Below, piece by piece: positions 1-64,000 of a stretch of DNA of 64,000 bases. The stretch spans positions 62,001 through 126,000 of the forward strand of contig SOER01000002.1 of NCBI GenBank assembly GCA_021646405.1, written 5' to 3'. The first letter of the stretch is position 1; every line of letters starts with the position of its first letter. The position numbers and the translations under genes are program-made. The notes under the pieces were generated by a model, which saw only the letters and a program-made list of their open reading frames with translations, had not been told where the DNA came from and did not search any database. The DNA comes from Candidatus Loosdrechtia aerotolerans (GTDB lineage: Bacteria > Planctomycetota > Brocadiia > Brocadiales > Brocadiaceae).

Positions 1-297
1 GTTGAACATGCCGTTATTATGACGAATAAGAATATAATCACGCCCGATGATCTTTTTATCGATACAAATATGCTCAAGAATACCTTCAATTCTTATAAAG
101 ATGCCAAGGAGAGATTTGAGCGTGAATATCTTGAAAGCCTCCTGAGGATAAGCAAAGGAAATGTAACCTATGCTTCAAAAATAGCTAAACGGTATAGAGC
201 TGATATTTATAAGCTTATCAAGAAGTACAATATAAACACCATGGAGTATAAAGGTAATGCAGCCTCCTATTTGGAAAAAATTATTGTGCATAGTTAA
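1..297 (+). CDS. C-terminal end of an NtrC-family (sigma-54-dependent) response regulator, partial
   Basis: The reading frame is open from base 1, so the gene starts before the window. The first residues (VEHAVIM...ITPDDL) match the end of the AAA+ domain of sigma-54 activators, where a phrase like 'ENVIERAVIL' is followed by 'I..DDL'. A linker follows, then a Fis-type helix-turn-helix at about residues 30-75 (the segment FEREYLESLL...GNVTYASKIAKRYRADIYKLIKKY), which would bind an upstream enhancer site. The Walker and sigma-54-contact motifs lie outside the window. In the known family such proteins activate sigma-54 RNA polymerase after phosphorylation by a partner kinase; the partner cannot be seen here. 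The tail after the HTH (about 20 residues) is slightly longer than usual. Confidence 0.8.
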   Translation, partial: VEHAVIMTNKNIITPDDLFIDTNMLKNTFNSYKDAKERFEREYLESLLRISKGNVTYASKIAKRYRADIYKLIKKYNINTMEYKGNAASYLEKIIVHS

Positions 298-448
298 AAC
301 AATACGAAAGCTGCATGAAGAAACATACCCTGTTGAATCCTTGTTGTTAAACAGGGAAACCTTTGGCAAGGATATTGCTGAAGTTTTCATATTATAAAAT
401 CTTTTTCGGAACTTCTGCTATGAATAGTTTAGTATCTAGTATTATGAA

Positions 449-690
449 CCAGCGCGAACAGAGAAGGGATGAAGGTACAAAGAGAGGGGGGACAGGCGGA
501 GTAAGCACAGGTACCGGCCGGGGGAGGAGAGATACCACAGGAGAAGAGAGAAAAGGAACAAATAAAATAAAAGAGAAAAAAGAGAAAGAAGAATAGAAAA
601 GGAATAACAAAAGAAGGAAAAGAAAGAGAACAAAAAGCAGAAAGAGAAATGGAAGAGTCAAAAAAACAGGGGAGAAAAGGATATTAATGA
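449..690 (+). other. Purine-rich tract, probably non-coding leader DNA
   Basis: Almost all bases on the plus strand are A or G across about 240 bases, in runs such as gagaaaaaagagaaagaag. A frame through it (from 420 to 596) would give a Lys/Glu/Arg/Gly-rich low-complexity peptide, and the opposite strand gives equally biased Leu/Phe/Ser-rich frames, so I do not call a gene. It lies directly upstream of the small secreted protein at 705 and may be its untranslated leader, but no fold or regulatory function is evident. Confidence 0.4.
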
Positions 691-704
691 AAGGAGATGC
701 AAAT

Positions 705-965
705 ATGTTTAAGAAGATCGGTATTATAGCTATCATTACTGGTACGTTGATGTTTGGTATAAATGCTCCTCGTTCTTTTGCGCAAAAGCCTGGCTGTCCG
801 GAAGATTGTAAGTGTGGGCCCGATGTACCTTGTGAAGAGCGAGGATGTGTAAAAGAGAAAACAAATACCTGCTTTTGCGGAGAATATGAATATAAAGAAA
901 TGGAGAGAGAGGAGAGGTCTGTTAGAACCGATATTCAGGGAATTTCCTCTCAATATGAGGAATAA
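705..965 (+). CDS. Small secreted cysteine-rich protein
   Basis: The product is about 86 residues. It starts with a clear signal peptide (MFKKIGIIAIITGTLMFGI, cleavage probably after SFA near residue 25) and continues with a short cysteine-rich segment: seven Cys in about 35 residues (PGCPEDCKCGPDVPCEERGCV...TCFCGEYEY), then a charged tail. I chose ATG 705 because AAGGAG lies at 691-696 with normal spacing; an in-frame ATG at 687 is less likely. The Cys spacing could bind metal or form disulfides after export. I do not recognise the family. It stands alone between a purine-rich leader and the convergent tsaE gene. Confidence 0.6.
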   Translation: MFKKIGIIAIITGTLMFGINAPRSFAQKPGCPEDCKCGPDVPCEERGCVKEKTNTCFCGEYEYKEMEREERSVRTDIQGISSQYEE

Positions 966-1018
966 ACGTATTCACCTGAATTCTCATCTTCCGATGCTAT
1001 AGCAGAATCATGAAGAGA

Positions 1019-1504
1019 TTATTCTGTACGGATTCCTCTTATCTTGTCTAAAATCCCGCAGTAGTGTTCTCCAAAACCATTGATCTCTATCTTTCTTTGA
1101 CTCTCAGAAATAACCGATAAGGTTATTTCTATGTACTCTTTTGGCAGAGCGCCGTACACGTTATCTGCCCATTCTACGAGAGACACGCCCTCTCCAAAGA
1201 GTATTTCATCACTTCCAATATCAGTCATATCCTGAATACTTTCCAGCCGATATGCATCAAAATGATAGACGGGAATCCGCCCTTTATATATATTGATCAA
1301 TGAAAATGTAGGGCTCTTGACAATATGTTTGTCCATGACACCAAGTCCCTGAACAATACCCTTTACAAGGGTTGTCTTCCCGGCACCCAGCTCTCCGACA
1401 AGAGCAATAACATCTCCGGGCGCTAATAACCTCCCAAGCCTTTCTCCAAAGTGTATGGTTTCGTTTGCACTCATACTTATAAAAGTTACTTTCCCTTCTT
1501 TCAC
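1019..1504 (-). CDS. tsaE: tRNA threonylcarbamoyladenosine biosynthesis ATPase TsaE
   Basis: TsaE is the small P-loop ATPase that works with TsaB and TsaD to make t6A at position 37 of ANN-decoding tRNAs. The sequence has the Walker A motif GELGAGKTT near residues 37-45, the family segment SPTFSLINIY, YHFDAYRL as the Asp-containing motif, and LVEWAD near residue 110. The length of 161 residues is usual. It overlaps the 3' end of thiL by 4 bases (1501-1504), so the pair is translationally coupled; this thiL-tsaE pairing is plausible housekeeping context. TsaB and TsaD are not in the window. Confidence 0.93.
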   Translation of the reverse strand: MKEGKVTFISMSANETIHFGERLGRLLAPGDVIALVGELGAGKTTLVKGIVQGLGVMDKHIVKSPTFSLINIYKGRIPVYHFDAYRLESIQDMTDIGSDEILFGEGVSLVEWADNVYGALPKEYIEITLSVISESQRKIEINGFGEHYCGILDKIRGIRTE

Positions 1505-2451
1505 AGTTCCCCGCTATCGTTGAATTCTGATTGTAGGTGCTCGTAGCCCCGTGGTTTTATACGTTTGATATGCCCCTGTGCATACTTCATCCGTATACCA
1601 CGCCCGGAAACGATTTTCCCAATACAACGGAATGTCCTCTCTGGAAATAAATTTGATTCCATAACCTTCTTTGCCTGACCTTTTGATACTATTATCAATA
1701 GTTCATAATCTTCACCATCAGATAGTGCATGGTAGAGCGGTGTATTTCCCGTTTTCTTTGCTATTTCTTCTGCTGCTTTTGAGACTGGAATCGTATCTTC
1801 GTAGAGAATAGCACCTACATGACTCTCCTCTAAGATATGATTCAGATCTGCGGTTAACCCGTCACTGATATCAATCATAGCATGTATGGTAAAATGTTTA
1901 TTGAGAAGGATTCCCTCCTTTAACCGCGGTTCAAAATGAATATGCTTTCCAAGGATTGATCCGCCTAAAGTACCGGTAACGAGGATCATGTCATTTACCT
2001 TTGCCCCGGAACGCCGAATCGGTTTTAGACCCCCATCTTTCCCTAGCAGGGTGATGCTAATACATAAAGGGCTCCTGCCACTGATAGTATCACCACCTAT
2101 AACCTCAATAGTATATTTATTCGCAACATCCCAGATGCCGTTATATAATTCCTTTGCAAATTTTTCAGAAGTATTTTCCGGGAAACAGACTGAGACAACT
2201 GCAGCAGTTGCCCGGCATCCCATTGCAGCCACATCACTAATATTAGATGCAATAGCCTTTCTGCCAACATCACGAACGGTACATTTTCTCAGATCAAAGT
2301 GTGTGCCATCGACCATCATATCTGTCGTAATAAGACATAACTTGTCTGAAGAGACATTGAGTACGGCGCAATCGTCTCCAATACCTACAGTAACATCCCT
2401 CCGCCTTCTCTGCCTTTTCCGGATCCATTGTATAAATGAGAATTCACCCAT
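1501..2451 (-). CDS. thiL: Thiamine-monophosphate kinase
   Basis: ThiL phosphorylates thiamine monophosphate to thiamine diphosphate with ATP, the last step of the cofactor pathway. The protein (316 residues) starts with the family signature GEFSFIQWI and contains VGIGDDCAVL, TTDMMVDGTHFD, the glycine-rich GGDTI segment and DISDGLTADL near residue 200, all typical of the AIR-synthase/ThiL ATP-binding fold. The length is normal. It is the first gene of a two-gene minus-strand operon with tsaE (4-base overlap). Thiamine diphosphate is the cofactor of the pyruvate:ferredoxin oxidoreductase also found in this window, though the two are far apart. Confidence 0.94.
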   Translation of the reverse strand: MGEFSFIQWIRKRQRRRRDVTVGIGDDCAVLNVSSDKLCLITTDMMVDGTHFDLRKCTVRDVGRKAIASNISDVAAMGCRATAAVVSVCFPENTSEKFAKELYNGIWDVANKYTIEVIGGDTISGRSPLCISITLLGKDGGLKPIRRSGAKVNDMILVTGTLGGSILGKHIHFEPRLKEGILLNKHFTIHAMIDISDGLTADLNHILEESHVGAILYEDTIPVSKAAEEIAKKTGNTPLYHALSDGEDYELLIIVSKGQAKKVMESNLFPERTFRCIGKIVSGRGIRMKYAQGHIKRIKPRGYEHLQSEFNDSGEL

Positions 2452-2772
2452 GAAAGACCCTTAGTATATGTTTCTCTTAAAAGAGATTTCTACCATGGAA
2501 ATACCGCCTCAACCCTGTACATTTTTTATTCTTCATGATACCATCTTTTCTATGCCCGACTCAACATTTTAAATGTGTACTTACTTCAAAGTTCCTTATT
2601 TCTGTAAAATGCCTAACTGGTTCAGGTCTGTAATCTGAATCTTTTTTTGAAATCGAACATGGTACCACAGAAAATCCTTTCAAATATTTTGATTTGACTT
2701 ATTAACCCTTACTTTATTATTATTGTCCATCTATATTGACATGTAAGAATTTCAGGAGAAGGAACATATTCA
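2452..2772. other. Divergent intergenic region between thiL and the MetE-like gene
   Basis: AT-rich stretch holding the promoters for the minus-strand thiL operon and the plus-strand gene at 2773. I see no riboswitch-like fold or strong palindrome. A GGAG-type ribosome binding site (caggagaagg) lies at about 2753-2762 just before ATG 2773. Confidence 0.4.
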
Positions 2773-3816
2773 ATGATAAACACTTTTCAAGGTAATTTCT
2801 CAGCTACCGCAATTGGCAGCCTCCCACATACAGATGTTAAAATAGCTTCCGGACTTATGTTCAGGTCACTCCCGGAAATTCCCTGCTGGCCACAGTTGCC
2901 CAGGTGCAGTACTAATGAAGATATGTTAATCCAATATATAGAAGGACTTCCATGTGTCAAAATATATGCAAATGAAAAAACAGCAGTGATTGATGTTTCC
3001 CGGGACCCTTCACATGCACTGGAAAATTTTTATGAGGCTTACCTTAAGAACGATCCCGATTTGTTTCAAATAAGTCCTGAATATGCAGCAGGGTTTTATA
3101 CCATGATTGAATTGCTCGATACACTGCCCCCAAAATCTCTTCGCGCAGTGAAAGGTCAGGTTGTTGGTCCGATTACCCTTGCCGGTTCCTTAAAATTATC
3201 ATCTGGTATAACCGCTCTTTACAGTGAAGAATTTTTTGATGTAATAATAAAATTATTGTCAATGAAGGCTCTTTGGCAACTCAGAAAATTGTCCAGGTAC
3301 GGTACGCATGTCATAATCTTTGCAGACGAACCTTATCTCACGAGTTTTGGTTCTGCATTCATGAACATTAGCCGGGAAAAGGCAATTGGTGCACTAAATG
3401 AAGTGTATGAGAGTGTTCAAAAACACGGAGGGCTAACAGGAACCCACTGCTGCGGCAATACCGACTGGGCTATGCTCATGGAATCAAAAGTAAATATTGT
3501 TAGTTTTGACGCGTATGAATTTATGGATAAATACCTGATGTACTGGCGTGAAATAAAGACATTTCTTCATAGAGGAGGCTATTTAGCCTGGGGTATTATT
3601 CCGACCTCTTCAAAAATAAATACCGTATCATTGCATGACTTGATAAAAAGGCTTGAGGAAGGTATCCGGTTCCTCATTGATAAAGGGTTATCAGGAGAAT
3701 TCATCAAAGAGCGCTCTCTTATCACCCCTAGTTGTGGAGCAGGTACCTTGAATATCGAGGAAGCTGAAAGGGTAATGGCACTGACATATGAACTGTCTAT
3801 GGCAATGAAAAGATAA
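2773..3816 (+). CDS. MetE/UROD-superfamily methyltransferase-like protein
   Basis: A 347-residue protein of the uroporphyrinogen decarboxylase / cobalamin-independent methionine synthase TIM-barrel superfamily. Evidence: the N-terminal GSLPHTD motif, PCWPQLP, the 'QYIEGLP' segment, a central KGQVVGPITLAG and the HCCGNTDW motif near residue 230, whose His-Cys-Cys could coordinate a zinc that activates a thiol substrate, as in MetE-type enzymes. It is too short for full MetE, which has two barrels. Stand-alone forms like this are common in anaerobes and may move methyl groups from corrinoid proteins, but the substrate cannot be told from sequence. It is monocistronic here. Confidence 0.75.
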   Translation: MINTFQGNFSATAIGSLPHTDVKIASGLMFRSLPEIPCWPQLPRCSTNEDMLIQYIEGLPCVKIYANEKTAVIDVSRDPSHALENFYEAYLKNDPDLFQISPEYAAGFYTMIELLDTLPPKSLRAVKGQVVGPITLAGSLKLSSGITALYSEEFFDVIIKLLSMKALWQLRKLSRYGTHVIIFADEPYLTSFGSAFMNISREKAIGALNEVYESVQKHGGLTGTHCCGNTDWAMLMESKVNIVSFDAYEFMDKYLMYWREIKTFLHRGGYLAWGIIPTSSKINTVSLHDLIKRLEEGIRFLIDKGLSGEFIKERSLITPSCGAGTLNIEEAERVMALTYELSMAMKR

Positions 3817-4055
3817 TGCGCGATTTTCATAATTTACAAATTTTGAAATGAATAGATCTTCTATAGGATAATTTCAAGGATGGAATAAACATTTTCCCCT
3901 CCGGATTCCATCTCCTCTAATTTTGTTTATGAATATTTTTCACTCTCATCCCTGAAACCTCTCTTTTTAAGGAGAGACCACTTTTATTTTACTTCTGATA
4001 AATAACCGTATAAACTGTGCAAAATTAATTTCATAAAATTTACGGAGAAAAACCC

Positions 4056-6344
4056 ATGTATATCTCAGTAAAAACCCGAATTATTTTCCTGTTTATTGCA
4101 TTTGCTCTCTTGCCATTCATTCTCCTCAGAATTATCGCTTATCCCCGAATCCAATCGGATCTGCAGGAAATTCTTATCAGAAATCTCGACGGCGTCGGAC
4201 ACAAACAGGCAGAGCTGGTTACCAACTGGATGCATGAAAGGATGATGAATGCCCGTGCCATTTCCAATAATCCCCTTATGGCAAAATCGGTAACGATTGG
4301 TCCGGAGGATAAGGATTATCATGATATCGTTCAGTATCTCGAAGTGGTAAAGAATGAATTAGGATATAAGGGAATTCTGGTAGCCAACGAGAAAGGCATC
4401 ATAACGGTTGCTACTGTGGAAGAGGGAATGGGAAATGATGTCTCACAGATGGAATATTTTCAGGAAGCAATCCAGGGGAAAACCTACATATCACAGGTTT
4501 TCCCTTCTGAAATTCCTTTACTCAATGAATATGGAGAGGAAGAACTTGGGTTGCCAACCATGTTTGTCTCATCACCGTTGAAAGACAGGGAGGGAAATAC
4601 GATTGGCGTTGTTGCACTCAGGATTGATGTAATGAAACTGAGCGATTTGATGCTCAGCCTGAAATTAGGAAAGACAGGGAAAACCTACCTGGTCAACCGG
4701 GATGGATACATGCTTACCGAATCACGGTTTGCCGATCATCTCCAGGAGATGGGACTGGTAAAGAAGAGGTGTGCCCTGGAACTCAAGCTTATTAATCAGG
4801 AAACGGGAGAACTGACGTATGGTGCCCAGCAGTGCATCGCTGGTGCCAGCGGTTTTGATACAAAGGGGTATAAAGATTACAGTGGAATAACCGTGCTGGG
4901 GGTATGGAAGTGGCTGCCGGAATTTAACTGGGGTGTTCTTGCAGAAATCGACAGGGACGAAGGATATGGAGCTGCTTATAATCTTAACTATATTGTCACC
5001 TCTGTACTGTTAATTCTTGCATTCCTTTTTGCAATGGTTGCTTATTTTGTAGGCAGAAAACTTTCAGTACTTATTATTACATTAACAGAGGTAACCAGGA
5101 AGATGGCATCGGGGGATCTTTCCCAGCGGGTAAATATCCGGAGGGAGGATGAGATTGGTGAGCTGGCAAGTTCCTTTAATGCCATGGCACAATCCCTTGA
5201 CGAGAAAACAAAGGAGATTATTATCTCCGAGAAGAGGCACCGGGAGATCTTTAATGCGATTAAGGAAGGGGTATATGAATCAGAGCCAGGGGCAGAAGGG
5301 GTATTTACCTTTATCAATAAGACAGGGGCGGAGATATTAGGATATGCCTCGCCGGAAGAGGTGATAGGAACGAAGGTAAAAAATATCTACGTTGATCCGG
5401 AAGACCGAAGGAGGCTCTGTGAGAAACTGGAAAAGGATGAGGTATGGAGGGAATTTGTGTCGTTGTGCAAGAAGAAAGACGGAACGAATTTTTATGCAGA
5501 GCGTACCAGCAATCTATTGAAGGATGAGAATGGGATTCCAACGGCAATCTTTGGGGTATTCAGAGACATCTCGGAACGGAAAAAGGCAGAGGCAGAGATA
5601 ATCGAATCGGAGAAGAGGTATCGCTTGTTATTCGATTCGCTGAAAGAAGGGGTCTATCAGTGTGAACCGACAAAGGATGGAGTATTTACCTGGATTAACC
5701 AGGCAGGGGCAGAGATCCTCGGATATAATTCACCGGAAGAAGTGATCGGTACAAAGGTAAAGGATATCTATAAAAATCCTGAAGATCGTGAAATGCTTAT
5801 AGAGAAACTAAAAAAGGAGGGGGTTTTGAAGAGTTTTGCCTCTTTATGTAAAAGAAAAAATGGTGAGCAATTTTTCATGGAGCGAACAGCGAGTCTGATT
5901 ATTGATGAAAAAGGTAACCCGGCACGAATAGAAGGGATCTTTAGGGATGTAACAGAACGAAAAAGACTCGAAGAAGAGTTATTGAAATCACAGAACCATT
6001 ATCGGTATTTACTGGGTCTATTAAAGGAAGGTGTTTATCAGTGCGAACTAACAGAAGATGGGGTATTTACCTGGATTAACCAGGCGGGAGCAGAGATATT
6101 TGGCTACGATTCACCTGGAGAGGTTGTTGGATTACGGCTTAAGGATATTTATGTAAACCCTGAAGATGGAAGAGAATTAATTAAAAAATTAGAAAAGGAG
6201 GGTGTTTGGAAGGATTTTCTATCATATTGTAAGAAGAAAGATGGTGAGCAGTTTATTTCTGAGACGTCATGTAATCTGATTTATGATGAAAATGGTAAAC
6301 CAATGCGGATCGAATGTGTGTTCAGAGATTTAACCGGGAAATAA
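4056..6344 (+). CDS. Membrane receptor: Cache sensor, HAMP and three tandem PAS domains, no kinase
   Basis: A 762-residue membrane sensor. A first transmembrane helix (about 8-28) is followed by a large periplasmic region (about 30-310) with double-Cache-like features (KGILVANEKGII, GKTYLVNRDGYML), a second helix (about 312-335) and a HAMP domain near 336-390 (MASGDLSQRV...EDEIGELASSFNAM). Three PAS domains start near residues 394, 521 and 648 with a period of about 127 residues; each opens with a 'LKEGVY' type phrase and ends 'FRD(I/V/L)(S/T)', the PAC end. The gene stops directly after PAS3: there is no histidine kinase, GGDEF/EAL or methyl-accepting domain. It may be a truncated kinase or a receptor acting through a partner. 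Confidence 0.85.
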   Translation: MYISVKTRIIFLFIAFALLPFILLRIIAYPRIQSDLQEILIRNLDGVGHKQAELVTNWMHERMMNARAISNNPLMAKSVTIGPEDKDYHDIVQYLEVVKNELGYKGILVANEKGIITVATVEEGMGNDVSQMEYFQEAIQGKTYISQVFPSEIPLLNEYGEEELGLPTMFVSSPLKDREGNTIGVVALRIDVMKLSDLMLSLKLGKTGKTYLVNRDGYMLTESRFADHLQEMGLVKKRCALELKLINQETGELTYGAQQCIAGASGFDTKGYKDYSGITVLGVWKWLPEFNWGVLAEIDRDEGYGAAYNLNYIVTSVLLILAFLFAMVAYFVGRKLSVLIITLTEVTRKMASGDLSQRVNIRREDEIGELASSFNAMAQSLDEKTKEIIISEKRHREIFNAIKEGVYESEPGAEGVFTFINKTGAEILGYASPEEVIGTKVKNIYVDPEDRRRLCEKLEKDEVWREFVSLCKKKDGTNFYAERTSNLLKDENGIPTAIFGVFRDISERKKAEAEIIESEKRYRLLFDSLKEGVYQCEPTKDGVFTWINQAGAEILGYNSPEEVIGTKVKDIYKNPEDREMLIEKLKKEGVLKSFASLCKRKNGEQFFMERTASLIIDEKGNPARIEGIFRDVTERKRLEEELLKSQNHYRYLLGLLKEGVYQCELTEDGVFTWINQAGAEIFGYDSPGEVVGLRLKDIYVNPEDGRELIKKLEKEGVWKDFLSYCKKKDGEQFISETSCNLIYDENGKPMRIECVFRDLTGK

Positions 6345-6702
6345 GTTTACAGGAAGTCCATATACGGGTTTTTTTTCGTGTAATGAATGTAATTCCATAC
6401 ATGGAGTATGTTTTTACAAACAAATAAAAAAATAGCGTATGTCTATAAATAGACATTACTTATAAAAAATATTCCGGACTATGTATGTCCGTGTATACCC
6501 AAAATAAGATTAACCTTTTTTACTAAAGAGCCGGTTTATGATGCTCTCTTGAATAGAATTACTATAATTAATTAATTCCTCTATAGTTACGTATTAAATT
6601 TACTCTTTGAGAATTTATTTGTAAATGATTCCTCGAAAGGCATATTGTTTGTAGGTTAATGAGGAAAGTCAATAGCCAGATAAATATGATAAGGGGGAAT
6701 AT
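6345..6702. other. Intergenic region upstream of the stress gene cluster, with two inverted repeats
   Basis: Very AT-rich. It contains a perfect 18-base palindrome at 6439-6456 (atgtctat-aa-atagacat) and a second inverted repeat at 6475-6491 (cggac...gtccg). Either could be a protein-binding site for the downstream cluster or part of a weak terminator for the receptor gene; there is no clear T-run after the second arm. An AAGGGGG ribosome binding site lies at about 6691-6697, before ATG 6703. Confidence 0.4.
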
Positions 6703-7110
6703 ATGAAGAATAGAGAGGAACTGTATAATGTTCTTTTATGTTTACTTACTGATATTATGAGGCAGAGTAAACAAGTGTTTATAGGCTTTACAAAAATTAA
6801 GGCGCTATTCTACTATATAAAAGTTATTAAAGTTATACGGTCTGCATATATCCGTATATTTCTTATAATTCTAAGTTTTATTATAATGATTCATGGTTTT
6901 CTGTTTCTCCATATATCGGTGCTTTATTATTTTTCTATGAGTAGGGAGGTAAGAGCGCTCATCATCTTATCGCTCGGTGTTGTTTATTTCATGATTCCGG
7001 TAGGAGGCCTTCTGTTTTTTACTTCCCAGAAGGTCTGGATGAAACTTGCAAAAGCAAATGAGATTATACGCAAAGCGGTAGGTGAAACTTCTGGCAGTGA
7101 AATGAGATAA
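6703..7110 (+). CDS. Small two-helix membrane protein, YqjE/holin-superfamily-III-like
   Basis: A 135-residue protein with a basic, partly amphipathic N-terminus and two strong hydrophobic helices near residues 50-76 (IFLIILSFIIMIHGFLFL) and 86-108 (ALIILSLGVVYFMIPVGGLL), ending in a charged tail. This two-helix plan followed by DUF883 (YqjD-like) genes resembles the yqjD-yqjE arrangement in which a holin-superfamily membrane protein sits beside the ribosome-tethering DUF883 protein. Assignment rests on topology and neighbourhood, not on a diagnostic motif. It is the first gene of the stress-type cluster, preceded by a good ribosome binding site. Confidence 0.5.
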   Translation: MKNREELYNVLLCLLTDIMRQSKQVFIGFTKIKALFYYIKVIKVIRSAYIRIFLIILSFIIMIHGFLFLHISVLYYFSMSREVRALIILSLGVVYFMIPVGGLLFFTSQKVWMKLAKANEIIRKAVGETSGSEMR

Positions 7111-7139
7111 GCAGATAAGGAAAAAAGGGAGTAGGTGTC

Positions 7140-7526
7140 ATGATAAATAAAACTAAAGGAATTCCGGAAACAGATACCCCAACGAAAAAGACATCGGAAG
7201 AAGGCGGTACAGGGAAAATAGATGAAGCATTTGATATATTGAATAATGCAATTAAGGAAAAAGAAGAGGAGATTAACGAGTTCATCTCCACTATCAAGCA
7301 TAAGATGAGTGCAGCAGTAGGGAGTAATAAATTAACGGAAACAGTAATCAAGAATATAAGCGGGATAATGCATGAGGGTGAAGAAAGGTTGAAAGAAGTG
7401 ACATCGGGTATTGATAAAAAATTTCATCAGAATCCCTGGATATATTTGTGTGCTGTTGCGGCAGGATGTTTTCTCTGGGGATACATAACCCACGGGTCCG
7501 AACATTCAAAGAAAATTGATTCATAA
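7140..7526 (+). CDS. DUF883 (ElaB/YqjD-like) membrane-anchored protein, copy 1
   Basis: 128 residues. A soluble, charged, helix-forming N-terminal part (KIDEAFDILNNAIKEKEEEINEFI) is followed by the family's C-terminal signature, GIDKKFHQNPW, and a single transmembrane helix (IYLCAVAAGCFLWGYI) near the end. DUF883 proteins are inner-membrane proteins that in E. coli bind stationary-phase ribosomes. Copies at 7569 and 8037 share the same plan: 'KIDEAL..L..' near the start and 'GID.(R/K)(V/F)H.NPW' before the membrane helix. The copies are tandem paralogues. ATG 7140 follows a GGGAG at about 7126-7131. Confidence 0.7.
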   Translation: MINKTKGIPETDTPTKKTSEEGGTGKIDEAFDILNNAIKEKEEEINEFISTIKHKMSAAVGSNKLTETVIKNISGIMHEGEERLKEVTSGIDKKFHQNPWIYLCAVAAGCFLWGYITHGSEHSKKIDS

Positions 7527-7568
7527 GCATTGGTTAATAATCACGAGAAAAGTTAGAGAGGAGATAAT

Positions 7569-7892
7569 ATGGCTAACCAAATAACACATGAAGATCTCAC
7601 ACGTAAATTAGGAGTTGATGAGGCACTTGAGACATTGAATAAAGAAGTAAAAGGGAGAAAGGATGAGATTAACCGGTTGATTAACGAGAAATACTCAAAT
7701 CTTAAGGACATGATGGAGGAGACGAAGCGAACAACGAAAGAAGCTATGGCAGAAGGGAAGGAAAAAGCAAAGGAAATGGCTTCAGGGATTGATACAAGGG
7801 TTCGTACTAATCCATGGATGGCAATAAGTATTGCGGTTGCTGGTGGATTTCTTATTGGCTACGTTGTTGAATCTATGAGAACTTCGCATTGA
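7569..7892 (+). CDS. DUF883 (ElaB/YqjD-like) membrane-anchored protein, copy 2
   Basis: 107 residues, the shortest of three tandem paralogues. The N-terminal helix region (LGVDEALETLNKEVKGRKDEI) corresponds to that of the neighbours, and the C-terminus has the diagnostic GIDTRVRTNPWMAISIAVAGG followed by FLIGYV, a single membrane anchor with the Gly-rich pattern typical of the DUF883 domain. A GAGAGGAG ribosome binding site ends at about 7562. By family knowledge it may tether ribosomes or cap the membrane in stationary phase; this is not shown here. Confidence 0.8.
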   Translation: MANQITHEDLTRKLGVDEALETLNKEVKGRKDEINRLINEKYSNLKDMMEETKRTTKEAMAEGKEKAKEMASGIDTRVRTNPWMAISIAVAGGFLIGYVVESMRTSH

Positions 7893-8036
7893 TGAAAACA
7901 TACAAAGATTGATAATGCCATGTTTTCATTATCCGTAATAAACACCACTTATTGTTCATGGAAATGAGACAATAAGTGATACTTATAGTATGAAGAGAAA
8001 ATGATAATACATACGTAATGGAAAGGAGAATATGCG

Positions 8037-8471
8037 GTGGACTATCAGTCAAAAGAGGGCCGTAGGGGCAGTACGGATATTACCAGAAAACCGGAAGGAG
8101 TCAGTGCTATGGAGCAAGTGCGGAAGCATGGCAGTACCTGGAAGATAGATGAGGCACTTCAATTACTTGATGAAGCAGCAAGGGAGAAGAAGGAAGAGCT
8201 TGGCCGGTTAATGACAGAAAAGTACTCAGACATTAAAGAGGCCCTGAATGATGCAACAAAATCGTACAGGGAGGTGGTAGAAAAAACAAAGCGAAGCATG
8301 AACGACACAGTAACGACTGGGGAGGAGAAGATGAGGGAAATAACAACAGGTATTGATAAAAGAGTTCATGAGAATCCATGGCTGTTTTTCGGTGTTGCTG
8401 CAATAGGTTTCTTTCTCTCTGGTTTCCTTCTCAGTGGATCATTCCGTTCTGAAATGAAACATGAATATTAA
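8037..8471 (+). CDS. DUF883 (ElaB/YqjD-like) membrane-anchored protein, copy 3
   Basis: 144 residues with a GTG start at 8037 chosen because GAAAGGAG (8021-8028) sits about 8 bases upstream; no ATG is better placed. A polar N-terminal extension of about 35 residues precedes the shared helix (WKIDEALQLLDEAAREKKEEL), and the C-terminus carries GIDKRVHENPWLFFGVAA and a single membrane helix. It is the longest of the three paralogues. About 145 bases separate it from copy 2, so it may also have its own promoter. Confidence 0.78.
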   Translation: MDYQSKEGRRGSTDITRKPEGVSAMEQVRKHGSTWKIDEALQLLDEAAREKKEELGRLMTEKYSDIKEALNDATKSYREVVEKTKRSMNDTVTTGEEKMREITTGIDKRVHENPWLFFGVAAIGFFLSGFLLSGSFRSEMKHEY

Positions 8472-8526
8472 ATGTGGTAACAATAAAAGTGAATTTTCAC
8501 TTTGTAAACAACAAAGGAGATAGATT

Positions 8527-8706
8527 ATGCTTTACTGGGCAATAGTATTTTTCATCATATCGATTATTGCAGCAGTCTTTGGATTTGGAGACATTGCAGC
8601 AGCCACAAGCGGGATTGCTAAGATACTTTTCTTTATTTTTATTGTACTTTTTATTATTTCTTTAGTTGTCGGATTGATAAGACGTCCGCGTCCCCCTGTA
8701 GTTTAG
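8527..8706 (+). CDS. DUF1328 (YtjA-like) small membrane protein
   Basis: A 59-residue protein beginning [20 protein letters not shown] and continuing with [18 protein letters not shown], a second membrane helix and a basic Arg/Pro tail ([11 protein letters not shown]). The 'LYWA..F...A..AG.FGF..IA..A.GIAK.LF' pattern is the DUF1328 signature. Two membrane helices fit the family's usual length of 50-60 residues. AAAGGAG lies at 8513-8519, giving a good start at ATG 8527. DUF1328, CsbD and DUF883 genes are commonly found together in stress-induced clusters; the molecular role is unknown. Confidence 0.85.
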
Positions 8707-8781
8707 GAGATATCATCTTACAGTAATGATTTTCAATAAAATGAGTTGAACTGGATAGTAAGAAGAAAGAGAGGAAATAAG

Positions 8782-8937
8782 ATGACAGTAAAGAAGTACA
8801 TAAAAGGTCTGAACGACGAAAAGGATAGATACGATCGAATGAAAGAACGTTTCCAGAAAAAAAACCGAAACCGGAAACAATCCAAGAGATTAAGACCAGA
8901 ACATTATTATGAATATGATGAAAATGATGAATACTAG
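8782..8937 (+). CDS. Small, highly charged hypothetical protein
   Basis: A 51-residue protein with a strongly basic middle (KERFQKKNRNRKQSKRL) and an acidic, Tyr-rich end (YYEYDENDEY). I set the start at ATG 8782, preceded by GAGAGG at 8769-8774; an upstream in-frame ATG at 8746 lacks a ribosome binding site. There is no recognised domain. The composition suggests an unstructured, possibly nucleic-acid-binding peptide. It is embedded in the stress-type cluster with close spacing on both sides, which is the main support for it being real. Confidence 0.5.
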   Translation: MTVKKYIKGLNDEKDRYDRMKERFQKKNRNRKQSKRLRPEHYYEYDENDEY

Positions 8938-8975
8938 AAATATAAGACTAAAAACTTTTTCGTGAAGGAATAGTT

Positions 8976-9182
8976 ATGATAAATAAAGACATTTTAAAGG
9001 GAAAATGGAATCAGTTAAAAGGCGAGGTAAAAAAAAGATGGGGATCACTTACCGATGATGATATTACAAAGATCGAGGGACAGAGTGATAAATTAATAGG
9101 CATCTTGCAAGAAAAATATGGCTACTCAAGAGAGAAGGCAGAAGAGGAGGTCGACCAGTTTCTCGGTACCTCTGCGAGATGA
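8976..9182 (+). CDS. CsbD-family stress protein
   Basis: 68 residues with the CsbD signature: MINKDILKGKWNQLKGEVKK at the start, then RWGSLTDDDITKIEG and a C-terminal 'Y.RE.AE.EV..FL' helix. The length is exactly typical. CsbD-like proteins are small, soluble, abundant under general stress or phosphate limitation in many bacteria; their biochemical function is unknown. It closes the group of very small genes beginning at 6703 and is followed by a hairpin at 9277-9318 that may end the transcript. Confidence 0.92.
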   Translation: MINKDILKGKWNQLKGEVKKRWGSLTDDDITKIEGQSDKLIGILQEKYGYSREKAEEEVDQFLGTSAR

Positions 9183-9276
9183 ACCGAATAGGTAAAGCCC
9201 GCAATACACGGGTTACAAACATTACCTAATCTATCAGCCACTCCTGGAGGATAACGATAGCCCTCCATTCCACAAC

Positions 9277-9318
9277 AAACATACACCCGCCTCATCTTCA
9301 AAGAGAGGGTGTATGTTT
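9277..9318 (+). terminator. Hairpin, probable transcription terminator after the CsbD gene
   Basis: Perfect 12-base arms, aaacatacaccc (9277-9288) and gggtgtatgttt (9307-9318), separated by 18 bases and followed by tataat rather than a long T-run. The position between csbD and the hemerythrin gene suggests a terminator of moderate strength or an RNA-stabilising hairpin. Confidence 0.5.
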
Positions 9319-9367
9319 TATAATATGGTAAGTTATTCATATGAGAGAATTTTGGCCGGAGGAAAAA

Positions 9368-9817
9368 ATGGATATTTTTCAAATGATAAAAAGTGATCAT
9401 AAAAAGGTTAAGGACCTCTTTAAAAAGATGAAAGGTAAACCGAAAGGTGGCACCCGGGAATCTCCAGAAGATATTTTTCCTGAAATTGATAAAGAATTAC
9501 ACGGACATATGGAAGGAGAAGAGAAACTATTCTATTCGACACTTGAGAAAGAAGATGATTTGCGCGAGACGATATTGAAAAATTACGAAGAACACGGTAT
9601 CGCAAAAAAGATGCTTGAAGACATGGATAAAATGTCCAAAGGGGACGAGAAATGGATGGCAAAACTCTCTGTGCTGAGAGATGTTGTAGAACGACATATG
9701 AAAGATGAGGAAGGCGATATGTTTAAGAAAGCGAGAAAGGTTATTAAAAGAGATCAGGCACAGGAATTGGGAAAACGTTTTGAGGAGGAAAAGAAAAGTA
9801 TCCTTCAGGCAGTGTAA
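9368..9817 (+). CDS. Hemerythrin-like HHE-domain protein
   Basis: 149 residues. The first part (MDIFQMIKSDHKKVKDLFKKM) is the H-bearing first helix; HGHMEGEEKLFY carries the HxxxE pair near residue 52; a further EEHG and ERHMKDEEGDMF supply the remaining His/Glu ligands. This is the non-heme di-iron HHE cation-binding fold (four-helix bundle), which may bind O2 or NO or serve iron storage. The start is ATG 9368, preceded by GGAGG at 9358-9362; a longer form from 9341 lacks this. It sits at the end of the stress-type cluster, consistent with oxygen or nitrosative stress protection in an anaerobe (inference). Confidence 0.88.
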   Translation: MDIFQMIKSDHKKVKDLFKKMKGKPKGGTRESPEDIFPEIDKELHGHMEGEEKLFYSTLEKEDDLRETILKNYEEHGIAKKMLEDMDKMSKGDEKWMAKLSVLRDVVERHMKDEEGDMFKKARKVIKRDQAQELGKRFEEEKKSILQAV

Positions 9818-9886
9818 ATACTTACGATGATTGTACCGATAGTTCTATTTCCACGAGTATAATTACAGCAGAAGGAGAGAAACAAA

Positions 9887-10342
9887 ATGCAAGGGTTCAA
9901 ATCTCTTATAACTTTATTAAGTATTTTCATTCTGGGATATTCAATCTCATATGGTGAATATGAGAAATCAGAAGAAAGAGAGAGGATACGTGCAGGTACT
10001 GAATGGAATGGAGAGAAAGCAAAAGAGATTCTGGTTGTAAGCACAGACTATACAACACAACAAAAGGCGGAATATGAACGGCAGATAGAAGACAAACTGA
10101 GGGAATTTGATAAAATAGATAGAGAACTAAGCTCCAGGGCAGCAGGACTCAGCGATAAAGATAGAGTAGTTTTTAACATGAAAAGAGATGAATTTATGTT
10201 GAGGAAGAAAGCTGCGTATGAGAAATTAAAGGACCTGAAAACCGCAAGTGTTAAGTCCTGGATGCAGATAAAAACAGAGCTGGATGGCTCTATAGCTTAT
10301 TTAGCCACATTTTACGATAAGGAATTTTCTCAGTACAGATAA
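9887..10342 (+). CDS. Exported coiled-coil-like hypothetical protein
   Basis: 151 residues with a signal peptide (MQGFKSLITLLSIFILGYSISYG, cleavage near residue 23) and then a strongly charged helical region with heptad-like Leu/Ile spacing (YERQIEDKLREFDKIDRELS). No catalytic motif is visible. The helical periplasmic part is similar in style to small periplasmic proteins made under stress, but I do not recognise the family. A good AGAAGGAGAG ribosome binding site precedes ATG 9887. Confidence 0.6.
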   Translation: MQGFKSLITLLSIFILGYSISYGEYEKSEERERIRAGTEWNGEKAKEILVVSTDYTTQQKAEYERQIEDKLREFDKIDRELSSRAAGLSDKDRVVFNMKRDEFMLRKKAAYEKLKDLKTASVKSWMQIKTELDGSIAYLATFYDKEFSQYR

Positions 10343-10370
10343 CAAATAGAGAGAATCTGGGGGACACACT

Positions 10371-10910
10371 ATGTATCGGTTATTACTACCATATTTTGCT
10401 GTCTGTTTTTTTTCCCTTATTTTTATCAATATGAAAAATAGCTATACAGAAATACTTCTGTCAGAATCGGCACAAAAGGAAGGAGCAGGCGAAATACAAT
10501 CTTCCCAACCAGGCAAACCTCTTCCCTGCCAGCCTACTCCACCTGCCGAATTAGGACCTTTTTACGAGCCAAATGCACCAGAGCGAATGAGTGTTGGTAC
10601 AGGCCATACTTTAAGCGGCGTTGTTAGATCAAGTGCAGACTGTTCCCCTATAAAAGGTGCGCGTATTGAAATTTGGCTAGCTGGCCCGGATGGTAAATAT
10701 AGCAGCGATTATCGTGCAACACTCTATTCAAAGAAGTCCGGAGAATATCGATTTGAGAGTCATTTTCCTCCATCGTATTCCGGAAGACCTCCCCATATCC
10801 ACATAAAAATCGAGGCCAGGGGCTATCAGACACTTATTACACAGTTTTATCCAATAAAAGGACAATTTGATAGTAAATTTGACCTGGTGCTTGTTCCCAT
10901 TAGTCAGTAA
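10371..10910 (+). CDS. Exported protein with the intradiol ring-cleavage dioxygenase fold
   Basis: 179 residues. An N-terminal hydrophobic segment (residues 1-22) is an export signal or anchor. The rest follows the catalytic core of protocatechuate 3,4-dioxygenase-like proteins: GPFYEPNAPER, a beta-rich domain with GARIEIWLAGPDGKY, then SGEYRFES...PPSYSGRPPHIHIKIEARG and LITQFYP. The conserved iron ligands are two Tyr and the HxH pair; candidate residues here are a Tyr in SSDYRA, the Tyr of PPSY and both His of PPHIH. Cytosolic enzymes cleave catechols; a short exported version could act on phenolics outside the membrane or be a carbohydrate/peptide-associated relative. Substrate unknown. Confidence 0.75.
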   Translation: MYRLLLPYFAVCFFSLIFINMKNSYTEILLSESAQKEGAGEIQSSQPGKPLPCQPTPPAELGPFYEPNAPERMSVGTGHTLSGVVRSSADCSPIKGARIEIWLAGPDGKYSSDYRATLYSKKSGEYRFESHFPPSYSGRPPHIHIKIEARGYQTLITQFYPIKGQFDSKFDLVLVPISQ

Positions 10911-11125
10911 AAATCTTTATTATCAGGTAAATCATGTGGTAGATGAGATGATTCCTTCATTCATAAAGCCTTTTGAAAATACACAGTTTCCGTGGAATAT
11001 CTATCTGAATAACAGCAATAGTATTAAGGATATTTTCCAAAAACTTCAGGATGTATTTCATCGATGTTAAAAACAGGGGAAATGACTATTTCCTTAAAAT
11101 GGTAGGCGGAAATAATGAGGAATGA

Positions 11126-12199
11126 ATGAGACTCATGCTCTACACACGCCGGTTTATTTTATATCTTAGCGGTTTATTTATCGTATCCCATTTCTTTTTA
11201 CGATGTAATTCCAGAATAAGACTCCCTTTTTTTACTTCTCAAAATAAGAAAATTACCCCACAGGAATTTACGAACCCATACAGAGATAATGAAAAATCCT
11301 TAGTAAGCATTGTTGGCGGAGAGGATATTAGATTGATGATCAGAGAAGCTGTTTCTCTGATCGGCGGTTTCGATAAAATCGATATTAAAGGAAAGCTTGT
11401 TCTTGTTAAACCGAATATTGTTACCGGAGACAGCAATCCTACTACTACAAACCCTGAGGTTGTAGGGGCTGTGGTAAGGCTCCTTCATGAGAAAGGTGCA
11501 CAAAGGGTTATTGTAGGGGATATGTGGGATATGTCTGGACTCATGACATTCTCAACTGCATGGAATATGAAAAAAACAGGTATTCGTGAAGCTGCAGAAG
11601 AGGCTGGTGCTGAAGTTGTTTGTTTTGAAGATTATCCCTGGCTTGAAGTAGAATTGTTAAACACCAAATATATTAAAAATATCTCTATTTCAGAATGGAT
11701 ACATAAAGCAGATAGGATAATAAACCTTCCGGTAATAAAAACCCATAAATATGCTACCTATAGTATCAGTCTCAAAAATTTTATCGGAGCTACCCACTGG
11801 AAACAACGACCCTATTTCGTTGATAGGGACCACTGGGAGGAAGTAATATCAGAAATCAACCAGGCTTATACCCCACATCTTAATATTATTGATGGAACAA
11901 CTTCAATGATTACAGGAGGTCCGAGGAGTGGAATGACTGTCAAAACCAACATTATTCTCGTCAGCGGGGATAGGATTGCGGCTGATATTACAGGATTGGG
12001 TATCATAAAGAGCTTTGGCAAATGCCCAGAGATAGTTAACAAGGGTGTGTGGGAACAAAGACAGATAAAGAGGGCAGTAGAAATGGGACTTGGAGCAGGA
12101 AAAGGCCAGATAGCACTGAAAGATAAAGCCCTGAACGGATATAATAACACCTTTCATGACCTTGTTCGAAAAATTAAGGAATACATCGAGGTAATTTAA
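11126..12199 (+). CDS. DUF362-domain protein with an N-terminal membrane anchor
   Basis: 357 residues. A basic-hydrophobic N-terminus (about 1-27, containing FLRC) can serve as signal or lipid anchor. The DUF362 domain covers about 55-345: KLVLVKPNIVTGDSNPTTTNP, GAQRVIVGDM, INLPVIKTHKYATYSISLKN and GTTSMITGGPRSG are typical blocks. Many DUF362 proteins carry an extra 4Fe-4S ferredoxin part; no CxxCxxC motif is present here. The function of the family is not established. GAGG at 11117-11120 precedes ATG 11126; a second ATG at 11135 is possible. The 215-base gap before it holds no convincing gene. Confidence 0.85.
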   Translation: MRLMLYTRRFILYLSGLFIVSHFFLRCNSRIRLPFFTSQNKKITPQEFTNPYRDNEKSLVSIVGGEDIRLMIREAVSLIGGFDKIDIKGKLVLVKPNIVTGDSNPTTTNPEVVGAVVRLLHEKGAQRVIVGDMWDMSGLMTFSTAWNMKKTGIREAAEEAGAEVVCFEDYPWLEVELLNTKYIKNISISEWIHKADRIINLPVIKTHKYATYSISLKNFIGATHWKQRPYFVDRDHWEEVISEINQAYTPHLNIIDGTTSMITGGPRSGMTVKTNIILVSGDRIAADITGLGIIKSFGKCPEIVNKGVWEQRQIKRAVEMGLGAGKGQIALKDKALNGYNNTFHDLVRKIKEYIEVI

Positions 12200-12220
12200 G
12201 ATTCTTCATAAAAAAAGGAC

Positions 12221-12433
12221 ATGATAGTGAGAACCGGAATCGTAATTGCATTGCTTTTTATCTTTAATCCGATGTTTTCTGTACCGGTATTGATTACTCA
12301 AGAGGGAACAGAATGGAGAGGCAGTGGGTGTCGGAGCTATAGGAAGGCTGTGAAGTATGACCAGGCGTATAATGCTAAAACCGTCGAAACCGTTAATGGT
12401 AAACCACTCTGGGGTGAATGGAAACGGCATTAA
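12221..12433 (+). CDS. Small exported hypothetical protein
   Basis: A 70-residue product with an N-terminal signal-like segment (MIVRTGIVIALLFIFNPMFS) and a short polar, basic remainder containing one Cys (GSGCRSYRKAVKYDQAYNA). AAAAAAAGGAC just upstream of ATG 12221 supplies a ribosome binding site, and it follows the DUF362 gene by 21 bases, so the two are probably cotranscribed. No family is recognised. Confidence 0.5.
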   Translation: MIVRTGIVIALLFIFNPMFSVPVLITQEGTEWRGSGCRSYRKAVKYDQAYNAKTVETVNGKPLWGEWKRH

Positions 12434-12767
12434 TTCTAAACGCGGGATGCCCCTGCTGCTCGTAGGAGCTCAAGCGTAAAGGCCTGTGTAAAAATCTAAA
12501 GAAGATTGTACTGAATGTACGTGCTATTTTTAATATCCTTTACAAATACCCTGTGATCTAATTTTGTCTGTAACGCGATTTTTGTATCCTTTTTTTCACC
12601 GTAGTACTATAACCTTCATATAGCAACCCCTTAAGTCTTTATTTATTCCCTCAATTTAAGATTCAAAACTTCCAGTCAATTTGTTTGTAATAATTATTTA
12701 AAGAGAGAAGAGGTGTACATATTACCGTATTGTATTTTTTTATACTTAATAAGAAAGGAGAAGAACT
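12434..12767. other. Intergenic region before the CxxC secreted protein
   Basis: AT-rich DNA without a supported gene. Short Cys/Ser-like open frames are absent on both strands. AAGAAAGGAG at about 12751-12760 is the ribosome binding site of the next gene. I see no strong palindrome here. Confidence 0.35.
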
Positions 12768-13217
12768 ATGTTAAGGAGACTACAAATAGTAATGTACTGC
12801 ATGCTGGCTTTTGGCATATCATACTGTTCTTTGAATAGTATTGGACCAAAGAAACCTGCTGAAGCTAACGATATATCGAATATGAATGGAAACCCACATC
12901 ATGGAGGTTATGAAAGGTGCAAAATGTGCGGTGAACGTTATATACATTATAAAAAAGGTCCCATGGCCTTGGCACACCGTGCCGGAGAGGAATTGTTAAT
13001 AGAGAAAATAAAAGCAAAGCTTGATGAAAAGGTAGGGAATCAATTAGACAAAGTAGCCGACACCTTAGCTAGCGCCTTAATCCAGAAATATAAGGCAATG
13101 AAAGAATGTAAGAAACAATTTAAAGATTTTGAAAAACAAATAGAAGAAGCCTTCATGATGGAAGGTGGTAAAGAAGGAGGGGGTGGCGAAGGAGAAGAAG
13201 AGGAACTGATGTTTTAG
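12768..13217 (+). CDS. Secreted or lipid-anchored protein with a CxxC motif and Gly/Glu-rich tail
   Basis: 149 residues. The N-terminus (MLRRLQIVMYCMLAFGISYC) is a signal sequence; Cys20 in ISYC-SLN may be a lipobox-like cysteine. After export, a small motif NPHHGGYERCKMCGERYIHY (His-His and CxxC) could bind a metal ion or heme-free cofactor. A helical region follows (LIEKIKAKLDEKVGNQLDKVADTLASAL) and the C-terminus is rich in Gly and Glu (GGGGEGEEEEL). No family is recognised; the CxxC part resembles a zinc-ribbon knuckle. Confidence 0.6.
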   Translation: MLRRLQIVMYCMLAFGISYCSLNSIGPKKPAEANDISNMNGNPHHGGYERCKMCGERYIHYKKGPMALAHRAGEELLIEKIKAKLDEKVGNQLDKVADTLASALIQKYKAMKECKKQFKDFEKQIEEAFMMEGGKEGGGGEGEEEELMF

Positions 13218-13296
13218 GTTTACAGGGTTTCTCTTCTCAATTTTCCGGGTAGGAGACCTCGGTACAGTTTTATCCGGGAAGTTTTTACTATTGTAC

Positions 13297-13341
13297 CGGG
13301 CTTACTCAGGCCATTGGTTTCCAATGGCCTGAGTAAGCCCG
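13297..13341. terminator. Perfect 21-base inverted repeat with 3-base loop
   Basis: Arms at 13297-13317 (begins cgggcttactcaggccattg) and 13321-13341 are exact reverse complements, with loop ttt. There is no T-run after the right arm, so a classical Rho-independent terminator is not certain; it could be a bidirectional terminator, an mRNA-end protector or a protein-binding palindrome. It lies between two plus-strand genes. Confidence 0.55.
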
Positions 13342-13427
13342 AATAAGCATTATATCTAGTCATTGAAAAGGATGTTGCCTCTATTATCCTGTTTTGTCAG
13401 GATAAGGGTTTATGGAGAGTAGTTATA

Positions 13428-14429
13428 ATGAAAATAATACGAGTTTTTACACTATCTGTTCTTTTAGTTCTGCAACAGTTTGTCGTAGTTCATACTTATT
13501 TTGCCGAAGAGTGGGGCCTAAAAGAACAAACGCCGGAAGTTGATCAATGTGATAGTGTTATTTTACACTATGATGGAAAAACATGGAGCACTGTGTATCA
13601 CGGGTTTAATATGTGGCTTCATGATATTTATGGGTTTGACGATAACAACATCTTTGCCATCAGTAATGAGGGTGCTTTGTTACATTATGACGGTAAATCA
13701 TGGACTAATATCGATACAGGAAACACCCACAGGTTCAACAGAATATGGGGCAGTGATAAAGATGATATTTATATAGCGGGAGACTACGGTGTGGTTCTCC
13801 ATTATGACGGGAAAGAATGGAAAAAACGTGAAATTGGTCTTGATGATTGGCTAAGTGATGTTCGTGGTTTTCATAGAGATGATATATTTTTTGTAGGAAC
13901 CATGGGGAGGATATTGAATTACCGGGGTAAGAACTGGGAGAGACACAATAGCGGTACCAGCAGTTGGCTTTATGGTATTTGGGGGAAGGATAGGAACAAC
14001 ATGTACGTTGTAGGAGATTATGGTACGATCCTTTCCTATAATGGAGAGGAATGGAAGAAGCATATACAGGACACAAATAAAAAGCTCATGAGTATTTGGG
14101 GTACAGATTTAAACAACATATTTGCTGTTGGTGCAGACGGTACTGTCCTTCATTATGATGGTATTATATGGGGACAGCAGATAAGCCGTACCGACAACTG
14201 GTTAAGAAAGATATGGGGCATTGATAAAAATACCGTCTTTGCCGTGGGAGATCAGGGAACAATTATACACTATAATGGCTCGGAATGGACCCTGCATGAG
14301 AGTGGTACAGATCATCTCCTGTCCGGTATCTGGGGAAATAGAAACGACAGTATCTATGTTGTAGGATATAACCCGGCCACCCTGTATTACCGTATTTCAT
14401 ATAGTCCGTTAGGTGCAAGATTAAGATAA
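13428..14429 (+). CDS. Secreted seven-repeat beta-propeller-like protein
   Basis: 333 residues: a signal peptide (MKIIRVFTLSVLLVLQQFVV) and then seven nearly regular repeats of about 39-40 residues. Each repeat reads roughly 'ILHYDGK.W......(W)L..IWG.D.NNIFAVGD.G', with an eighth partial strand (ATLYYRISYS) at the end. Seven blades with a split last blade is what a closed propeller ('velcro' closure) would need. No catalytic residue stands out, and the repeats differ from WD40 and Kelch in having the 'W..IWG...(I/V)(Y/F).VG..G' core, like Ycf48/BNR-related propellers. Probably a periplasmic binding or assembly protein. Confidence 0.75.
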   Translation: MKIIRVFTLSVLLVLQQFVVVHTYFAEEWGLKEQTPEVDQCDSVILHYDGKTWSTVYHGFNMWLHDIYGFDDNNIFAISNEGALLHYDGKSWTNIDTGNTHRFNRIWGSDKDDIYIAGDYGVVLHYDGKEWKKREIGLDDWLSDVRGFHRDDIFFVGTMGRILNYRGKNWERHNSGTSSWLYGIWGKDRNNMYVVGDYGTILSYNGEEWKKHIQDTNKKLMSIWGTDLNNIFAVGADGTVLHYDGIIWGQQISRTDNWLRKIWGIDKNTVFAVGDQGTIIHYNGSEWTLHESGTDHLLSGIWGNRNDSIYVVGYNPATLYYRISYSPLGARLR

Positions 14430-14447
14430 TATGGGAGTATATACGAT

Positions 14448-15656
14448 ATGTCTGAACAGAGAAAGGATACCCGGAGAAAGCGTGACGGTTTCCTCAATAC
14501 CTGGTACTACAAGCTCTTTTTAGCAATTACTATTATTGCGGTCCTGATTCTTACCATCCGTATCGTACTCAACCCCGTTGCCCTTTATTTTACAAGGGAA
14601 TCACTTGGAGAACTTCAGGGATATACCGGGACGGTTAAAGATGTATCAGTATCAGTTGTACCACCCAGATTTGAAATTGCTGATATTAAGCTTGCCGAGG
14701 ACCCCGGGAAACCGAATGAATTCCTTTTTTCTGCAGAACGCATCCGGCTTTCTCTCGTAGAAAATATGCTCTTAAAAGGAACTCTGGTTGCAAATGTGAC
14801 TCTTGATTATCCTAAGGTGGTATTTGTTCAAGAGAAGGTGGCACCACCAGAGGTGAAGGAAGAAAAGAAACCCCCGGAGATTCCGGATGTAGAAAAAGAA
14901 CTCAAGCAGGTACCACCTCTACGTATTAACCAGGTTGTGATGAATGAAGGTGAGATTGTTTTTGTCGATGCAACAGAGGAGACCCGGCCTCAATTGTGGG
15001 TCCATGATATGAAGGTTGAGGTCAACAATGTTGCAACCCGGGAAAAGCTCGCCCGGGATACACCAACGACTGTTACTGCTACTGCTGTAATCCAGAGATC
15101 CGGAAGAATGAAATTTTTCATGACCGTTAATCCATGGGAAAAAGGGCTTACCTTTTCAGGGGAATTAGAATTAAAGGGATTGGCCTTACCCGATCTCAAA
15201 GATTTCTTCACGGCACAAGCAGAACTCCAGCCTGTAAGAGGTACTTTTAGTCTTTTTGTTACATTTCAGGTAAGGGAGAACAAGATTACCGGTGGAATCA
15301 AACCCATTCTGGAGAATGTAGATGTAGCACCCGAAGATCCCTCCTTTGTAAACTGGCTTAAATCTAAGTTTATCGATGCAACTATATCACTGCTCTCCGG
15401 TACACCGGAAGCCCCGGAAGAGGAAAAGATTGCTACCGTTATTCCTATAAAAGGCACTATACAAGACCCGAATCCACAAATCCTCCCTACCGTTCTCGGA
15501 ATTATCCGTAATGCGTTTGTTGAGGGTTTAGCAGCGGGATTTACCAATCTCCCGCCGCCGACTGCACCCGAGAAGGAAGGTGTTATGGAACAGATATTTG
15601 ATGCCATAACTCCGGAAGGAGGGCCTCCTAAGGCCCAACCAGAAGAAGATGAATAG
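14448..15656 (+). CDS. DUF748 (AsmA-like) envelope protein
   Basis: 402 residues with one N-terminal membrane helix (about residues 22-45) and a long periplasmic region. Characteristic pieces are VSVSVVPPRFEIADIKLAED, INQVVMNEGEIVFVDATEE and SGELELKGLALPDLKDF, which match the AsmA/DUF748 pattern of repeated beta-strands ('G.I.F.D.....P......I...V'). The C-terminus is Pro/Glu-rich. AsmA-like proteins are thought to bridge the inner and outer membrane for lipid transport; that role here is inferred from family. Its 3' end overlaps the next gene by 8 bases, so the two are coupled. A second, much larger DUF748 gene lies at 52034. Confidence 0.8.
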   Translation: MSEQRKDTRRKRDGFLNTWYYKLFLAITIIAVLILTIRIVLNPVALYFTRESLGELQGYTGTVKDVSVSVVPPRFEIADIKLAEDPGKPNEFLFSAERIRLSLVENMLLKGTLVANVTLDYPKVVFVQEKVAPPEVKEEKKPPEIPDVEKELKQVPPLRINQVVMNEGEIVFVDATEETRPQLWVHDMKVEVNNVATREKLARDTPTTVTATAVIQRSGRMKFFMTVNPWEKGLTFSGELELKGLALPDLKDFFTAQAELQPVRGTFSLFVTFQVRENKITGGIKPILENVDVAPEDPSFVNWLKSKFIDATISLLSGTPEAPEEEKIATVIPIKGTIQDPNPQILPTVLGIIRNAFVEGLAAGFTNLPPPTAPEKEGVMEQIFDAITPEGGPPKAQPEEDE

Positions 15657-16752
15657 AAAAACATCCGAGCAAGAATACAGGAATGAAGATAGGGGAGAGG
15701 GGAACATACATAGTGGCTATTATACCTTTGCCCAGCGTGTGCTCCTGGCTGCAGGAATTGCCGCGTTAATAGCAGTCCTGATGATAATATCCTGGAAAGC
15801 TATTAACGTGCTTCTACTCATCTTTGCAGGTACCCTGATGGCAATTTTTCTCCGTGGTTTAAGCAATCTGTTAAGTAAATATACGCACCTCCCCGCTATT
15901 CTATCACTGGTAATAGTTATACTTGGCATTATGGGAATCTTTGCTTTAATAGGAGGACTTATTGCACCAAGTATAGCAGATCAGATTGATAAACTTATGA
16001 AGACCATACCCGATTCTATCAGTCAGATCAGAAATCAGCTTAAACAATATCCATGGATGAATAAAATCATTGAAAAAGCACCAGGTTTTAATCAAATCGT
16101 ATCTGGTAAGATGAATGTAGTATCGAGGGTAACTGGTTTTTTCTCGACAACGTTTGGTTTTTTTGCTGATGTTATCATTATCCTGATTGTCGGCTTGTTT
16201 CTTTCTATTAATCCCAGCTCATACATTAAAGGTCTTGTAAAACTGGTTCCTATCAGGAAACGTGAACATGCTCATGAAGTCTTGACAAATATTGAAAGCA
16301 CATTATTCTGGTGGCTCATTGGTAAAATTATGTCAATGACTATTATCGGCATACTGATAGGGACAGGATTAAGCTTGCTCGGTATACCGCTTTCGCTCGC
16401 CCTTGGATTTATTGCAGGGTTATTGTCATTCATTCCCAATATAGGGCCTATTTTATCTGCTATACCGGCCGTACTGCTGGCATTAACACAAAGTCCGATG
16501 AAGGCTCTCTACGTTGTATTGCTCTTTGTTGGTATCCAGGCGATGGAGAGTTATTTAATTACACCATATATTGAGAAACACACAGTATCAATGCCTCTCG
16601 CACTTGTTATTGTTGGTCAGGTCTTGATGGGAACTCTCCTGGGAGGGCTGGGTCTTGTATTTGCAACACCGCTCGTAGCGGCCCTTATTGTACTCGTAAA
16701 GATGCTGTATGTTAGAGATATACTGGGTGATACCCAGGTTAAAGTAAAATGA
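15649..16752 (+). CDS. AI-2E-type (PerM) family membrane transporter
   Basis: 367 residues with about eight hydrophobic helices, including LLAAGIAALIAVLMIISWKA, IFAGTLMAIFLRGLS and the conserved glycine-rich C-terminal block GFIAGLLSFIPNIGPILSAIPA, followed by the ESYLITPYIEKHTVSMPLAL segment diagnostic of this family. A central hydrophilic region (residues 105-150) carries the usual amphipathic helices. Family members are putative permeases or antiporters; autoinducer export is shown for few. It overlaps the DUF748 gene and is followed 14 bases later by the YihY gene, so the three form one operon. Confidence 0.92.
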   Translation: MNRKTSEQEYRNEDRGEGNIHSGYYTFAQRVLLAAGIAALIAVLMIISWKAINVLLLIFAGTLMAIFLRGLSNLLSKYTHLPAILSLVIVILGIMGIFALIGGLIAPSIADQIDKLMKTIPDSISQIRNQLKQYPWMNKIIEKAPGFNQIVSGKMNVVSRVTGFFSTTFGFFADVIIILIVGLFLSINPSSYIKGLVKLVPIRKREHAHEVLTNIESTLFWWLIGKIMSMTIIGILIGTGLSLLGIPLSLALGFIAGLLSFIPNIGPILSAIPAVLLALTQSPMKALYVVLLFVGIQAMESYLITPYIEKHTVSMPLALVIVGQVLMGTLLGGLGLVFATPLVAALIVLVKMLYVRDILGDTQVKVK

Positions 16753-16765
16753 AAGGAGCAGTATT

Positions 16766-17917
16766 ATGGCTCTAAAAAGAATGAAACATTTTATTAATTT
16801 TATCAAAATAATATTTTCCGAATTTAGTGAGGATAATGCTACACGTCTGGCAGCAGCAATAGCCTACTATACTATTTTTGCCCTTGCACCCCTCCTGATT
16901 ATTGTAATAGCGATCATTGGTCTGGTATTTGGGAAAGAGATAGCACAGGGTAAGATTATTGATCAATTTCAAAATCTTGTTGGAGAAGACGGTGCAGACG
17001 CCATTAAGACTATGGTCGAAGCTGCTGCAAAACCAAAAGCCGGTATTATAGCGACTGTTGCCGGCATTGCAGCCCTGTTGTTTGGTGCAGGGAACCTGTT
17101 CATTCAACTTCAGGACTCGCTCAATACCGTCTGGGAGGTTACACCCAAACCCGAATATGGCATAAGGAGTATGATCCGGAATCGGTTTTTATCACTTGCT
17201 ATGGTTCTGGGAACAGGATTTTTACTGTTAGTTTCGCTTATTATAAGTACAGGACTGGAAGCATTTAGTGGTTTTCTGGAAGGTGTGTTCCCCGGACTCG
17301 AGTATATTAGTACCATTACCCATTTTGTTATTTCAATTGGTTTTATTACCCTGCTGTTTGCACTCATTTTTAAAATTCTGCCGGATGCCAAAATTTCCTG
17401 GGGAGATGTCTGGTTCGGTGCCTTAATAACAGCGGTACTCTTCACCATTGGCAAGTATCTGATCGGTGTATATCTTGGCCACAGCGCCCCTGCATCAATG
17501 TATGGTGCAGCCGGGTCGCTTGTCATTCTCCTGCTCTGGGTCTATTATTCTGCTATAATCCTTCTCCTGGGAACAGAATTTACCCAGGTCTATGCCAACC
17601 GATACGGTTCACGAGTTGTACCGGAAGAATATGCCATACCCCTTACAGAGGCAATGCGTAAGCAGCAAAGATTGCCGCAGAAAGAAGGGATCAGAAAGGG
17701 GGGTGTCGAAAAAAGAGAAGAACCTGCACGTCCCCCTTCTGAAAAGGAACGTGTTGGTGCCTATGCTGTAGAACCGCAACTTGCAGAAAAACCTCGTTTC
17801 AGTTGTTATACCCTCTCATTTATCTGCTTGATCACCGGTATGGTTGTTGGGAACCGAAATAGTCAAATGATTGACAGAAAGACCAGAAAGGAATCCGAAT
17901 TTTTAAAACAGGCTTAG
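16766..17917 (+). CDS. YihY/BrkB-family membrane protein
   Basis: 383 residues with six membrane helices and the family blocks DNATRLAAAIAYYTIFALAP near residue 25, GIAALLFGAGNLFIQLQDSLN, and GAAGSLVILLLWVYYSAIIL near 250. The usual family length is about 280-310; here a polar extension of about 90 residues follows, with Arg/Lys/Glu-rich sequence and a final short hydrophobic stretch (SFICLITGMVVG). The role of YihY proteins is unclear; neighbours (AsmA-like and AI-2E-type proteins) suggest an envelope task. GAAAGGAG at about 16751-16758 is the ribosome binding site. Confidence 0.9.
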   Translation: MALKRMKHFINFIKIIFSEFSEDNATRLAAAIAYYTIFALAPLLIIVIAIIGLVFGKEIAQGKIIDQFQNLVGEDGADAIKTMVEAAAKPKAGIIATVAGIAALLFGAGNLFIQLQDSLNTVWEVTPKPEYGIRSMIRNRFLSLAMVLGTGFLLLVSLIISTGLEAFSGFLEGVFPGLEYISTITHFVISIGFITLLFALIFKILPDAKISWGDVWFGALITAVLFTIGKYLIGVYLGHSAPASMYGAAGSLVILLLWVYYSAIILLLGTEFTQVYANRYGSRVVPEEYAIPLTEAMRKQQRLPQKEGIRKGGVEKREEPARPPSEKERVGAYAVEPQLAEKPRFSCYTLSFICLITGMVVGNRNSQMIDRKTRKESEFLKQA

Positions 17918-17932
17918 GGAGTAAATATTCAG

Positions 17933-17998
17933 GTTTTTTAAGCCCTTGTAGAAACGAAAATCTTTTTTCCTGAATTTCCTGCTTTCCTTAGATGCTAT
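17933..17998. repeat. Dispersed 66-base intergenic repeat, copy A
   Basis: Near-identical to 41264-41329 (63 of 66 bases by eye). It includes gttttttaagccc and ttcctgaatttcctgctttc. It sits between the convergent yihY and ferritin-like genes. A partial inverted copy of its end (catctaaggaaagcaggaa) occurs near 41188-41206. Confidence 0.75.
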
Positions 17999-18001
17999 CT
18001 C

Positions 18002-18487
18002 TTATAACTTGTCAAAACGGTACCACTCTGCATTTTCCAGCCAATTTTCCGCATCTGAGACAAAGGTAATTATATTGTCTAATATAAAAAAATGCTTCTT
18101 TTCTTCCTCTGCAATCTTGAGAAATATCTCTTTCTGTGCGGGATCTGTTACTTCATTGGCTTTTTCTAAATAAAATGCCTGACTCTTTTTCTCTATTTCC
18201 TGGGCCTCCTTATATAAGGCTATGTGTGATACATTAATACCCGTAATTTCCTTTTCATCCCTCATCTTGATAAAAATATTTTTTATATCTGATAGGATCG
18301 GTATGTCGGTCACCTGGACTTTTTCATTCTTTTTCATCCTGAGAAAGATGTTATAATGTACGACCTCTGCATCGGCAAGTGTTGTAAATATTTTTTTTAA
18401 TCCATTGTTTTCAACATTCCTGCTCAATTCACGATAGTAATTTTCACCGTCCTTTTCCATTTGCATTGCATATTCATAAATATCCAT
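18002..18487 (-). CDS. Ferritin-like / rubrerythrin-type di-iron protein
   Basis: 161 residues predicted all helical. Likely di-iron ligands are the Glu of MEKDGENYYREL (helix 1), the E..H pair of ADAEVVHYNIF (helix 2), the Glu in EIEKKSQAFY (helix 3) and the E..H pair of AEEEKKHFFIL (helix 4), which match the ferritin-like 'E, ExxH, E, ExxH' pattern of the rubrerythrin family. No rubredoxin CxxC domain follows. It may detoxify peroxide or bind iron. It is a single gene with a good upstream region (agaggaac before ATG 18487), convergent with yihY. Confidence 0.88.
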   Translation of the reverse strand: MDIYEYAMQMEKDGENYYRELSRNVENNGLKKIFTTLADAEVVHYNIFLRMKKNEKVQVTDIPILSDIKNIFIKMRDEKEITGINVSHIALYKEAQEIEKKSQAFYLEKANEVTDPAQKEIFLKIAEEEKKHFFILDNIITFVSDAENWLENAEWYRFDKL

Positions 18488-18638
18488 TTTTAGTTCCTCT
18501 CGGTTTTTTTAAAAATTTTTGATATTACCTTTTACAAAGTCTTAAGAAAATTCTAAAATACGAGATCCTTACGGTGCATCTTTATCTTACCATGCAGTTT
18601 CCTGAAGTTTCTATAGTTTTCTTTATAAAAGGATAGGT

Positions 18639-19484
18639 ATGGGTCTCCTTGGTGCCCACGTTTCAATTGCTGGCGGTATAGAAAAGGCCCCGTTACGTGG
18701 CAATGAATTACAGTGTAATGCTATACAGGTTTTTAGTAAACAGCAATTACAATGGGGGGCCAGGCCATTATCAGAACAAGAGCTCACTCAATTCAGGAAG
18801 GGTTTGAAAAGATCGACTGTTAAAACGGTAATAGTTCACGATTCATACCTTATTAACCTTGGCAGTCATAAAAAAGAACTACTGAAAAAGTCAAGAGAAG
18901 CCTTCCTGGAAGAAATCATAAGGGCTGAATCTTTATGTGCGATGGGACTTGTATTTCATCCGGGATCTGGTGGCAGTACCATTACAGAAGACGATTGCCT
19001 TAAAACCGTTGCCGAAAGTATTAATATGTTACTTGATCAGACAAAAGGCTTCCGGATAAAATTGTGTATAGAGAATACGGCAGGCCAGGGCTATACCATC
19101 GGTTATACCTTTGAACAGTTAGCAAAAATAATTGACCTGACACAGGATAATGACAGGGTTAGAGTTTGTTTCGATATGTGTCATGCCTTTGCATCAGGAT
19201 ATGAGGTAAGGACAGAGGAGGCCTGCAATAAAACATTCAAAGAATTTCATGATATCATAGGGCTTGATAAAATAGCCGTTTTCCACATAAACGATTCCAA
19301 AAAAGACCTGGGAACACGTGTTGACCGGCATGAAAATATTGGGTACGGGTTTCTTGGTAAGGAACCCTTCCGTTGTCTTGTAAATGATATACGGTTTAAA
19401 AATGTACCTATGGTACTTGAAACCCCCGGGGGAGAAGAATGGTTTAAAATAAACCTTAAACTGTTAAGGGGTATGATTCAATAA
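18639..19484 (+). CDS. nfo: Endonuclease IV (AP endonuclease)
   Basis: 281 residues. Endonuclease IV cleaves DNA 5' to abasic sites in base excision repair, using a tri-zinc centre in a TIM barrel. Signature pieces seen are GAHVSIAGGIEKAP at the start, VHDSYLINLG near residue 65, LVFHPGS near 107, CIENTAGQG near 145 (Glu ligand), RVCFDMCHAFASGYE near 180 (Asp and His ligands), AVFHINDSKKDLG near 215 and DRHENIGYGFLG, then the final Glu in VLETPGG. All of these carry the expected zinc ligands. Length is standard. Confidence 0.96.
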   Translation: MGLLGAHVSIAGGIEKAPLRGNELQCNAIQVFSKQQLQWGARPLSEQELTQFRKGLKRSTVKTVIVHDSYLINLGSHKKELLKKSREAFLEEIIRAESLCAMGLVFHPGSGGSTITEDDCLKTVAESINMLLDQTKGFRIKLCIENTAGQGYTIGYTFEQLAKIIDLTQDNDRVRVCFDMCHAFASGYEVRTEEACNKTFKEFHDIIGLDKIAVFHINDSKKDLGTRVDRHENIGYGFLGKEPFRCLVNDIRFKNVPMVLETPGGEEWFKINLKLLRGMIQ

Positions 19485-19511
19485 GAGAATACATGATAAT
19501 AATTAATTGTA

Positions 19512-19540
19512 GTAGGGGCAGGTTTTAAACCTGCCCCTAC
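19512..19540. terminator. Palindromic repeat between convergent genes, likely bidirectional terminator
   Basis: Arms gtaggggcaggttt (19512-19525) and aaacctgcccctac (19527-19540) are perfect 14-base complements around one base. It lies between convergent nfo and the ABC exporter. Short palindromes of this type are dispersed in many genomes. Confidence 0.6.
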
Positions 19541-19587
19541 GCGGATTGAATGTGTATAGGGCGTAAAAGAACGGTTACCAGAGTAAA

Positions 19588-21381
19588 TTATTGCTCAACT
19601 GCAATTGAAAATCTATTATAGATATTATCGAACTGCTCCTCGTAAAGTTCCCGGTAAAGTCCCAGTGATTGTTGCAGTAGTTCATGGTGATTGCCAAATT
19701 CTACAATTTCTCCATTATCAAAGACAACAATCATATTGGCTGACTGGATTGTGGAAAGCCTGTGAGCAATTATGAGGGTTGTTCTGTTCTGCATCAGTCT
19801 CCTGAGTGCCTGTTGTATGAGATTTTCTGCTCTTGAATCTAAGGAAGAAGTTGCCTCATCCAAAATCAAAATAGGTGCATTCTTTATGAATGCCCGTGCC
19901 AGGGAAATGCGTTGCTTCTGCCCTCCGGAAAGCTTTAATCCTCCTTCTCCAATTTCCGTTTGATACCCGTCAGGCAATTTACAAATAAACTCATGTGCGT
20001 TGGCAGAAATAGCTGACTCCTGAACCTCTTCTTCTGTTGCATTTGGTTTCCCGAACAGGATATTCTCATAAATCGTCCCGGAGAATAAAATAGGCTCCTG
20101 AGGTACTGTAGCAATCTGTCTTCTCAAACAATTGAGTTTAAAATCCTGAATATCCCACCCATCGATAGTAATTCTTCCCGATGCAATATCATAAAACCTG
20201 GGGATCAGTTTTACAAAGGTAGACTTTCCCGCACCACTCGGTCCAACGAGTGCTACCGTAGTACCGGCCGGAATATGCAGGTTAATATTTTTTAAGGCAT
20301 TTTTTGTTGAATCGTATGCAAAATGAACATTGGTGAATTTAATCTCTCCTTTAATAGGTCCATACTCTTTAGCAATAGGACTATCTACAACTTCAGGTGA
20401 GGTATTTAGCACCTCAAAAATCCTTTCAATTGCAGAATGGGAATTCGCCAGAAGGATATTGAGTTCTGTAAGCCGGTTAAGAGGATTATAGAACATACCT
20501 AAATAAGCATAAAATGCAGTCAATTCGCCAACAGTGAGATGGCCGTGAATAACTTGCAGGGCACCATACCAGACAACTAAAACCGGAGCAAAAGAAGTTA
20601 AGAAGCCAATTACGGATATAGCAGTAGCATTGTTATTGATGTTCTCCAGTTGATACGCCAAATACTCTCGGTTGTCCTGGAAAAAAAGCCTCTCTTCTGC
20701 CTTTTCCCGCGTATATGATTGTATGGTAGAAATACCACCGAGCTTTTCATGGAGATTTCCGGAAATCTCTTCCATCTTCTTTTGTGCCAGCAGGCTGGTC
20801 TTTCGTATTCGTAATTTGAAATACTTATTTAACACTACGTAAAAGGGGAAGACCGAAATAGAAACCAGGGCCAACCTCCAATTCATATGGAAAAGTAGAA
20901 CAGTAATAAAAACCAGGGAACTTGCATCCATGATGGTATTAGTGAACGCAGCCCCAACAAAATTCTGGGCAATGGAAATATCACTCAAAAGACGCGATGA
21001 GACCGACCCTACTTGTCGTTTCTCATAAAAGCCCAGTGACATGCGTTGAAGATGGACATATAATTCATGTCGCAAATCAAAAATGAGCCTTTGACCGGCA
21101 CGATCGGCAAAATAAGACCTTAAATACGTAAACACAGACCACAATACATAGAGCCCTATCATACCCATCATGGTGTAATGAAATTGTGTAACATTATATG
21201 TTGATGGTGATAGTAAATGATCAATTACATCTTTAAAAATCCAGGGGAAAACTAAAGGAATATTGTACTTCAAAAGTCCACAAAGAGTAGCCGCCACAAG
21301 AAACCAACGATACGGCTTGATATACGAAAAAAACTTTCCCAGCGGGGAATTTTTAAAAGAACCTTTCAAAGTGTTTATCAT
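19588..21381 (-). CDS. MsbA-like ABC exporter (membrane and ATPase domains fused)
   Basis: 597 residues in the usual half-transporter plan: six membrane helices over about 20-310 (including the LSDISIAQNFV coupling region) and an ATPase domain from about 340. The ATPase has Walker A GPSGAGKST, the Q-loop (TVPQEPILFSGTI), the signature LSGGQKQR, Walker B ILILDEATSS and the H-loop AHRLST. The sequence resembles MsbA-type lipid or drug exporters that work as homodimers. It is a lone minus-strand gene, convergent with nfo. Substrate unknown. A second exporter of the same type is at 23631. Confidence 0.9.
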   Translation of the reverse strand: MINTLKGSFKNSPLGKFFSYIKPYRWFLVAATLCGLLKYNIPLVFPWIFKDVIDHLLSPSTYNVTQFHYTMMGMIGLYVLWSVFTYLRSYFADRAGQRLIFDLRHELYVHLQRMSLGFYEKRQVGSVSSRLLSDISIAQNFVGAAFTNTIMDASSLVFITVLLFHMNWRLALVSISVFPFYVVLNKYFKLRIRKTSLLAQKKMEEISGNLHEKLGGISTIQSYTREKAEERLFFQDNREYLAYQLENINNNATAISVIGFLTSFAPVLVVWYGALQVIHGHLTVGELTAFYAYLGMFYNPLNRLTELNILLANSHSAIERIFEVLNTSPEVVDSPIAKEYGPIKGEIKFTNVHFAYDSTKNALKNINLHIPAGTTVALVGPSGAGKSTFVKLIPRFYDIASGRITIDGWDIQDFKLNCLRRQIATVPQEPILFSGTIYENILFGKPNATEEEVQESAISANAHEFICKLPDGYQTEIGEGGLKLSGGQKQRISLARAFIKNAPILILDEATSSLDSRAENLIQQALRRLMQNRTTLIIAHRLSTIQSANMIVVFDNGEIVEFGNHHELLQQSLGLYRELYEEQFDNIYNRFSIAVEQ

Positions 21382-21447
21382 GAGTTTATTCCAATCTATT
21401 TTTTAATAAGTTATATCCCATACCAGAATTATTCTCTGGCAATTTAC

Positions 21448-21723
21448 TTGTTGACCGGAAATGTTCCCAAAATGTTATTTAACAATATATCCGGTTTTGA
21501 CGGAAAATTTAAAGAGCATTTTCTATACCAGATTCACGAATGTAGTGCCTCTGCACTCATGCTCACCTGGGGACTGTTATATATTTTGCCATATTACCAC
21601 CTCTCTAATAACATTATATATCAACCCGACTATACCATAGTCTTATTCACGAGTCTTATTCACGGAGTCATTATGTTTAAATTCCTTCTGGATAGTTTAA
21701 AAATGAAGGAATACCTTTGGTAG
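21448..21723 (+). CDS. Possible small membrane protein
   Basis: A 91-residue frame with two hydrophobic segments (MLTWGLLYILPYYHL and YTIVLFTSLIHGVIMFKFLL). It has a coding-like composition but no ribosome binding site at ATG 21448 or at the second Met (21472), and I recognise no family. It is divergent from the ABC exporter. It may be real, degenerate, or chance. Confidence 0.35.
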   Translation: MLTGNVPKMLFNNISGFDGKFKEHFLYQIHECSASALMLTWGLLYILPYYHLSNNIIYQPDYTIVLFTSLIHGVIMFKFLLDSLKMKEYLW

Positions 21724-22003
21724 CAATTGATTCGTACTGTGGTGTTGTAAGATAAAAAAGATGAATCGCTATCTGTAACTACGAGGTATAAACTGTGGAT
21801 AAGATTGTGGATTAAGAAAAAACAATAAAAAATTCACTCATTTCGAATCTTACACAAAATCACTTAATTTTCAAGTTTATTTCTGTTTTTGATATCACCA
21901 TCACTAACCTTTGATTTTATCTTCGCTTCATGCTAAAATATTTTCCCTTTTCTGGATTATACACATAATCATTCTCATGAAAATAAGGATAAGGGGATTT
22001 TCA

Positions 22004-22462
22004 ATGATTCAAGCCGTTGATCACATCAATCTTGTAGTTAGTGACCTGGAACGGTCAGTACGTTTTTATACCGGCCTGCTCGGATTCAAAGAAATTCGAA
22101 GAGCACGTCTTGAAGGGGAATGGATTGAAACCATCGTGGGTTTAAAGAATGTCCATGCTGATGTGGTTTACCTGATGGCACCTGCCGGAGAACCCCGGTT
22201 AGAGCTGCTCTGTTATACATCACCTCAGGGTGAGGCTGTTCCAATAAACTCACGTGCAAATACCATTGGCTTACGACACATAGCCTTAAGGGTTAAGGGT
22301 ATCCGTGATGCAATAAAGCACTTGAAGGATGCAGGGGCTGCTGTTATCAGTGAGCCTGTTTCTGTACCCATAGGTACAGTAGCCCATGATGCAGGACAGA
22401 AGATACTCTGTTATTTCCTTGACCCTGATGGAATACTCTTAGAATTAGCAGAGTATCTATAA
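22004..22462 (+). CDS. VOC-superfamily (glyoxalase/dioxygenase-like) metal protein
   Basis: 152 residues. The two beta-alpha-beta-beta-beta units of the VOC fold carry the four metal-ligand positions: His7 in AVDHINLVV, Glu in RLELLCY near 68, His in GLRHIALRV near 89 and Glu in ILLELAEYL at the end. The segment RSVRFYTGLLGFKEIRRA is classic. Glyoxalase I, methylmalonyl-CoA epimerase and dioxygenases share this pattern; which it is cannot be decided. I chose ATG 22004 because AAGGGGA is about eight bases upstream; upstream in-frame codons give an unlikely extension. Confidence 0.85.
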   Translation: MIQAVDHINLVVSDLERSVRFYTGLLGFKEIRRARLEGEWIETIVGLKNVHADVVYLMAPAGEPRLELLCYTSPQGEAVPINSRANTIGLRHIALRVKGIRDAIKHLKDAGAAVISEPVSVPIGTVAHDAGQKILCYFLDPDGILLELAEYL

Positions 22463-22999
22463 ATTATACTCCCCGTACAATTCATATTCATCAATACTTT
22501 CTCCTCTGTATCGTGTCTCACTCTTGTTGTATCACATTCCCGTGCCATGTCACATATCCCTGCTTCCTGAGAAATTCCCTATTTTGTGATTGCATGATAA
22601 AAATCTGAGTACTGTCAGTATGGTGTAAGGATTCTTTGTCTGTATCTCCAATGAATTTTTTTTTAACTTACCTTGGCTTAGTATTTGCACCCTGTTATTT
22701 ACCCTCGTATTGCAGCTATCGTGTTTCTATAGTTCTGTAAAAACAAAATGTCACTTTTGCACTCTTAAGAGATGCCTTACTTTTGGGAAATCCCGCTATA
22801 CTATATGACATTTTGTTTTGAGATCACTATACTACAGAGAAAGTTTATAATAGAGGCGAGTCTTCTCTCTATCGGCAATCATTTGTTATGACATCTACTG
22901 TTTATACCATGCAATCTGAAAAATTCATTATGATGAAATTCCTTAATTGAGAATGTTCTCAAGACTTCGTGTAAATGTATTTTTATGAGGAGGACAAAA
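22463..22999. other. Intergenic region containing a MITE
   Basis: About 540 bases without a supported gene. It contains the MITE described at 22732-22827. The remainder is AT-rich; GAGGAGG at about 22986-22993 is the ribosome binding site of the next gene. Confidence 0.4.
22732..22827. mobile_element. 96-base MITE of the IS630/Tc1-mariner type
   Basis: Terminal inverted repeats: the left 23 bases start gttctgtaaaaacaaaatgt and the right end (22805-22827) has the complement, with about 17 of 23 matching by eye and an uninterrupted core aaaacaaaatgtca/tgacattttgtttt. The element is flanked by TA on both sides (22730-22731 and 22828-22829), the target duplication of IS630 elements. The left end is identical to the reverse complement of 59138-59160, next to the IS630 transposase remnant in this window, so the MITE was probably mobilised by that element family. 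Confidence 0.75.
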
Positions 23000-23527
23000 A
23001 TGATGAAAAAAGTTATTTACAATCTTATTACGGTGAGTGCACTACTCGTGGTAACTGGTATGATAAATATACTGTCTGCTAATCCTGTCTGGGCTGATGA
23101 AGAGAGGCGGGAGAGGCATGGGTATTCAGGTCAGGAAAGATACGGCTCGCATGAATGTCCTATGCATAAATATGAGAGAGAAGATTGTGAAGGAGGAAAA
23201 TGCGAGAAATGCAGGCATGCAAAGCAAAAACGAGAGATGGAGTGTTCACATGAGTGTCCCGTTCACAGACCATATAAGAAAAGAGGGGAAGATGATGGGG
23301 AGAGATGTGAAAAGTGCGGACAGAGAACATCAAAAAGGGCTAAAGAGTGTATACGCATGTGTCTTAAACATATTCACCATCACATGGGAAGATGTGAAAA
23401 ATGCGGACATGAATCATCAGGGCATGACAGAGAATGTTGCGCATGTGAAGCCGAGAGACAGAATCGCTGTGCCGGGAAAGGAAAAACAGAAACAGAAGAG
23501 AAAGGGGAAATGCGTGAAGAGTGGTAA
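23000..23527 (+). CDS. Secreted Cys/His-rich protein with repeated zinc-ribbon-like motifs
   Basis: 175 residues starting at ATG 23000 (GAGGAGGACAAAAATG context); the signal peptide is about 1-34, ending ANPVWA before DEERRE. The mature part has three related units: HECPMHK...GKCEKCRHA, HECPVHR...ERCEKCGQR and CLKHIHHHMGRCEKCGHES, each combining a His/Cys pair with a CEKC knuckle, then a Cys-rich ending (CCACEAERQNRC) and an acidic tail. Four-Cys or Cys/His sites of this kind may bind metal (zinc, copper, mercury) in the periplasm or on the surface. I do not recognise the family. Confidence 0.65.
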   Translation: MMKKVIYNLITVSALLVVTGMINILSANPVWADEERRERHGYSGQERYGSHECPMHKYEREDCEGGKCEKCRHAKQKREMECSHECPVHRPYKKRGEDDGERCEKCGQRTSKRAKECIRMCLKHIHHHMGRCEKCGHESSGHDRECCACEAERQNRCAGKGKTETEEKGEMREEW

Positions 23528-23630
23528 TATGACGGTAACGGTTGACAGCTATAGTATTCAATGGCTGAAGCTGAGCGACTCTATGGTAACCCCTCAGGTC
23601 TTCTGAAACTTGAGTAATTATATTCTATTT

Positions 23631-25637
23631 CTATGACCATTTCGAATTTTGTGGTGGTCCATGTAAATCAAGAATAGATTCTTGTGAAACAGAGATTTCC
23701 GTTTTTTCCATGCTTCCTTCGGGAACTTCCCGTTGTATTTTTTCCTGGATATCAAACTGCATTTCAAACAATTTTCTGTAGAGTCCGCAATTGGCAAGGA
23801 GCTCGTGATGACGCCCCATTTCTACAATGCATCCTTTTTCCAGAACGACAATCAGATCCGCATGTAATACCGTTGACAGCCGATGAGCAATGACAAACGT
23901 AGTACGATTTTTGACCAGGCGGTAAATGGCATGCTGGATAAGGTGCTCCGTCTCTGTATCAACAGATGAAGTAGCTTCATCAAGAATGAGAATGCGCGGA
24001 TTTGCAAGGATAGCACATGCAATGGCAATACGCTGTTTCTGGCCTCCGGAGAGTTTTATACCACGTTCGCCAATTACTGAATCATATCCCTTTGGCAACT
24101 CCCTGATAAAATCATGTGCATTGGCAGCACAGGCTGCCTCTTCAATCTCTTTATCAGTTGCATCAGACCGGGCATAGGCGATATTTGCTTTTATGGTATC
24201 ATTAAAGAGGAATGGCTCCTGGAGTACCATTGCCATCTGTTTCCGGAGGGAACGAAGTTTAACATTCTTGATATTATAGCCATCGACATATATATCTCCC
24301 CTGGTAGGATCATAAAACCTCGGTATTAATTTCGTAAGGGTCGTTTTACCACTGCCGCTGGGACCTACGAGGGCAATCATCTGACCCGGGAGCGCCTGTA
24401 TATTTATACCTGATAAAACCTCCATACCATGGCTGTAAGTAAAATGAACATGTTTAAACTCCACGACTCCGCTGAGTTGTGGCAGGTCAATGGCATCAGG
24501 GACGTCCTTTAAATCAGGCGGTGTATCCAGGATCTCAAAAACCCGTTCAGTAGAAGCAATGGCACGCTGAACCTGATTATAGAAACGTGTTAGCCCTGTA
24601 ATCGGACCATACATCATCTGGAGATATGGAAAGAATATAACAAATGTACCGGCAGAAAGCTGTCCCTGAAGTACCTTGTAACCCCCTAAACAAATGACAA
24701 CCACTGCTCCAATCTCTGTCATCAGGTCAACCGCAGGTCTTAAAGCAGAAACGAGTTTAAGTATCCGCACATAGAGGGCGTAGTTTTCGTAGTTTTTTTC
24801 CCGGAATCGTTTCATTTCCTCGTCCTCTTTTGCAAATCCCGCAATAAGCCGGATACCTGAAATGTTGTCCTGTATCAGGGCGTTTAGCTCACCGGTCTTA
24901 TCTCTGAGCGAACGGAAGATTTTTCTGATCCTTTTACCGAAATTATAGGTACACAAAGAGATAAACGGACAGACAAACAGGGCGATACAGGTGAGCATCC
25001 AGTCAAGTTTCAGACAGAAATAGAGGATCCAGCCAAATTTGAACATATCGGTAAGAAAGGTAATAACGGGACCAACGATTGCTTGTTCCAGCGAATTAAC
25101 GTCGTTCATAATACGGCTCATAATGTCACCGGTCTTATTATTTTCAAAATAATTTAAAGAAAGCCGCTGGATATGGCAGTAGAGTTGATTCCGCAAATCA
25201 TAAATGAGCCGTTGCCCCAGTTCAGAAGTAAGGAATCCATGTACAAGCGTAATACCACTGTGCAGGGTATGCATGATAATAAAACTCACAGCAAGGAAGA
25301 TCAGGGTTATAAGGGTTGGATGATAATCCTCAAACCAATGTTTATGGATAAAATGCGAAACGGCAGTCATTGGTTTTGCAAGGGGAATAGCGTTTTTGTG
25401 TTCAGGTGCGTTAGGAGTATCATGAGGGACTTCATCGGACGGACGAGTGTGGACGCTGTTTACATAGGTGTCAGCTATCCTGATTTCATCTACCGCGATA
25501 CCGAGCAACTGGGTCGGCAGTACTGCAATACACGCACTCATAGCTGAGAGAATCAAAACGATGACAGATTTACGCCAATAGGGTTTCAGATAACCCAGGA
25601 GCCGCATATAGGTACTCTTTGTGTTTTTTCTATTCAT
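23631..25637 (-). CDS. MsbA-like ABC exporter, second copy
   Basis: 668 residues from ATG 25637, which overlaps the end of the upstream MacB-type permease by 8 bases; a longer frame is open to 25814 but lies inside that gene. Six membrane helices occupy about 15-360, with a larger than usual first periplasmic loop of about 80 residues (between the first two helices, near VAVDEI...HWFEDYHP). The ATPase domain has Walker A GPSGSGKTT, signature LSGGQKQR, Walker B ILILDEATSSVD and the switch His in IAHRLST. It is the last gene of a minus-strand operon with MacA/MacB-type genes. Confidence 0.9.
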   Translation of the reverse strand: MNRKNTKSTYMRLLGYLKPYWRKSVIVLILSAMSACIAVLPTQLLGIAVDEIRIADTYVNSVHTRPSDEVPHDTPNAPEHKNAIPLAKPMTAVSHFIHKHWFEDYHPTLITLIFLAVSFIIMHTLHSGITLVHGFLTSELGQRLIYDLRNQLYCHIQRLSLNYFENNKTGDIMSRIMNDVNSLEQAIVGPVITFLTDMFKFGWILYFCLKLDWMLTCIALFVCPFISLCTYNFGKRIRKIFRSLRDKTGELNALIQDNISGIRLIAGFAKEDEEMKRFREKNYENYALYVRILKLVSALRPAVDLMTEIGAVVVICLGGYKVLQGQLSAGTFVIFFPYLQMMYGPITGLTRFYNQVQRAIASTERVFEILDTPPDLKDVPDAIDLPQLSGVVEFKHVHFTYSHGMEVLSGINIQALPGQMIALVGPSGSGKTTLTKLIPRFYDPTRGDIYVDGYNIKNVKLRSLRKQMAMVLQEPFLFNDTIKANIAYARSDATDKEIEEAACAANAHDFIRELPKGYDSVIGERGIKLSGGQKQRIAIACAILANPRILILDEATSSVDTETEHLIQHAIYRLVKNRTTFVIAHRLSTVLHADLIVVLEKGCIVEMGRHHELLANCGLYRKLFEMQFDIQEKIQREVPEGSMEKTEISVSQESILDLHGPPQNSKWS

Positions 25638-26838
25638 GCCTGAGGGCCTCAATGGGGTTAAGGCGGGATGCCTTCCGGGCCGGATAATAACCAAAAAAGA
25701 TGCCAACCATGTTCGAGAAGAGAAAAGCAACGGCAATCGATAGCGGTGATAGCAATGAAGGCCAACCTCCGAAATAAGAGACGAATTTTGACAGGACAAC
25801 ACCGAGAACAACACCGATCATTCCGCCAATAGAACTCAAAACGGTAGCCTCAATTAAGAACTGGAGAAGAATATCTTTTTCCTTGGCGCCAACAGCCATC
25901 CGGATGCCAATTTCCCGGGTCCTTTCCGTTGTAGAAACCAGCATGATATTCATAATACCAATTCCACCTACGATTAAAGATACCGACGCAATACTTCCCA
26001 GGAGTATTGTCATTGTTCGGCTTGTCTCTACGATTTTTGAAGCAAACTCTACCTGGCTGATAACGGTAAAATCGTTTTCCTCGTTCGGTCTTATACGGTG
26101 TCGTTGTCTTAATAAAGCAGTAATCTGATCAATTGCTTCAAACCGGGCTTCCGATGTCACTGTGGAAGCGAGGATCATATCAACGTGCGTTATCCCCATA
26201 ATCTTTCTCTGAACAGTTGTATAAGGGACCAAAATGGTATCATCCTGATCACGTCCCGTTGCGGATTCTCCTTTCACACTCAATACCCCGGTTACTTTGA
26301 AAGGCATATTATTTATCCGGACTATCTTATCAACGGGATGAAGCGCCCCAAAAAGGTTTGCAGATACGGTTTGGCCCAGGACGCATACCTTTGCCATGGC
26401 GTTTACATCCTGTGGGCTAATAAATTGCCCGGAGCTGAGCGGCCAGTTTCGTATAGTCTGATAATCTGGTCCCACTCCTAATACAGAAGTCGTCCAGTTC
26501 ATATTACCATAGATGGCCTGTGAAGTTGCCCGAATGCCGGGGGAAACATAGGTCACCGCATCGCATTCCTGCTTTATGGCCAGAGCATCTTCTGCCGTTA
26601 AGGTAACGCCACCCTCAACACCCCTGGTAGCGGTATGCAGGGTACTGACCGGAAAAATGAGGAGAACATTGGTACCTAAACTCTCGATCTGCTTTTCAAC
26701 TATAACCTTTGCACCCTGGCCAATGCTAACCATGACAATTACAGCCCCGACACCAATAACAATACCAAGTACGGTTAGTGAGGAACGTAATTTATTTCTT
26801 ATAATCGCACGTATGGCTATTTTAAAAAGTATTGACAT
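25630..26838 (-). CDS. MacB-type ABC transporter permease
   Basis: 402 residues with the MacB plan: a first membrane helix (LTVLGIVIGVGAVIVMVSIG), a large periplasmic domain of about 230 residues (GTNVLLIFPV...TVISQVEF) and three C-terminal helices containing GSIASVSLIVGGIGIMNIMLV and the diagnostic STTERTREIGIRMAVGAKEKDIL. The separate ATPase is encoded upstream (26878). Such tripartite systems with MacA export substrates across the outer membrane through a TolC-like channel, which is not in this window. It overlaps the next gene by 8 bases. Confidence 0.92.
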   Translation of the reverse strand: MSILFKIAIRAIIRNKLRSSLTVLGIVIGVGAVIVMVSIGQGAKVIVEKQIESLGTNVLLIFPVSTLHTATRGVEGGVTLTAEDALAIKQECDAVTYVSPGIRATSQAIYGNMNWTTSVLGVGPDYQTIRNWPLSSGQFISPQDVNAMAKVCVLGQTVSANLFGALHPVDKIVRINNMPFKVTGVLSVKGESATGRDQDDTILVPYTTVQRKIMGITHVDMILASTVTSEARFEAIDQITALLRQRHRIRPNEENDFTVISQVEFASKIVETSRTMTILLGSIASVSLIVGGIGIMNIMLVSTTERTREIGIRMAVGAKEKDILLQFLIEATVLSSIGGMIGVVLGVVLSKFVSYFGGWPSLLSPLSIAVAFLFSNMVGIFFGYYPARKASRLNPIEALRHE

Positions 26839-26877
26839 ACTGAAAAACCCTGCACTGCTGAATTATCCTGTGTTTTC

Positions 26878-27600
26878 TTATGATGTTTTGGATGTTGGTG
26901 TAAAATGGTAGGATTCTGAAGGTGTATCACTTATCACCTCACCATCTTTCAGAACGATAATTCTCCGGGCAAATCTTGCAATGTCATTTTCATGGGTAAC
27001 CAAAATGATCGTAATATTCCATTGCTGATTAAGATTCTGCAGGATATTCATGACATCCATACTGGTAACAGTATCAAGATTTCCTGTTGGTTCATCAGCA
27101 AGAAGCAAAGCGGGGTTATTCACAATGGCCCGCGCAATTGCAACTCGCTGCTGCTGTCCTCCGGATAATTGATTCGGATAATGTTTTTTAAATGTTTCAA
27201 TCCCTAAAGCATTAAGTATCTGATGGACTCTATCGGTATCTGTCTTTGTCATTCTTTTACGGTAAATAAGGGGTAACTCAATATTTTCCCAGACAGTGGT
27301 TCGGCTTAAAAGATTAAAGTTCTGAAATACAAATCCGATCTTTTTGTTGCGAACTTCGGCTAATTCGTTCTTTGAAAACCGGGAGACATCAATTCCTTCC
27401 AGGTAATAGTTTCCCCGGCTCGGGCGATCAAGGCACCCAAGGATATTCATTAAGGTCGATTTTCCTGAGCCTGAAGCGCCCATAATGGCTACGAATTCCC
27501 CCTGTTGAATCGTAAGGGAGACCCCCTTTAAGGCCATTACCTGAACCTCTCCCATATCGTATATTTTGTAAATATTATCTAATAATATAATATCCTGCAT
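26878..27600 (-). CDS. MacB/LolD-type ABC transporter ATP-binding protein
   Basis: 240 residues: Walker [10 protein letters not shown] near residue 39, Q-loop FVFQNFNLL, signature [14 protein letters not shown] near 145, Walker [13 protein letters not shown] near 165 and the switch His in LVTHENDIA. The spacing and the '[10 protein letters not shown]' version of Walker B are typical of LolD/MacB ATPases rather than of importers. It is between the adaptor and the permease in a minus-strand operon and supplies the energy for their complex. Confidence 0.95.
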
Positions 27601-27655
27601 ATCTCTGGATAAAACAGTACCTTAGGTATAAAATACCTGCATAAAATCAAAATAA

Positions 27656-28855
27656 TTAGTAACGACGGCTCCAGGGGACTCTCGGCTTTGCTCCTCCCGA
27701 GGCCGAGCCGGGGATAATCTCCGCAAGAATAACCTCCTGGCCTTCTTTTAAATCGCCTCCGGTAATTTTAGTAAAATTATAATCACTGATCCCTAACTCC
27801 ACAGGGACTTCTTTCGGTTCTCCCTGTTCCAGTATCCATATACTTGGACCCGTTTTTGCATCTTTTGCCTCGGCCATATCCCGTTCACCTGCTTTTTGCT
27901 TTAAAACCCTCGAAGGCATATAACGAAATGCGGCATTGGGAACCCGCAGTACATTTTCTGCCTTGGCCACGAGAATAGAGGTATTTGCTGTCATTCCGGG
28001 CATGAGTTTGAGTAATGAATTATCAAAACTAATTATCGTACTGTAGGTCACCACATTCTGAAAAATGACAGGGGCCTTTCGGATTTCAACAACGACCCCT
28101 TCAAAAACATCCTCCGGGAAGGCATCAACCGTAAACTTTGCCGTTTGCCCTACCTCAACCATACCAATATCAGCCTCGTCAACATTGACATCAACCTGCA
28201 TGTGAACCAGGTCTTCCGCAATGGTAAACAACACCGGGGTCTGAAAAGTTGCTGCCACAGTCTGCCCAACATCAACCTCCTTTGAAATTACAATACCATT
28301 TAAAGGTGAGGTAATTACTGTATGTTTTAAGTTTGTTTTTGCAATTTCAAGAGCTGCTTTTGCTTGTAATACCTGTGCTTCTGCTAACTCTACATCGGCT
28401 AAATTTGTTTCATAGGTTGTTTGCGCCGCATCTAAATCATGAATTGAAATTACCTTATTTTCATAAAGTTCCTTTAAACGCAGGTAACTCCTCTTACTGT
28501 TTTTTGCGTTTACCTTTGCCTTTTCAAGATTAGCTATGGCAATGGCAAGAGCGGCCTCAGCCCTTTTTACCTCATGTTCAAACGGAATAGGGTCAATTTG
28601 TGCTACAACTTGTCCCTTTTCTACTTTCGAGTTAAAATCAACAGATAACTGAGAAATGAGTCCTGAAACCTGGCTGCCAATTACTACCGTTCTTACAGGA
28701 TTTACCGTACCTGTTGCTGTAATATATTTACTGATTATACCCCGCCCGATTTCTTCTGTTTTGTAATGGATGGTATCTTTACTGCGAAAAAAATAAATAT
28801 ATACTGCTCCAATAATGAGAAAGCATACAATACCTATAATAATACTTTTTTTCAT
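27656..28855 (-). CDS. MacA-like periplasmic adaptor (HlyD/RND-type membrane fusion protein)
   Basis: 399 residues. N-terminal anchor helix (IGIVCFLIIGAVYIYFF), then the barrel-sandwich half TATGTVNPVRTVVIGSQVSG, a long helical hairpin (residues about 95-185, KAEAALAIAIANLEKAKVNA), the returning lipoyl half HTVITSPLNGIVIS and beta-barrel domains (GMTANTSILVAKAENVLRVP). The C-terminus ends Ser/Gly/Arg-rich. This is the first gene of the MacA - ATPase - permease - exporter operon. The adaptor would link the inner-membrane permease to an outer-membrane channel. Confidence 0.92.
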   Translation of the reverse strand: MKKSIIIGIVCFLIIGAVYIYFFRSKDTIHYKTEEIGRGIISKYITATGTVNPVRTVVIGSQVSGLISQLSVDFNSKVEKGQVVAQIDPIPFEHEVKRAEAALAIAIANLEKAKVNAKNSKRSYLRLKELYENKVISIHDLDAAQTTYETNLADVELAEAQVLQAKAALEIAKTNLKHTVITSPLNGIVISKEVDVGQTVAATFQTPVLFTIAEDLVHMQVDVNVDEADIGMVEVGQTAKFTVDAFPEDVFEGVVVEIRKAPVIFQNVVTYSTIISFDNSLLKLMPGMTANTSILVAKAENVLRVPNAAFRYMPSRVLKQKAGERDMAEAKDAKTGPSIWILEQGEPKEVPVELGISDYNFTKITGGDLKEGQEVILAEIIPGSASGGAKPRVPWSRRY

Positions 28856-29420
28856 TAACGATTAATTACCTTTACCTAAATAGTTTCGTTTTTCAACAGG
28901 CTGAGATATGCATTCTTTATCAAAGATAAACATTCACCAAACAATAATTATAACAAAATCATGGTAGGCGTGCATCCGGATAATAAAATTTATCATTAAT
29001 CCGGTTTTTCTCGTCTTATCTCGTCCTCTTATCTCGTTCCAACGCAGAGCGTTGGAACGAGTAGAGACAAAAGCTCCGTTAGGAGCGGTATAGTGTAATA
29101 GAAAAACAATGTGTACCAACTCTTAAGTTCCAGAGGAGCGGCAGAGAAGGGGTTCCCCTCCCTCGGAAGGAGGGGAAAGAGGGAGAGTTTTTCACTGATA
29201 AAGAGAAAGGTACAAGGACTTATGGTCAGGTACTTAATAGGCAGGCAATGTATTGCCTGCCTATTATCATTATAGCCCCACACGGGCTAAGATGTGGGTA
29301 AGGATAAGCTCCGGAGAAGGAATAAGGGGGTGGGAAAGCAAAAAAACTGATCATCATTTCAATAACTGTGAACGGAAGAAGCAAATGAGCCTATAAAATA
29401 CCCTGTTCTTTTCTTCTCCG
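28856..29420. repeat. Repeat-rich intergenic region with palindromes
   Basis: No supported gene. It holds two strong palindromes: arms ctcgttccaacgc/gcgttggaacgag at 29033-29045 and 29049-29061 (3-base loop), and arms aataggcaggcaat/attgcctgcctatt at 29236-29249 and 29252-29265 (2-base loop). The segment at 29289-29314 (starts aagatgtgggtaaggat) recurs in inverted orientation at 51721-51746, and a shorter form occurs near 61768-61783. These look like small dispersed intergenic repeats rather than regulatory sites. Confidence 0.6.
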
Positions 29421-30008
29421 TTACCAGCCGATAACGCTTCGTTTGCTCTGTTTGGCAATTTGTTTCTCTTCTTCCCATACGGCCAGACCTTCATCATTCG
29501 TTAACGATAGCTGGAAAATATATGCAACCTGGCGAACGTTATCCTTGCGGTCGCTCTGTTCTATAATTTTACCGGAGAGGGTATAGTCAGGGAGGCGTGG
29601 TGGCCCTTTCTTATCTGCATAAAACTCTCTTTCTTGTTGAATATCCCGGGCAAGAGGGTCTTCAGCAATACCTCCCAACCCCATTGTAGTGGTAGTCAAA
29701 ACCTTTCCACTCTGATTGAGGGCAACACGAATCTTTTTTACGAGCATATCGGTATCAATCTGCTGTGTTGTATTATTCACAATTCTGCTGATAGCAAGAA
29801 CAGCAGGCTGCTGCTGTGTTTTGTCAATAGCTCCCGATGTTAAAAGAGATTGGACCATATCCTCAGCGGCATAAGAAAAATCCTGAATATTTATCTCAGA
29901 AGTCACGAGGGTGCGGGGACCAGTAGGTTCTACATAGCGTGTATGGGTAGCACATCCAAAAACAGGGAATAATAAGAGCAGAAAATAAAAATTGAAAGCC
30001 TTTATCAT
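29421..30008 (-). CDS. LpoB-like outer-membrane lipoprotein (PBP activator family)
   Basis: 195 residues. A lipoprotein signal (MIKAFNFYFLLLLFPVFGCA) places Cys19 as the lipid-modified residue. The body has the LpoB-family blocks DFSYAAEDMVQSLLTSGAI, ISRIVNNTTQQIDTDMLVKKI, the conserved TLSGKIIEQSDR and the late VAYIFQLSLTNDEGLAVWEEEKQIAKQ. In Enterobacteria LpoB activates the bifunctional penicillin-binding protein PBP1b from the outer membrane; whether this homologue does so is inference. It lies last in a minus-strand trio with DUF1425 and COG3014-like lipoproteins, a conserved neighbourhood. Confidence 0.85.
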   Translation of the reverse strand: MIKAFNFYFLLLLFPVFGCATHTRYVEPTGPRTLVTSEINIQDFSYAAEDMVQSLLTSGAIDKTQQQPAVLAISRIVNNTTQQIDTDMLVKKIRVALNQSGKVLTTTTMGLGGIAEDPLARDIQQEREFYADKKGPPRLPDYTLSGKIIEQSDRKDNVRQVAYIFQLSLTNDEGLAVWEEEKQIAKQSKRSVIGW

Positions 30009-30032
30009 TGATTTTTTTATCCTTTCTGTTAC

Positions 30033-30467
30033 TTATTTTCTTACATCCTCTATAAATTTTACCCGAAAGTCCTTTGCCGTTGTTGTAGGTGCAACAGCGG
30101 TAATCGCTAAGGTCTCGCCTCCTTCTATTTGCCGGGGTATCCAAACAGAGGTAGGCGTGTGAATGAGCATGCCATTCAAGTCAAACCATTCAATACTATA
30201 GCTGAATGCCTGCATGGAATTCTTCTGATTAAGAACCTCAACCTGTATTTGTAAAAATCCTCCATGGGTAGTGCCTTCATTTAAGCCAACTATGCTAACC
30301 TTTCTGTGTAAACCGGAATCAGTAATGATTCGCTTATCCGCTATTATGTGACGTGTTCCGACCGGTGTTGCCCTCTCTACGGTATTTACCGTAGTACATG
30401 AGGAGAACAGTGCTATACCTGCTATGAGGCAGGTTAATACTCGTGATGAATTTGTTTTTTTCTTCAT
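30033..30467 (-). CDS. YcfL-like (DUF1425) lipoprotein
   Basis: 144 residues with a lipoprotein signal (TCLIAGIALFSSC, lipid Cys near residue 24) and a beta-sandwich-like domain containing VSIVGLNEGTTHGGFLQIQV and FSYSIEWFDLNGM, then IEGGETLAITAVAPT and TAKDFRVKF. These segments match DUF1425, the family of E. coli YcfL, which is encoded beside lpoB. The position between the LpoB-like and COG3014-like genes supports the assignment. Its function is not known; a link to peptidoglycan synthesis is suggested by the neighbourhood only. Confidence 0.85.
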   Translation of the reverse strand: MKKKTNSSRVLTCLIAGIALFSSCTTVNTVERATPVGTRHIIADKRIITDSGLHRKVSIVGLNEGTTHGGFLQIQVEVLNQKNSMQAFSYSIEWFDLNGMLIHTPTSVWIPRQIEGGETLAITAVAPTTTAKDFRVKFIEDVRK

Positions 30468-30537
30468 GTGGGTATTAGAACCTTTTTGTTAAAACAGATG
30501 GTATTTTTCTCAATCTTACCTGAATAGTGCTTGCTTA

Positions 30538-32052
30538 CTAAATACGGTTTTCATCAGACATACCTCTCGATGCTGCCGCCTTGGAAGTAGGACGATCAGC
30601 AATATTTTCCATACGGTTCTCCAATAAGGTAAATTGTCTTACCAACAACGGGCTCGTACGGTTTACTGCCTTAATCCAGACAACAGTAACAGTCCCTTCG
30701 TTTATCGTTACCGGCGTTCTTTGCAAGCTGTTTGAAACTATCAATTCGATTTTTCGGTCTTCCGGAGTAGGAAAACGGCAGAATTGGAATTCTTTTGGTA
30801 AAGTAGTCCATGTCCTTAAATCTGCCTGATTAACGGCTACTTCATAAATTGCCCCGGCAAAAGCTGCCATGATTCCTGCAGTTCTGTTGTCTTTTCCTCC
30901 TATGGCCGTGCTTGCTGCATATACAGATCCTGCTTTTACTGCCGATGCAATGATTGTTTTCGTAATAATGAGTGGCAGCACGTTCTTAAATTCCCGGGTA
31001 ATAATAGCATCCATGTTTGACAATTGCAGGGTTGAATCTGTCTCTTTATCGTGGTGAACAGTAAGGGATCGGATATAATTATCCCGGTACCTGAGCTGAG
31101 GGAAAGCGGCACCTACGTAAGGTACATGCGGTGTAATTAAAAAAAGGGGGAGGTCAATGCGGACCTGTTCCCGTTCGGGTGCTAAACCGGTCTCAAAGAT
31201 AATATAGGTAGTTGGTTGCATTGGATGCCCTTCAATCGTTTGCTGTACCATTTCCAGATCCTGGCGAATAAACGTATTCTCTCCGGTCATACCAAGTACC
31301 CGCTCAAATGATTTACGGGACCGTTCTAAATCTGAACCGCCTGTTGCCCGGGTCATAAAAAACAGGGCATCAAGATAAACGGTTAATGGATTCACATAAT
31401 CTGCATACCCTTCAAACCGCTCAAGGTTGGAATAGGCATTCCCGTATTGATTCCTGAATACTTCATTTCTGTGAATTTTCTCCAGATCAACCCGCATATT
31501 TTGCATCCTTCCTTCTTCCTGTGCTTTCTCAATGCGGGCTGCATTAATATACACGGCTTCCTTTTGTCGTTCATATGCACGGTTTAATTCTATCCGTGCT
31601 TCTTCATACTCTCCCAATTCCAGATAATTCAACGCCTTGTAGGTGTTCATCATTATCTTATCATAGGCGTAACCTTCATATGGTAAGGCCGTAAGGTTCG
31701 TAACGGATGCCAGGGTTTCCCGTGAAAGTTTAATTTTTGCCTTCTGTTCAAGATGATTGATTCTGTTCTCGGCAATATCAAAGGCATGATTGCTCTCCTC
31801 TAATTTCCCTGCGGCCCGCAATACAGCTCCCTGTTCAAGTGTCCAGATTACAGCATCTTTCGTCTTCCTCTGGTTTTCTGCCTCGGGTGAAATAAGTTTG
31901 GCAGCGGTCTGGAAATTTCCCTGTTCCCAATGCCGGTTGATCTCCTTTGTCTGCTTATTGTAACTGGCGCAGCCTGTACCAAGCCAGCCAGCCATCCATA
32001 CCACAAAGGCAACCTGAGGCCACGACCTGCGTTTTTTCTGAACAACATTCAT
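30538..32052 (-). CDS. COG3014-like lipoprotein with TPR-like helices
   Basis: 504 residues from ATG 32052, which follows GGAAGGAAGGG; a longer frame from 32115 would disrupt the lipoprotein signal. The signal WMAGWLGTGC gives a lipid Cys near residue 28. The first half is helical and TPR-like (GNFQTAAKLI, ALNYLELGEYEEARIELNRAYERQ); the second half has ETGLAPEREQVRIDLPLFL and a hydrophobic glycine-rich stretch near 370-400 (IIASAVKAGSVYAASTAIGG), then LRTWTTLPKEFQFCRFPTP. These match the conserved COG3014 family found with YcfL and LpoB. Role unknown, probably envelope-related. Confidence 0.8.
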   Translation of the reverse strand: MNVVQKKRRSWPQVAFVVWMAGWLGTGCASYNKQTKEINRHWEQGNFQTAAKLISPEAENQRKTKDAVIWTLEQGAVLRAAGKLEESNHAFDIAENRINHLEQKAKIKLSRETLASVTNLTALPYEGYAYDKIMMNTYKALNYLELGEYEEARIELNRAYERQKEAVYINAARIEKAQEEGRMQNMRVDLEKIHRNEVFRNQYGNAYSNLERFEGYADYVNPLTVYLDALFFMTRATGGSDLERSRKSFERVLGMTGENTFIRQDLEMVQQTIEGHPMQPTTYIIFETGLAPEREQVRIDLPLFLITPHVPYVGAAFPQLRYRDNYIRSLTVHHDKETDSTLQLSNMDAIITREFKNVLPLIITKTIIASAVKAGSVYAASTAIGGKDNRTAGIMAAFAGAIYEVAVNQADLRTWTTLPKEFQFCRFPTPEDRKIELIVSNSLQRTPVTINEGTVTVVWIKAVNRTSPLLVRQFTLLENRMENIADRPTSKAAASRGMSDENRI

Positions 32053-32889
32053 GCTATCCCTTCCTTCCCCTCGTCCATGCAATAAGCCTATATGTTTACC
32101 TATTGAAAAACTCATTATTGCGACTCTCTCAGCACGGCCTCTTTTTCAATTCCAAAATCTTCCAGCACAGACACTTTATCATGAAAGGCGTTTCCTGCCC
32201 GGTTTTCTACAAAAATAACCGCCTTGTGCGGAGGCAGGCCAGTTAATTCGGCGGCAGGGAAAATGCTTGTAAGAAAATGAAATTCCTGGGAAATATAGCA
32301 GAAAAAGATTATGTGTCAATAGAATTTTGTTAAGGCTTTAGGGATAGAATACTTAATTTTGAGACTTTATTATTGAATACTACGATGTGGTACTTTTTAT
32401 AAATTCTGAATTTTTTATTTTTACTTATCGAGACAAATCCTTCTTGACTTCCTTCACCCTTAAAAAAAGCACTCTAAAGGGATGTGACTACAATTTGCAC
32501 ACTTGCAAGATGTATTCTACAAGTTGCAAAAAAAGTTTCATGTATGAAATTTTTTATGAATTTACCCGGGTTTCGTAACGGAATCACCCTAATAAAGCAA
32601 TGAATAAATCTTTGGTATTTAAATAGATAAATTTTTGATATCTAAATTGTAATATATATTTGATGAAAATATATCTTATGGAATAATATTTGTTAATATA
32701 TTCTCGCCTGAAATTTTAATCAGGAAAAGCGGCTTGTTTATGCAGGGAGAGATTTCTTTTATAGTCTTTAACATCGCATGGTTAACAAAAGCAAAGAGTG
32801 TAGGTTGTTTTGGTGAAACATGAAGAGGTGGGCCCGGGAAAATTTGTTAGGTAAATTCGATTAAAGAAAAATTCGGTTAAAGAAAAATT
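32053..32889. other. Long AT-rich intergenic region upstream of dabB
   Basis: About 840 bases with no supported gene. It presumably holds the divergent promoters for the lipoprotein cluster and the dabBA operon. A local inverted repeat includes cttgcaagatgtattctacaag (about 32500-32523). At 32843-32889 a 17-base unit (attc[a/g]attaaagaaaa-like) is repeated twice just before the dabB start. Confidence 0.4.
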
Positions 32890-35436
32890 ATGACAGATTA
32901 CTACCCTATACTGATACCTTTGTTACCCCTTGCAGTAGCATTGGCCACTGCTCTTTTTGGGGACTTACCCGGTCAGAAGGCTTATAGGATCGGTGCGCTG
33001 GTCAAAATAGTATCCCTGGGAATTTCTATTCAGGTACTTTACGAGGTTACAACATCAGGGCATGAGGCCATTTACCTTCCTGTTTTTTCCTCAATATCGA
33101 GTAGTCTGCTGCAATTCGATTTTTACATCGATCGGTTAGCTGCCGTGATGATGGTGCTCATTTCAGGGATTAATCTCTTGATATCCTTTTTTTCCATACG
33201 TTACATGCAGTCTGAACGGGGAAGAGCACGGTTTCATACCCTGATGGATATTACTGCTTTCACACTTCTGTGTATGGTCTCAAGTGCCAACCTCCTGATG
33301 CTCTTTCTCTTCTGGCAACTCCTGAGCTGGCTGCTATGCTTCCTTGTCTACAACTATTCCCATCCACCAACCGTCAAAGGCTCCTTCAAGACCTTTATCA
33401 TACTGCGGTTGGGAGATATTGCCTTTCTTGCGGGTATCGTCCTGGCATACAGCTTGTACGGTACATTAAATTTTTATCAACTTTTCAACCGGGCAGCCGG
33501 GGTTTCGCACACCTTTTCCCTCTGGCCTGGCAGTGGGCTTGAAATCAGTGCTATCACTGTTGTCACCCTGCTAATCTTCGTCGGGGCCATGAGCAAGTCG
33601 GTCCAATTTCCCTTGCACGTGTGGCTCCCCGAATTTCTGTACGCGCCAACACCGGTCACTGCCTTCATGCATGCAGGGATTATTAATGCCGGTGGTTTTC
33701 TTTTAAATCGTCTGGCTCCGCTCTATGCTTTAAGTCCTGCCAGCTTGCATGTGGTCTTCGTCATCGGCCTGCTTACAGCCCTTCTTGGGGCGAGTATGAT
33801 GTTAACCCAGAACTCTATCAAAAAAACCCTGGGATACTCTACTATTGCACAGATGGGTTATATGATCATGGAGTGCGGGCTGGGGGCCTTTTCCCTGGCG
33901 GTCTTTCATCTCATTGCACATGGTTTTTTTAAGGCCGCTGTCCTCTTAAATTGCGGGCATGTGATTCATGATACACGCCAGGAACCGAAATTCCCTCATA
34001 AAAAGGAAACGGTGGAACGGATGGACTTTTCTCTCTGGACCTGGCTTACCGGATTTATCACGACCCTCATCCTGCCGCTGATCATTCTTTTTGCTGCCCA
34101 TGGAGTCTTGAAAATACCTATGAAAGATTCGCATGGTATCGTGATTCTTCTCTTCTTTTCATGGGTGACTTCTTCCCAGGCTATTTTGTCTCTTTACCGT
34201 TTACGGATCGCATCCTGGAAGATGATAGTAATCATGCTTCTGACTCTGCTCCTGATTGTCTTTACTTATCTGCTGGCAGCGGAGAAATTTGCACACTTCC
34301 TCTGTTCGTCCGGGGATAAAGTACATCAATACTACCAGGCAGCCGCCCTGCCGGGCAAGTTGTTTGATATCCTTGTGGCAGCAACTGCGCTATTCATTAT
34401 CCTTAGCTGGATATTCATCTATGCTAAAACCCATGGACAAACGATTTGGATGCCAAGATGGATGAATATGCTGCAGGTTCGTATGTATCTTTTCTTTATG
34501 AACCGCCTCTATCTGGAGCCCTTCTTTCTCAGACTCAGCCGGGGATTCACGAGGGTTATCCATAGTATTGATAAGAGTGTGATTTTCCGGTATGTCCTGG
34601 TGCTGATTGCCCTTGGTTTAGTTTTGTCTGTGATGGTTCTGTTATGGAATATGTCGGCTGCAAGCAATATGATATTTTTTGTTTTTGCCCTCCTGCTGCC
34701 TTTGTTTCCCTTCCACGGCATCTATGTAGCCGCCCTGACTCGTCTGCCGGGGTACTTTCCGATGCTTCTTGCCCTCCTGCTGCCGGCTATGGGGCTATAC
34801 GGAATGATGGATCTTCTTCCAAATATACCACCGGTAATACTCAATGGCGCGAGCGTGCTGGCATTATTCGGTGCTCTCTATGGGTCTTTCAAAGCCCTGG
34901 TTCAGTACAGAATAACTCATATGTTGGTCTATACGAGTGTCTCCCTATACTCTATTTTATGGTGGTATCTGACCAAAACCGGAACTTATACTCCCCAGAT
35001 AACAGTTTATGCAGGTGCGGCTGCTCTGGTCACCAGTGGGTTGTTCTTTGCCCTGTATAACGTGCGGATTCGGTATGGTGAGCTAAACCTGGACAGGATT
35101 GGCGGGCTTGCCCGGCCTATGCCCCGGTTTGCCATCCTGCTGTCACTGCTGGTGATGGCGGGCATGGGCCTTCCTCCTTTCGGCCTTTTTTCGAGTTATA
35201 TAGAGATGTTATTCCACCCGTCCATTACAATATCCTGGGAATTGATTATTATTCTGTTAACCTGGTTTTCAGCTTCCTGGTACTTGTTCAGGCTAATGCA
35301 ACGGCTCCTCTTCGGTCCCCACCGTCCTGGCATCTTTTATAAGGACCTGCGCTATACCGAAGTCTCCTTCTTGCTGATAGTACTCTTGATCCTTGCAGCC
35401 CTTGGCATAATGCCGGATACCGTACGGATTCTCTGA
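32890..35436 (+). CDS. dabB: DabB-type proton-conducting membrane subunit, fused double antiporter domain
   Basis: 848 residues, much longer than a normal NuoL-like DabB of about 500-560. The first about 560 residues are a NuoL/MrpA-type domain: LLFLFWQLLSWLLCF, GAMSKSVQFPLHVWLPE with the conserved Lys/His, APTPVTAFMHAGIINAGG and QMGYMIMECGLG. After a link near 560-600 a second set of about eight helices follows (VILNGASVLALFGALYGSFK...FAILLSLLVMAGMGLPPFGL), resembling the C-terminal part of a second NuoM-like subunit. DabB forms the ion-motive partner of DabA, driving uptake of dissolved inorganic carbon. It is 47 bases before dabA. The start ATG 32890 lacks a strong ribosome binding site. 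Confidence 0.85.
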   Translation: MTDYYPILIPLLPLAVALATALFGDLPGQKAYRIGALVKIVSLGISIQVLYEVTTSGHEAIYLPVFSSISSSLLQFDFYIDRLAAVMMVLISGINLLISFFSIRYMQSERGRARFHTLMDITAFTLLCMVSSANLLMLFLFWQLLSWLLCFLVYNYSHPPTVKGSFKTFIILRLGDIAFLAGIVLAYSLYGTLNFYQLFNRAAGVSHTFSLWPGSGLEISAITVVTLLIFVGAMSKSVQFPLHVWLPEFLYAPTPVTAFMHAGIINAGGFLLNRLAPLYALSPASLHVVFVIGLLTALLGASMMLTQNSIKKTLGYSTIAQMGYMIMECGLGAFSLAVFHLIAHGFFKAAVLLNCGHVIHDTRQEPKFPHKKETVERMDFSLWTWLTGFITTLILPLIILFAAHGVLKIPMKDSHGIVILLFFSWVTSSQAILSLYRLRIASWKMIVIMLLTLLLIVFTYLLAAEKFAHFLCSSGDKVHQYYQAAALPGKLFDILVAATALFIILSWIFIYAKTHGQTIWMPRWMNMLQVRMYLFFMNRLYLEPFFLRLSRGFTRVIHSIDKSVIFRYVLVLIALGLVLSVMVLLWNMSAASNMIFFVFALLLPLFPFHGIYVAALTRLPGYFPMLLALLLPAMGLYGMMDLLPNIPPVILNGASVLALFGALYGSFKALVQYRITHMLVYTSVSLYSILWWYLTKTGTYTPQITVYAGAAALVTSGLFFALYNVRIRYGELNLDRIGGLARPMPRFAILLSLLVMAGMGLPPFGLFSSYIEMLFHPSITISWELIIILLTWFSASWYLFRLMQRLLFGPHRPGIFYKDLRYTEVSFLLIVLLILAALGIMPDTVRIL

Positions 35437-35483
35437 GGCTCATGAACTGGCAGTAAATTTCTTATCATTATGGAGTTAGACCA

Positions 35484-38400
35484 ATGAAACAATTAGCAAC
35501 TACCCCTATCCTGTACAGTGAAGACCTGCTGACAAAGATCAGGGAACTGGTACTACTATCAAGCGAGGTCATCGCCAATTGCTGGCCCATGCGCAACTTT
35601 GTTCATCACAATCCGCTGCATGGCCTGGAACATCTCCATTTTGAGGAGGCCGTACGGCACGGCCATCGGTTCCTGGGAGGCAAAGGTTATCTGTCTTGCG
35701 AGATCTTTCGGGACTATGTCCGCTCAGGCAGGATTCTTCCTCATCATATCAACGCTGCCCTGAAACCGCTGTCGTACGACAGATATGTAATACTGGGAAA
35801 CCGGAAGGTTACTCATCTTGAACTTCTTCAAATCCATCTGCTCCAGGGTATCACCGCTCCAGCCGAAGAGACGCTGGAAGCCCTGGTCGATCGACACCCG
35901 GATCGGCTTCTTCTGGGAACGCTGGCAAAGCATGTCATCCCTGTGCTAAAACCTTTGACAGTTTCAGATATGATAGAAGTCCATGTCCGTGAAGAGCAGA
36001 TGGCCCTTGGCTGGCATCATACACTGGGGGACTGGTGCAACCGCATTCTGGGCACCCAGATTACACAACAGATCAATCAGGAATTGATCAAATGGTGCGA
36101 GGCCTTTCTGGATGAAGGACATGCCGCATGGCCTATGCCCGGAAGGGAAAAGGGTTTCTATGGAGCATGGAAATTCCTTGCCGGGCAGGAGTGGTCTCCC
36201 TGTGAGATACAGGATAGTCAACTGAAAATCACCTGCCTGCCAGAAGATCCGGCGGAAGTCCTGCTCTCACACCTCACCGCGCTCAGTATTCCTGTGGAGG
36301 CCTGGCAGGACTATCTTACCTTTCATCTCACAGCCCTGCCTGGCTGGGCAGGTTTCATCAAATGGAGGTCAGATCAGACTGAATACGAATGGCAGCAGGC
36401 TTATCCCGTAGATCTGGTGCAGTATCTTGCAGTGCGTGTATGGTATGAACGGGAATTAGTCAGGAAGGCCTGTCTGGAACAACTGGGGATCGATGGAAAT
36501 GTTGATGCAATTTCATCAGACATGCAAAAACGCCCCTATCTTTATTTTATGATGAGGGAGCGGATTGCCGGTCATTTACCGGCTCTTTATGCCGAACAGT
36601 TCGGTAGGCTTTGTCACAGGGGGATCAACAGCAGGAATACCAAAAAAGATGAGTTGAAAGTCCTTGCTAAACGCTATGCGGCAGAATTAACTTCCCGCCA
36701 TGCTTATGCTTCACAATACGCTGCAGCCTTGCGGTTGTTTTCCCTCGCTGTCGCTTTGGAGATCACTCCCGATCTCTTAATGAAAACATCTCCGGAGGAT
36801 TTGAGGGTGCTGCTGGAGTGGCTTGATGCCTTTCCGGAATCTGCCCACGGGCCCATATGGTTGAAGGCGTTTGAGATTGCTTACCAGGAACAACTCATTG
36901 GCAAGATTAGCCTCAACCTTTCCAATCCGCAGATAGTTGTTTATGATGCCACACGGGCTGTAAGACCTCAGGCTCAGGTAATATTCTGCATTGATACACG
37001 GTCTGAACCGTTTCGTCGTCACCTGGAAGCGATTGGAAATTACGAAACATTTGGCTTTGCCGGATTTTTCTCAGTATTTATCCGTTATCGCGCCCTGGGT
37101 AATCATCATGAAACCAATCAGTTTCCGGCGATTGCCCAGGCCAAGAACACTGTACGTGAGCTTCCCCGAACCTATCATGGCCAGTTTCTTCCCAAACACC
37201 TGGCCAGGGCAAGGCTGGTTCATTCAGGGCATAAGCTTTTGCATGATCTTAAAGAAAATGTCGTTACTCCTTATATCATGGTTGAGTCGCTTGGCTGGTT
37301 TTATTGCCTGCCGTTTATTGGGAAGACTTTTTTCAGGAACTGTTATCAGAATTGGGTCAACTGGCTCTGGCGTGTATTCGTACCTCCCATAGCTACCACC
37401 CTGACCGTAGATCAACTGTCAAGTTATGAGGTCGAAGAGATACTGGTTGCCGAGCAACGCTCTACCATTCACAGGGCCCTTCAGGCACGATTCGGAAACC
37501 GGGGATGGCACGTTTGCCATGAGTGGTTGGAGACCCTGCGCCGGCGGGCGCTGAATGAGAATGGTGATGATCACCAACATTCGTATGAACCAAATCCGTC
37601 ATTTAATTTGTCCGCCGAAGAGGAAATGGTCTTTCTTGAAGAACTGCGTCGTGATTACAGGATAAACCGGACTGATGCCCTTGCGCGTATGGAACGCATC
37701 ATAAAAACAGGTATCAATTTCAGTGATCAGGTATTTACGCTGGAGAATGCTCTTCGAATGATGGGATTGACCCGAAACTTTGCACGCCTGGTACTTTTCT
37801 GCGCCCACGGCAGTTCTTCGGAAAACAATCCATATGAAGCAGCCCTTGACTGCGGTGCCTGTGGTGGCAACGGAGGAAGCCCAAATGCGCGTGTCCTTGC
37901 TACCATGGCCAATAAACCCCTGATCCGGCAGCAGCTTGCCAGGAACGGTATCTCCATTCCCCGGGATACCTATTTCATAGCAGGGCAGCACAATACAACT
38001 ACTGACGAAGTACAGATCTTCGATCTTGAAGACATACCTCATACCCATCAAAATGATCTGATCCGGCTGACCCGCGACCTCAAAGAGGCTGGTCTCCTTA
38101 ATAGCCAGGAACGATGTACCCGGTTTCCGGACATTACAGCCACCCTGACACCCCATAAGGCAGCACGATTGGTACGCGAACGCAGTTTTGACTGGAGTCA
38201 GGTACGGCCTGAATGGGGACTCGCCGGCAATGCGGCCTTTATCATTGCACCTCGTAAGCTGACACGGGGGATTAACCTCGAGGGACGGGTATTTTTGCAA
38301 TCTTATGATTACCGGGAAGATCCGACAGGCCAGTTACTCGATACCCTGATGACTACGTCCCAGGTAGTTGGCCAATGGATCAACATGGAGCATTATTTTT

Positions 38401-38774
38401 CATCAGTAGATAACGAGGTTTATGGCAGCGGAAGTAAGATTTACCATAATGTAGTGGGGCGTTTCGGGATTATGTTCGGACCACAGAGTGATCTTCGTAC
38501 TGGTCTGGCCAGACAGTCTGTTATGGACGGGCAGATGCCTTATCATGAACCCATGCGTTTGTTCACCCTGATTGAAGCGCCAAGGGATCTGATCAGCCGT
38601 ATTATCCGGAATCACCGTATCCTTCAGCACTATTATGACAATGAATGGGTATATTTGGCAACTTTTGATCCGGAAGAGAAAATCTATTATCGCTATATTC
38701 CGAAGCAGGGATGGATGCCCTTAAGAGATGAATGGTGTGAGACGTTTAATAATCCCAGTTTATCTCATGATTAG
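35484..38774 (+). CDS. dabA: DabA (DUF2309), inorganic-carbon uptake subunit with carbonic-anhydrase-like zinc site
   Basis: 1096 residues, longer than the about 800-830 of characterised DabA. The four zinc ligands of the family are present: Cys502 and Asp504 (FCIDTRSE), His775 (FCAHGSS) and Cys790 (LDCGACGG); the His-Cys spacing of 15 agrees with Halothiobacillus DabA. Other family blocks: NFVHHNPLHGLE near residue 40, a long helical linker at 330-480, and RDLISRIIRNH near 1030. It works with the upstream DabB in an energy-coupled complex that hydrates CO2 to bicarbonate in the cytosol. GGAG at about 35471-35474 is the ribosome binding site. Confidence 0.93.
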   Translation: MKQLATTPILYSEDLLTKIRELVLLSSEVIANCWPMRNFVHHNPLHGLEHLHFEEAVRHGHRFLGGKGYLSCEIFRDYVRSGRILPHHINAALKPLSYDRYVILGNRKVTHLELLQIHLLQGITAPAEETLEALVDRHPDRLLLGTLAKHVIPVLKPLTVSDMIEVHVREEQMALGWHHTLGDWCNRILGTQITQQINQELIKWCEAFLDEGHAAWPMPGREKGFYGAWKFLAGQEWSPCEIQDSQLKITCLPEDPAEVLLSHLTALSIPVEAWQDYLTFHLTALPGWAGFIKWRSDQTEYEWQQAYPVDLVQYLAVRVWYERELVRKACLEQLGIDGNVDAISSDMQKRPYLYFMMRERIAGHLPALYAEQFGRLCHRGINSRNTKKDELKVLAKRYAAELTSRHAYASQYAAALRLFSLAVALEITPDLLMKTSPEDLRVLLEWLDAFPESAHGPIWLKAFEIAYQEQLIGKISLNLSNPQIVVYDATRAVRPQAQVIFCIDTRSEPFRRHLEAIGNYETFGFAGFFSVFIRYRALGNHHETNQFPAIAQAKNTVRELPRTYHGQFLPKHLARARLVHSGHKLLHDLKENVVTPYIMVESLGWFYCLPFIGKTFFRNCYQNWVNWLWRVFVPPIATTLTVDQLSSYEVEEILVAEQRSTIHRALQARFGNRGWHVCHEWLETLRRRALNENGDDHQHSYEPNPSFNLSAEEEMVFLEELRRDYRINRTDALARMERIIKTGINFSDQVFTLENALRMMGLTRNFARLVLFCAHGSSSENNPYEAALDCGACGGNGGSPNARVLATMANKPLIRQQLARNGISIPRDTYFIAGQHNTTTDEVQIFDLEDIPHTHQNDLIRLTRDLKEAGLLNSQERCTRFPDITATLTPHKAARLVRERSFDWSQVRPEWGLAGNAAFIIAPRKLTRGINLEGRVFLQSYDYREDPTGQLLDTLMTTSQVVGQWINMEHYFSSVDNEVYGSGSKIYHNVVGRFGIMFGPQSDLRTGLARQSVMDGQMPYHEPMRLFTLIEAPRDLISRIIRNHRILQHYYDNEWVYLATFDPEEKIYYRYIPKQGWMPLRDEWCETFNNPSLSHD

Positions 38775-38838
38775 AATGAACTTTAAAATGATCCAAACCT
38801 GCAGCATCTTATTTTATCATGAGCCACTCAGATTTACG

Positions 38839-39600
38839 TTATATTTCCACTGTCAATCCGTCAAAGGCGAATTCAACACCTGCCGGAAGTTTACCGTTAG
38901 CCTCTTCATGTTCGATATCATGACACATGTGGGTAAAATATGTCCTTTGTGGTTTTAATTGTTTTACGACGCTTAATGCTTGTTCAATACTGAAGTGTTT
39001 TGCATGAGGAATGTAACGAAGTGCCCCCAGTACCAGCACATCTAATCCTTCCAGCTTCTTCAGTGAACTGGCAGGGATCTCATTTGCATCAGTAACGTAG
39101 GCAAATGCACCAAACCGATACCCGGTAACCTGTCCGTTGCCGTGTATGGCATTGACAGGTATGATAGAAAGCTTTCCTATGTTTATATTACCATTGATAG
39201 GATTGAGAGAAAACCGTGGTTTAAAACCGCCGTATTCCTGTTCTCCATTGAATACATAGGAAAAAACCGTCCGTACCGTATCGAGAGTACCGGGAGTACC
39301 GTAAATAGGCATATCCATGCGCTGAACGATATTGAACCGTCGAATATCGTCCAGGCCAAAGATATGATCTGCATGGGCATGGGTAAGGAACACTGCATCA
39401 AGCCGTGTAATATTGTTTTTAATACACTGAAGCCTGAGTTCAGGCGGGGCATCGATAAGAATATTATAACCGTTACTGCTTACAAGAACCGATGTACGCA
39501 TCCGCTTGTTCTTTGGATTGTCAGAGGTGCAAACCCTGCAATTGCAGGCTATCATCGGAACACCATGAGAGGTACCCGTTCCCAGAAACGTTATCTTCAT
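38839..39600 (-). CDS. PhnP-like metallo-beta-lactamase-fold hydrolase
   Basis: 253 residues. MKITFLGTGTSHGVPMIACNCRVC is the PhnP-type start, in which Cys-rich residues (CNCRVCTSDNPKNKRMRTS) bind a structural zinc. The metal motif VFLTHAHADHIFGLDD follows, then AFAYVTDANEIP, and a late THMCHDIEHEE motif. PhnP is a cyclic-ribose phosphodiesterase of phosphonate catabolism, but PhnP-like genes are widespread and may have other phosphodiesterase roles; no phosphonate genes are near. It is convergent with dabA. Confidence 0.85.
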   Translation of the reverse strand: MKITFLGTGTSHGVPMIACNCRVCTSDNPKNKRMRTSVLVSSNGYNILIDAPPELRLQCIKNNITRLDAVFLTHAHADHIFGLDDIRRFNIVQRMDMPIYGTPGTLDTVRTVFSYVFNGEQEYGGFKPRFSLNPINGNINIGKLSIIPVNAIHGNGQVTGYRFGAFAYVTDANEIPASSLKKLEGLDVLVLGALRYIPHAKHFSIEQALSVVKQLKPQRTYFTHMCHDIEHEEANGKLPAGVEFAFDGLTVEI

Positions 39601-39716
39601 AATTACGTTATAAAACAGAATACAGAACCCGTCCTTTTCTCTCTATACTATGGTACGCAAATGTGATACTATTATAGTACTAAACGTAAAGCTGATCAAG
39701 GAATCTTTCAGCTATA

Positions 39717-39787
39717 AGCTATAGTATTCATATGATGAAACCGGACTTCACCAAGATGGGGTGGCATGGATAAACTTGTTTGTCCGT
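39717..39787. repeat. Two dispersed intergenic repeats
   Basis: 39717-39746 (agctatagtattc...gatgaaaccggac) resembles 41020-41049 in 24 of 30 bases by eye. 39758-39787 (ggggtggcatggataaact) matches the reverse complement of 51826-51855 in about 24 of 30 bases; its core aaacttgtttgtccgt is itself partly palindromic. They lie in the gap between the PhnP-like gene and the small protein at 39911. Confidence 0.55.
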
Positions 39788-39910
39788 GACTCATGGAATC
39801 AATTCTAATTCATTGTGTTCAATTTCATTTCTGGATTACTATAACACATAAACACATATAAGGTACGCTTATTGTAAGGTACAGGGAAATTACGATAAGG
39901 TAGGGGAGAC

Positions 39911-40180
39911 ATGGGACAAAAGGATATGAAACCATACACATCATATCAGAAAAAAGTAATCAGGAATTTTTATGAGAATAAAGACCTTCGTCTTCTGCAA
40001 AAATTAGGAGAATTAGTTTCAAACTTGTATCTGGAAACGAACGAGAAGAAGAAGGAAACCGGGTGGAAGAATATCAGGAAAATGCTTATCGACCTGAGAG
40101 TAGATCCAAACGAGGTAGAATACTTAACGAAGGATAGAAACCTTGCCATGGTTTCAAAAAAATTAACAGAGATCTTTTAA
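39911..40180 (+). CDS. Small conserved-looking hypothetical protein
   Basis: 89 residues, mostly helical and charged (KKVIRNFYENKDLRLLQKLG, ETNEKKKETGWKNIRKMLI), no signal, no cysteine, no membrane segment. AGGGGAG at about 39901-39907 precedes ATG 39911. The composition and ribosome binding site support a real gene, but no family or function is recognised. Confidence 0.6.
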   Translation: MGQKDMKPYTSYQKKVIRNFYENKDLRLLQKLGELVSNLYLETNEKKKETGWKNIRKMLIDLRVDPNEVEYLTKDRNLAMVSKKLTEIF

Positions 40181-40208
40181 CGGGAATAGCTATGCTTTTT
40201 CCCCGGTA

Positions 40209-40961
40209 TCAACAAATACTTACAGGTTTTCCCGCAAACCCAACCCTTAATCTCCGGATAATATCGTCAACAAAGCCATTATCAAGCCATTTGCTTAAGC
40301 CCATGCTTTCGTATATCTTAAAGGTCTTTGCGGTATAATTCATCCTATCAATAAGAACGCTGTCAACATAAGGGTTTATCTTCTCCAGGAGTGCTTCAGG
40401 GTTCATAGGTAACACCGGGCCTATAAAGGTATAAACGCTTATCCCATTGTTACGAAGTGCCTTTAAGGCGCTGATTCTTGCATGAATAGATGAGGCATGT
40501 GGTTCGAAAACCTTTCTTATTTCCTCATTATCTGTTGTGATGGTAATGCCAACCTCTCTGTTTTTGAATTGTTTAATCAGACCGATATCTCTTAAAACAA
40601 GAGGTGATTTTGTCAGTATATCTATGGGGAACTGATAGGGTAAAAGGACTTCGAGGCACTGCCTCGTAAGTTTGTATTTTGCCTCGACGGGCTGGTAGGC
40701 ATCTGTTACAGAGCTGATGATGATATTACCTCTTGTTGTCCTTTTGATTTGCTTCCGGAGAATTTCCGGAGCATTGATCTTAACATCCACAAAGTCTCCC
40801 CACGCCTCTGTATGGCCTGTATACCTTTTCATGAAGGTTGCATAACAGTATCTGCAGGCATGAGAGCAACCCGTATAGGGATTCACACAGTAATCAATAC
40901 CAGGGATCCTCGATTTGCTGAGAACAGATTTAACCTTTATTTCCCGAATGATCAGACTCAT
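40209..40961 (-). CDS. SPL-like radical SAM protein
   Basis: 250 residues. The motif GCSHACRYCYATFMKRY gives the CxxxCxxC cluster site of the radical SAM family near residues 30-37. ISSVTDAYQPVE and TKSPLVLRD are typical of the spore photoproduct lyase-like (SPL/DUF1848-related) subfamily. The C-terminal half contains VYTFIGPVLPMNPEAL and SVLIDRMNY. Related proteins repair or modify DNA or have unknown substrates; no spore genes are present. It is a lone minus-strand gene convergent with the gene at 39911. Confidence 0.85.
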   Translation of the reverse strand: MSLIIREIKVKSVLSKSRIPGIDYCVNPYTGCSHACRYCYATFMKRYTGHTEAWGDFVDVKINAPEILRKQIKRTTRGNIIISSVTDAYQPVEAKYKLTRQCLEVLLPYQFPIDILTKSPLVLRDIGLIKQFKNREVGITITTDNEEIRKVFEPHASSIHARISALKALRNNGISVYTFIGPVLPMNPEALLEKINPYVDSVLIDRMNYTAKTFKIYESMGLSKWLDNGFVDDIIRRLRVGFAGKPVSIC

Positions 40962-41390
40962 ACTATAATTTTAACGGGGAGAGGATGTTGTTGCCACGTA
41001 ATTAATGAGTTTTTAAAATAGCTATAGTACTCTACGGATGAAACCGAACATATTTTGCCCACACCAGAATGTAATTTTAAAATGTATTCTTTTCTATTCT
41101 GTTCGGTCTTATCTGTTGAATACCCTATACAGAACATCTGAGGAAGGCAGGAACGGCAGGAAAGAAAAAAAGGAGTAGAACATCTAAGGAAAGCAGGAAT
41201 GGCAGGAAGAGGAAATTAGTATGATGTGTAGAGCGCTATACCTTTCCATATCAGGGTCTTCTTGTTTTTTAAGCCCTTGTATAAAAGAGAATCTTTTTTC
41301 CTGAATTTCCTGCTTTCCTTAGATGCTATAGGTAATAAGAATTGAAACCGAATCTATGAGGAATACAATGTAATTCTGGGGATACCATAC
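40962..41390. repeat. Repeat-dense intergenic region
   Basis: No supported gene. It holds the repeat at 41020-41049 (see 39717), a doubled motif near 41138-41210 (acatctgaggaaggcaggaa and acatctaaggaaagcaggaa, about 50 bases apart), and a 66-base dispersed repeat at 41264-41329, the second copy of 17933-17998. The reverse complement of the doubled motif is part of the 66-base repeat (ttcctgctttccttagatg), so the region looks like an inverted pair of the same family. Confidence 0.65.
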
Positions 41391-41763
41391 TTAATTACGG
41401 AGATTCACATTTTTCTTTTGAGGCCCCTTTGGGCTTGGTTTATGCCCGGGTAGTATTCGCCCAAGAACATTTTCAAGCCGAGCTATAAAACTGTCTGTGC
41501 CAGGTGGTCTCCCGGTTCTCTTATGACATCGAAACTCCTCGGTCTGCTCATTCGACAGACCTCTGGAAAGAAAATCGTCCCACTTGCCAAACATCTCAAG
41601 CAGCGGTGCCACGTGCACAAGCCGATCGTCTTGCCCTGCAAGGTGTGAACGTGCACTGTTCCATTGGTACTCCTGTGGTTTCTTCACCAACTTCGCTCTG
41701 GCAGGATTCAGTTCAACATAGCGTGCGGCTAAGTATAGATATGCTTTATACATGGGAAAAGAG
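41391..41763 (-). pseudogene. Truncated RAYT (REP-associated tyrosine transposase)
   Basis: The segment YLYLAARYVELNPARAKLVKK, QEYQWNSARSHLAGQDDRLVH and RTGRPPGTDSFIARLENVLGR are the C-terminal half of the Y1/RAYT transposase family. The N-terminal half, with the HUH metal motif and the start, is missing: directly upstream (to the right) the sequence changes to the attC-like site of the restriction-modification cassette. Reading through the attC produces nonsense, so the transposase is beheaded. RAYTs mobilise REP palindromes, and palindromic repeats are plentiful in this window. Confidence 0.75.
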
Positions 41764-41830
41764 GTAAAACGTCCCGGTTCAGCGGCGGGCTGTGCAGCGG
41801 ACCGTCCGCTGCAACCGGTTGTTAGCGGGC
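41764..41830 (-). repeat. attC-like recombination site at the 3' end of the restriction-modification cassette
   Basis: Read on the minus strand: R'' box gcccgctaac (41830-41821), L'' ccggttgcagcgg (41818-41806), a central part with an inner hairpin, L' ccgctgaaccgg (41785-41774) and R' with the cgtt cleavage core (41771-41768). L'' and L' pair perfectly except for one extra G in L'', the extrahelical base typical of attC sites. The methyltransferase stop codon lies only 3 bases before the R'' box. The 10-base R'' box is the exact complement of the cassette start at 44384-44393. Confidence 0.75.
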
Positions 41831-41832
41831 AT

Positions 41833-43413
41833 TTATGCTTTGGCGAAGAGCCCAAGTTGCTTTATCCTCGGCACTACAGCGGTGTGTGGCAAGAGGTCCA
41901 TAATGAATACGGCCGGTACATTGCTAAGTTCGCGCGGCTCTAGTTTGTGCAACCCGCCTCCATAGACGCGGCCCTCGCCAAGTAGAACATCAGCGGGCAA
42001 CTTATTGAGTGCGCTCCAGATCTTGCGCAGAAGACTTGGATCTCGATCCATTTCACGAGCAATCAGAGGTGTCGGGTACAGCGCCAGGTAAACGTTCGCC
42101 ACCGTAGCGTGCGAACCGTTGAGGATGAAGCGAAAAGGCCTGCCGCTCTTGGAGTCGCCGCGTCCGAGATACGTGCAGACAATCGGCGCGGGTGGCCGGT
42201 CTTCCTGACCATACCAGAGGGTACGATGCTTACAGAGATACCGTTCCTGTAAGCCCTTTGCCTTCCCCTCTTCCAGATAGGCAGCTAGAGCCGGGAAGCG
42301 CCTATGAATCTCTTCCTCGGAGAGCTTCGTGTTGAGCAGGAAGAGTCGGCGGTCGATGTCGGGAGAGCCGTCTTTTCGGGCCTTCACTTCATCGTGCGCT
42401 AGGTAGCGTGGGCTTGGAAGGATCGGTGTGAACACTTCCATTGGCAGACCGCGCGTAAGAATCTCTTTCTCAGAGAGGATGAAAAAATTGTTGTCACCTG
42501 TGGCGATGCCGCGCTTGATTCTGAAGAAGTCGGAGAGTGTCGGAATGTCCGAGCGACTGCGCACATCGGCAATGGGGAAGCGGGTCCACTTTGGTTCGCG
42601 CGCAAGAACGTGGGCCGAGATGACGCGGCTGACTCTCGGCTCGAAAAGCGTACCACCAAAGGTGAACTTTACTTCGTGGTCAGCAGGGGGGCGCGTATTT
42701 CGAAACCAGACGATGGTCGAGGAGACGAGGGCGTCGGCGAACTGTACGTCGTTTGGATCGAAACGGTGAATGTGCAGGAGCGTCACGCGGTCGAGGAGAT
42801 ACCGCTTCACGGCATGGCCGTAGTTTACATCCATGAACTCGCTCGGGATGAGCCAGCCCGCGATGCCGCCCTCGGTCATCCAGGCGTGAGACAGCCCGAG
42901 GAAGTGGCAGTAGAGACCCGCCAGGCCGCTAATCTTCATGCCGCTGGCTTGCTGCGTGCGCAGCTGCAGGCGCGTCTTGTTGCCGTTATGCAGATGGTGA
43001 TGCCGCACGTAAGGGGGATTGCAAATAAGCACGTTGATATGAGGCGTTGGCTCCGCGTTGGTAAAGTCGGCGAATGTCAACACTAGGCCAGTGTCTTTCC
43101 AAAGCTTCGCTGCTGGTTTGCCGTAGTGTGGATCGATCTCGAACCCGAGCGCTTCGGCAATACGCTTTTTCGGGACAAATTTTAGAAGGGCCGAGTAGAA
43201 TGAGCCTGTGCCGAAGGCAGGGTCGAGGAAATGAACCTTCTCGGCCGGGGGCAGACGGGCCACGGCGTAGCGCACGATGTCCTCGGCGAGGCCCGAGGGG
43301 GTGGCAAACTGGCCGATGCGGTTGCGCTCGGCTTGGGACTTTTCTGCATCGAGAGAAGCTTGTAGCGCGAGGCGCTCCTGCTCTTTAGCTGTGACGGTCC
43401 CAGACATGCTCAT
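41833..43413 (-). CDS. Adenine-specific DNA methyltransferase of a XamI/SalI-type restriction-modification system
   Basis: 526 residues. A class I SAM methyltransferase with motif I FLDPAFGTGSFYSALL near residue 45-60 and motif IV ICNPPYVRHHH near 130, the NPPY form that marks N6-adenine enzymes. Further blocks are WLIPSEFMDVNYG and IKRGIATGDNNFF, with a target recognition region in the second half. A four-base overlap (43410-43413) couples it to the upstream endonuclease frame. A second ATG at 43407 is an alternative start. Neighbouring endonuclease similarity suggests GTCGAC as target; this is inference. Foreign composition relative to neighbours. Confidence 0.85.
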   Translation of the reverse strand: MSMSGTVTAKEQERLALQASLDAEKSQAERNRIGQFATPSGLAEDIVRYAVARLPPAEKVHFLDPAFGTGSFYSALLKFVPKKRIAEALGFEIDPHYGKPAAKLWKDTGLVLTFADFTNAEPTPHINVLICNPPYVRHHHLHNGNKTRLQLRTQQASGMKISGLAGLYCHFLGLSHAWMTEGGIAGWLIPSEFMDVNYGHAVKRYLLDRVTLLHIHRFDPNDVQFADALVSSTIVWFRNTRPPADHEVKFTFGGTLFEPRVSRVISAHVLAREPKWTRFPIADVRSRSDIPTLSDFFRIKRGIATGDNNFFILSEKEILTRGLPMEVFTPILPSPRYLAHDEVKARKDGSPDIDRRLFLLNTKLSEEEIHRRFPALAAYLEEGKAKGLQERYLCKHRTLWYGQEDRPPAPIVCTYLGRGDSKSGRPFRFILNGSHATVANVYLALYPTPLIAREMDRDPSLLRKIWSALNKLPADVLLGEGRVYGGGLHKLEPRELSNVPAVFIMDLLPHTAVVPRIKQLGLFAKA

Positions 43414-44362
43414 AGTCCGAATCTCGCGAAGTCGTCGATGCGGTGTTCCCAGACCCAGTCGATGCCTTCTGCGGCCTCGTATCCCAAGTACCCGCTGTCA
43501 AAGTATCCGCAGAGGAAGAGGTTGAATTGCACCTTCTTTCCGTGCGTGCTGCGAAGCTGAGACATCTTCACAGCCTCTTCTTTGCGGCGCTTGTTGGTGT
43601 TTGTGAAATCACCTGCGGACTTCGCCTCGAAGAGTGCTTCCTGGCCGTCTTGGGGTTAATGACGGCGTCGATGGGGATGTTGACGGACTTGGCGCCACCT
43701 TCGAGCTCCACTGGTACGTTCATTCGGAAGCTGAAGGTTCCCGGTGGCATTGCGTTGAACTTGACTCCGTCGTTAGCCATGAGTTGTTTGTAGCCACGTG
43801 CTTCAAGCCACGCCTTGATAGCCGCGAGCTGCCGCTGCTCCTGAGCGTTGCGGATAATGGGGTTGGCGACTGCACCGCAGAGCCTGTCCGCGACGATTGT
43901 GGCGGCTCGGTGGATTTCGGGCTCGGTGGCCGGTTGGTTCTTGCGCGAGAGCCATACGAAGATGTCAGGGTCGGCCATCTTTTCGATGATTGCAGCGATG
44001 CAGGCGAGTTCCTTGTCGGCCGCCGCTTGCGTCATGCGCGCGGGGAGCTTCTTCTCGATCTCCATGTATTTTACGAGTGTACTCGAGACGCCAGCGAGAC
44101 CAATGAGGCGATCGACCGCGAGAGGTGGACAAGTCGACATGCGGAGCGTTGGAAGGATTTCCGGGTGCTGTCGTATCGTCGCAGGCCGGATGTTCGTGAG
44201 GTTGCCGGTCGAACGCAGGGTTGATTCGACGTCCTTGGTAGTCTGAACGCGCGTCTTGCGGAAGGCCTTCGGCGAGAACTTCATGAACCAGTCGTTATAC
44301 ATGTCTACTGACACCACGACATCGGCCTTCCATCTGTCCGGTTTGTCTCGATTAACTGCCAT
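43410..44362 (-). pseudogene. XamI-family restriction endonuclease with a single-base frameshift
   Basis: The first frame (44362 down to about 43645) gives WKADVVVSVDMYNDWFMKFS, RPATIRQHPEILPTLRM and PPLAVDRLIGLAGVSS, the N-terminal pattern of XamI-like endonucleases. Near 43641-43650 the reading jumps to the next frame, where the expected catalytic end continues: QEALFEAKSAGDFTNTN, then FLCGYFDSGYLGYEAAEG and a stop at 43410-43412 that overlaps the methyltransferase ATG. The total of 953 bases is one short of a whole number of codons, consistent with loss of one base near the ggcc of that region. The PD-(D/E)xK residues (IPIDAV and FEAK) lie on opposite sides of the break. It is a mutation, sequencing error or a recoding site. 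Confidence 0.75.
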
Positions 44363-44383
44363 GCGCTATGCGATTTCCAGTTT

Positions 44384-44484
44384 GCCCGCTAACGTTCACG
44401 ATCAGCCGCAATTTTCGCTGGCGCGGCTTTTGCGGATACAAAAGGCGTGACATCGGAAATTGTCGGCTGATCGTGCTGTTATGT
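44384..44484 (-). repeat. attC-like recombination site upstream of the cassette
   Basis: Read on the minus strand: R'' cacataac (44485-44478), L'' at 44475-44457, a long variable loop, L' at 44414-44397 and R' acgttagcgggc (44395-44384). The two L arms are complementary over 18 bases with a single extra A (44463) in L'', again the extrahelical base expected for attC. The orientation is the same as that of the site at 41764-41830, as in a cassette array. It would belong to a preceding cassette whose body lies to the right of the site. Confidence 0.7.
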
Positions 44485-44510
44485 GTCATCTTCAGGTTCG
44501 ATTCCCCAAG

Positions 44511-44640
44511 TTATGCGATTTCTATACCCGCCTTCGCAGCTAAACCTTTCGAATCGACATCTTTTATTTCAGCCGAATATATAAATAAAGAGAACATCTT
44601 TAGGGGTAAAACTTGCGTTGATAATTTTATTACTTTTCAA
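44511..44640 (-). pseudogene. Possible remnant of a preceding cassette gene
   Basis: A short open frame on the minus strand ends with a stop (44511-44513) about 26 bases before the R'' box of the right attC-like site. Its last residues (IKDVDSKGLAAKAGIEIA) look coding, but no start or upstream gene body is recognisable and the DNA to the right becomes very AT-rich. It could be the 3' end of a gene whose rest was lost. No family is recognised. Confidence 0.3.
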
Positions 44641-45028
44641 AAAGTCAGGATTTAATATACTCGGATTGTATGCTTTTGCAAGCATAACAATTGAAAAATT
44701 TGTATAATTAGACGTCATAATTATTGGTTAGAAGAATATTTAAAAAAGAAAGATGAAATGTGCATTTACTATACATTAGAGTAGATTATTTTGTCAAGAA
44801 GAGATATTTAATTTTAACATAAACTATCGCCTCCATCATTCTACGATTAGTACTGTAAGGAAATTCTCCTTGTGGCTTCGGTAGTTAGTGAGCTAATGAA
44901 GTATAAAGAATCTATGGACATCAGGGATTACTTATTTTATAATTAAGGGGTCAACTATTATATAGAATAATTGCGTATATAGTTATGTTTTAGCATGATA
45001 GAGATTTTGGTTTTGTTTGAATTTGAAT
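44641..45028. other. AT-rich intergenic region right of the cassette
   Basis: About 390 bases without a gene. It contains a near-palindrome (ttgtatgctt...aagcataacaa, about 44667-44690). The change from GC-rich cassette DNA to AT-rich DNA happens within 44540-44700. No clear ribosome binding site is seen before 45029. Confidence 0.4.
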
Positions 45029-45925
45029 ATGATAAAGATAAACAGAGAAGATCACGATATTCCTGAAGATATGGTACTCATCCCTGAAGGGCCTTTCTTG
45101 ATGGGGAGTACAAAACATGATATTGACAAGCTGTTGGAGCTTGACCAAAATATTGAAACAGATCGGCTGTATAATGAATTTCCGCAAAGAGAAATCTCCT
45201 TAAACGCATATCTTATAGATAAACACCCGGTTACCAATGCTCAATTTAAGAGATTTATTGAGTCAGGGGGGTACAGAGAGAAGGCGTTCTGGTCGGACAC
45301 CGGATGGAAATATATTATAGAAAACCCTCCGGGTGATAGTGATTTGGATGCCATTTCCCAGGGCGAACAGGATTGTCCTGTTGTAAACATCTCCTGGTAT
45401 GAAGCAGAGGCATTTGCAAACTGGGCGGGAAAAAGACTTCCTACTGAGGCGGAATGGGAAAAGGCAGCCCGTGGAAGTGATGGCAGGATGTACCCATGGG
45501 GAAACGACTTTGATAAAGCCCGGTTAAATTGTGCCGAGTTAAAGATCGAAAAACCTACCCCGGTCACAAAATTTCCCCAGGGTCAAAGTGTTTACGGGTG
45601 TTTTGATATGGCAGGCAACGTATGGGAATGGGTAGCTGACTGGTATGATAGTCAGTACTATCAACATTCTCCTGATGAGAACCCACAAGGACCAACAATA
45701 GCGGAGGAAAATCCCTATTTTGGAAGACCCGAGGATGTGGGCATCTCTATTTATGAATTAAAGCCGTCTCCGACGAGCGGGGTGCTGAGTGGTTGTAAGG
45801 TGCTGCGGGGCGGTTCATGGAATGGATCCGGTTTGATCCATATCCGCTGCGCAAACCGGGATTATGATGAGCCTGCCTATAAGAACGATACCATTGGTTT
45901 CCGATGTGCTAAGTCTCTGCTATAA
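45029..45925 (+). CDS. SUMF1/FGE-sulfatase-fold protein lacking the FGE active-site cysteines
   Basis: 298 residues from ATG 45029 (TTG 45017 is an alternative). The formylglycine-generating-enzyme fold is clear: MVLIPEGPFLMGS, VTNAQFKRFIESGGY, CPVVNISWYEAEAFANWAGKRLPTEAEWEKAARG, YPWGNDFD and GNVWEWVADWYDSQYY, and the end GGSWNGSGLIHIRCANR...TIGFRCA. In true FGE enzymes two active-site cysteines lie within the block before 'RCA.R'; here that block reads NGSGLIHI, without Cys. The protein is therefore probably not a sulfatase-activating enzyme; many related proteins have other roles (for example ergothioneine-type or regulatory proteins). Function unknown. Confidence 0.85.
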   Translation: MIKINREDHDIPEDMVLIPEGPFLMGSTKHDIDKLLELDQNIETDRLYNEFPQREISLNAYLIDKHPVTNAQFKRFIESGGYREKAFWSDTGWKYIIENPPGDSDLDAISQGEQDCPVVNISWYEAEAFANWAGKRLPTEAEWEKAARGSDGRMYPWGNDFDKARLNCAELKIEKPTPVTKFPQGQSVYGCFDMAGNVWEWVADWYDSQYYQHSPDENPQGPTIAEENPYFGRPEDVGISIYELKPSPTSGVLSGCKVLRGGSWNGSGLIHIRCANRDYDEPAYKNDTIGFRCAKSLL

Positions 45926-46106
45926 AAGAAGGGCACCCTATAGAAAACGGAATACACGCATTGAGAAGAGGTATGGTCAAAATGAATCCCGGACGAATAC
46001 AGAATGAGAAGAATGTCCGGATAGGGTGGATTAAGTGTGGTGGATCTATCCGGTTATGAGATTTTGTATTGTATAATCTTTTTCTGTAAGCAAATAAGAA
46101 ATAAAC

Positions 46107-46451
46107 ATGAAAATCATCTCCCTTTCTGATATCACGGAAGAAGGCATTTCTCATAACCCTGAAATAAAAAAGAAGGTAATGATCAGGCGTGGTGAAATAC
46201 CCTATATAACAAATTTTTCTCAGGCGAATTTTAAACCCGGTCAGACATCCGGTCAGCACATTCATGAAAACCTCTATGAGGTTTTCCTTGTTGAGGAGGG
46301 TGAAGGGACTATTTGTATTGAAAATACAGAGTATTATGTCAGGAAGGGATTTTGTGTCGTGGCCGAACCAGGAGAGATGCATAATATAATAAATACCACC
46401 CAGTCAGATTTTGTAATAACATATTTCGGACTGAAGGCTGAAAAGAAATAA
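46107..46451 (+). CDS. Cupin-domain protein
   Basis: 114 residues. The two cupin motifs are visible: GQTSGQHIHENLYEVFLVEEGEG near residues 47-69, supplying two His and one Glu ligand, and VVAEPGEMHNIIN near 90-101, supplying the last His. A single conserved beta-barrel of this size is typical of small stand-alone cupins, which bind a divalent metal and act as sugar-nucleotide or small-molecule enzymes or sensors. No neighbouring gene reveals its substrate. Confidence 0.85.
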   Translation: MKIISLSDITEEGISHNPEIKKKVMIRRGEIPYITNFSQANFKPGQTSGQHIHENLYEVFLVEEGEGTICIENTEYYVRKGFCVVAEPGEMHNIINTTQSDFVITYFGLKAEKK

Positions 46452-46539
46452 AATAAGCTACAGAATACACTGAGAAATACTTTTTGTTCTTCAGGGTGTA
46501 ATGTTGATTGATACTTTTCCTTATAATAAGGAGATTACA

Positions 46540-46950
46540 ATGATTAAAAGAATCAAAAATATCCTTGCTTCAAAAGAGTTTAAACAGGCCAGAAATGAAG
46601 CAGAAGGGCATAGAGATAATACGGAGAAAACAGAAAAATTAGTTGATGAGGCTGCTAAGAAATTCCAAAGGAAGAAGCAGAGCCAATTTGGCCAGGCATG
46701 GGAGTACCTCGCGGCCCTGATTCGTATGGTACAGGCCTATATCCGCCGGGAATATACTCAAGTTCCCTGGGAATCCATAGCATTATCAATAACTGCTATC
46801 ATCTATTTTGTATCGCCAATTGATCTGATTCCGGATTTCCTCCTGAGTCTTGCCTACATTGATGATGCTGCGGTTATTGCGTTTGTAATACGGGCAATCA
46901 GGAAAGATTTAGAGGATTTCCTGCGATGGGAAGCAGAGCGAAATGTATAA
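46540..46950 (+). CDS. DUF1232 (YkvA-like) small membrane protein
   Basis: 136 residues from ATG 46540 (AAGGAG at 46528-46533); an upstream ATG at 46501 would add residues without signal character. The N-terminal half is soluble and charged; the family block is SITAIIYFVSPIDLIPDFLLSLAYIDDAAVIAFVIRAI in two hydrophobic stretches (the 'YF.SPIDLIPDF...G..DD' signature), near residues 85-125. DUF1232 proteins are of unknown function. The length is typical. Confidence 0.88.
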   Translation: MIKRIKNILASKEFKQARNEAEGHRDNTEKTEKLVDEAAKKFQRKKQSQFGQAWEYLAALIRMVQAYIRREYTQVPWESIALSITAIIYFVSPIDLIPDFLLSLAYIDDAAVIAFVIRAIRKDLEDFLRWEAERNV

Positions 46951-47128
46951 ATAATAATATAAGGAGATTCAATCTACCAGACAAAAACTATAGGGATATA
47001 CCATATATTTTTGTGCCTTTGAGGCTTTGTGTGAGAATACAGAAAGTAAAATAGGAAAACCTCTTGAATATCAAATATATAATATATCTGACATTCAAGA
47101 GGTTTTAAATCTGCAGTACTTCAGGAGC

Positions 47129-47455
47129 TCATTTTGGGCTGAGAATCGGGTATCCTGCTTTTTTCCATCCCTTAACACCGCCCTCAAGGGCCTTTGCATT
47201 TTTATACCCTTGTTCTTTGTAATATGCTGCCCGACCGGCAGAGGTATTTTCGTTTGGTCAGTCACAGTAGAATATAATCTCCCGGTCTTTCTCAAGTGAA
47301 GGGAGCCTGGATCTGAATTCATTTAGCGAGATTGCCCCTTCCAACTGCATCTGCCGAAACATATCTTCATCATTATATGCACAAACCAGCAGGGCTGAAT
47401 CAGACTCTAATTTTTGACGGGTTTCTTCCGGAGTAATACGTGCAACTTCTGTCAT
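47129..47455 (-). CDS. Rhodanese-like protein with in-frame TGA at residue 66: candidate selenoprotein
   Basis: Read from ATG 47455 (GAGG about 8 bases upstream), the rhodanese sequence (RITPEETRQKLESDSALLVC, GAISLNEFRSRLPSLEKD, REIIFYCD) reaches a TGA at 47260-47258. The same frame continues without another stop for 42 codons: PNENTSAGRAAYYKEQGYKN then EGGVKGWKKAGYPILSPK, a complete rhodanese ending (family 'GG...W...GYP'). The TGA replaces the second residue after the catalytic Cys64. Homologues of this type carry YCxCPNE there, so the TGA stands where Cys is expected. A hairpin with loop GGUCG begins 16 bases after the TGA. With Sec the product is 108 residues; without it, a truncated 65. 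It follows nifJ by 52 bases on the same strand. Confidence 0.7.
47221..47257 (-). promoter_or_regulatory. Candidate bacterial SECIS hairpin
   Basis: On the minus strand, just after the TGA: upper stem CUGCC (47241-47237) pairs with GGCAG (47231-47227) around the loop GGUCG, with a lower stem AAUA/UAUU below a small internal loop. The GGU of the loop starts 21 bases after the TGA. Bacterial SECIS elements are defined by a short stem, a G at the start of the apical loop and about 16-37 bases between UGA and loop; the E. coli fdhF element also has a GGUC loop. Confidence 0.6.
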
Positions 47456-47506
47456 AATACACCTCTGTTCTTCATAAAACATTTTAAAAATTTTGTAACG
47501 TATAGT

Positions 47507-50500
47507 TTAAGCAGGTTCTTCTGCCGGAGACCACTTTGCCATATGCTTCAGAAACCTCCATCTCCTCTTCACATCGGCCTCAGCCTCCTTCATAAGGGCG
47601 GCCGCCAATTCCGGGTTACCCGCCCTTAATGTCCGGTAACGATTCTCGTTATACGCGTACTCTGCAAAGGAGATCGTTGGTTCTCCACTATCAAGAGTAA
47701 GAGGATTTTTCCCCTCCTTTTCCAATTCCGGGTTGTAGCGATAGAGCGGCCAATGACCACAGGCAACAGCCTTCTTCATTGCATCAACCCCCTTGCTCAT
47801 TTCAATGCCATGTGCTATGCAGGTAGAATAGGCAATAATCAGGGCAGGGCCGTCGTATGCATGCGCTTCAGTAAATGCCTTTATTGTTTGAAGTTGATTC
47901 GCTCCAAAGGCAACCTGTGCTATATAAATATTCCCGTAGGTAGCCATAATCATACCAATGTTCTTTTTGGGTGTTCTCTTTCCGCCTGCTGCAAATGGAG
48001 CCATTGCCGCTAAGGGGGTTGCCTTGGACATCTGACCACCTGTATTTGAATACACCTCTGTATCCAGAATCAAAAGCTTTATGTTTTCACCCGATGCCAG
48101 AACGTGGTCAACGCCGCCGTAACCAATGTCATATGCCCATCCATCTCCTCCAATTGCCCATACCGATTTCTTCACAAAGTAATCGGCAAAAGAAAGAAGA
48201 TGTTTTGCCTCGGTTGAATTGTCGTTCAATAATCTCTGTTTTAATTCTCCGACACGGGTCCTCAGTGCCTCAATTCCTTCCCGGGTTGACTGGTCGGCAT
48301 TTTTTATTGAATCAAATAGCCCTTTTGCATCCGCATATGCGGGGCGTATAGCAAGTTTATCGAGCAATTCTAATGCCTGCATAAAGAATTTATCGACTGT
48401 TTGTCTCATACCAAGGCCGAATTCAGCAGTATCCTCAAATAATGAGTTTGACCATACCGGTCCCCTGCCGTCATCCCGGGTTGTATACGGGGTTGTTGGT
48501 AAGTTCCCGCCATAGATAGAGGAACACCCTGTAGCGTTGGCAATAATCAACCGGTCTCCAAATAATTGCGTAAGTAATTTTATATAAGGGGTTTCTCCAC
48601 AGCCGGCACATGCACTATGGTACTCAAATAATGGCCTTGAAAACTGGCTTCCTTTTACCGTGGTAACCTTGTACCGGGAAGGATCGAGTTCGGGCAGGCT
48701 GAGAAAGAAGTCATAATTCCTGGCCTCCTCGTATCTCAGTGGTTCCCGGGGTCTCATATTAATTGCCTTAAAGTCAGGAATCTTTTTGCCTTCTGCATCC
48801 TTTTTATATGCAGGACACACAAATACACAGGAACCACAACCGGTACAATCTTCAGGTGCCACCTGAACGGTAAATTTAAGTCCCTTCAGTTCTTTTCCTG
48901 CAGCATCGATAGATTTAAAAGGAGGCGGTGCGTTTTTTAATAACGATGAATCGTATGCCTTTATCCTGATCGTTGCATGGGGGCATACATATGAGCATTG
49001 ACCGCATTGTATACAAATATCAGGTTCCCAGATAGGTATTTCAATGGCGATATTTCTCTTTTCGTATTTGGTAGTTCCTGTCGGCCATGTACCATCATCA
49101 GGTATTACAGAGACAGGCAACCGGTCCCCTTTATTGGCAATCATCTGTGCCGTTACCCGTTTAACAAATTCCGGGGCATCTTCAGGTACCGGTACCCGCA
49201 TCCTGACCTTACTGGTAACCTTGTCAGGTACCGGTACCTCAGTAATGCTCTGCACTGCTTTGTCTACTGCGCTGTAATTCAGTTGAACTACTCTTTCGCC
49301 CTTCTTTATATAGGTGTTTCTGATTTCGGACTTGATCGACTGAATAGCATCTTCCTTTGGAATAATTCCTGAAATAATAAAGAAGGCGGTTTGCATGACC
49401 GTATTGATCTTTCCACCGAGTGCAAGTTCATCAGCAATCGCAACAGCATCAATGATATAGAGCTTCATATTCTTTGAGATGAGCTGTTCCTGTACTTCAA
49501 AAGGCAAGGTATCCCACACTTTGTCTTTGCTTTGGGAAGTTGTGAGGAGAAATGTTGATCCTGTCTCGGCATTGGCTAACATATCAATCCTCTCCAGGAA
49601 TGCAGTATTATGACAGGCGATAAAATTTGCCCTTGGAACAAGATACGGGTGATGTATTTCATCTCTTCCAAACCGGAGATGGGATATCGTCATGGCACCG
49701 GATTTCTTTGAATCGTAAACAAAATAACCCTGGGCATAATTGTCCGTTTCCGTCCCTATAATCTTTATTGTATTTTTATTGGCACTAACCGTACCATCGG
49801 AGCCTAATCCATAAAACAGGGCACGAAAAACACCACCCCCTTCTATAGAAAAGGATTCGTCATAAGCAAGGCTGGTACCGGTAACGTCGTCATCAATACC
49901 TATTGTGAAATGGTTTTTGGGTTTATTCTGCCCGAGATTATCGAATACCGCCTTGACCATAGCGGGGGTGAAGTCCTTTGAACCAAGACCGTAACGGCCT
50001 CCAACAATGGTCGGATATCTCGTAAATCTGGAAGATCCTTTTCCCATTGCCTCTCCTATAGCGGTCCTGACATCAAGATAGAGCGGCTCACCTATCGCAC
50101 CGGGTTCTTTTGTACGATCAAGGACGGCAATTGCTTTAACACTCTCCGGCAGGCAACCAACAAAGGCATCGATATCGAAGGGTCTGAAAAGTCTCACCTG
50201 AACAAGCCCCAGTTTTTCCCCCCTTGTATTGAGGGCATTTACTGTGTCTGATACCGTTTCTCCCGATGATCCCATCGTTACGATGACACGTTCTGCATTC
50301 GGATCGCCGGAATATTCAAAGAGTTTATAGTGACGGCCAACGATACGTGCAAAGGTATCCATAGCCTTCTGCACAATAGATGGAACTGCATTATAGTACC
50401 TGTTTACCGTTTCTCTTCCCTGAAAGTATACGTCTGGGTTCTGTGCAGTTCCGCGGATATATGGCTGGTCAGGAGTAAGTCCTCTCTTGCGGTGCGCTAT

Positions 50501-51100
50501 TACAAGGTCATCCCGGATCATTGCTCGCATATCATCAAAGGTCAGTTCCCCGATCTTTCGGACCTCATGGGATGTCCTGAATCCATCAAAGAAGTGCAGG
50601 AATGGTATCCTGGATTCGAGGGTGGCTGCTTGTGCAATCAGGGCAAAGTCCATTGCCTCCTGAACGTTTTGAGAACAGAACAGGGCAAAACCGGTTGCCC
50701 GTGCAGCCATTACATCTGAGTGATCTCCAAAGATGGATAATGCCTGGCATGCCAGAGACCGGGCAGTTATATGAAAGACGGTGGGCGTAAGTTCGCCTGC
50801 AATTTTATACATATTAGGAATGATAAGTAAAAGACCTTGAGAGGCCGAAATTGTCGTGGCTAATGCACCGGTTGTGAGTGAACCATGAACCGCTCCCGCA
50901 ACACCTGCCTCTGACTGCATTTGGCTTACCCTGGGTACTGTGCCCCATATATTTACCTCACCCCGTGCAGATTTTGCATCACAAAGCTCTGCAATGGGCG
51001 TTGAAGGGGTTATCGGATAAATAGTAATAATCTCGTTGACACCATGCACAACATGTGCACATGCTGTGCAGCCGTCAACCGTTATCATCTTTCGGTTCAT
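47507..51100 (-). CDS. nifJ: Pyruvate:ferredoxin (flavodoxin) oxidoreductase
   Basis: 1197 residues, the single-chain form. The N-terminal pyrimidine-binding domain has ITIYPITPSTPIAELCD and SQMQSEAGVAGAVHG; the middle has the gamma and ferredoxin-like domains with two 4Fe-4S motifs, CIQCGQCSYVCPHA and CTGCGSCVFVCPAY; the C-terminal diphosphate-binding domain has HSACAGCGETPYIKLL, ATGCSSIYGGNLP and GGDGWAYDIGYGGVDH. It interconverts pyruvate and acetyl-CoA plus CO2 with reduced ferredoxin, using thiamine diphosphate. In autotrophs with the acetyl-CoA pathway it works towards pyruvate. GAGGA before ATG 51100 is the ribosome binding site. The rhodanese-like gene follows in the same direction. 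Confidence 0.97.
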   Translation of the reverse strand: MNRKMITVDGCTACAHVVHGVNEIITIYPITPSTPIAELCDAKSARGEVNIWGTVPRVSQMQSEAGVAGAVHGSLTTGALATTISASQGLLLIIPNMYKIAGELTPTVFHITARSLACQALSIFGDHSDVMAARATGFALFCSQNVQEAMDFALIAQAATLESRIPFLHFFDGFRTSHEVRKIGELTFDDMRAMIRDDLVIAHRKRGLTPDQPYIRGTAQNPDVYFQGRETVNRYYNAVPSIVQKAMDTFARIVGRHYKLFEYSGDPNAERVIVTMGSSGETVSDTVNALNTRGEKLGLVQVRLFRPFDIDAFVGCLPESVKAIAVLDRTKEPGAIGEPLYLDVRTAIGEAMGKGSSRFTRYPTIVGGRYGLGSKDFTPAMVKAVFDNLGQNKPKNHFTIGIDDDVTGTSLAYDESFSIEGGGVFRALFYGLGSDGTVSANKNTIKIIGTETDNYAQGYFVYDSKKSGAMTISHLRFGRDEIHHPYLVPRANFIACHNTAFLERIDMLANAETGSTFLLTTSQSKDKVWDTLPFEVQEQLISKNMKLYIIDAVAIADELALGGKINTVMQTAFFIISGIIPKEDAIQSIKSEIRNTYIKKGERVVQLNYSAVDKAVQSITEVPVPDKVTSKVRMRVPVPEDAPEFVKRVTAQMIANKGDRLPVSVIPDDGTWPTGTTKYEKRNIAIEIPIWEPDICIQCGQCSYVCPHATIRIKAYDSSLLKNAPPPFKSIDAAGKELKGLKFTVQVAPEDCTGCGSCVFVCPAYKKDAEGKKIPDFKAINMRPREPLRYEEARNYDFFLSLPELDPSRYKVTTVKGSQFSRPLFEYHSACAGCGETPYIKLLTQLFGDRLIIANATGCSSIYGGNLPTTPYTTRDDGRGPVWSNSLFEDTAEFGLGMRQTVDKFFMQALELLDKLAIRPAYADAKGLFDSIKNADQSTREGIEALRTRVGELKQRLLNDNSTEAKHLLSFADYFVKKSVWAIGGDGWAYDIGYGGVDHVLASGENIKLLILDTEVYSNTGGQMSKATPLAAMAPFAAGGKRTPKKNIGMIMATYGNIYIAQVAFGANQLQTIKAFTEAHAYDGPALIIAYSTCIAHGIEMSKGVDAMKKAVACGHWPLYRYNPELEKEGKNPLTLDSGEPTISFAEYAYNENRYRTLRAGNPELAAALMKEAEADVKRRWRFLKHMAKWSPAEEPA

Positions 51101-51138
51101 ATCATTTTCCTCATAAATTTCAAATTATGTGATAGCTA

Positions 51139-51561
51139 TCAGGTCAATAATACCCTGAATTTGCCTTTACGTCTGTACAGGGTCATATCCCGTCTGTAAT
51201 ACTGTTTTATCATCATTACACTACCAACGGAAATCATCAGGAGGGCAAAGGAAAAAAGCAGTACTGTTTGAGATACCAGGTGTGCAAAGTGTGAGCCAAA
51301 GTAAGCACCGGGTATGCCTGATGCAGCAAAAAGCCCGCCGGTCTTTGCTTTAACCGTACCCTGCCGGTAATGAAGTCCTGTACTAATAATGTTCGTTATC
51401 CCAACAATAACCAATGATGTAGCAACAGCCTGATGAACATTGATACCAATAACATAAACGAGGATGGGCACAGTAATGGTAGAACTGCCACTGCCAATCA
51501 AACCAAGACTCAGCCCTATCAGTACACTCAAGGCAAATCCTGCAATCAAATGAATTCCCAT
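51139..51561 (-). CDS. Half-size TauE/SafE family membrane protein
   Basis: 140 residues from ATG 51561 (GGAGG five bases upstream). The N-terminal repeat of the TauE/SafE family is clear: GLSLGLIGSGSSTITVPILVYVIGINVHQAVATSLVIVGITN over two helices, then GLFAASGIPGAYFGSHFAHLV. Full-length proteins are about 250-270 residues with two such repeats; here the protein stops after one, with a basic tail. It could function as a dimer, as known for some half-size membrane proteins, or be a truncated remnant. Sulfite, sulfoacetate or taurine-derived anions are family substrates; not established here. Confidence 0.7.
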   Translation of the reverse strand: MGIHLIAGFALSVLIGLSLGLIGSGSSTITVPILVYVIGINVHQAVATSLVIVGITNIISTGLHYRQGTVKAKTGGLFAASGIPGAYFGSHFAHLVSQTVLLFSFALLMISVGSVMMIKQYYRRDMTLYRRKGKFRVLLT

Positions 51562-52033
51562 AGGTACCTCCATTCACCCTTTCTCCCTGTCATCCCGTAT
51601 ACCCTCCACCTTGTCATCCTGTACATAATACCCTCTCCTACGACCGAATCAGGCTGGGTTTTCAAAGATAAAACCCACAGGCTTTTTACCCCTTCCAGGA
51701 GGGGACTTTTATACTCCCCTCTGGAGTTCATCCTTACCCACATCTTTAAAATACCTTAAAACAGAGTACAGGTCGTTCCTCCGGAGTTCTCCTTACAAAA
51801 ATGAACCAGGATTAATTACATCATTACGGACAAACAAGTTTGTCTGTGCCACCCACAACTCAACCTAAGATTTAAGTTAACGCTTATGACCCTGTCACCC
51901 TGAGTGGAACGAAGGGTCTCGTTTTTTGAGTGGGAGATTCTTCATTGTTTCGGGATTCTTCGCGGAGCCTGCCCTGATCTTGCCGAAGGGGGCTAAAAAT
52001 GACACATGGTATAGATAGCTGAACAGTTACGAA
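51562..52033. repeat. Mosaic of dispersed intergenic repeats
   Basis: No supported gene. 51721-51746 is the inverted copy of 29289-29314 (23 of 26 by eye). 51826-51855 is the inverted relative of 39758-39787. A further block at about 51894-52010 (gtcaccctgagtggaacgaa, then segments around ttcttcgcggagcct and gatcttgccgaagggggc) is of a type often scattered through bacterial genomes. A stretch at about 51660-51745 rich in tttttacccct and cccctctggagtt also recalls 29150-29180. Confidence 0.6.
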
Positions 52034-54967
52034 TTACTTTAAAGCAAACTGTACACGGCTCTTTTTCCCTTTTTCATCCCTTTCAGGCTGGGAGATCTTT
52101 GGTTCTACAAGGAATATTCTCTCCGGTTCAATTTTTTCACTCTTTACAATATAATCCCTGACCTGTTCTGCCCTTTTTTGAGCTAATGATTTCAATTCTT
52201 CTTCGGTAACTTTGATGTGATCCAGGAGGAGCTTCTCCATTTCTGAGACCGGAATATCTTCCAGAAAACCAAAAGTATTTCTCGGCCTTGGAAAATCGGC
52301 AGCTCTATATGCCCTTTTTACATATATCTCGTATTCATCACGACGGATCTTTACCCTACCTAATGGTAGAGCAGGCCTACCCCTTCTTGCCAGGGTTTTG
52401 ACTTTTTGCTCTTTTAAAAGATTTATAAACCGGCGTTGTTTGAACACATTCCGGTCTTCTTCCGGGTCTGCAACACCCTGGATTTCCAATCGTAAAAAAG
52501 GCCGTTCATACATTGCCGTTATGAGATCGTCCAGTTTTTCCCGGGCTTTCTCTTTAAGTGCGTAACCGCCGTGATCAAACGCGACAAAACTCAGTTTCTC
52601 ACCTTCTCCAAACAGAGTGCCCAGCAGGGCCAACGGTGAGGTTGCAACTCTTGTAACAAGGTTCGTCATGCTGTTGAGTATAATCTTTCCAATTTCAAAT
52701 TGAGGATCTCCTAAGTTCCCGCTCACGGGGATATCCATCTTTATTTTTCCCTCTCTGTCTTTGAGAAAATTGACAGCAAATTTTATTGGTAGTGAAGTTG
52801 CCTGCTGACTCTCGATTTTTTTCCCCAAGGCAAGCTGCTCGATGATAATCTGATTTTTCCCTTCCAGTTTTTTCCCGAGTATTTCGTATTCCAGATTAAG
52901 GTATAATTTCCCCTTTGGTATGGTATAACCTAGGTATCTCCCGGCGTATGGGGTAAGGGGGGGTAAATCATAACCTTGCAAGATCAGGTTTAAATCGATG
53001 TATCTCCTTTCCGAGAACAGGTCAATCTTCCCTTCAACCTCTACGGGAAAGACATCCTCTATTTTTCCTGTAAGGAAAACCTCAAAGGGTCTTGTTTCTT
53101 TGGATGAGAGCCCCGACATTATTAACCTGATATCCTTTATCGTGCTTTCGAAATTGGGGTCGATGGATCGGTCAGCAAAATTGATTTTTCCGTTTTCGAT
53201 AATGATGGAGTTAATCTTAAAAGGAGGGAGTGATACTTCAGGAGGCTCTGGAACCTTTTTCATCTGTTCTTCCGGCACCTCTTCCTCCTCTTTTATTTCA
53301 GGTACCAGGATTGTCTTTACATTCGCTGTACCATCCGGATGGATGATGAGCGGAACAGAAAAATTATCAAGGACCATTGTATCTACCTGTATTTCTATGG
53401 GATTATATTGTATATCAATGCCTGAAAGTACAAACGTTTTCCAGGTAAGAAACTTATTCTTGTTGACCCGTTCAATAGAAGCAAAATCAGACAGAGAGGC
53501 CATACCTTGGTACTGTACGATCGGTTTCTTTTCTCCCGTATGATATACAGCAAGGTTCCCATCTATAGTAAGATTGGCCTTGGTAATGGTAAGATTGGTG
53601 TCTCCTAAGAAATAGGGTTGAAGGGGAGAGATATCGACTCCATCTGCAGATATCTTTAAATCGGCAGTAATTGGATCGATTCCGACATTTCCTTCCGCAA
53701 CAATTGTTCCGTTCTGGTTCCAGTGCATGGACAAGGATACCTGTCCCTTCTCCTCTTTACGGGTAGTAAGGTCTCTGGCCTGGAAATTAATCTTATCTAA
53801 CGTAACCAGTACTTTATCGGGTACAGTAAGGTCTTCATATTGAATTTTATATTCCTTCATAAAAACATCCTTTACATCGAGCAGCCAGTTCTGTTCCGGT
53901 TTATCCCGTTCGCTGAGTTTTTCTGGTTTCCCGGGTTCCTCCGGTCCGGTGACAGAGGATATGAGATCCTGAAAATTAAAATCACCACCGGGAAATCTCT
54001 TCAACCGGAAATGACCATTTTTGGTAAAGATGTTTTTCGTTACAACCTTTCGGTTTGGAACATTTATATCCGCGTTATGAATGGAAAATTCTGGTATAAC
54101 AACAAAATCCTCTTCTTCATCCCGGTGTTTTAGCACAAGAGAATCAAGTGATAAGAAGGTCTGAAAAAATACTAAGGCTGGGGGGGAAGGATTGCCTTTT
54201 TGAGAATAGAGGAGTGTTGTTCTCATATCTATATACCCGGAATTGATAGTTATGTTAGTATTGAATGGCAGATACGGAGAATACCGGGGAATATCGAGCC
54301 CCTGAATATCTATATGGAGTATAGTTCTCCGGGATTCTTCAAAAATCCGGCTCTTTCCTGAAATGGAAATTGGTGTTCCATTTAACACTGCTATAAGGCT
54401 GAGGATAAATTCATCGCCGGTATACTGTGGCAAGTTGGAAAGGAATGGAATGGTAATATTCATATCGGATATTGTTTGTTCTGCTCCCTTTACGGTATCT
54501 AAAAAGACGATTGTGCCATCAATAACCTTTATTTCATTGAGGGAAAATCGTAAAGGTTCGGTGTTGTCCCTTTCCTTTTTTTCCACCAAATCAGAAAAAT
54601 TAAAATGGGTATTCTCATTTCGGACAACTCGCAGGTAAGGTTGTTTTACAGAGGCTTTTTTAACTACCAGGGCTTTTTTGAATATAGAGGAGAATTGTAG
54701 ATTAAGAAAAAATTCGTCAATTGACGAAAATACTTCACCGTCTTTGTCTTTTATCATCACATCTTCCACTTGAAGCGAAAGGAGATAAGGATTCACCTTT
54801 ACTTTTTTTACAGAAACTTCACGGTGCAAGTTTAATGAAAGTCTCCTGGTTAATTGAGACTTAATAAAAACTGGCAGGACAAAAAAACCAACGACGGTAA
54901 ATATAACAACACAGGCTAATATCCCTGCCAGGGCCTTTCCCCACCACTGTTTCAGTATATTTTTCAT
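52034..54967 (-). CDS. Large DUF748 (AsmA-like) envelope protein
   Basis: 977 residues from Met at 54967 (upstream in-frame Met at 55003 is possible). One N-terminal membrane helix (ALAGILACVVIFTVVGFFVL) is followed by a very long periplasmic beta-rich region with repeated AsmA/DUF748 units, for example KASVKQPYLRVVRNENTHFNFSDL, EIKVIDGTIVFLDTV, NSIIIENGKINFADRSIDP and LPLGRVKIRRDEYEIYV. The last about 130 residues, with EPERIFLVEPKISQPERDEKG, resemble an OmpA-like or cell-wall-associated end typical of this family. AsmA-like proteins are proposed phospholipid bridges between membranes. Single minus-strand gene. Confidence 0.85.
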   Translation of the reverse strand: MKNILKQWWGKALAGILACVVIFTVVGFFVLPVFIKSQLTRRLSLNLHREVSVKKVKVNPYLLSLQVEDVMIKDKDGEVFSSIDEFFLNLQFSSIFKKALVVKKASVKQPYLRVVRNENTHFNFSDLVEKKERDNTEPLRFSLNEIKVIDGTIVFLDTVKGAEQTISDMNITIPFLSNLPQYTGDEFILSLIAVLNGTPISISGKSRIFEESRRTILHIDIQGLDIPRYSPYLPFNTNITINSGYIDMRTTLLYSQKGNPSPPALVFFQTFLSLDSLVLKHRDEEEDFVVIPEFSIHNADINVPNRKVVTKNIFTKNGHFRLKRFPGGDFNFQDLISSVTGPEEPGKPEKLSERDKPEQNWLLDVKDVFMKEYKIQYEDLTVPDKVLVTLDKINFQARDLTTRKEEKGQVSLSMHWNQNGTIVAEGNVGIDPITADLKISADGVDISPLQPYFLGDTNLTITKANLTIDGNLAVYHTGEKKPIVQYQGMASLSDFASIERVNKNKFLTWKTFVLSGIDIQYNPIEIQVDTMVLDNFSVPLIIHPDGTANVKTILVPEIKEEEEVPEEQMKKVPEPPEVSLPPFKINSIIIENGKINFADRSIDPNFESTIKDIRLIMSGLSSKETRPFEVFLTGKIEDVFPVEVEGKIDLFSERRYIDLNLILQGYDLPPLTPYAGRYLGYTIPKGKLYLNLEYEILGKKLEGKNQIIIEQLALGKKIESQQATSLPIKFAVNFLKDREGKIKMDIPVSGNLGDPQFEIGKIILNSMTNLVTRVATSPLALLGTLFGEGEKLSFVAFDHGGYALKEKAREKLDDLITAMYERPFLRLEIQGVADPEEDRNVFKQRRFINLLKEQKVKTLARRGRPALPLGRVKIRRDEYEIYVKRAYRAADFPRPRNTFGFLEDIPVSEMEKLLLDHIKVTEEELKSLAQKRAEQVRDYIVKSEKIEPERIFLVEPKISQPERDEKGKKSRVQFALK

Positions 54968-55247
54968 AAAATGCATTTTAAGATAAAAGAATTCATTTGG
55001 CACAGCCTGCTTAATCCGGAAACGTGAACCTTGAACCTGATAACTTCAATGGTTACAAGAAATTACATCACGAAATTAATACTCAAATGATGTGCCAAAA
55101 AGAGACAGTCTTTCATTCTTATAGAAAATATAGATACAGAAAAATGTATTTTATCCTATAGCTGATGAGAGGATAAGAACAGGCTAACTTGTAAGAGTGC
55201 GTCCTACGGCACCAAATCAATCTTTTCAAACTGTTTCTGAGAAGCAG

Positions 55248-55736
55248 CTATGGAAATCCTGCTAATTTAGGTAAAAGTACCACTTCCGGGATGAGTATCC
55301 ATAGCAAGGACCATGCCCCGGAATCCTCTCGTTGAAGACAGGCTACCCCGGACGGTTTAAATGTAAAGAGATCCTTGTTTGTATTACCACAGAGCAACAG
55401 GGTTATAAGTTTACCGAGATGCGGGAGGTGTCCTACAAGCGCAGTGGTATCTGTTATGCCCTTTAAACGTTCTATCCAGATGTTTGGATCATCAAGGGGT
55501 GCTAACTCATCTACCTCTGAGATCCCTTTCGATGCTTTCACATTTTCATGTAAAACCTCCGCAGTTTGCTTTGCCCTTAGTTTCGGGCTATGAAATATCT
55601 GGTCAATCTTAATATGTATATGCGACAGGTAGGATGCTACCTTTTTAATATCCTGCATGCCACTCTCAGAGAGCGGCCTCAATGGATCTTCCTCCTCACT
55701 CTTTGCATCGGCATGCCTTATAAGATAAAGCCTCAT
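55248..55736 (-). CDS. sixA: SixA-type phosphohistidine phosphatase
   Basis: 162 residues from ATG 55736 (GGGAGGAA about 8 bases upstream). The histidine-phosphatase motif RLYLIRHADAKSEEED with the RHA signature is at the start, HSPKLRAKQTAEVL near residue 65 carries the second conserved Arg, and LVGHLPHLGKLI near residue 125 carries the second catalytic His. SixA removes phosphate from phosphohistidine, for example in HPt or PTS proteins. It overlaps or directly follows the receiver-like gene at 55762-56172, so they are probably cotranscribed, which fits phosphosignalling. Confidence 0.9.
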   Translation of the reverse strand: MRLYLIRHADAKSEEEDPLRPLSESGMQDIKKVASYLSHIHIKIDQIFHSPKLRAKQTAEVLHENVKASKGISEVDELAPLDDPNIWIERLKGITDTTALVGHLPHLGKLITLLLCGNTNKDLFTFKPSGVACLQREDSGAWSLLWILIPEVVLLPKLAGFP

Positions 55737-55761
55737 GGCATTCCTCCCTAAAAAGCCTTTG

Positions 55762-56172
55762 TTAATCTGTGTCCTGTTGTTCATTGTTCTTCCGGATCCG
55801 ACCCTGCATACACTCCTCTACTACATCAGCTATTGCGCCGATGGTAAAAGGGCGGCGCATCATTGCCGTCCATGTAAATTCTCCGATCAATCTTTCATTA
55901 AACTCAGCCGTACCACCAAGGGCAATAATTGGAACCCCAATTTGGAACAGGAGTTCCAATTCATTTCGTTTTAAAGTGAGATCGCGGAGTTCAAGTACGA
56001 TCATGTTCGGTTTTTCAATAAGCGGATGGCGGTACGCCCATAAAGCATGTGCAATGTTGATATAACCTACGGCATCAAAGCCTCGTTCGATCAGTTCGGC
56101 CCTTAAAAGCGCACGCGGCCAATGCTGATTATTGATAATCCATATTACCGGTTTTTTCTGCTCGTTTTTCAA
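55762..56172 (-). CDS. Receiver-like protein lacking the phosphoacceptor Asp
   Basis: 136 residues with the response-regulator receiver plan: VIWIINNQHWPRALLRAELIERGFD at the start, the third strand IVLELRDL, GVPIIALGG and RRPFTIGAIADVV (the 'K/RP' strand). The usual acidic pair near residues 14-15 is replaced by NN and the phosphoacceptor position is Glu61 (IVLEL) instead of Asp. Such pseudo-receivers usually act without phosphorylation, sometimes mimicking the phosphorylated state through Glu. The downstream sixA gene suggests a related signalling role. No output domain is attached. Confidence 0.75.
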   Translation of the reverse strand: MKNEQKKPVIWIINNQHWPRALLRAELIERGFDAVGYINIAHALWAYRHPLIEKPNMIVLELRDLTLKRNELELLFQIGVPIIALGGTAEFNERLIGEFTWTAMMRRPFTIGAIADVVEECMQGRIRKNNEQQDTD

Positions 56173-56373
56173 AATGCATAATCGTAAGGCATTGGTTAGA
56201 TAAGTCTTATGTAAAGTTTGGAGTGGAGCATCGAGGTTTTTGTCATTTGAAATTGTTTCGTATACGTTCGCTCCGCTCAGGACAAGTTTCGTATTTCAAA
56301 ATTTGGTTGCGGCCAAAGGCCGCGCTAAGTTCATCCGTGGTTAGTTTATTTCTGAAATTAAGAAAAAAATATC

Positions 56374-57045
56374 TTACAGAGATAAACTTTCCCCAATGAG
56401 CAGCAGGACACCTTTCGTAGAAGACCCCCTTAACCCCTCAACAAACTGCTTCGGGTCTTGTTTTATCATATCAAAGGTATCATAATGCATTGGTATTGCG
56501 ATCTTCGGTTTCAGGAATTCTACCGCTTTGATAGCGTCCGGAATTCCCATGGTAAAGTTATCCCCTATGGGAAGCAGTGCAACATCGATAGGATTCATCT
56601 CGCCAATAAGTTTCATATCGTAGAAAAGCCCTGTATCGCCGGCATGATAGAGTACCTTACCGCCCATAGTTACGAGAAAGCCGCAGGGGTTCCCCGCCGG
56701 ACCTGCTTCAGTTGTAGAACCATGGTGGGCAATAGTAAGCTTTACCCTTCCAAACGGGAATGTATATGCGCCCCCTATGTTCATAGGGTGAGTTATAGCT
56801 CCCTTGCTCTGAAAGTAGGTTGTCAGCTCAAATGGTGCAATAATAGGGGCCCTGTTTGCCTTACTTATTTCAACAGCGTCTCCCGTATGATCAAAATGGC
56901 CGTGGGTTACAAGAATTGCATCTACCGTAACATCTTTTGGATCAATTCGTACAAGTGGATTATTTTTCAAAAAAGGATCAAATAGAATACGATACTTACC
57001 ATCCTCAACCATGAAGCATGCATGGCCGTAGTAAGTTATTTTCAT
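56374..57045 (-). CDS. UPF0173 metal-dependent hydrolase (metallo-beta-lactamase fold)
   Basis: 223 residues from ATG 57045, which overlaps the dodecin stop; a longer frame to 57093 lacks support. MKITYYGHACFMVEDGKYRI at the start, the metal motif LVTHGHFDHTGDAVE near residue 55, GGKVLYHAGDTGLF near 130 and IPMHYDTFDMIKQDP near 190 match UPF0173 (YtkL-like) proteins, which bind two metals. The reaction of this subfamily is not known; a role in hydrolysing phosphodiester or amide bonds is possible. Confidence 0.92.
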   Translation of the reverse strand: MKITYYGHACFMVEDGKYRILFDPFLKNNPLVRIDPKDVTVDAILVTHGHFDHTGDAVEISKANRAPIIAPFELTTYFQSKGAITHPMNIGGAYTFPFGRVKLTIAHHGSTTEAGPAGNPCGFLVTMGGKVLYHAGDTGLFYDMKLIGEMNPIDVALLPIGDNFTMGIPDAIKAVEFLKPKIAIPMHYDTFDMIKQDPKQFVEGLRGSSTKGVLLLIGESLSL

Positions 57046-57260
57046 GAAAGGGTATCCTCCAGTACAAATCCAATCTTTAGAATAACCTCCCATCGGGCAA
57101 TCTTCTCATTCTCGATACGGCCTCTGGATTCAATTACCTCGAACCAGCGCATATTACGAACAGTTTTTGATGCCCGTGCAATCGCATTTTGAACAGCCTC
57201 TTCCAATGTTGTTGTAGAAGTACCGGTTAGTTCGACTATCTTATAAATATGATCACCCAT
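57042..57260 (-). CDS. Dodecin
   Basis: 72 residues with the dodecin pattern: HIYKIVELTGTSTTTLEEAV at the start, the helix AIARASKTVRN, then MRWFEVIESRGRIENEKIAR and WEVILKIGFVLED. The protein forms a dodecameric flavin store; the conserved aromatic (Trp in MRWFEV) stacks on flavin in known members. It overlaps the UPF0173 hydrolase start by 4 bases, so the genes are coupled. Flavin storage fits the flavoenzymes of an anaerobic respiratory metabolism. Confidence 0.95.
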   Translation of the reverse strand: MGDHIYKIVELTGTSTTTLEEAVQNAIARASKTVRNMRWFEVIESRGRIENEKIARWEVILKIGFVLEDTLS

Positions 57261-57498
57261 ACAGCGCCTCCTGTCTAATGTTTTAAGAAGTCATCGAGGA
57301 TAAAATTGTACGATACTATCTTTTTCTTCACGTAATCTATAATGAACAGTTAATCAACAAAAAGCAAACAAAATATAGAAATCTTATAATTCGGTAATTT
57401 ATTAGACAAGTCTGGTTATCTCTCTATAATAAGGTGTACAGGTAAAGTGTTCTACCGTACTTCATTTCATAATCTCTTAAATTCTATTACTGGTATTT

Positions 57499-58431
57499 AT
57501 GAAGATTATTTTTCCTGATCCTATTGATTTGACAGAGGAACATATTAAGACGATAGAGAAACTGGGAGGTGTTGTTATATTCTATGATAATATTCCCGGG
57601 TCGGAAAGTGATGTCCTCGGCAGGATTTCTGATGCGGATGTAATTATTCCCAATTGGATACCTATTACGGCGCATATTATTCAAAATGCCCCTTCACTAA
57701 GGTTCATCATTGTTCCGGCAGTTGGCTATGAAAGTGTAGACGTCAAAGCAGCATCCTCTGCAGGTATTATGGTAGTGAACTGCCCTACTCATAATTCCCG
57801 TGCTGTGGCAGAATATACAATAGCTTTACTATTCTCATTAACACGCAGGATTATTGAGGCAAACACTGATTTCAAATACGGTGAGTGGAACCCAATACGA
57901 TATACCGGTATTGAATTAAAAGATAAAAAATTAGGGCTTATAGGATACGGCACTATCGGAAAAATTGTAGGGCAGCTTGCCCTGAATATCGGGATGAAGG
58001 TATCGTATGCAAACTCTAAAACCCCGGCAGATGAATTGGATAAGCTCCTTGCCAGTTCCGATATCATTAGTCTGCATTTACCACTTACTGATAAAACAAG
58101 ACACCTCATTGACGAGAGAAGATTGCAGCTCATGAGAAGGGATGCGTATCTTATAAACACCGCACGGGGAGCTATAATTGATCAAAAAGCCCTTATAAAG
58201 GTACTGAAATCGGGTCATTTAAGCGGTGCAGCCCTTGATGTATTTGAAAACGAACCTCACGGGGGAAAACCGTCTCAAGAACTGTTAGTGCTTGCTCACT
58301 ATCGTAACGTTATTGCAACACCCCATATTGCATTTAATACAAGCGAGGCTGTATACCGGTTAGGTGAAGAACTGATAGCAAATATAAAATCTATACGAGA
58401 CGGAAACCCTATGAACGTTATCCTGCCTTAG
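57499..58431 (+). CDS. D-2-hydroxyacid dehydrogenase (NAD-dependent, SerA-like)
   Basis: 310 residues. The NAD-binding domain has KKLGLIGYGTIGKIVGQLALNIGM near residues 142-165, followed by the hydroxyacid catalytic residues in LINTARGAIIDQKAL (Arg), VFENEPH (Glu) and NVIATPHIAFNTSEA (His). The N-terminal catalytic half is DADVIIPNWIPITAHI...VPAVGYESVD. This is the D-2-hydroxyacid dehydrogenase family that includes phosphoglycerate, glycerate and lactate dehydrogenases; the specific substrate is not determinable here. No ACT domain is present. Confidence 0.9.
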   Translation: MKIIFPDPIDLTEEHIKTIEKLGGVVIFYDNIPGSESDVLGRISDADVIIPNWIPITAHIIQNAPSLRFIIVPAVGYESVDVKAASSAGIMVVNCPTHNSRAVAEYTIALLFSLTRRIIEANTDFKYGEWNPIRYTGIELKDKKLGLIGYGTIGKIVGQLALNIGMKVSYANSKTPADELDKLLASSDIISLHLPLTDKTRHLIDERRLQLMRRDAYLINTARGAIIDQKALIKVLKSGHLSGAALDVFENEPHGGKPSQELLVLAHYRNVIATPHIAFNTSEAVYRLGEELIANIKSIRDGNPMNVILP

Positions 58432-58450
58432 AGACCGTCTGAACTGTTGC

Positions 58451-58473
58451 CGCATCCCTTTAGGGTGCGTTTT
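58451..58473 (+). terminator. Terminator hairpin after the 2-hydroxyacid dehydrogenase gene
   Basis: Arms cgcatccc (58451-58458) and gggtgcg (58463-58469) pair with one bulged T around loop ttta, followed by tttt. This is a compact Rho-independent terminator 20 bases after the stop codon. Confidence 0.7.
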
Positions 58474-58530
58474 CTGCTAAAGTAAGGAACAGAGCTGTTC
58501 TTTTTCCTGTTGCCTTGAAATACGCTATAA

Positions 58531-59046
58531 TCAAAATTTCCTGAACTTCCGTTTCGTATTTTTACTCTGATGATTTGAAAACGACTTGGAGCGTTTATAT
58601 CCTGGCCGAAGCGCCTTCACTCCGTGCTCCCGCAAGATTTGACGGATTCTTTCATCAGAAATTTTAATTCCCCAATGCTGATAAACATGATGGGAAAGTT
58701 TCTTGCAATTCCAAAAATTGAACGAATACCCCTGAGATCTCGGGCTTTTTCGGACCAAGGCAATCAGTCTTGCACGGTGATCTTTCGTAAAGACCGGTTT
58801 TCGCCCGGAACTTTTCCCCATGTGAAGAAGACCCCGAATTCCTTGCTGATTAAATTGTTTAACATACGATGCAATCGATTGACGGCATCGGCCGATCTTT
58901 ATGGCTACCTTCTGTGCCTCTTCACCTGTATGAATCCAGAGAATAGACTGAAGTCTCTCCTTTATCCTTTTTCTTTTCTCAAGACGTAATAAAGTCTTAA
59001 GGCGTTTTATATCTACTTTACGTGTTAGAATGGTTTGTTTTGGCAT
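58531..59046 (-). pseudogene. N-terminal half of an IS630-family transposase
   Basis: 171 residues of the N-terminal helix-turn-helix part of IS630 transposases: ILTRKVDIKRLKTLLRLEKR, ILWIHTGEEAQKVAIKIGR, YVKQFNQQGIRGLLHMGKSS and GIKISDERIRQILREHG. The DDE catalytic part that normally follows is absent; reading beyond the stop towards 58440 shows none of it. Some IS630 elements split their transposase into two overlapping frames, and only the first is left here. The start has an inverted repeat (cctttctaagaaagg-like) just upstream. Confidence 0.8.
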
Positions 59047-59160
59047 ACGTACTTCCTTTCTAAGAAGGAAAGTATATCACATTTTCCGCTATATGTTAAG
59101 TACTTTGCCTGGTACTTTTAAAATCAGCCATGCAATAGTGACATTTTGTTTTTACAGAAC
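58531..59160 (-). mobile_element. Truncated IS630 element with one preserved end
   Basis: The right end is preserved: 59138-59160 (begins gtgacattttgtttttacag) followed by TA at 59161-59162. It is the exact reverse complement of the left end of the MITE at 22732. The left end and the DDE half of the transposase are missing, so the element is dead but its ends show which family made the MITE. Confidence 0.7.
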
Positions 59161-59619
59161 TATAGATACAACGTAGCCACTATGCGCCATGACACAGAGT
59201 GGCTAATGGCTCATCCCTGTGACATTACACGGTTATAAGTGTTATTGAGCCTTGAAGACCACACAAAACATTTCTGCATTAACTGTCCGGAAATAAGATA
59301 ATAAACACGTCTTTTGCTTATGCAAGGCCATCCAGCGATTCATTCATTTTCTCCTGTGGTAATAGCTTGATTGTTTCAAAACAGGTTAAAGTAATTATGT
59401 GGCATATTTTTTGATAATAAGCTCCTGCATCACAAAAGGTTTAGAATTCTATACCAGTTTTAAATTCTCGCAATGAGAAAAGAAATCTCTGAAAAAACTT
59501 GAGTATGTAACCATTGCCTTACCAGGATTTGGGAAAACAGTGAATTATCTGGTTTTCGTCTCAAACCGTTATGGCGCTTTATAAATGCTATTAAATAAAT
59601 CTCAATCTGGGTGATAATT
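59161..59619. other. Intergenic region before the secreted BNR-type protein
   Basis: About 460 bases with no supported gene or strong palindrome. It is ordinary AT-rich intergenic sequence. The start of the next gene has only a weak ribosome binding site (tctgggtgataatt). Confidence 0.35.
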
Positions 59620-61302
59620 ATGAAATTTACATTTTGTAAGATTACAGTTCTCATGTTTATCTTTTGTGTTGCTGGTTTGCAACAGGCAAACAGCGAAAAT
59701 TTTTCTGCAAAGAGTAGTACTGCAAAAGCCAAAGCCCCTGTATCAGAAAAACCTAATTGGCAAGCGGAGTTAACGCCTTTAACAACCGGACAGCGGACAG
59801 TGTTGGAATACTGGGAAGAGAACACCACTTTACCGGGACCAGTCCTGGGGGAGTTGCGTACTTTTAATACTCAGAATACTCTTGCTGCCAGTCCTTCGGC
59901 GGGAACAAAGTCCATGAAAGAGCAGAGAGTATTAGCTGAATCTGCAACAGCAGAGGATGTGATGATAATGCGCTGTAGAACAGTTAATGGTGAAAACATT
60001 CTTCCTAATGGCAGCGCGTCTAACGTTATGGAATCCAGCATAAGTGTAAGTGGTAGATATGTATTCTATACCGGTAATTGGTTTGCAGCCCGCTCTACCA
60101 ATAGTGGTTTTACCTGGTCTTATGTTAACCCGTATACTGATTTTGGGAATTTCTGTTGTGATCAGGTTACTATTTACGACGAGAGTCGTTTTCGTATGTT
60201 TTGGCTACGCCAGGGGGTCCCCGGTACTAATCCATATACGGGGAATTATGAGAATGAATTCTGGATTAGTGTTTCTCATAATAGGGGGGCTACTTTTTAC
60301 ACTTATAAATTTAAACCTACCGATGTCAATCCGGAATGGACCAATGAGTGGTTCGATTATCCTCACATGCAGATCGGAGCAGATTTTCTCTATATAACGT
60401 ACAACCTGTTTAATCAAAATAGCAGTTGGACACGAACGATGATATTTCGCCTCCCCCTCGATAGCTTAGCAGATAATAAAGCCCTCAATTACAGTTATTT
60501 TTCCGCTACGGATTGGTTCACCTGGGTACCGATTCAGGGGGCTGACCATACTATGTATTGGGCTTCAAACTGGCCGAATTCATCTCCGCAAAACAGCCGC
60601 ATCCGTATTTACAAATGGGATGAGGATTCTGATGTAGTCTCATGGGCCACGAAGGATGTTCCTGCATGGTCTTTTACCAGGCGCGGTAATGCCCTTTGCG
60701 GCGATAGTGAAGGCAACTGGGCAGCTCGTTATGATCAGCGAATATTAACAGGTGCTCAATACTATATTCGGAATGCAGATATGAAAATACCGGGTAGAAA
60801 GGTTATTGCCTGGTGGTGGAATGTCCAGGAAGGTGGCGGTTTTCTCAATCCATACATAGATGCAGCGGCATTCTATGAAGATACGTTAACTCTGGTAGAA
60901 GGAAATCAGGGACGGCCATTTATCTGGGATTCTGAAACGTGTTTTGCATATCCGAGTGCAGCAGCTAATCGGCGCGGAGACCTGGGGTTGGTCTTTCATT
61001 TTAGTAACGGCCCCGAAAAAAATCCGAGTATTGGTTTTGCAATTGTAGATGATTGTATTGCAGCCCCGCCTGGATTTACCTATTATGCTGTTAGAAATAG
61101 CCGTGCACGACCGACGGATGAAAAATGGGGTGACTACAATACTGTTCGGTTATTTGGCCCCTGTCAGAATGTTTGGGCAGCCGGCTCTCATTATCTACCC
61201 ACTGCAGGGAACGGTACGTGCTGCAATGCTGCTGAACCGGTATATTTTGTCTTCGGACGTAAACGAGATCAAGAGAGTTGGAGACGTTGGAAAGGGAAAT
61301 AG
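59620..61302 (+). CDS. Secreted BNR/sialidase-type propeller protein
   Basis: 560 residues from ATG 59620; GTG 59611 is an alternative. A signal peptide (MKFTFCKITVLMFIFCVAG, cleavage after about 24) is followed by a Ser/Thr/Ala-rich linker and a large beta-rich domain with Asp-box-like repeats, such as STNSGFTW and SHNRGATF. The rest is rich in Trp, Tyr and Asn (WKWD, DYNTVRLFG), with paired Cys (FCCDQ, CCNAA) suggesting disulfides. It resembles sialidase-like or BNR-repeat propellers; the catalytic Arg triad and Asp/Tyr residues of sialidase are not clearly seen, so I give no activity. Confidence 0.6.
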   Translation: MKFTFCKITVLMFIFCVAGLQQANSENFSAKSSTAKAKAPVSEKPNWQAELTPLTTGQRTVLEYWEENTTLPGPVLGELRTFNTQNTLAASPSAGTKSMKEQRVLAESATAEDVMIMRCRTVNGENILPNGSASNVMESSISVSGRYVFYTGNWFAARSTNSGFTWSYVNPYTDFGNFCCDQVTIYDESRFRMFWLRQGVPGTNPYTGNYENEFWISVSHNRGATFYTYKFKPTDVNPEWTNEWFDYPHMQIGADFLYITYNLFNQNSSWTRTMIFRLPLDSLADNKALNYSYFSATDWFTWVPIQGADHTMYWASNWPNSSPQNSRIRIYKWDEDSDVVSWATKDVPAWSFTRRGNALCGDSEGNWAARYDQRILTGAQYYIRNADMKIPGRKVIAWWWNVQEGGGFLNPYIDAAAFYEDTLTLVEGNQGRPFIWDSETCFAYPSAAANRRGDLGLVFHFSNGPEKNPSIGFAIVDDCIAAPPGFTYYAVRNSRARPTDEKWGDYNTVRLFGPCQNVWAAGSHYLPTAGNGTCCNAAEPVYFVFGRKRDQESWRRWKGK

Positions 61303-61935
61303 TTAAATAACGGTAACTACCCAGGTTCAGGGTTAGGGGTTGGCTTGTTCCCAAACCATGTGCTGAGCCTGTGGCAGGCCAGGTAGAGACGCAAGATTTT
61401 GTGTCTCTACTAAGGCTTAGCTTGATTGTATAGGAATTTTCATTTTATGTAAGCGGGTTTGCGGGGAGGTGTTGTTATAAGGGTAATGATGTTGATATGA
61501 TGCAACAGTGATTCTTTATGTTCAATTGTTTTTAATCCCGAAGGGATGCCATGATTATAGCAAAAGACCTCAGAAGAATTGTAAACCCCGAAGGGGTGAC
61601 ATACTTGTAAATAAAAAATGAAAATAACAGCTAACCCGGAGAACGGTGGTGCCAAAACCTTGTAGTGAGCTTGTCGAACTAACAGCTTCATAATGTCACC
61701 CCTTCGGGGTTATTAGTCTGTGGTTTATTCTTTTGCTATAATCATTTCACCCCTTCGGGGTTAAGTACTGGGTGAGGATAAGCTTTGTTAGGGGGGACTT
61801 AACGGCACTATCTTAACCTTGTTTCTTCGATTGGTATAGATTTCGTTTTTCGTAATATATCGCTCCTAACAGAGCAATAAAAGATTGTATTTTTGAAAAC
61901 TAAACAAATACACTTTTTCTAAATTGGCTAACACT
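61303..61935. repeat. Intergenic region with a long imperfect inverted repeat and a 28-base palindrome
   Basis: 61383-61410 has 12-base arms (gtagagacgcaa / ttgtgtctctac, one G-T pair) around gatt. 61534-61602 and 61693-61762 are an imperfect inverted pair of about 70 bases each, separated by about 90 bases: both contain ccccgaaggggtgacat-like and atgattatagcaaaag-like segments in opposite orientation. Such palindromic units resemble REP-type repeats. No gene is supported in the middle segment. Confidence 0.65.
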
Positions 61936-62907
61936 ATGCATACGAATACAAAAAAATACCGTATTTTTACCTGGCATGTACACGGGAGTTATCTCCTTTA
62001 CTTAACACAGGCTGATTGTGATTTTTATTTACCGTATCTTCCAGGGGTACCGGGATACGGTGGAAAGACAAAAGGGTTTCCTTTTGGGGATAACGTATAT
62101 CAGATCCCTGCCGAGGAGGTAAAAAATCATGACTTCGATTGTATTGTATTTCAATCGAAAAAAAATTATCAGGAAGACCAGTATCACATTTTATCAGAAA
62201 AGCAGAGAAGCCTTCCCCGCATTTATCTCGAACATGACCCACCCCGGGAACATCCAACAGAAACAAAACATATCGTTGACGACCCTGAAATACTATTGAT
62301 ACACGTAATCCATTTTAATAATGTAATGTGGGACAACGGGAGAACCCCTACAAAGGTAATTGAACATGGTGTTTATATTCCCTATCCCGGTGCTATGTAT
62401 ACGGGAGAACTTGAAAAAGGTATCGTTGTATTAAACGGGCTGGCAACACGAGGGAGGAGAATGGGTTTTGATATTTTTCAAAACGTTCGTGAAAAGATCC
62501 CCCTGGATCTCATTGGCATGGAGTATGAAAAGGCAGGAGGGGTAGGTGAGGTTCCGTTAACCGAGTTACCTCTGGTGCTACCACGATATCGTTTTTTCTT
62601 TTATCCTGTCCGGTACACGAGTTTTGGACTGGCTGTGTGTGAAGCAATGATGCTGGGATTACCAATTGTTGCACTCGCTACGACAGAGATGGCAACGGTT
62701 ATAAAAAATGGTGAGACGGGTTTCATTGATACCAATATTGATTCCTTGATTGATAAAATGAAGCTCCTGTTGAAAGATAAAGGCCTGGCCCGAACGTTGG
62801 GAGAGAATGCACGGGCGTATGCTGAACAGCGGTTCGGTATCCAACGGTTTGCAAAAGAGTGGGAGGAGACATTTGCATTCATGGCATCGGGGAAAAATAC
62901 GACCTGA
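61936..62907 (+). CDS. Glycosyltransferase, GT4-like
   Basis: 323 residues from ATG 61936 (TTG 61924 is an alternative). The N-terminal Rossmann half begins YRIFTWHVHGSYLLYLTQ, and the C-terminal half has VIEHGVYIPYPG, RRMGFDIFQNV and the family motif of nucleotide-sugar binding YTSFGLAVCEAMMLGLPIVALATTEM near residues 230-255, including the conserved Glu in the 'E(A/G)..G.P' segment. This is a GT-B fold retaining-type glycosyltransferase. The N-terminal half is shorter than in most GT4 enzymes. Neighbouring genes do not show what polysaccharide it builds. Confidence 0.8.
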   Translation: MHTNTKKYRIFTWHVHGSYLLYLTQADCDFYLPYLPGVPGYGGKTKGFPFGDNVYQIPAEEVKNHDFDCIVFQSKKNYQEDQYHILSEKQRSLPRIYLEHDPPREHPTETKHIVDDPEILLIHVIHFNNVMWDNGRTPTKVIEHGVYIPYPGAMYTGELEKGIVVLNGLATRGRRMGFDIFQNVREKIPLDLIGMEYEKAGGVGEVPLTELPLVLPRYRFFFYPVRYTSFGLAVCEAMMLGLPIVALATTEMATVIKNGETGFIDTNIDSLIDKMKLLLKDKGLARTLGENARAYAEQRFGIQRFAKEWEETFAFMASGKNTT

Positions 62908-62956
62908 AGATGTTTGCGGAGAGGAATATGATAAAGACAAAAGTCACACGGAGTTT

Positions 62957-63091
62957 ATGAAAACTGACAGGGATGCATATATCCAGACCATCAGTAAGTT
63001 TAACACGATTACCGCAACAGTAATCGGTGGGATGATTCTGGTTTTACGATACGATTACGGTAATGATAAAGCAATAGCACTCCAGAGGTAA
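62957..63091 (+). CDS. Possible very small membrane protein
   Basis: A 44-residue frame starting at ATG 62957 with CGGAG just upstream; it contains the hydrophobic segment ITATVIGGMILVL and a polar end (NDKAIALQR). It could be a real small protein or a decayed remnant. The product is too short to judge. Confidence 0.3.
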   Translation: MKTDRDAYIQTISKFNTITATVIGGMILVLRYDYGNDKAIALQR

Positions 63092-63908
63092 TTCAGAAGA
63101 TAAGTAGTTTAAGTAAAATATAATGTATATAATTGCATACAGCGGGTATATTTTTGCAACTGGCTGGAATAAGAGCTAACCACTTTTTTCATAAGGGTAT
63201 ATGATTAACTTTTGTTAATAGTGTATGCAGAGAACTACATTATAAAGGCGTGGGGGTTCAGAATGGAGAACCGATACAATGAAGAGCCCTGACCTGTTTT
63301 ATAACATTCATTATTATAATAACTTATAGATTTAGTATATAGTTCTTGTAAATTTCTCTATTATACCACGATGTGGCAAGTATATTGCGTTTAACGGTTA
63401 GGGTATAACGTTCTTTTAATAATTGCTTTCAGAAACTGAATTTTTATTAGATCTGATAGATAATTTACCTGTGTTGATGATGTACCTGTGTGACAGCCTT
63501 AGATTAGTTCCTTAATATAAGATTGAAAAATCTCTAATACACAACTCATAACCACTTCTATCTGGAATATACCGAGGTTGAATTTTGCGTTGAATGCTAC
63601 GCAAAAACTCAAAAAGTATATGAAAGAGGACTATCCCGACACATACAAATTGAATCAAAATCCACCTCATTCTTCCTCTTGATTCAGCATGGGATTATCA
63701 GCAAGTAGCAGAGTGCTGTCCTTGTTAAACATTCAGGGTAAGACATCCAGGCAATCAGAGACCTAAGGTAACTTGCTTAAATCTCTTTAAGAACATTAAT
63801 TCCTGTTAAGAGAAATTAGCAGAAAATGTTCAAATTGTTGATGCTCAAATCTCAAAAGTTAAATTTTGACTATCATTTATAAACAGCATTTTAAATAGGA
63901 ACATAATA
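63092..63908. other. AT-rich intergenic region
   Basis: About 800 bases without a supported gene. Small fragments such as atgctacgcaaaaactcaaaa and a tgaatcaaaa/ttgattca pairing near 63649-63686 suggest decayed DNA, but nothing can be named. AGGA at about 63896-63899 precedes the next start. Confidence 0.35.
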
Positions 63909-64000
63909 ATGAGAATAGAAGAAATTAGAAAATTAGCGAATACCATTGAAGGCTGGTTAACAGATAAAGAAGGCGAATTACTTTTTAACCTTGCCAAAAA
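63909..64000 (+). CDS. Start of a class I SAM-dependent methyltransferase, partial
   Basis: The first 30 residues (MRIEEIRKLANTIEGWLTDK and EGELLFNLAKK) match the N-terminus of the Methyltransf_24/TylF-like family, where 'GWLT..EG.LLY.LA' precedes the SAM-binding 'IVEIGSWKGKST' motif. That motif lies beyond the window end. Weak AGGAAC upstream of ATG 63909. In such families the targets are sugars, macrolides or peptides; nothing here decides this. Confidence 0.6.
   Translation, partial: MRIEEIRKLANTIEGWLTDKEGELLFNLAK

Follow-up and report, generated by a model that had tools for sequence, protein, structure and literature searches.

A decayed XamI/SalI-type restriction-modification cassette outside an integron in a Brocadiales-like genome, probably placed by off-target integrase action

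The 64-kb window analysed here, the whole stretch C22:62001-126000 of a 3.26-Mb genome in 61 contigs whose gene content points to a Brocadiales-like planctomycete, holds a two-attC CALIN, a cluster of cassettes with no integrase beside it. The CALIN has a horizontally acquired, decayed SalI/XamI-type restriction-modification (R-M) cassette and was probably placed there by IntI through attC × attG recombination together with deletions. Read along the minus strand, the order is a fragment of a gene that we call X, cassette 0 with attC_0, the R-M cassette with attC_RM, and the 3' half of a RAYT (REP-associated Y1 transposase-like) gene. The R-M cassette (41770..44392, minus strand) is 2623 bp long and has a GC content of 57.8%, as compared to 42.2% for the window. 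It starts with TTAGCGGGC after the G of attC_0 and terminates at the G of its own attC, and these ends agree with the boundaries of six homologous cassettes. Cassette 0 (44393..44594, minus strand) is short or truncated, sits between attC_0 and the broken gene X and has a possible C-terminal coding tail (ending in EIKDVDSKGLAAKAGIEIA and a stop); no relative of it was found among 57 genomes. A start for this cassette at GTTATG near 44688 was abandoned once gene X had been recognised.

As a simple arm-pairing scanner gave 104 hits and was too noisy alone, we built a covariance model of attC. The model, which is home-made and is not IntegronFinder, was trained on nine attC sites, all drawn from other contigs or genomes, a set that excluded both sites in the window as well as the near-identical attC of a GH1 glycosidase cassette. 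Run with filters off on the 64 kb, it scored attC_RM (41764..41827, minus strand) at 36.0 bits (E 6.7e-7) and attC_0 (44387..44484, minus strand) at 28.4 bits (E 7.4e-5); these were the only matches below E 1, the third-best being at E 1. The first lies past the methyltransferase gene, with R'' CGCTAAC and R' GTTTTAC, the TT.. of this R' being derived from the RAYT gene. The second lies before the endonuclease gene, with R'' ACATAAC and R' GTTAGCG. The R''/L''/L'/R' layout, the extrahelical base in L'' and the AAC/GTT cores are present in both sites, and each bottom strand forms an attC hairpin (z -2.9 for attC_RM and -8.3 for attC_0, with 0 shuffles folding as well in either case). Rfam gave no match in the window. 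These results bear out a first-pass annotation, which had placed two attC-like sites here in the same orientation, with one extra base in L'' and AAC/GTT cores, and had proposed both the covariance-model search and the single-stranded folding.

That annotation also took as its most telling mark the fact that the cassette start, GTTAGCGGGC (44384-44393, minus strand), is the exact reverse complement of the cassette's own R'' region, GCCCGCTAAC (41821-41830 in the annotation's count). The match is indeed exact, and such complementarity, which restores R' in the circular form, is found here and in the homologues. It is not the most telling mark, however: inverted pairs of GTT 10-mers 0.3-5 kb apart number nine in the window, the R-M cassette's pair included, and the 10-base match taken alone is weak evidence for a cassette. 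The frequency of such pairs would suit a reading in which chance hairpins flank an ordinary R-M operon and no integron cassette exists, as would the finding that about 72 of the 80 homologous modules fetched have no attC past the methyltransferase. We consider this reading extremely improbable in view of the covariance-model E-values, the genome's own IntI, a near-identical attC in its own integron, and cassette ends that are conserved in distant genomes; the comparative result has already refuted it.

That result came from a scan of one genome per species, which gave 428 relatives of the methyltransferase, the best 80 of the 428 being fetched. In six homologous modules, from Nitrospira (L057), Thiobacillus (L061), Desulfobacteraceae (L081 and L097) and two further loci (L059 and L074), the endonuclease is preceded by GTTAGCGGG, as in the window cassette, and CGCTAAC and an attC follow within about 30 bases after the methyltransferase stop. 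The R-M unit thus occurs between attC sites with differing neighbours. The covariance model added an attC past the methyltransferase in L088 and L104, bringing the homologues to eight. Protein identity of the module homologues (Nitrospira, Thiobacillus, Desulfobacteraceae and others) is 59-87%. The Nitrospira copy has 88% DNA identity to the window from cassette start to attC and is divergent outside both ends, and attC_RM is near-identical to the attC sites of L057, L059, L061 and the GH1 cassette. In a Silanimonas copy (86%) the sole attC match is a weak one on the upstream side (E 0.004). Since most homologues have no attC after the methyltransferase, the module also exists outside integrons.

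We regard these comparisons as the decisive test of cassette nature, and they show an integron cassette travelling across phyla. The covariance model, the folding, the cross-phylum homologues and an empty site in relatives all uphold the earlier proposal that a planctomycete-like chromosome holds XamI-type R-M genes on an integron-type cassette with flanking attC. An R-M cassette common to very different bacteria, at up to 88% DNA identity, has here been caught outside its integron.

The claim that the cassette carries a full R-M system did not survive. The XamI-type endonuclease gene (43412..44362, minus strand) is a pseudogene: compared to five homologues, it has a 13-nt deletion between 43638 and 43637, immediately ahead of the FFEAKS (EAK) motif, and the shifted frame stops at 43568. 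Because these 13 nt are missing, the match to RE_XamI (PF09572) covers positions 2-190 of 256 only, as compared to 2-256 of 256 for the intact Nitrospira endonuclease. A homopolymer error was considered as the source of the frameshift and ruled out, as the alignment has a 13-nt deletion. The adjacent methyltransferase gene (41833..43413, minus strand), on the other hand, is open and intact. It encodes an N6-adenine DNA methyltransferase (Eco57I/N6-type) of 526 aa with DPAFGTG and NPPY motifs, matches PF07669 and PADLOC MTase_II (PDLC03328, E 7.6e-141), and resembles M.BseCI.

It is likely that the dead R-M system has left a solitary methylase, and the survivor would probably be an orphan N6-adenine methylase with the target GTCGAC, a specificity that rests on the family name. 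GTCGAC was not avoided in 252 kb of the genome (16 observed vs 16.2 expected), and therefore gives no sign of long restriction pressure. The locus is like SalI/XamI-type R-M systems in having an endonuclease of the PF09572 family and an adjacent N6-adenine methyltransferase, and unlike them in that the endonuclease is frameshifted and the methyltransferase may act alone. Decay of a defence cassette is seen here, with the endonuclease lost and the methyltransferase retained.

R-M systems on integrons have been reported since 2001 (Rowe-Magnus 2001 and Vaisvila 2001, as cited in PMC4176335 and PMC12707154), and cassettes for defence, among them size-reduced type II restriction genes, have been described (Darracq 2025 and Kieffer 2025, as summarised in PMC12409362). 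So far as these citing texts describe them, the super-integron R-M cassettes and the 2025 defence cassettes resemble ours in presenting type II R-M genes as a mobile attC cassette, whereas the window cassette is of the XamI/SalI family, lies outside an integron, has a decayed endonuclease and belongs to a Brocadiales-like host. R-M cassettes of integrons are already known, and the window cassette is a good further example and not a new kind. The view that the arrangement is highly unusual and seldom described is also hard to sustain given how common CALINs are: they number 2961 vs 2760 complete integrons (PMC9024848) and lie away from an integron in about half of Xanthomonas genomes (PMC12444791). 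Planctomycete integrons were noted by 2008 (PMC2426708), and 23 of the 57 relatives searched have an IntI match exceeding the curated cut-off.

No integrase had been noticed nearby. This is true of the window, and IntI had no match on its contig C22, but the genome does have a complete IntI with an array on C11 (C11:129409-130353; 492.9 bits vs a cut-off of 265). It has 51.7% identity to IntI1, its catalytic residues can be read from the sequence, and its integron has three cassettes with three attC. The GH1 glycosidase gene is one of these cassettes (L009 8251-9985), and its attC (L009:8251-8314) is 87.5% identical to attC_RM. The genome-wide search for intI and attC, which had been recommended, gave further attC on C55, C51, C23 and C44. 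With two attC in one orientation, no intI in the window and a complete integron elsewhere in the genome, the locus is a CALIN; what sets it apart from other CALINs is that its cassettes run into a RAYT gene broken at the crossover motif. A CALIN in a genome with IntI and scattered attC is expected rather than surprising.

Other integron traces were seen. On C55, L013 (G000:C55:106000-125000) has at 7948-15270 a second attC cluster without integrase that includes a NucS_C/DUF4268 cassette, with an Mrr-type restriction endonuclease gene and a HigBA-like pair near it. An attI-like sequence of about 210 bp adjoins a single cassette at C23 (L166, about 6597-6802, attC 7728-7837) and at C44 (L167, 7212-7486, attC 8132-8213), both without intI, and also lies beside an IntI 3' fragment (C21:4381-4590). 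Its copies are 71-80% alike and terminate at G^TT before the single cassettes, and 27 of the 57 relatives searched have a match, frequently where intI or an intI fragment has its 3' end. It probably represents attI in integrons with intI and array in the same direction. A reading of the C23/C44 repeat as a new landing pad was dropped, an attI region at the intI 3' end being most likely.

The cassettes of the window lie within a lineage-specific 4.84-kb insertion (40179..45015) that separates a conserved gene pair, a small ORF (39911-40180) and an FGE-sulfatase-domain gene (45017-45925). In four relatives (G001, G005, G012 and G017) the counterparts of 40178 and 45016-45060 adjoin or lie some tens of bases apart at most, which marks 40179-45015 as DNA inserted in this lineage. 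The suggested comparison with relatives therefore did reveal an empty site, one that pertains to this larger insertion. The syntenic loci of the relatives had no attC match at E 0.05. Within the insertion is a relocated radical SAM gene (PF04055; 40209..40961, minus strand), whose homologues sit at other places in G005, G017 and G022. The stretch 41022-41368, next to the RAYT half, is a repeat with several copies on C32, C20, C33, C17 and C61.

The RAYT 3' half (41391..41769, minus strand) is broken at GGACG^TTTT. It starts at the T after GGACG, at a point where the intact genes of relatives run through (CAAGGACG^TTTTGCC). The cut is G^TT, the integrase crossover motif, in cassette orientation, and this fits an attC × attG event because such an event requires that orientation. 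At the junction, attC and RAYT have GGACGTT (7 bp) in common, and so the exact junction point could lie elsewhere in the shared stretch and a microhomology route is conceivable. GACG can be assigned to the attC because that of L061 closes with the identical CCGGGACG and then runs on differently, into TTATGT. Taken as a whole, this junction speaks for insertion by IntI at a non-classical (attG) site, with microhomology as a possibility.

On this favoured route, IntI would have acted on the cassette's attC, folded from the bottom strand, and recombined it with G^TT inside the RAYT gene. Deletions would then have stripped RAYT of its 5' part and the array of its left part, leaving what remained of the array fused to the gene X fragment. 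Off-target IntI rearrangements have been described (PMC10127599), and insertion of cassettes at attG has been reported (Loot 2024, as cited in PMC11023631 and PMC12901181). To the extent that those sources relate it, the present case is like attG insertion in that a cassette abuts DNA from outside an integron at a G^TT of the expected orientation, and unlike it in that the window has one target half only.

The flanks of the cassettes count against direct attG insertion. The RAYT 5' (upstream) half is missing, being absent beside the cassettes and not found elsewhere in the genome, and the left side adjoins a different gene, X. The fragment of X (44595..44718, minus strand) is a 5' piece broken at GATG^TT, with 63% identity over residues 1-43; the gene is intact in G019 (215 aa) and similar in G025, and the rest of it was sought in the window's own genome and not found. 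As RAYT lies on one side and X on the other, the simple target-cassette-target pattern is lacking and a later deletion must be assumed. The locus is therefore a good but not complete case of natural integrase-driven insertion at a non-classical site, and a candidate natural example of off-target cassette insertion, for which most knowledge comes from experiments.

Another possibility is that the cassettes were moved passively within the 4.84-kb rearrangement, with no integrase action at the locus and junctions made by microhomology. The radical SAM gene located elsewhere in relatives, the GGACGTT common to both sides of the RAYT junction and the fragmentary state of both RAYT and X are consistent with such a move, but the RAYT break falls at the single integrase crossover position in the correct orientation, and we consider passive transfer somewhat unlikely.

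It could also be speculated that a complete integron once stood here, that its attI and intI were lost by deletion so that only these cassettes of its array survive, and that a RAYT which had entered the array was joined to attC_RM by deletion. The genome has other decayed integrons (C23 and C44 without intI, and the IntI 3' fragment on C21), the arrays of G001, G010, G012 and G030 have RAYT elements inside them or close by, and in G025 roughly 1 kb separates gene X from an attI-like site and cassette. Since RAYT elements are found in or near the cassette arrays of relatives (L026 and L054), this RAYT may already have been in an array. The idea of a former integron is nevertheless doubtful: a search of the window gave no attI-like sequence, the empty site of the four relatives has no integron trace, and RAYT is cut exactly at the attC crossover. 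Insertion by IntI followed by deletions remains our preferred reading.

In four related genomes (L026, L028, L025 and L054), RAYT elements with inverted ends (GGGGACACCATACTTAATT) were observed either within cassette arrays or no more than a few kb from them. A mechanistic link between RAYT elements and cassettes in Brocadiales-like genomes, in which RAYT would enter arrays or serve as landing sites and so spread defence cassettes, seems quite improbable. If it were true, a RAYT route could take defence cassettes out of the integron and across the chromosome, and RAYT and cassettes may both depend on folded single-stranded hairpins.

Only about 30 bases separate the cassette start from the endonuclease start, so the R-M cassette has no obvious promoter of its own there. 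Upstream of X and directed into the cassettes is a putative sigma-70-like promoter, TTGACA-18-TATAGT (44768..44797, minus strand), a pattern match with 11 of 12 positions agreeing. Transcription of the cassettes, if any, would now come from this predicted X promoter.
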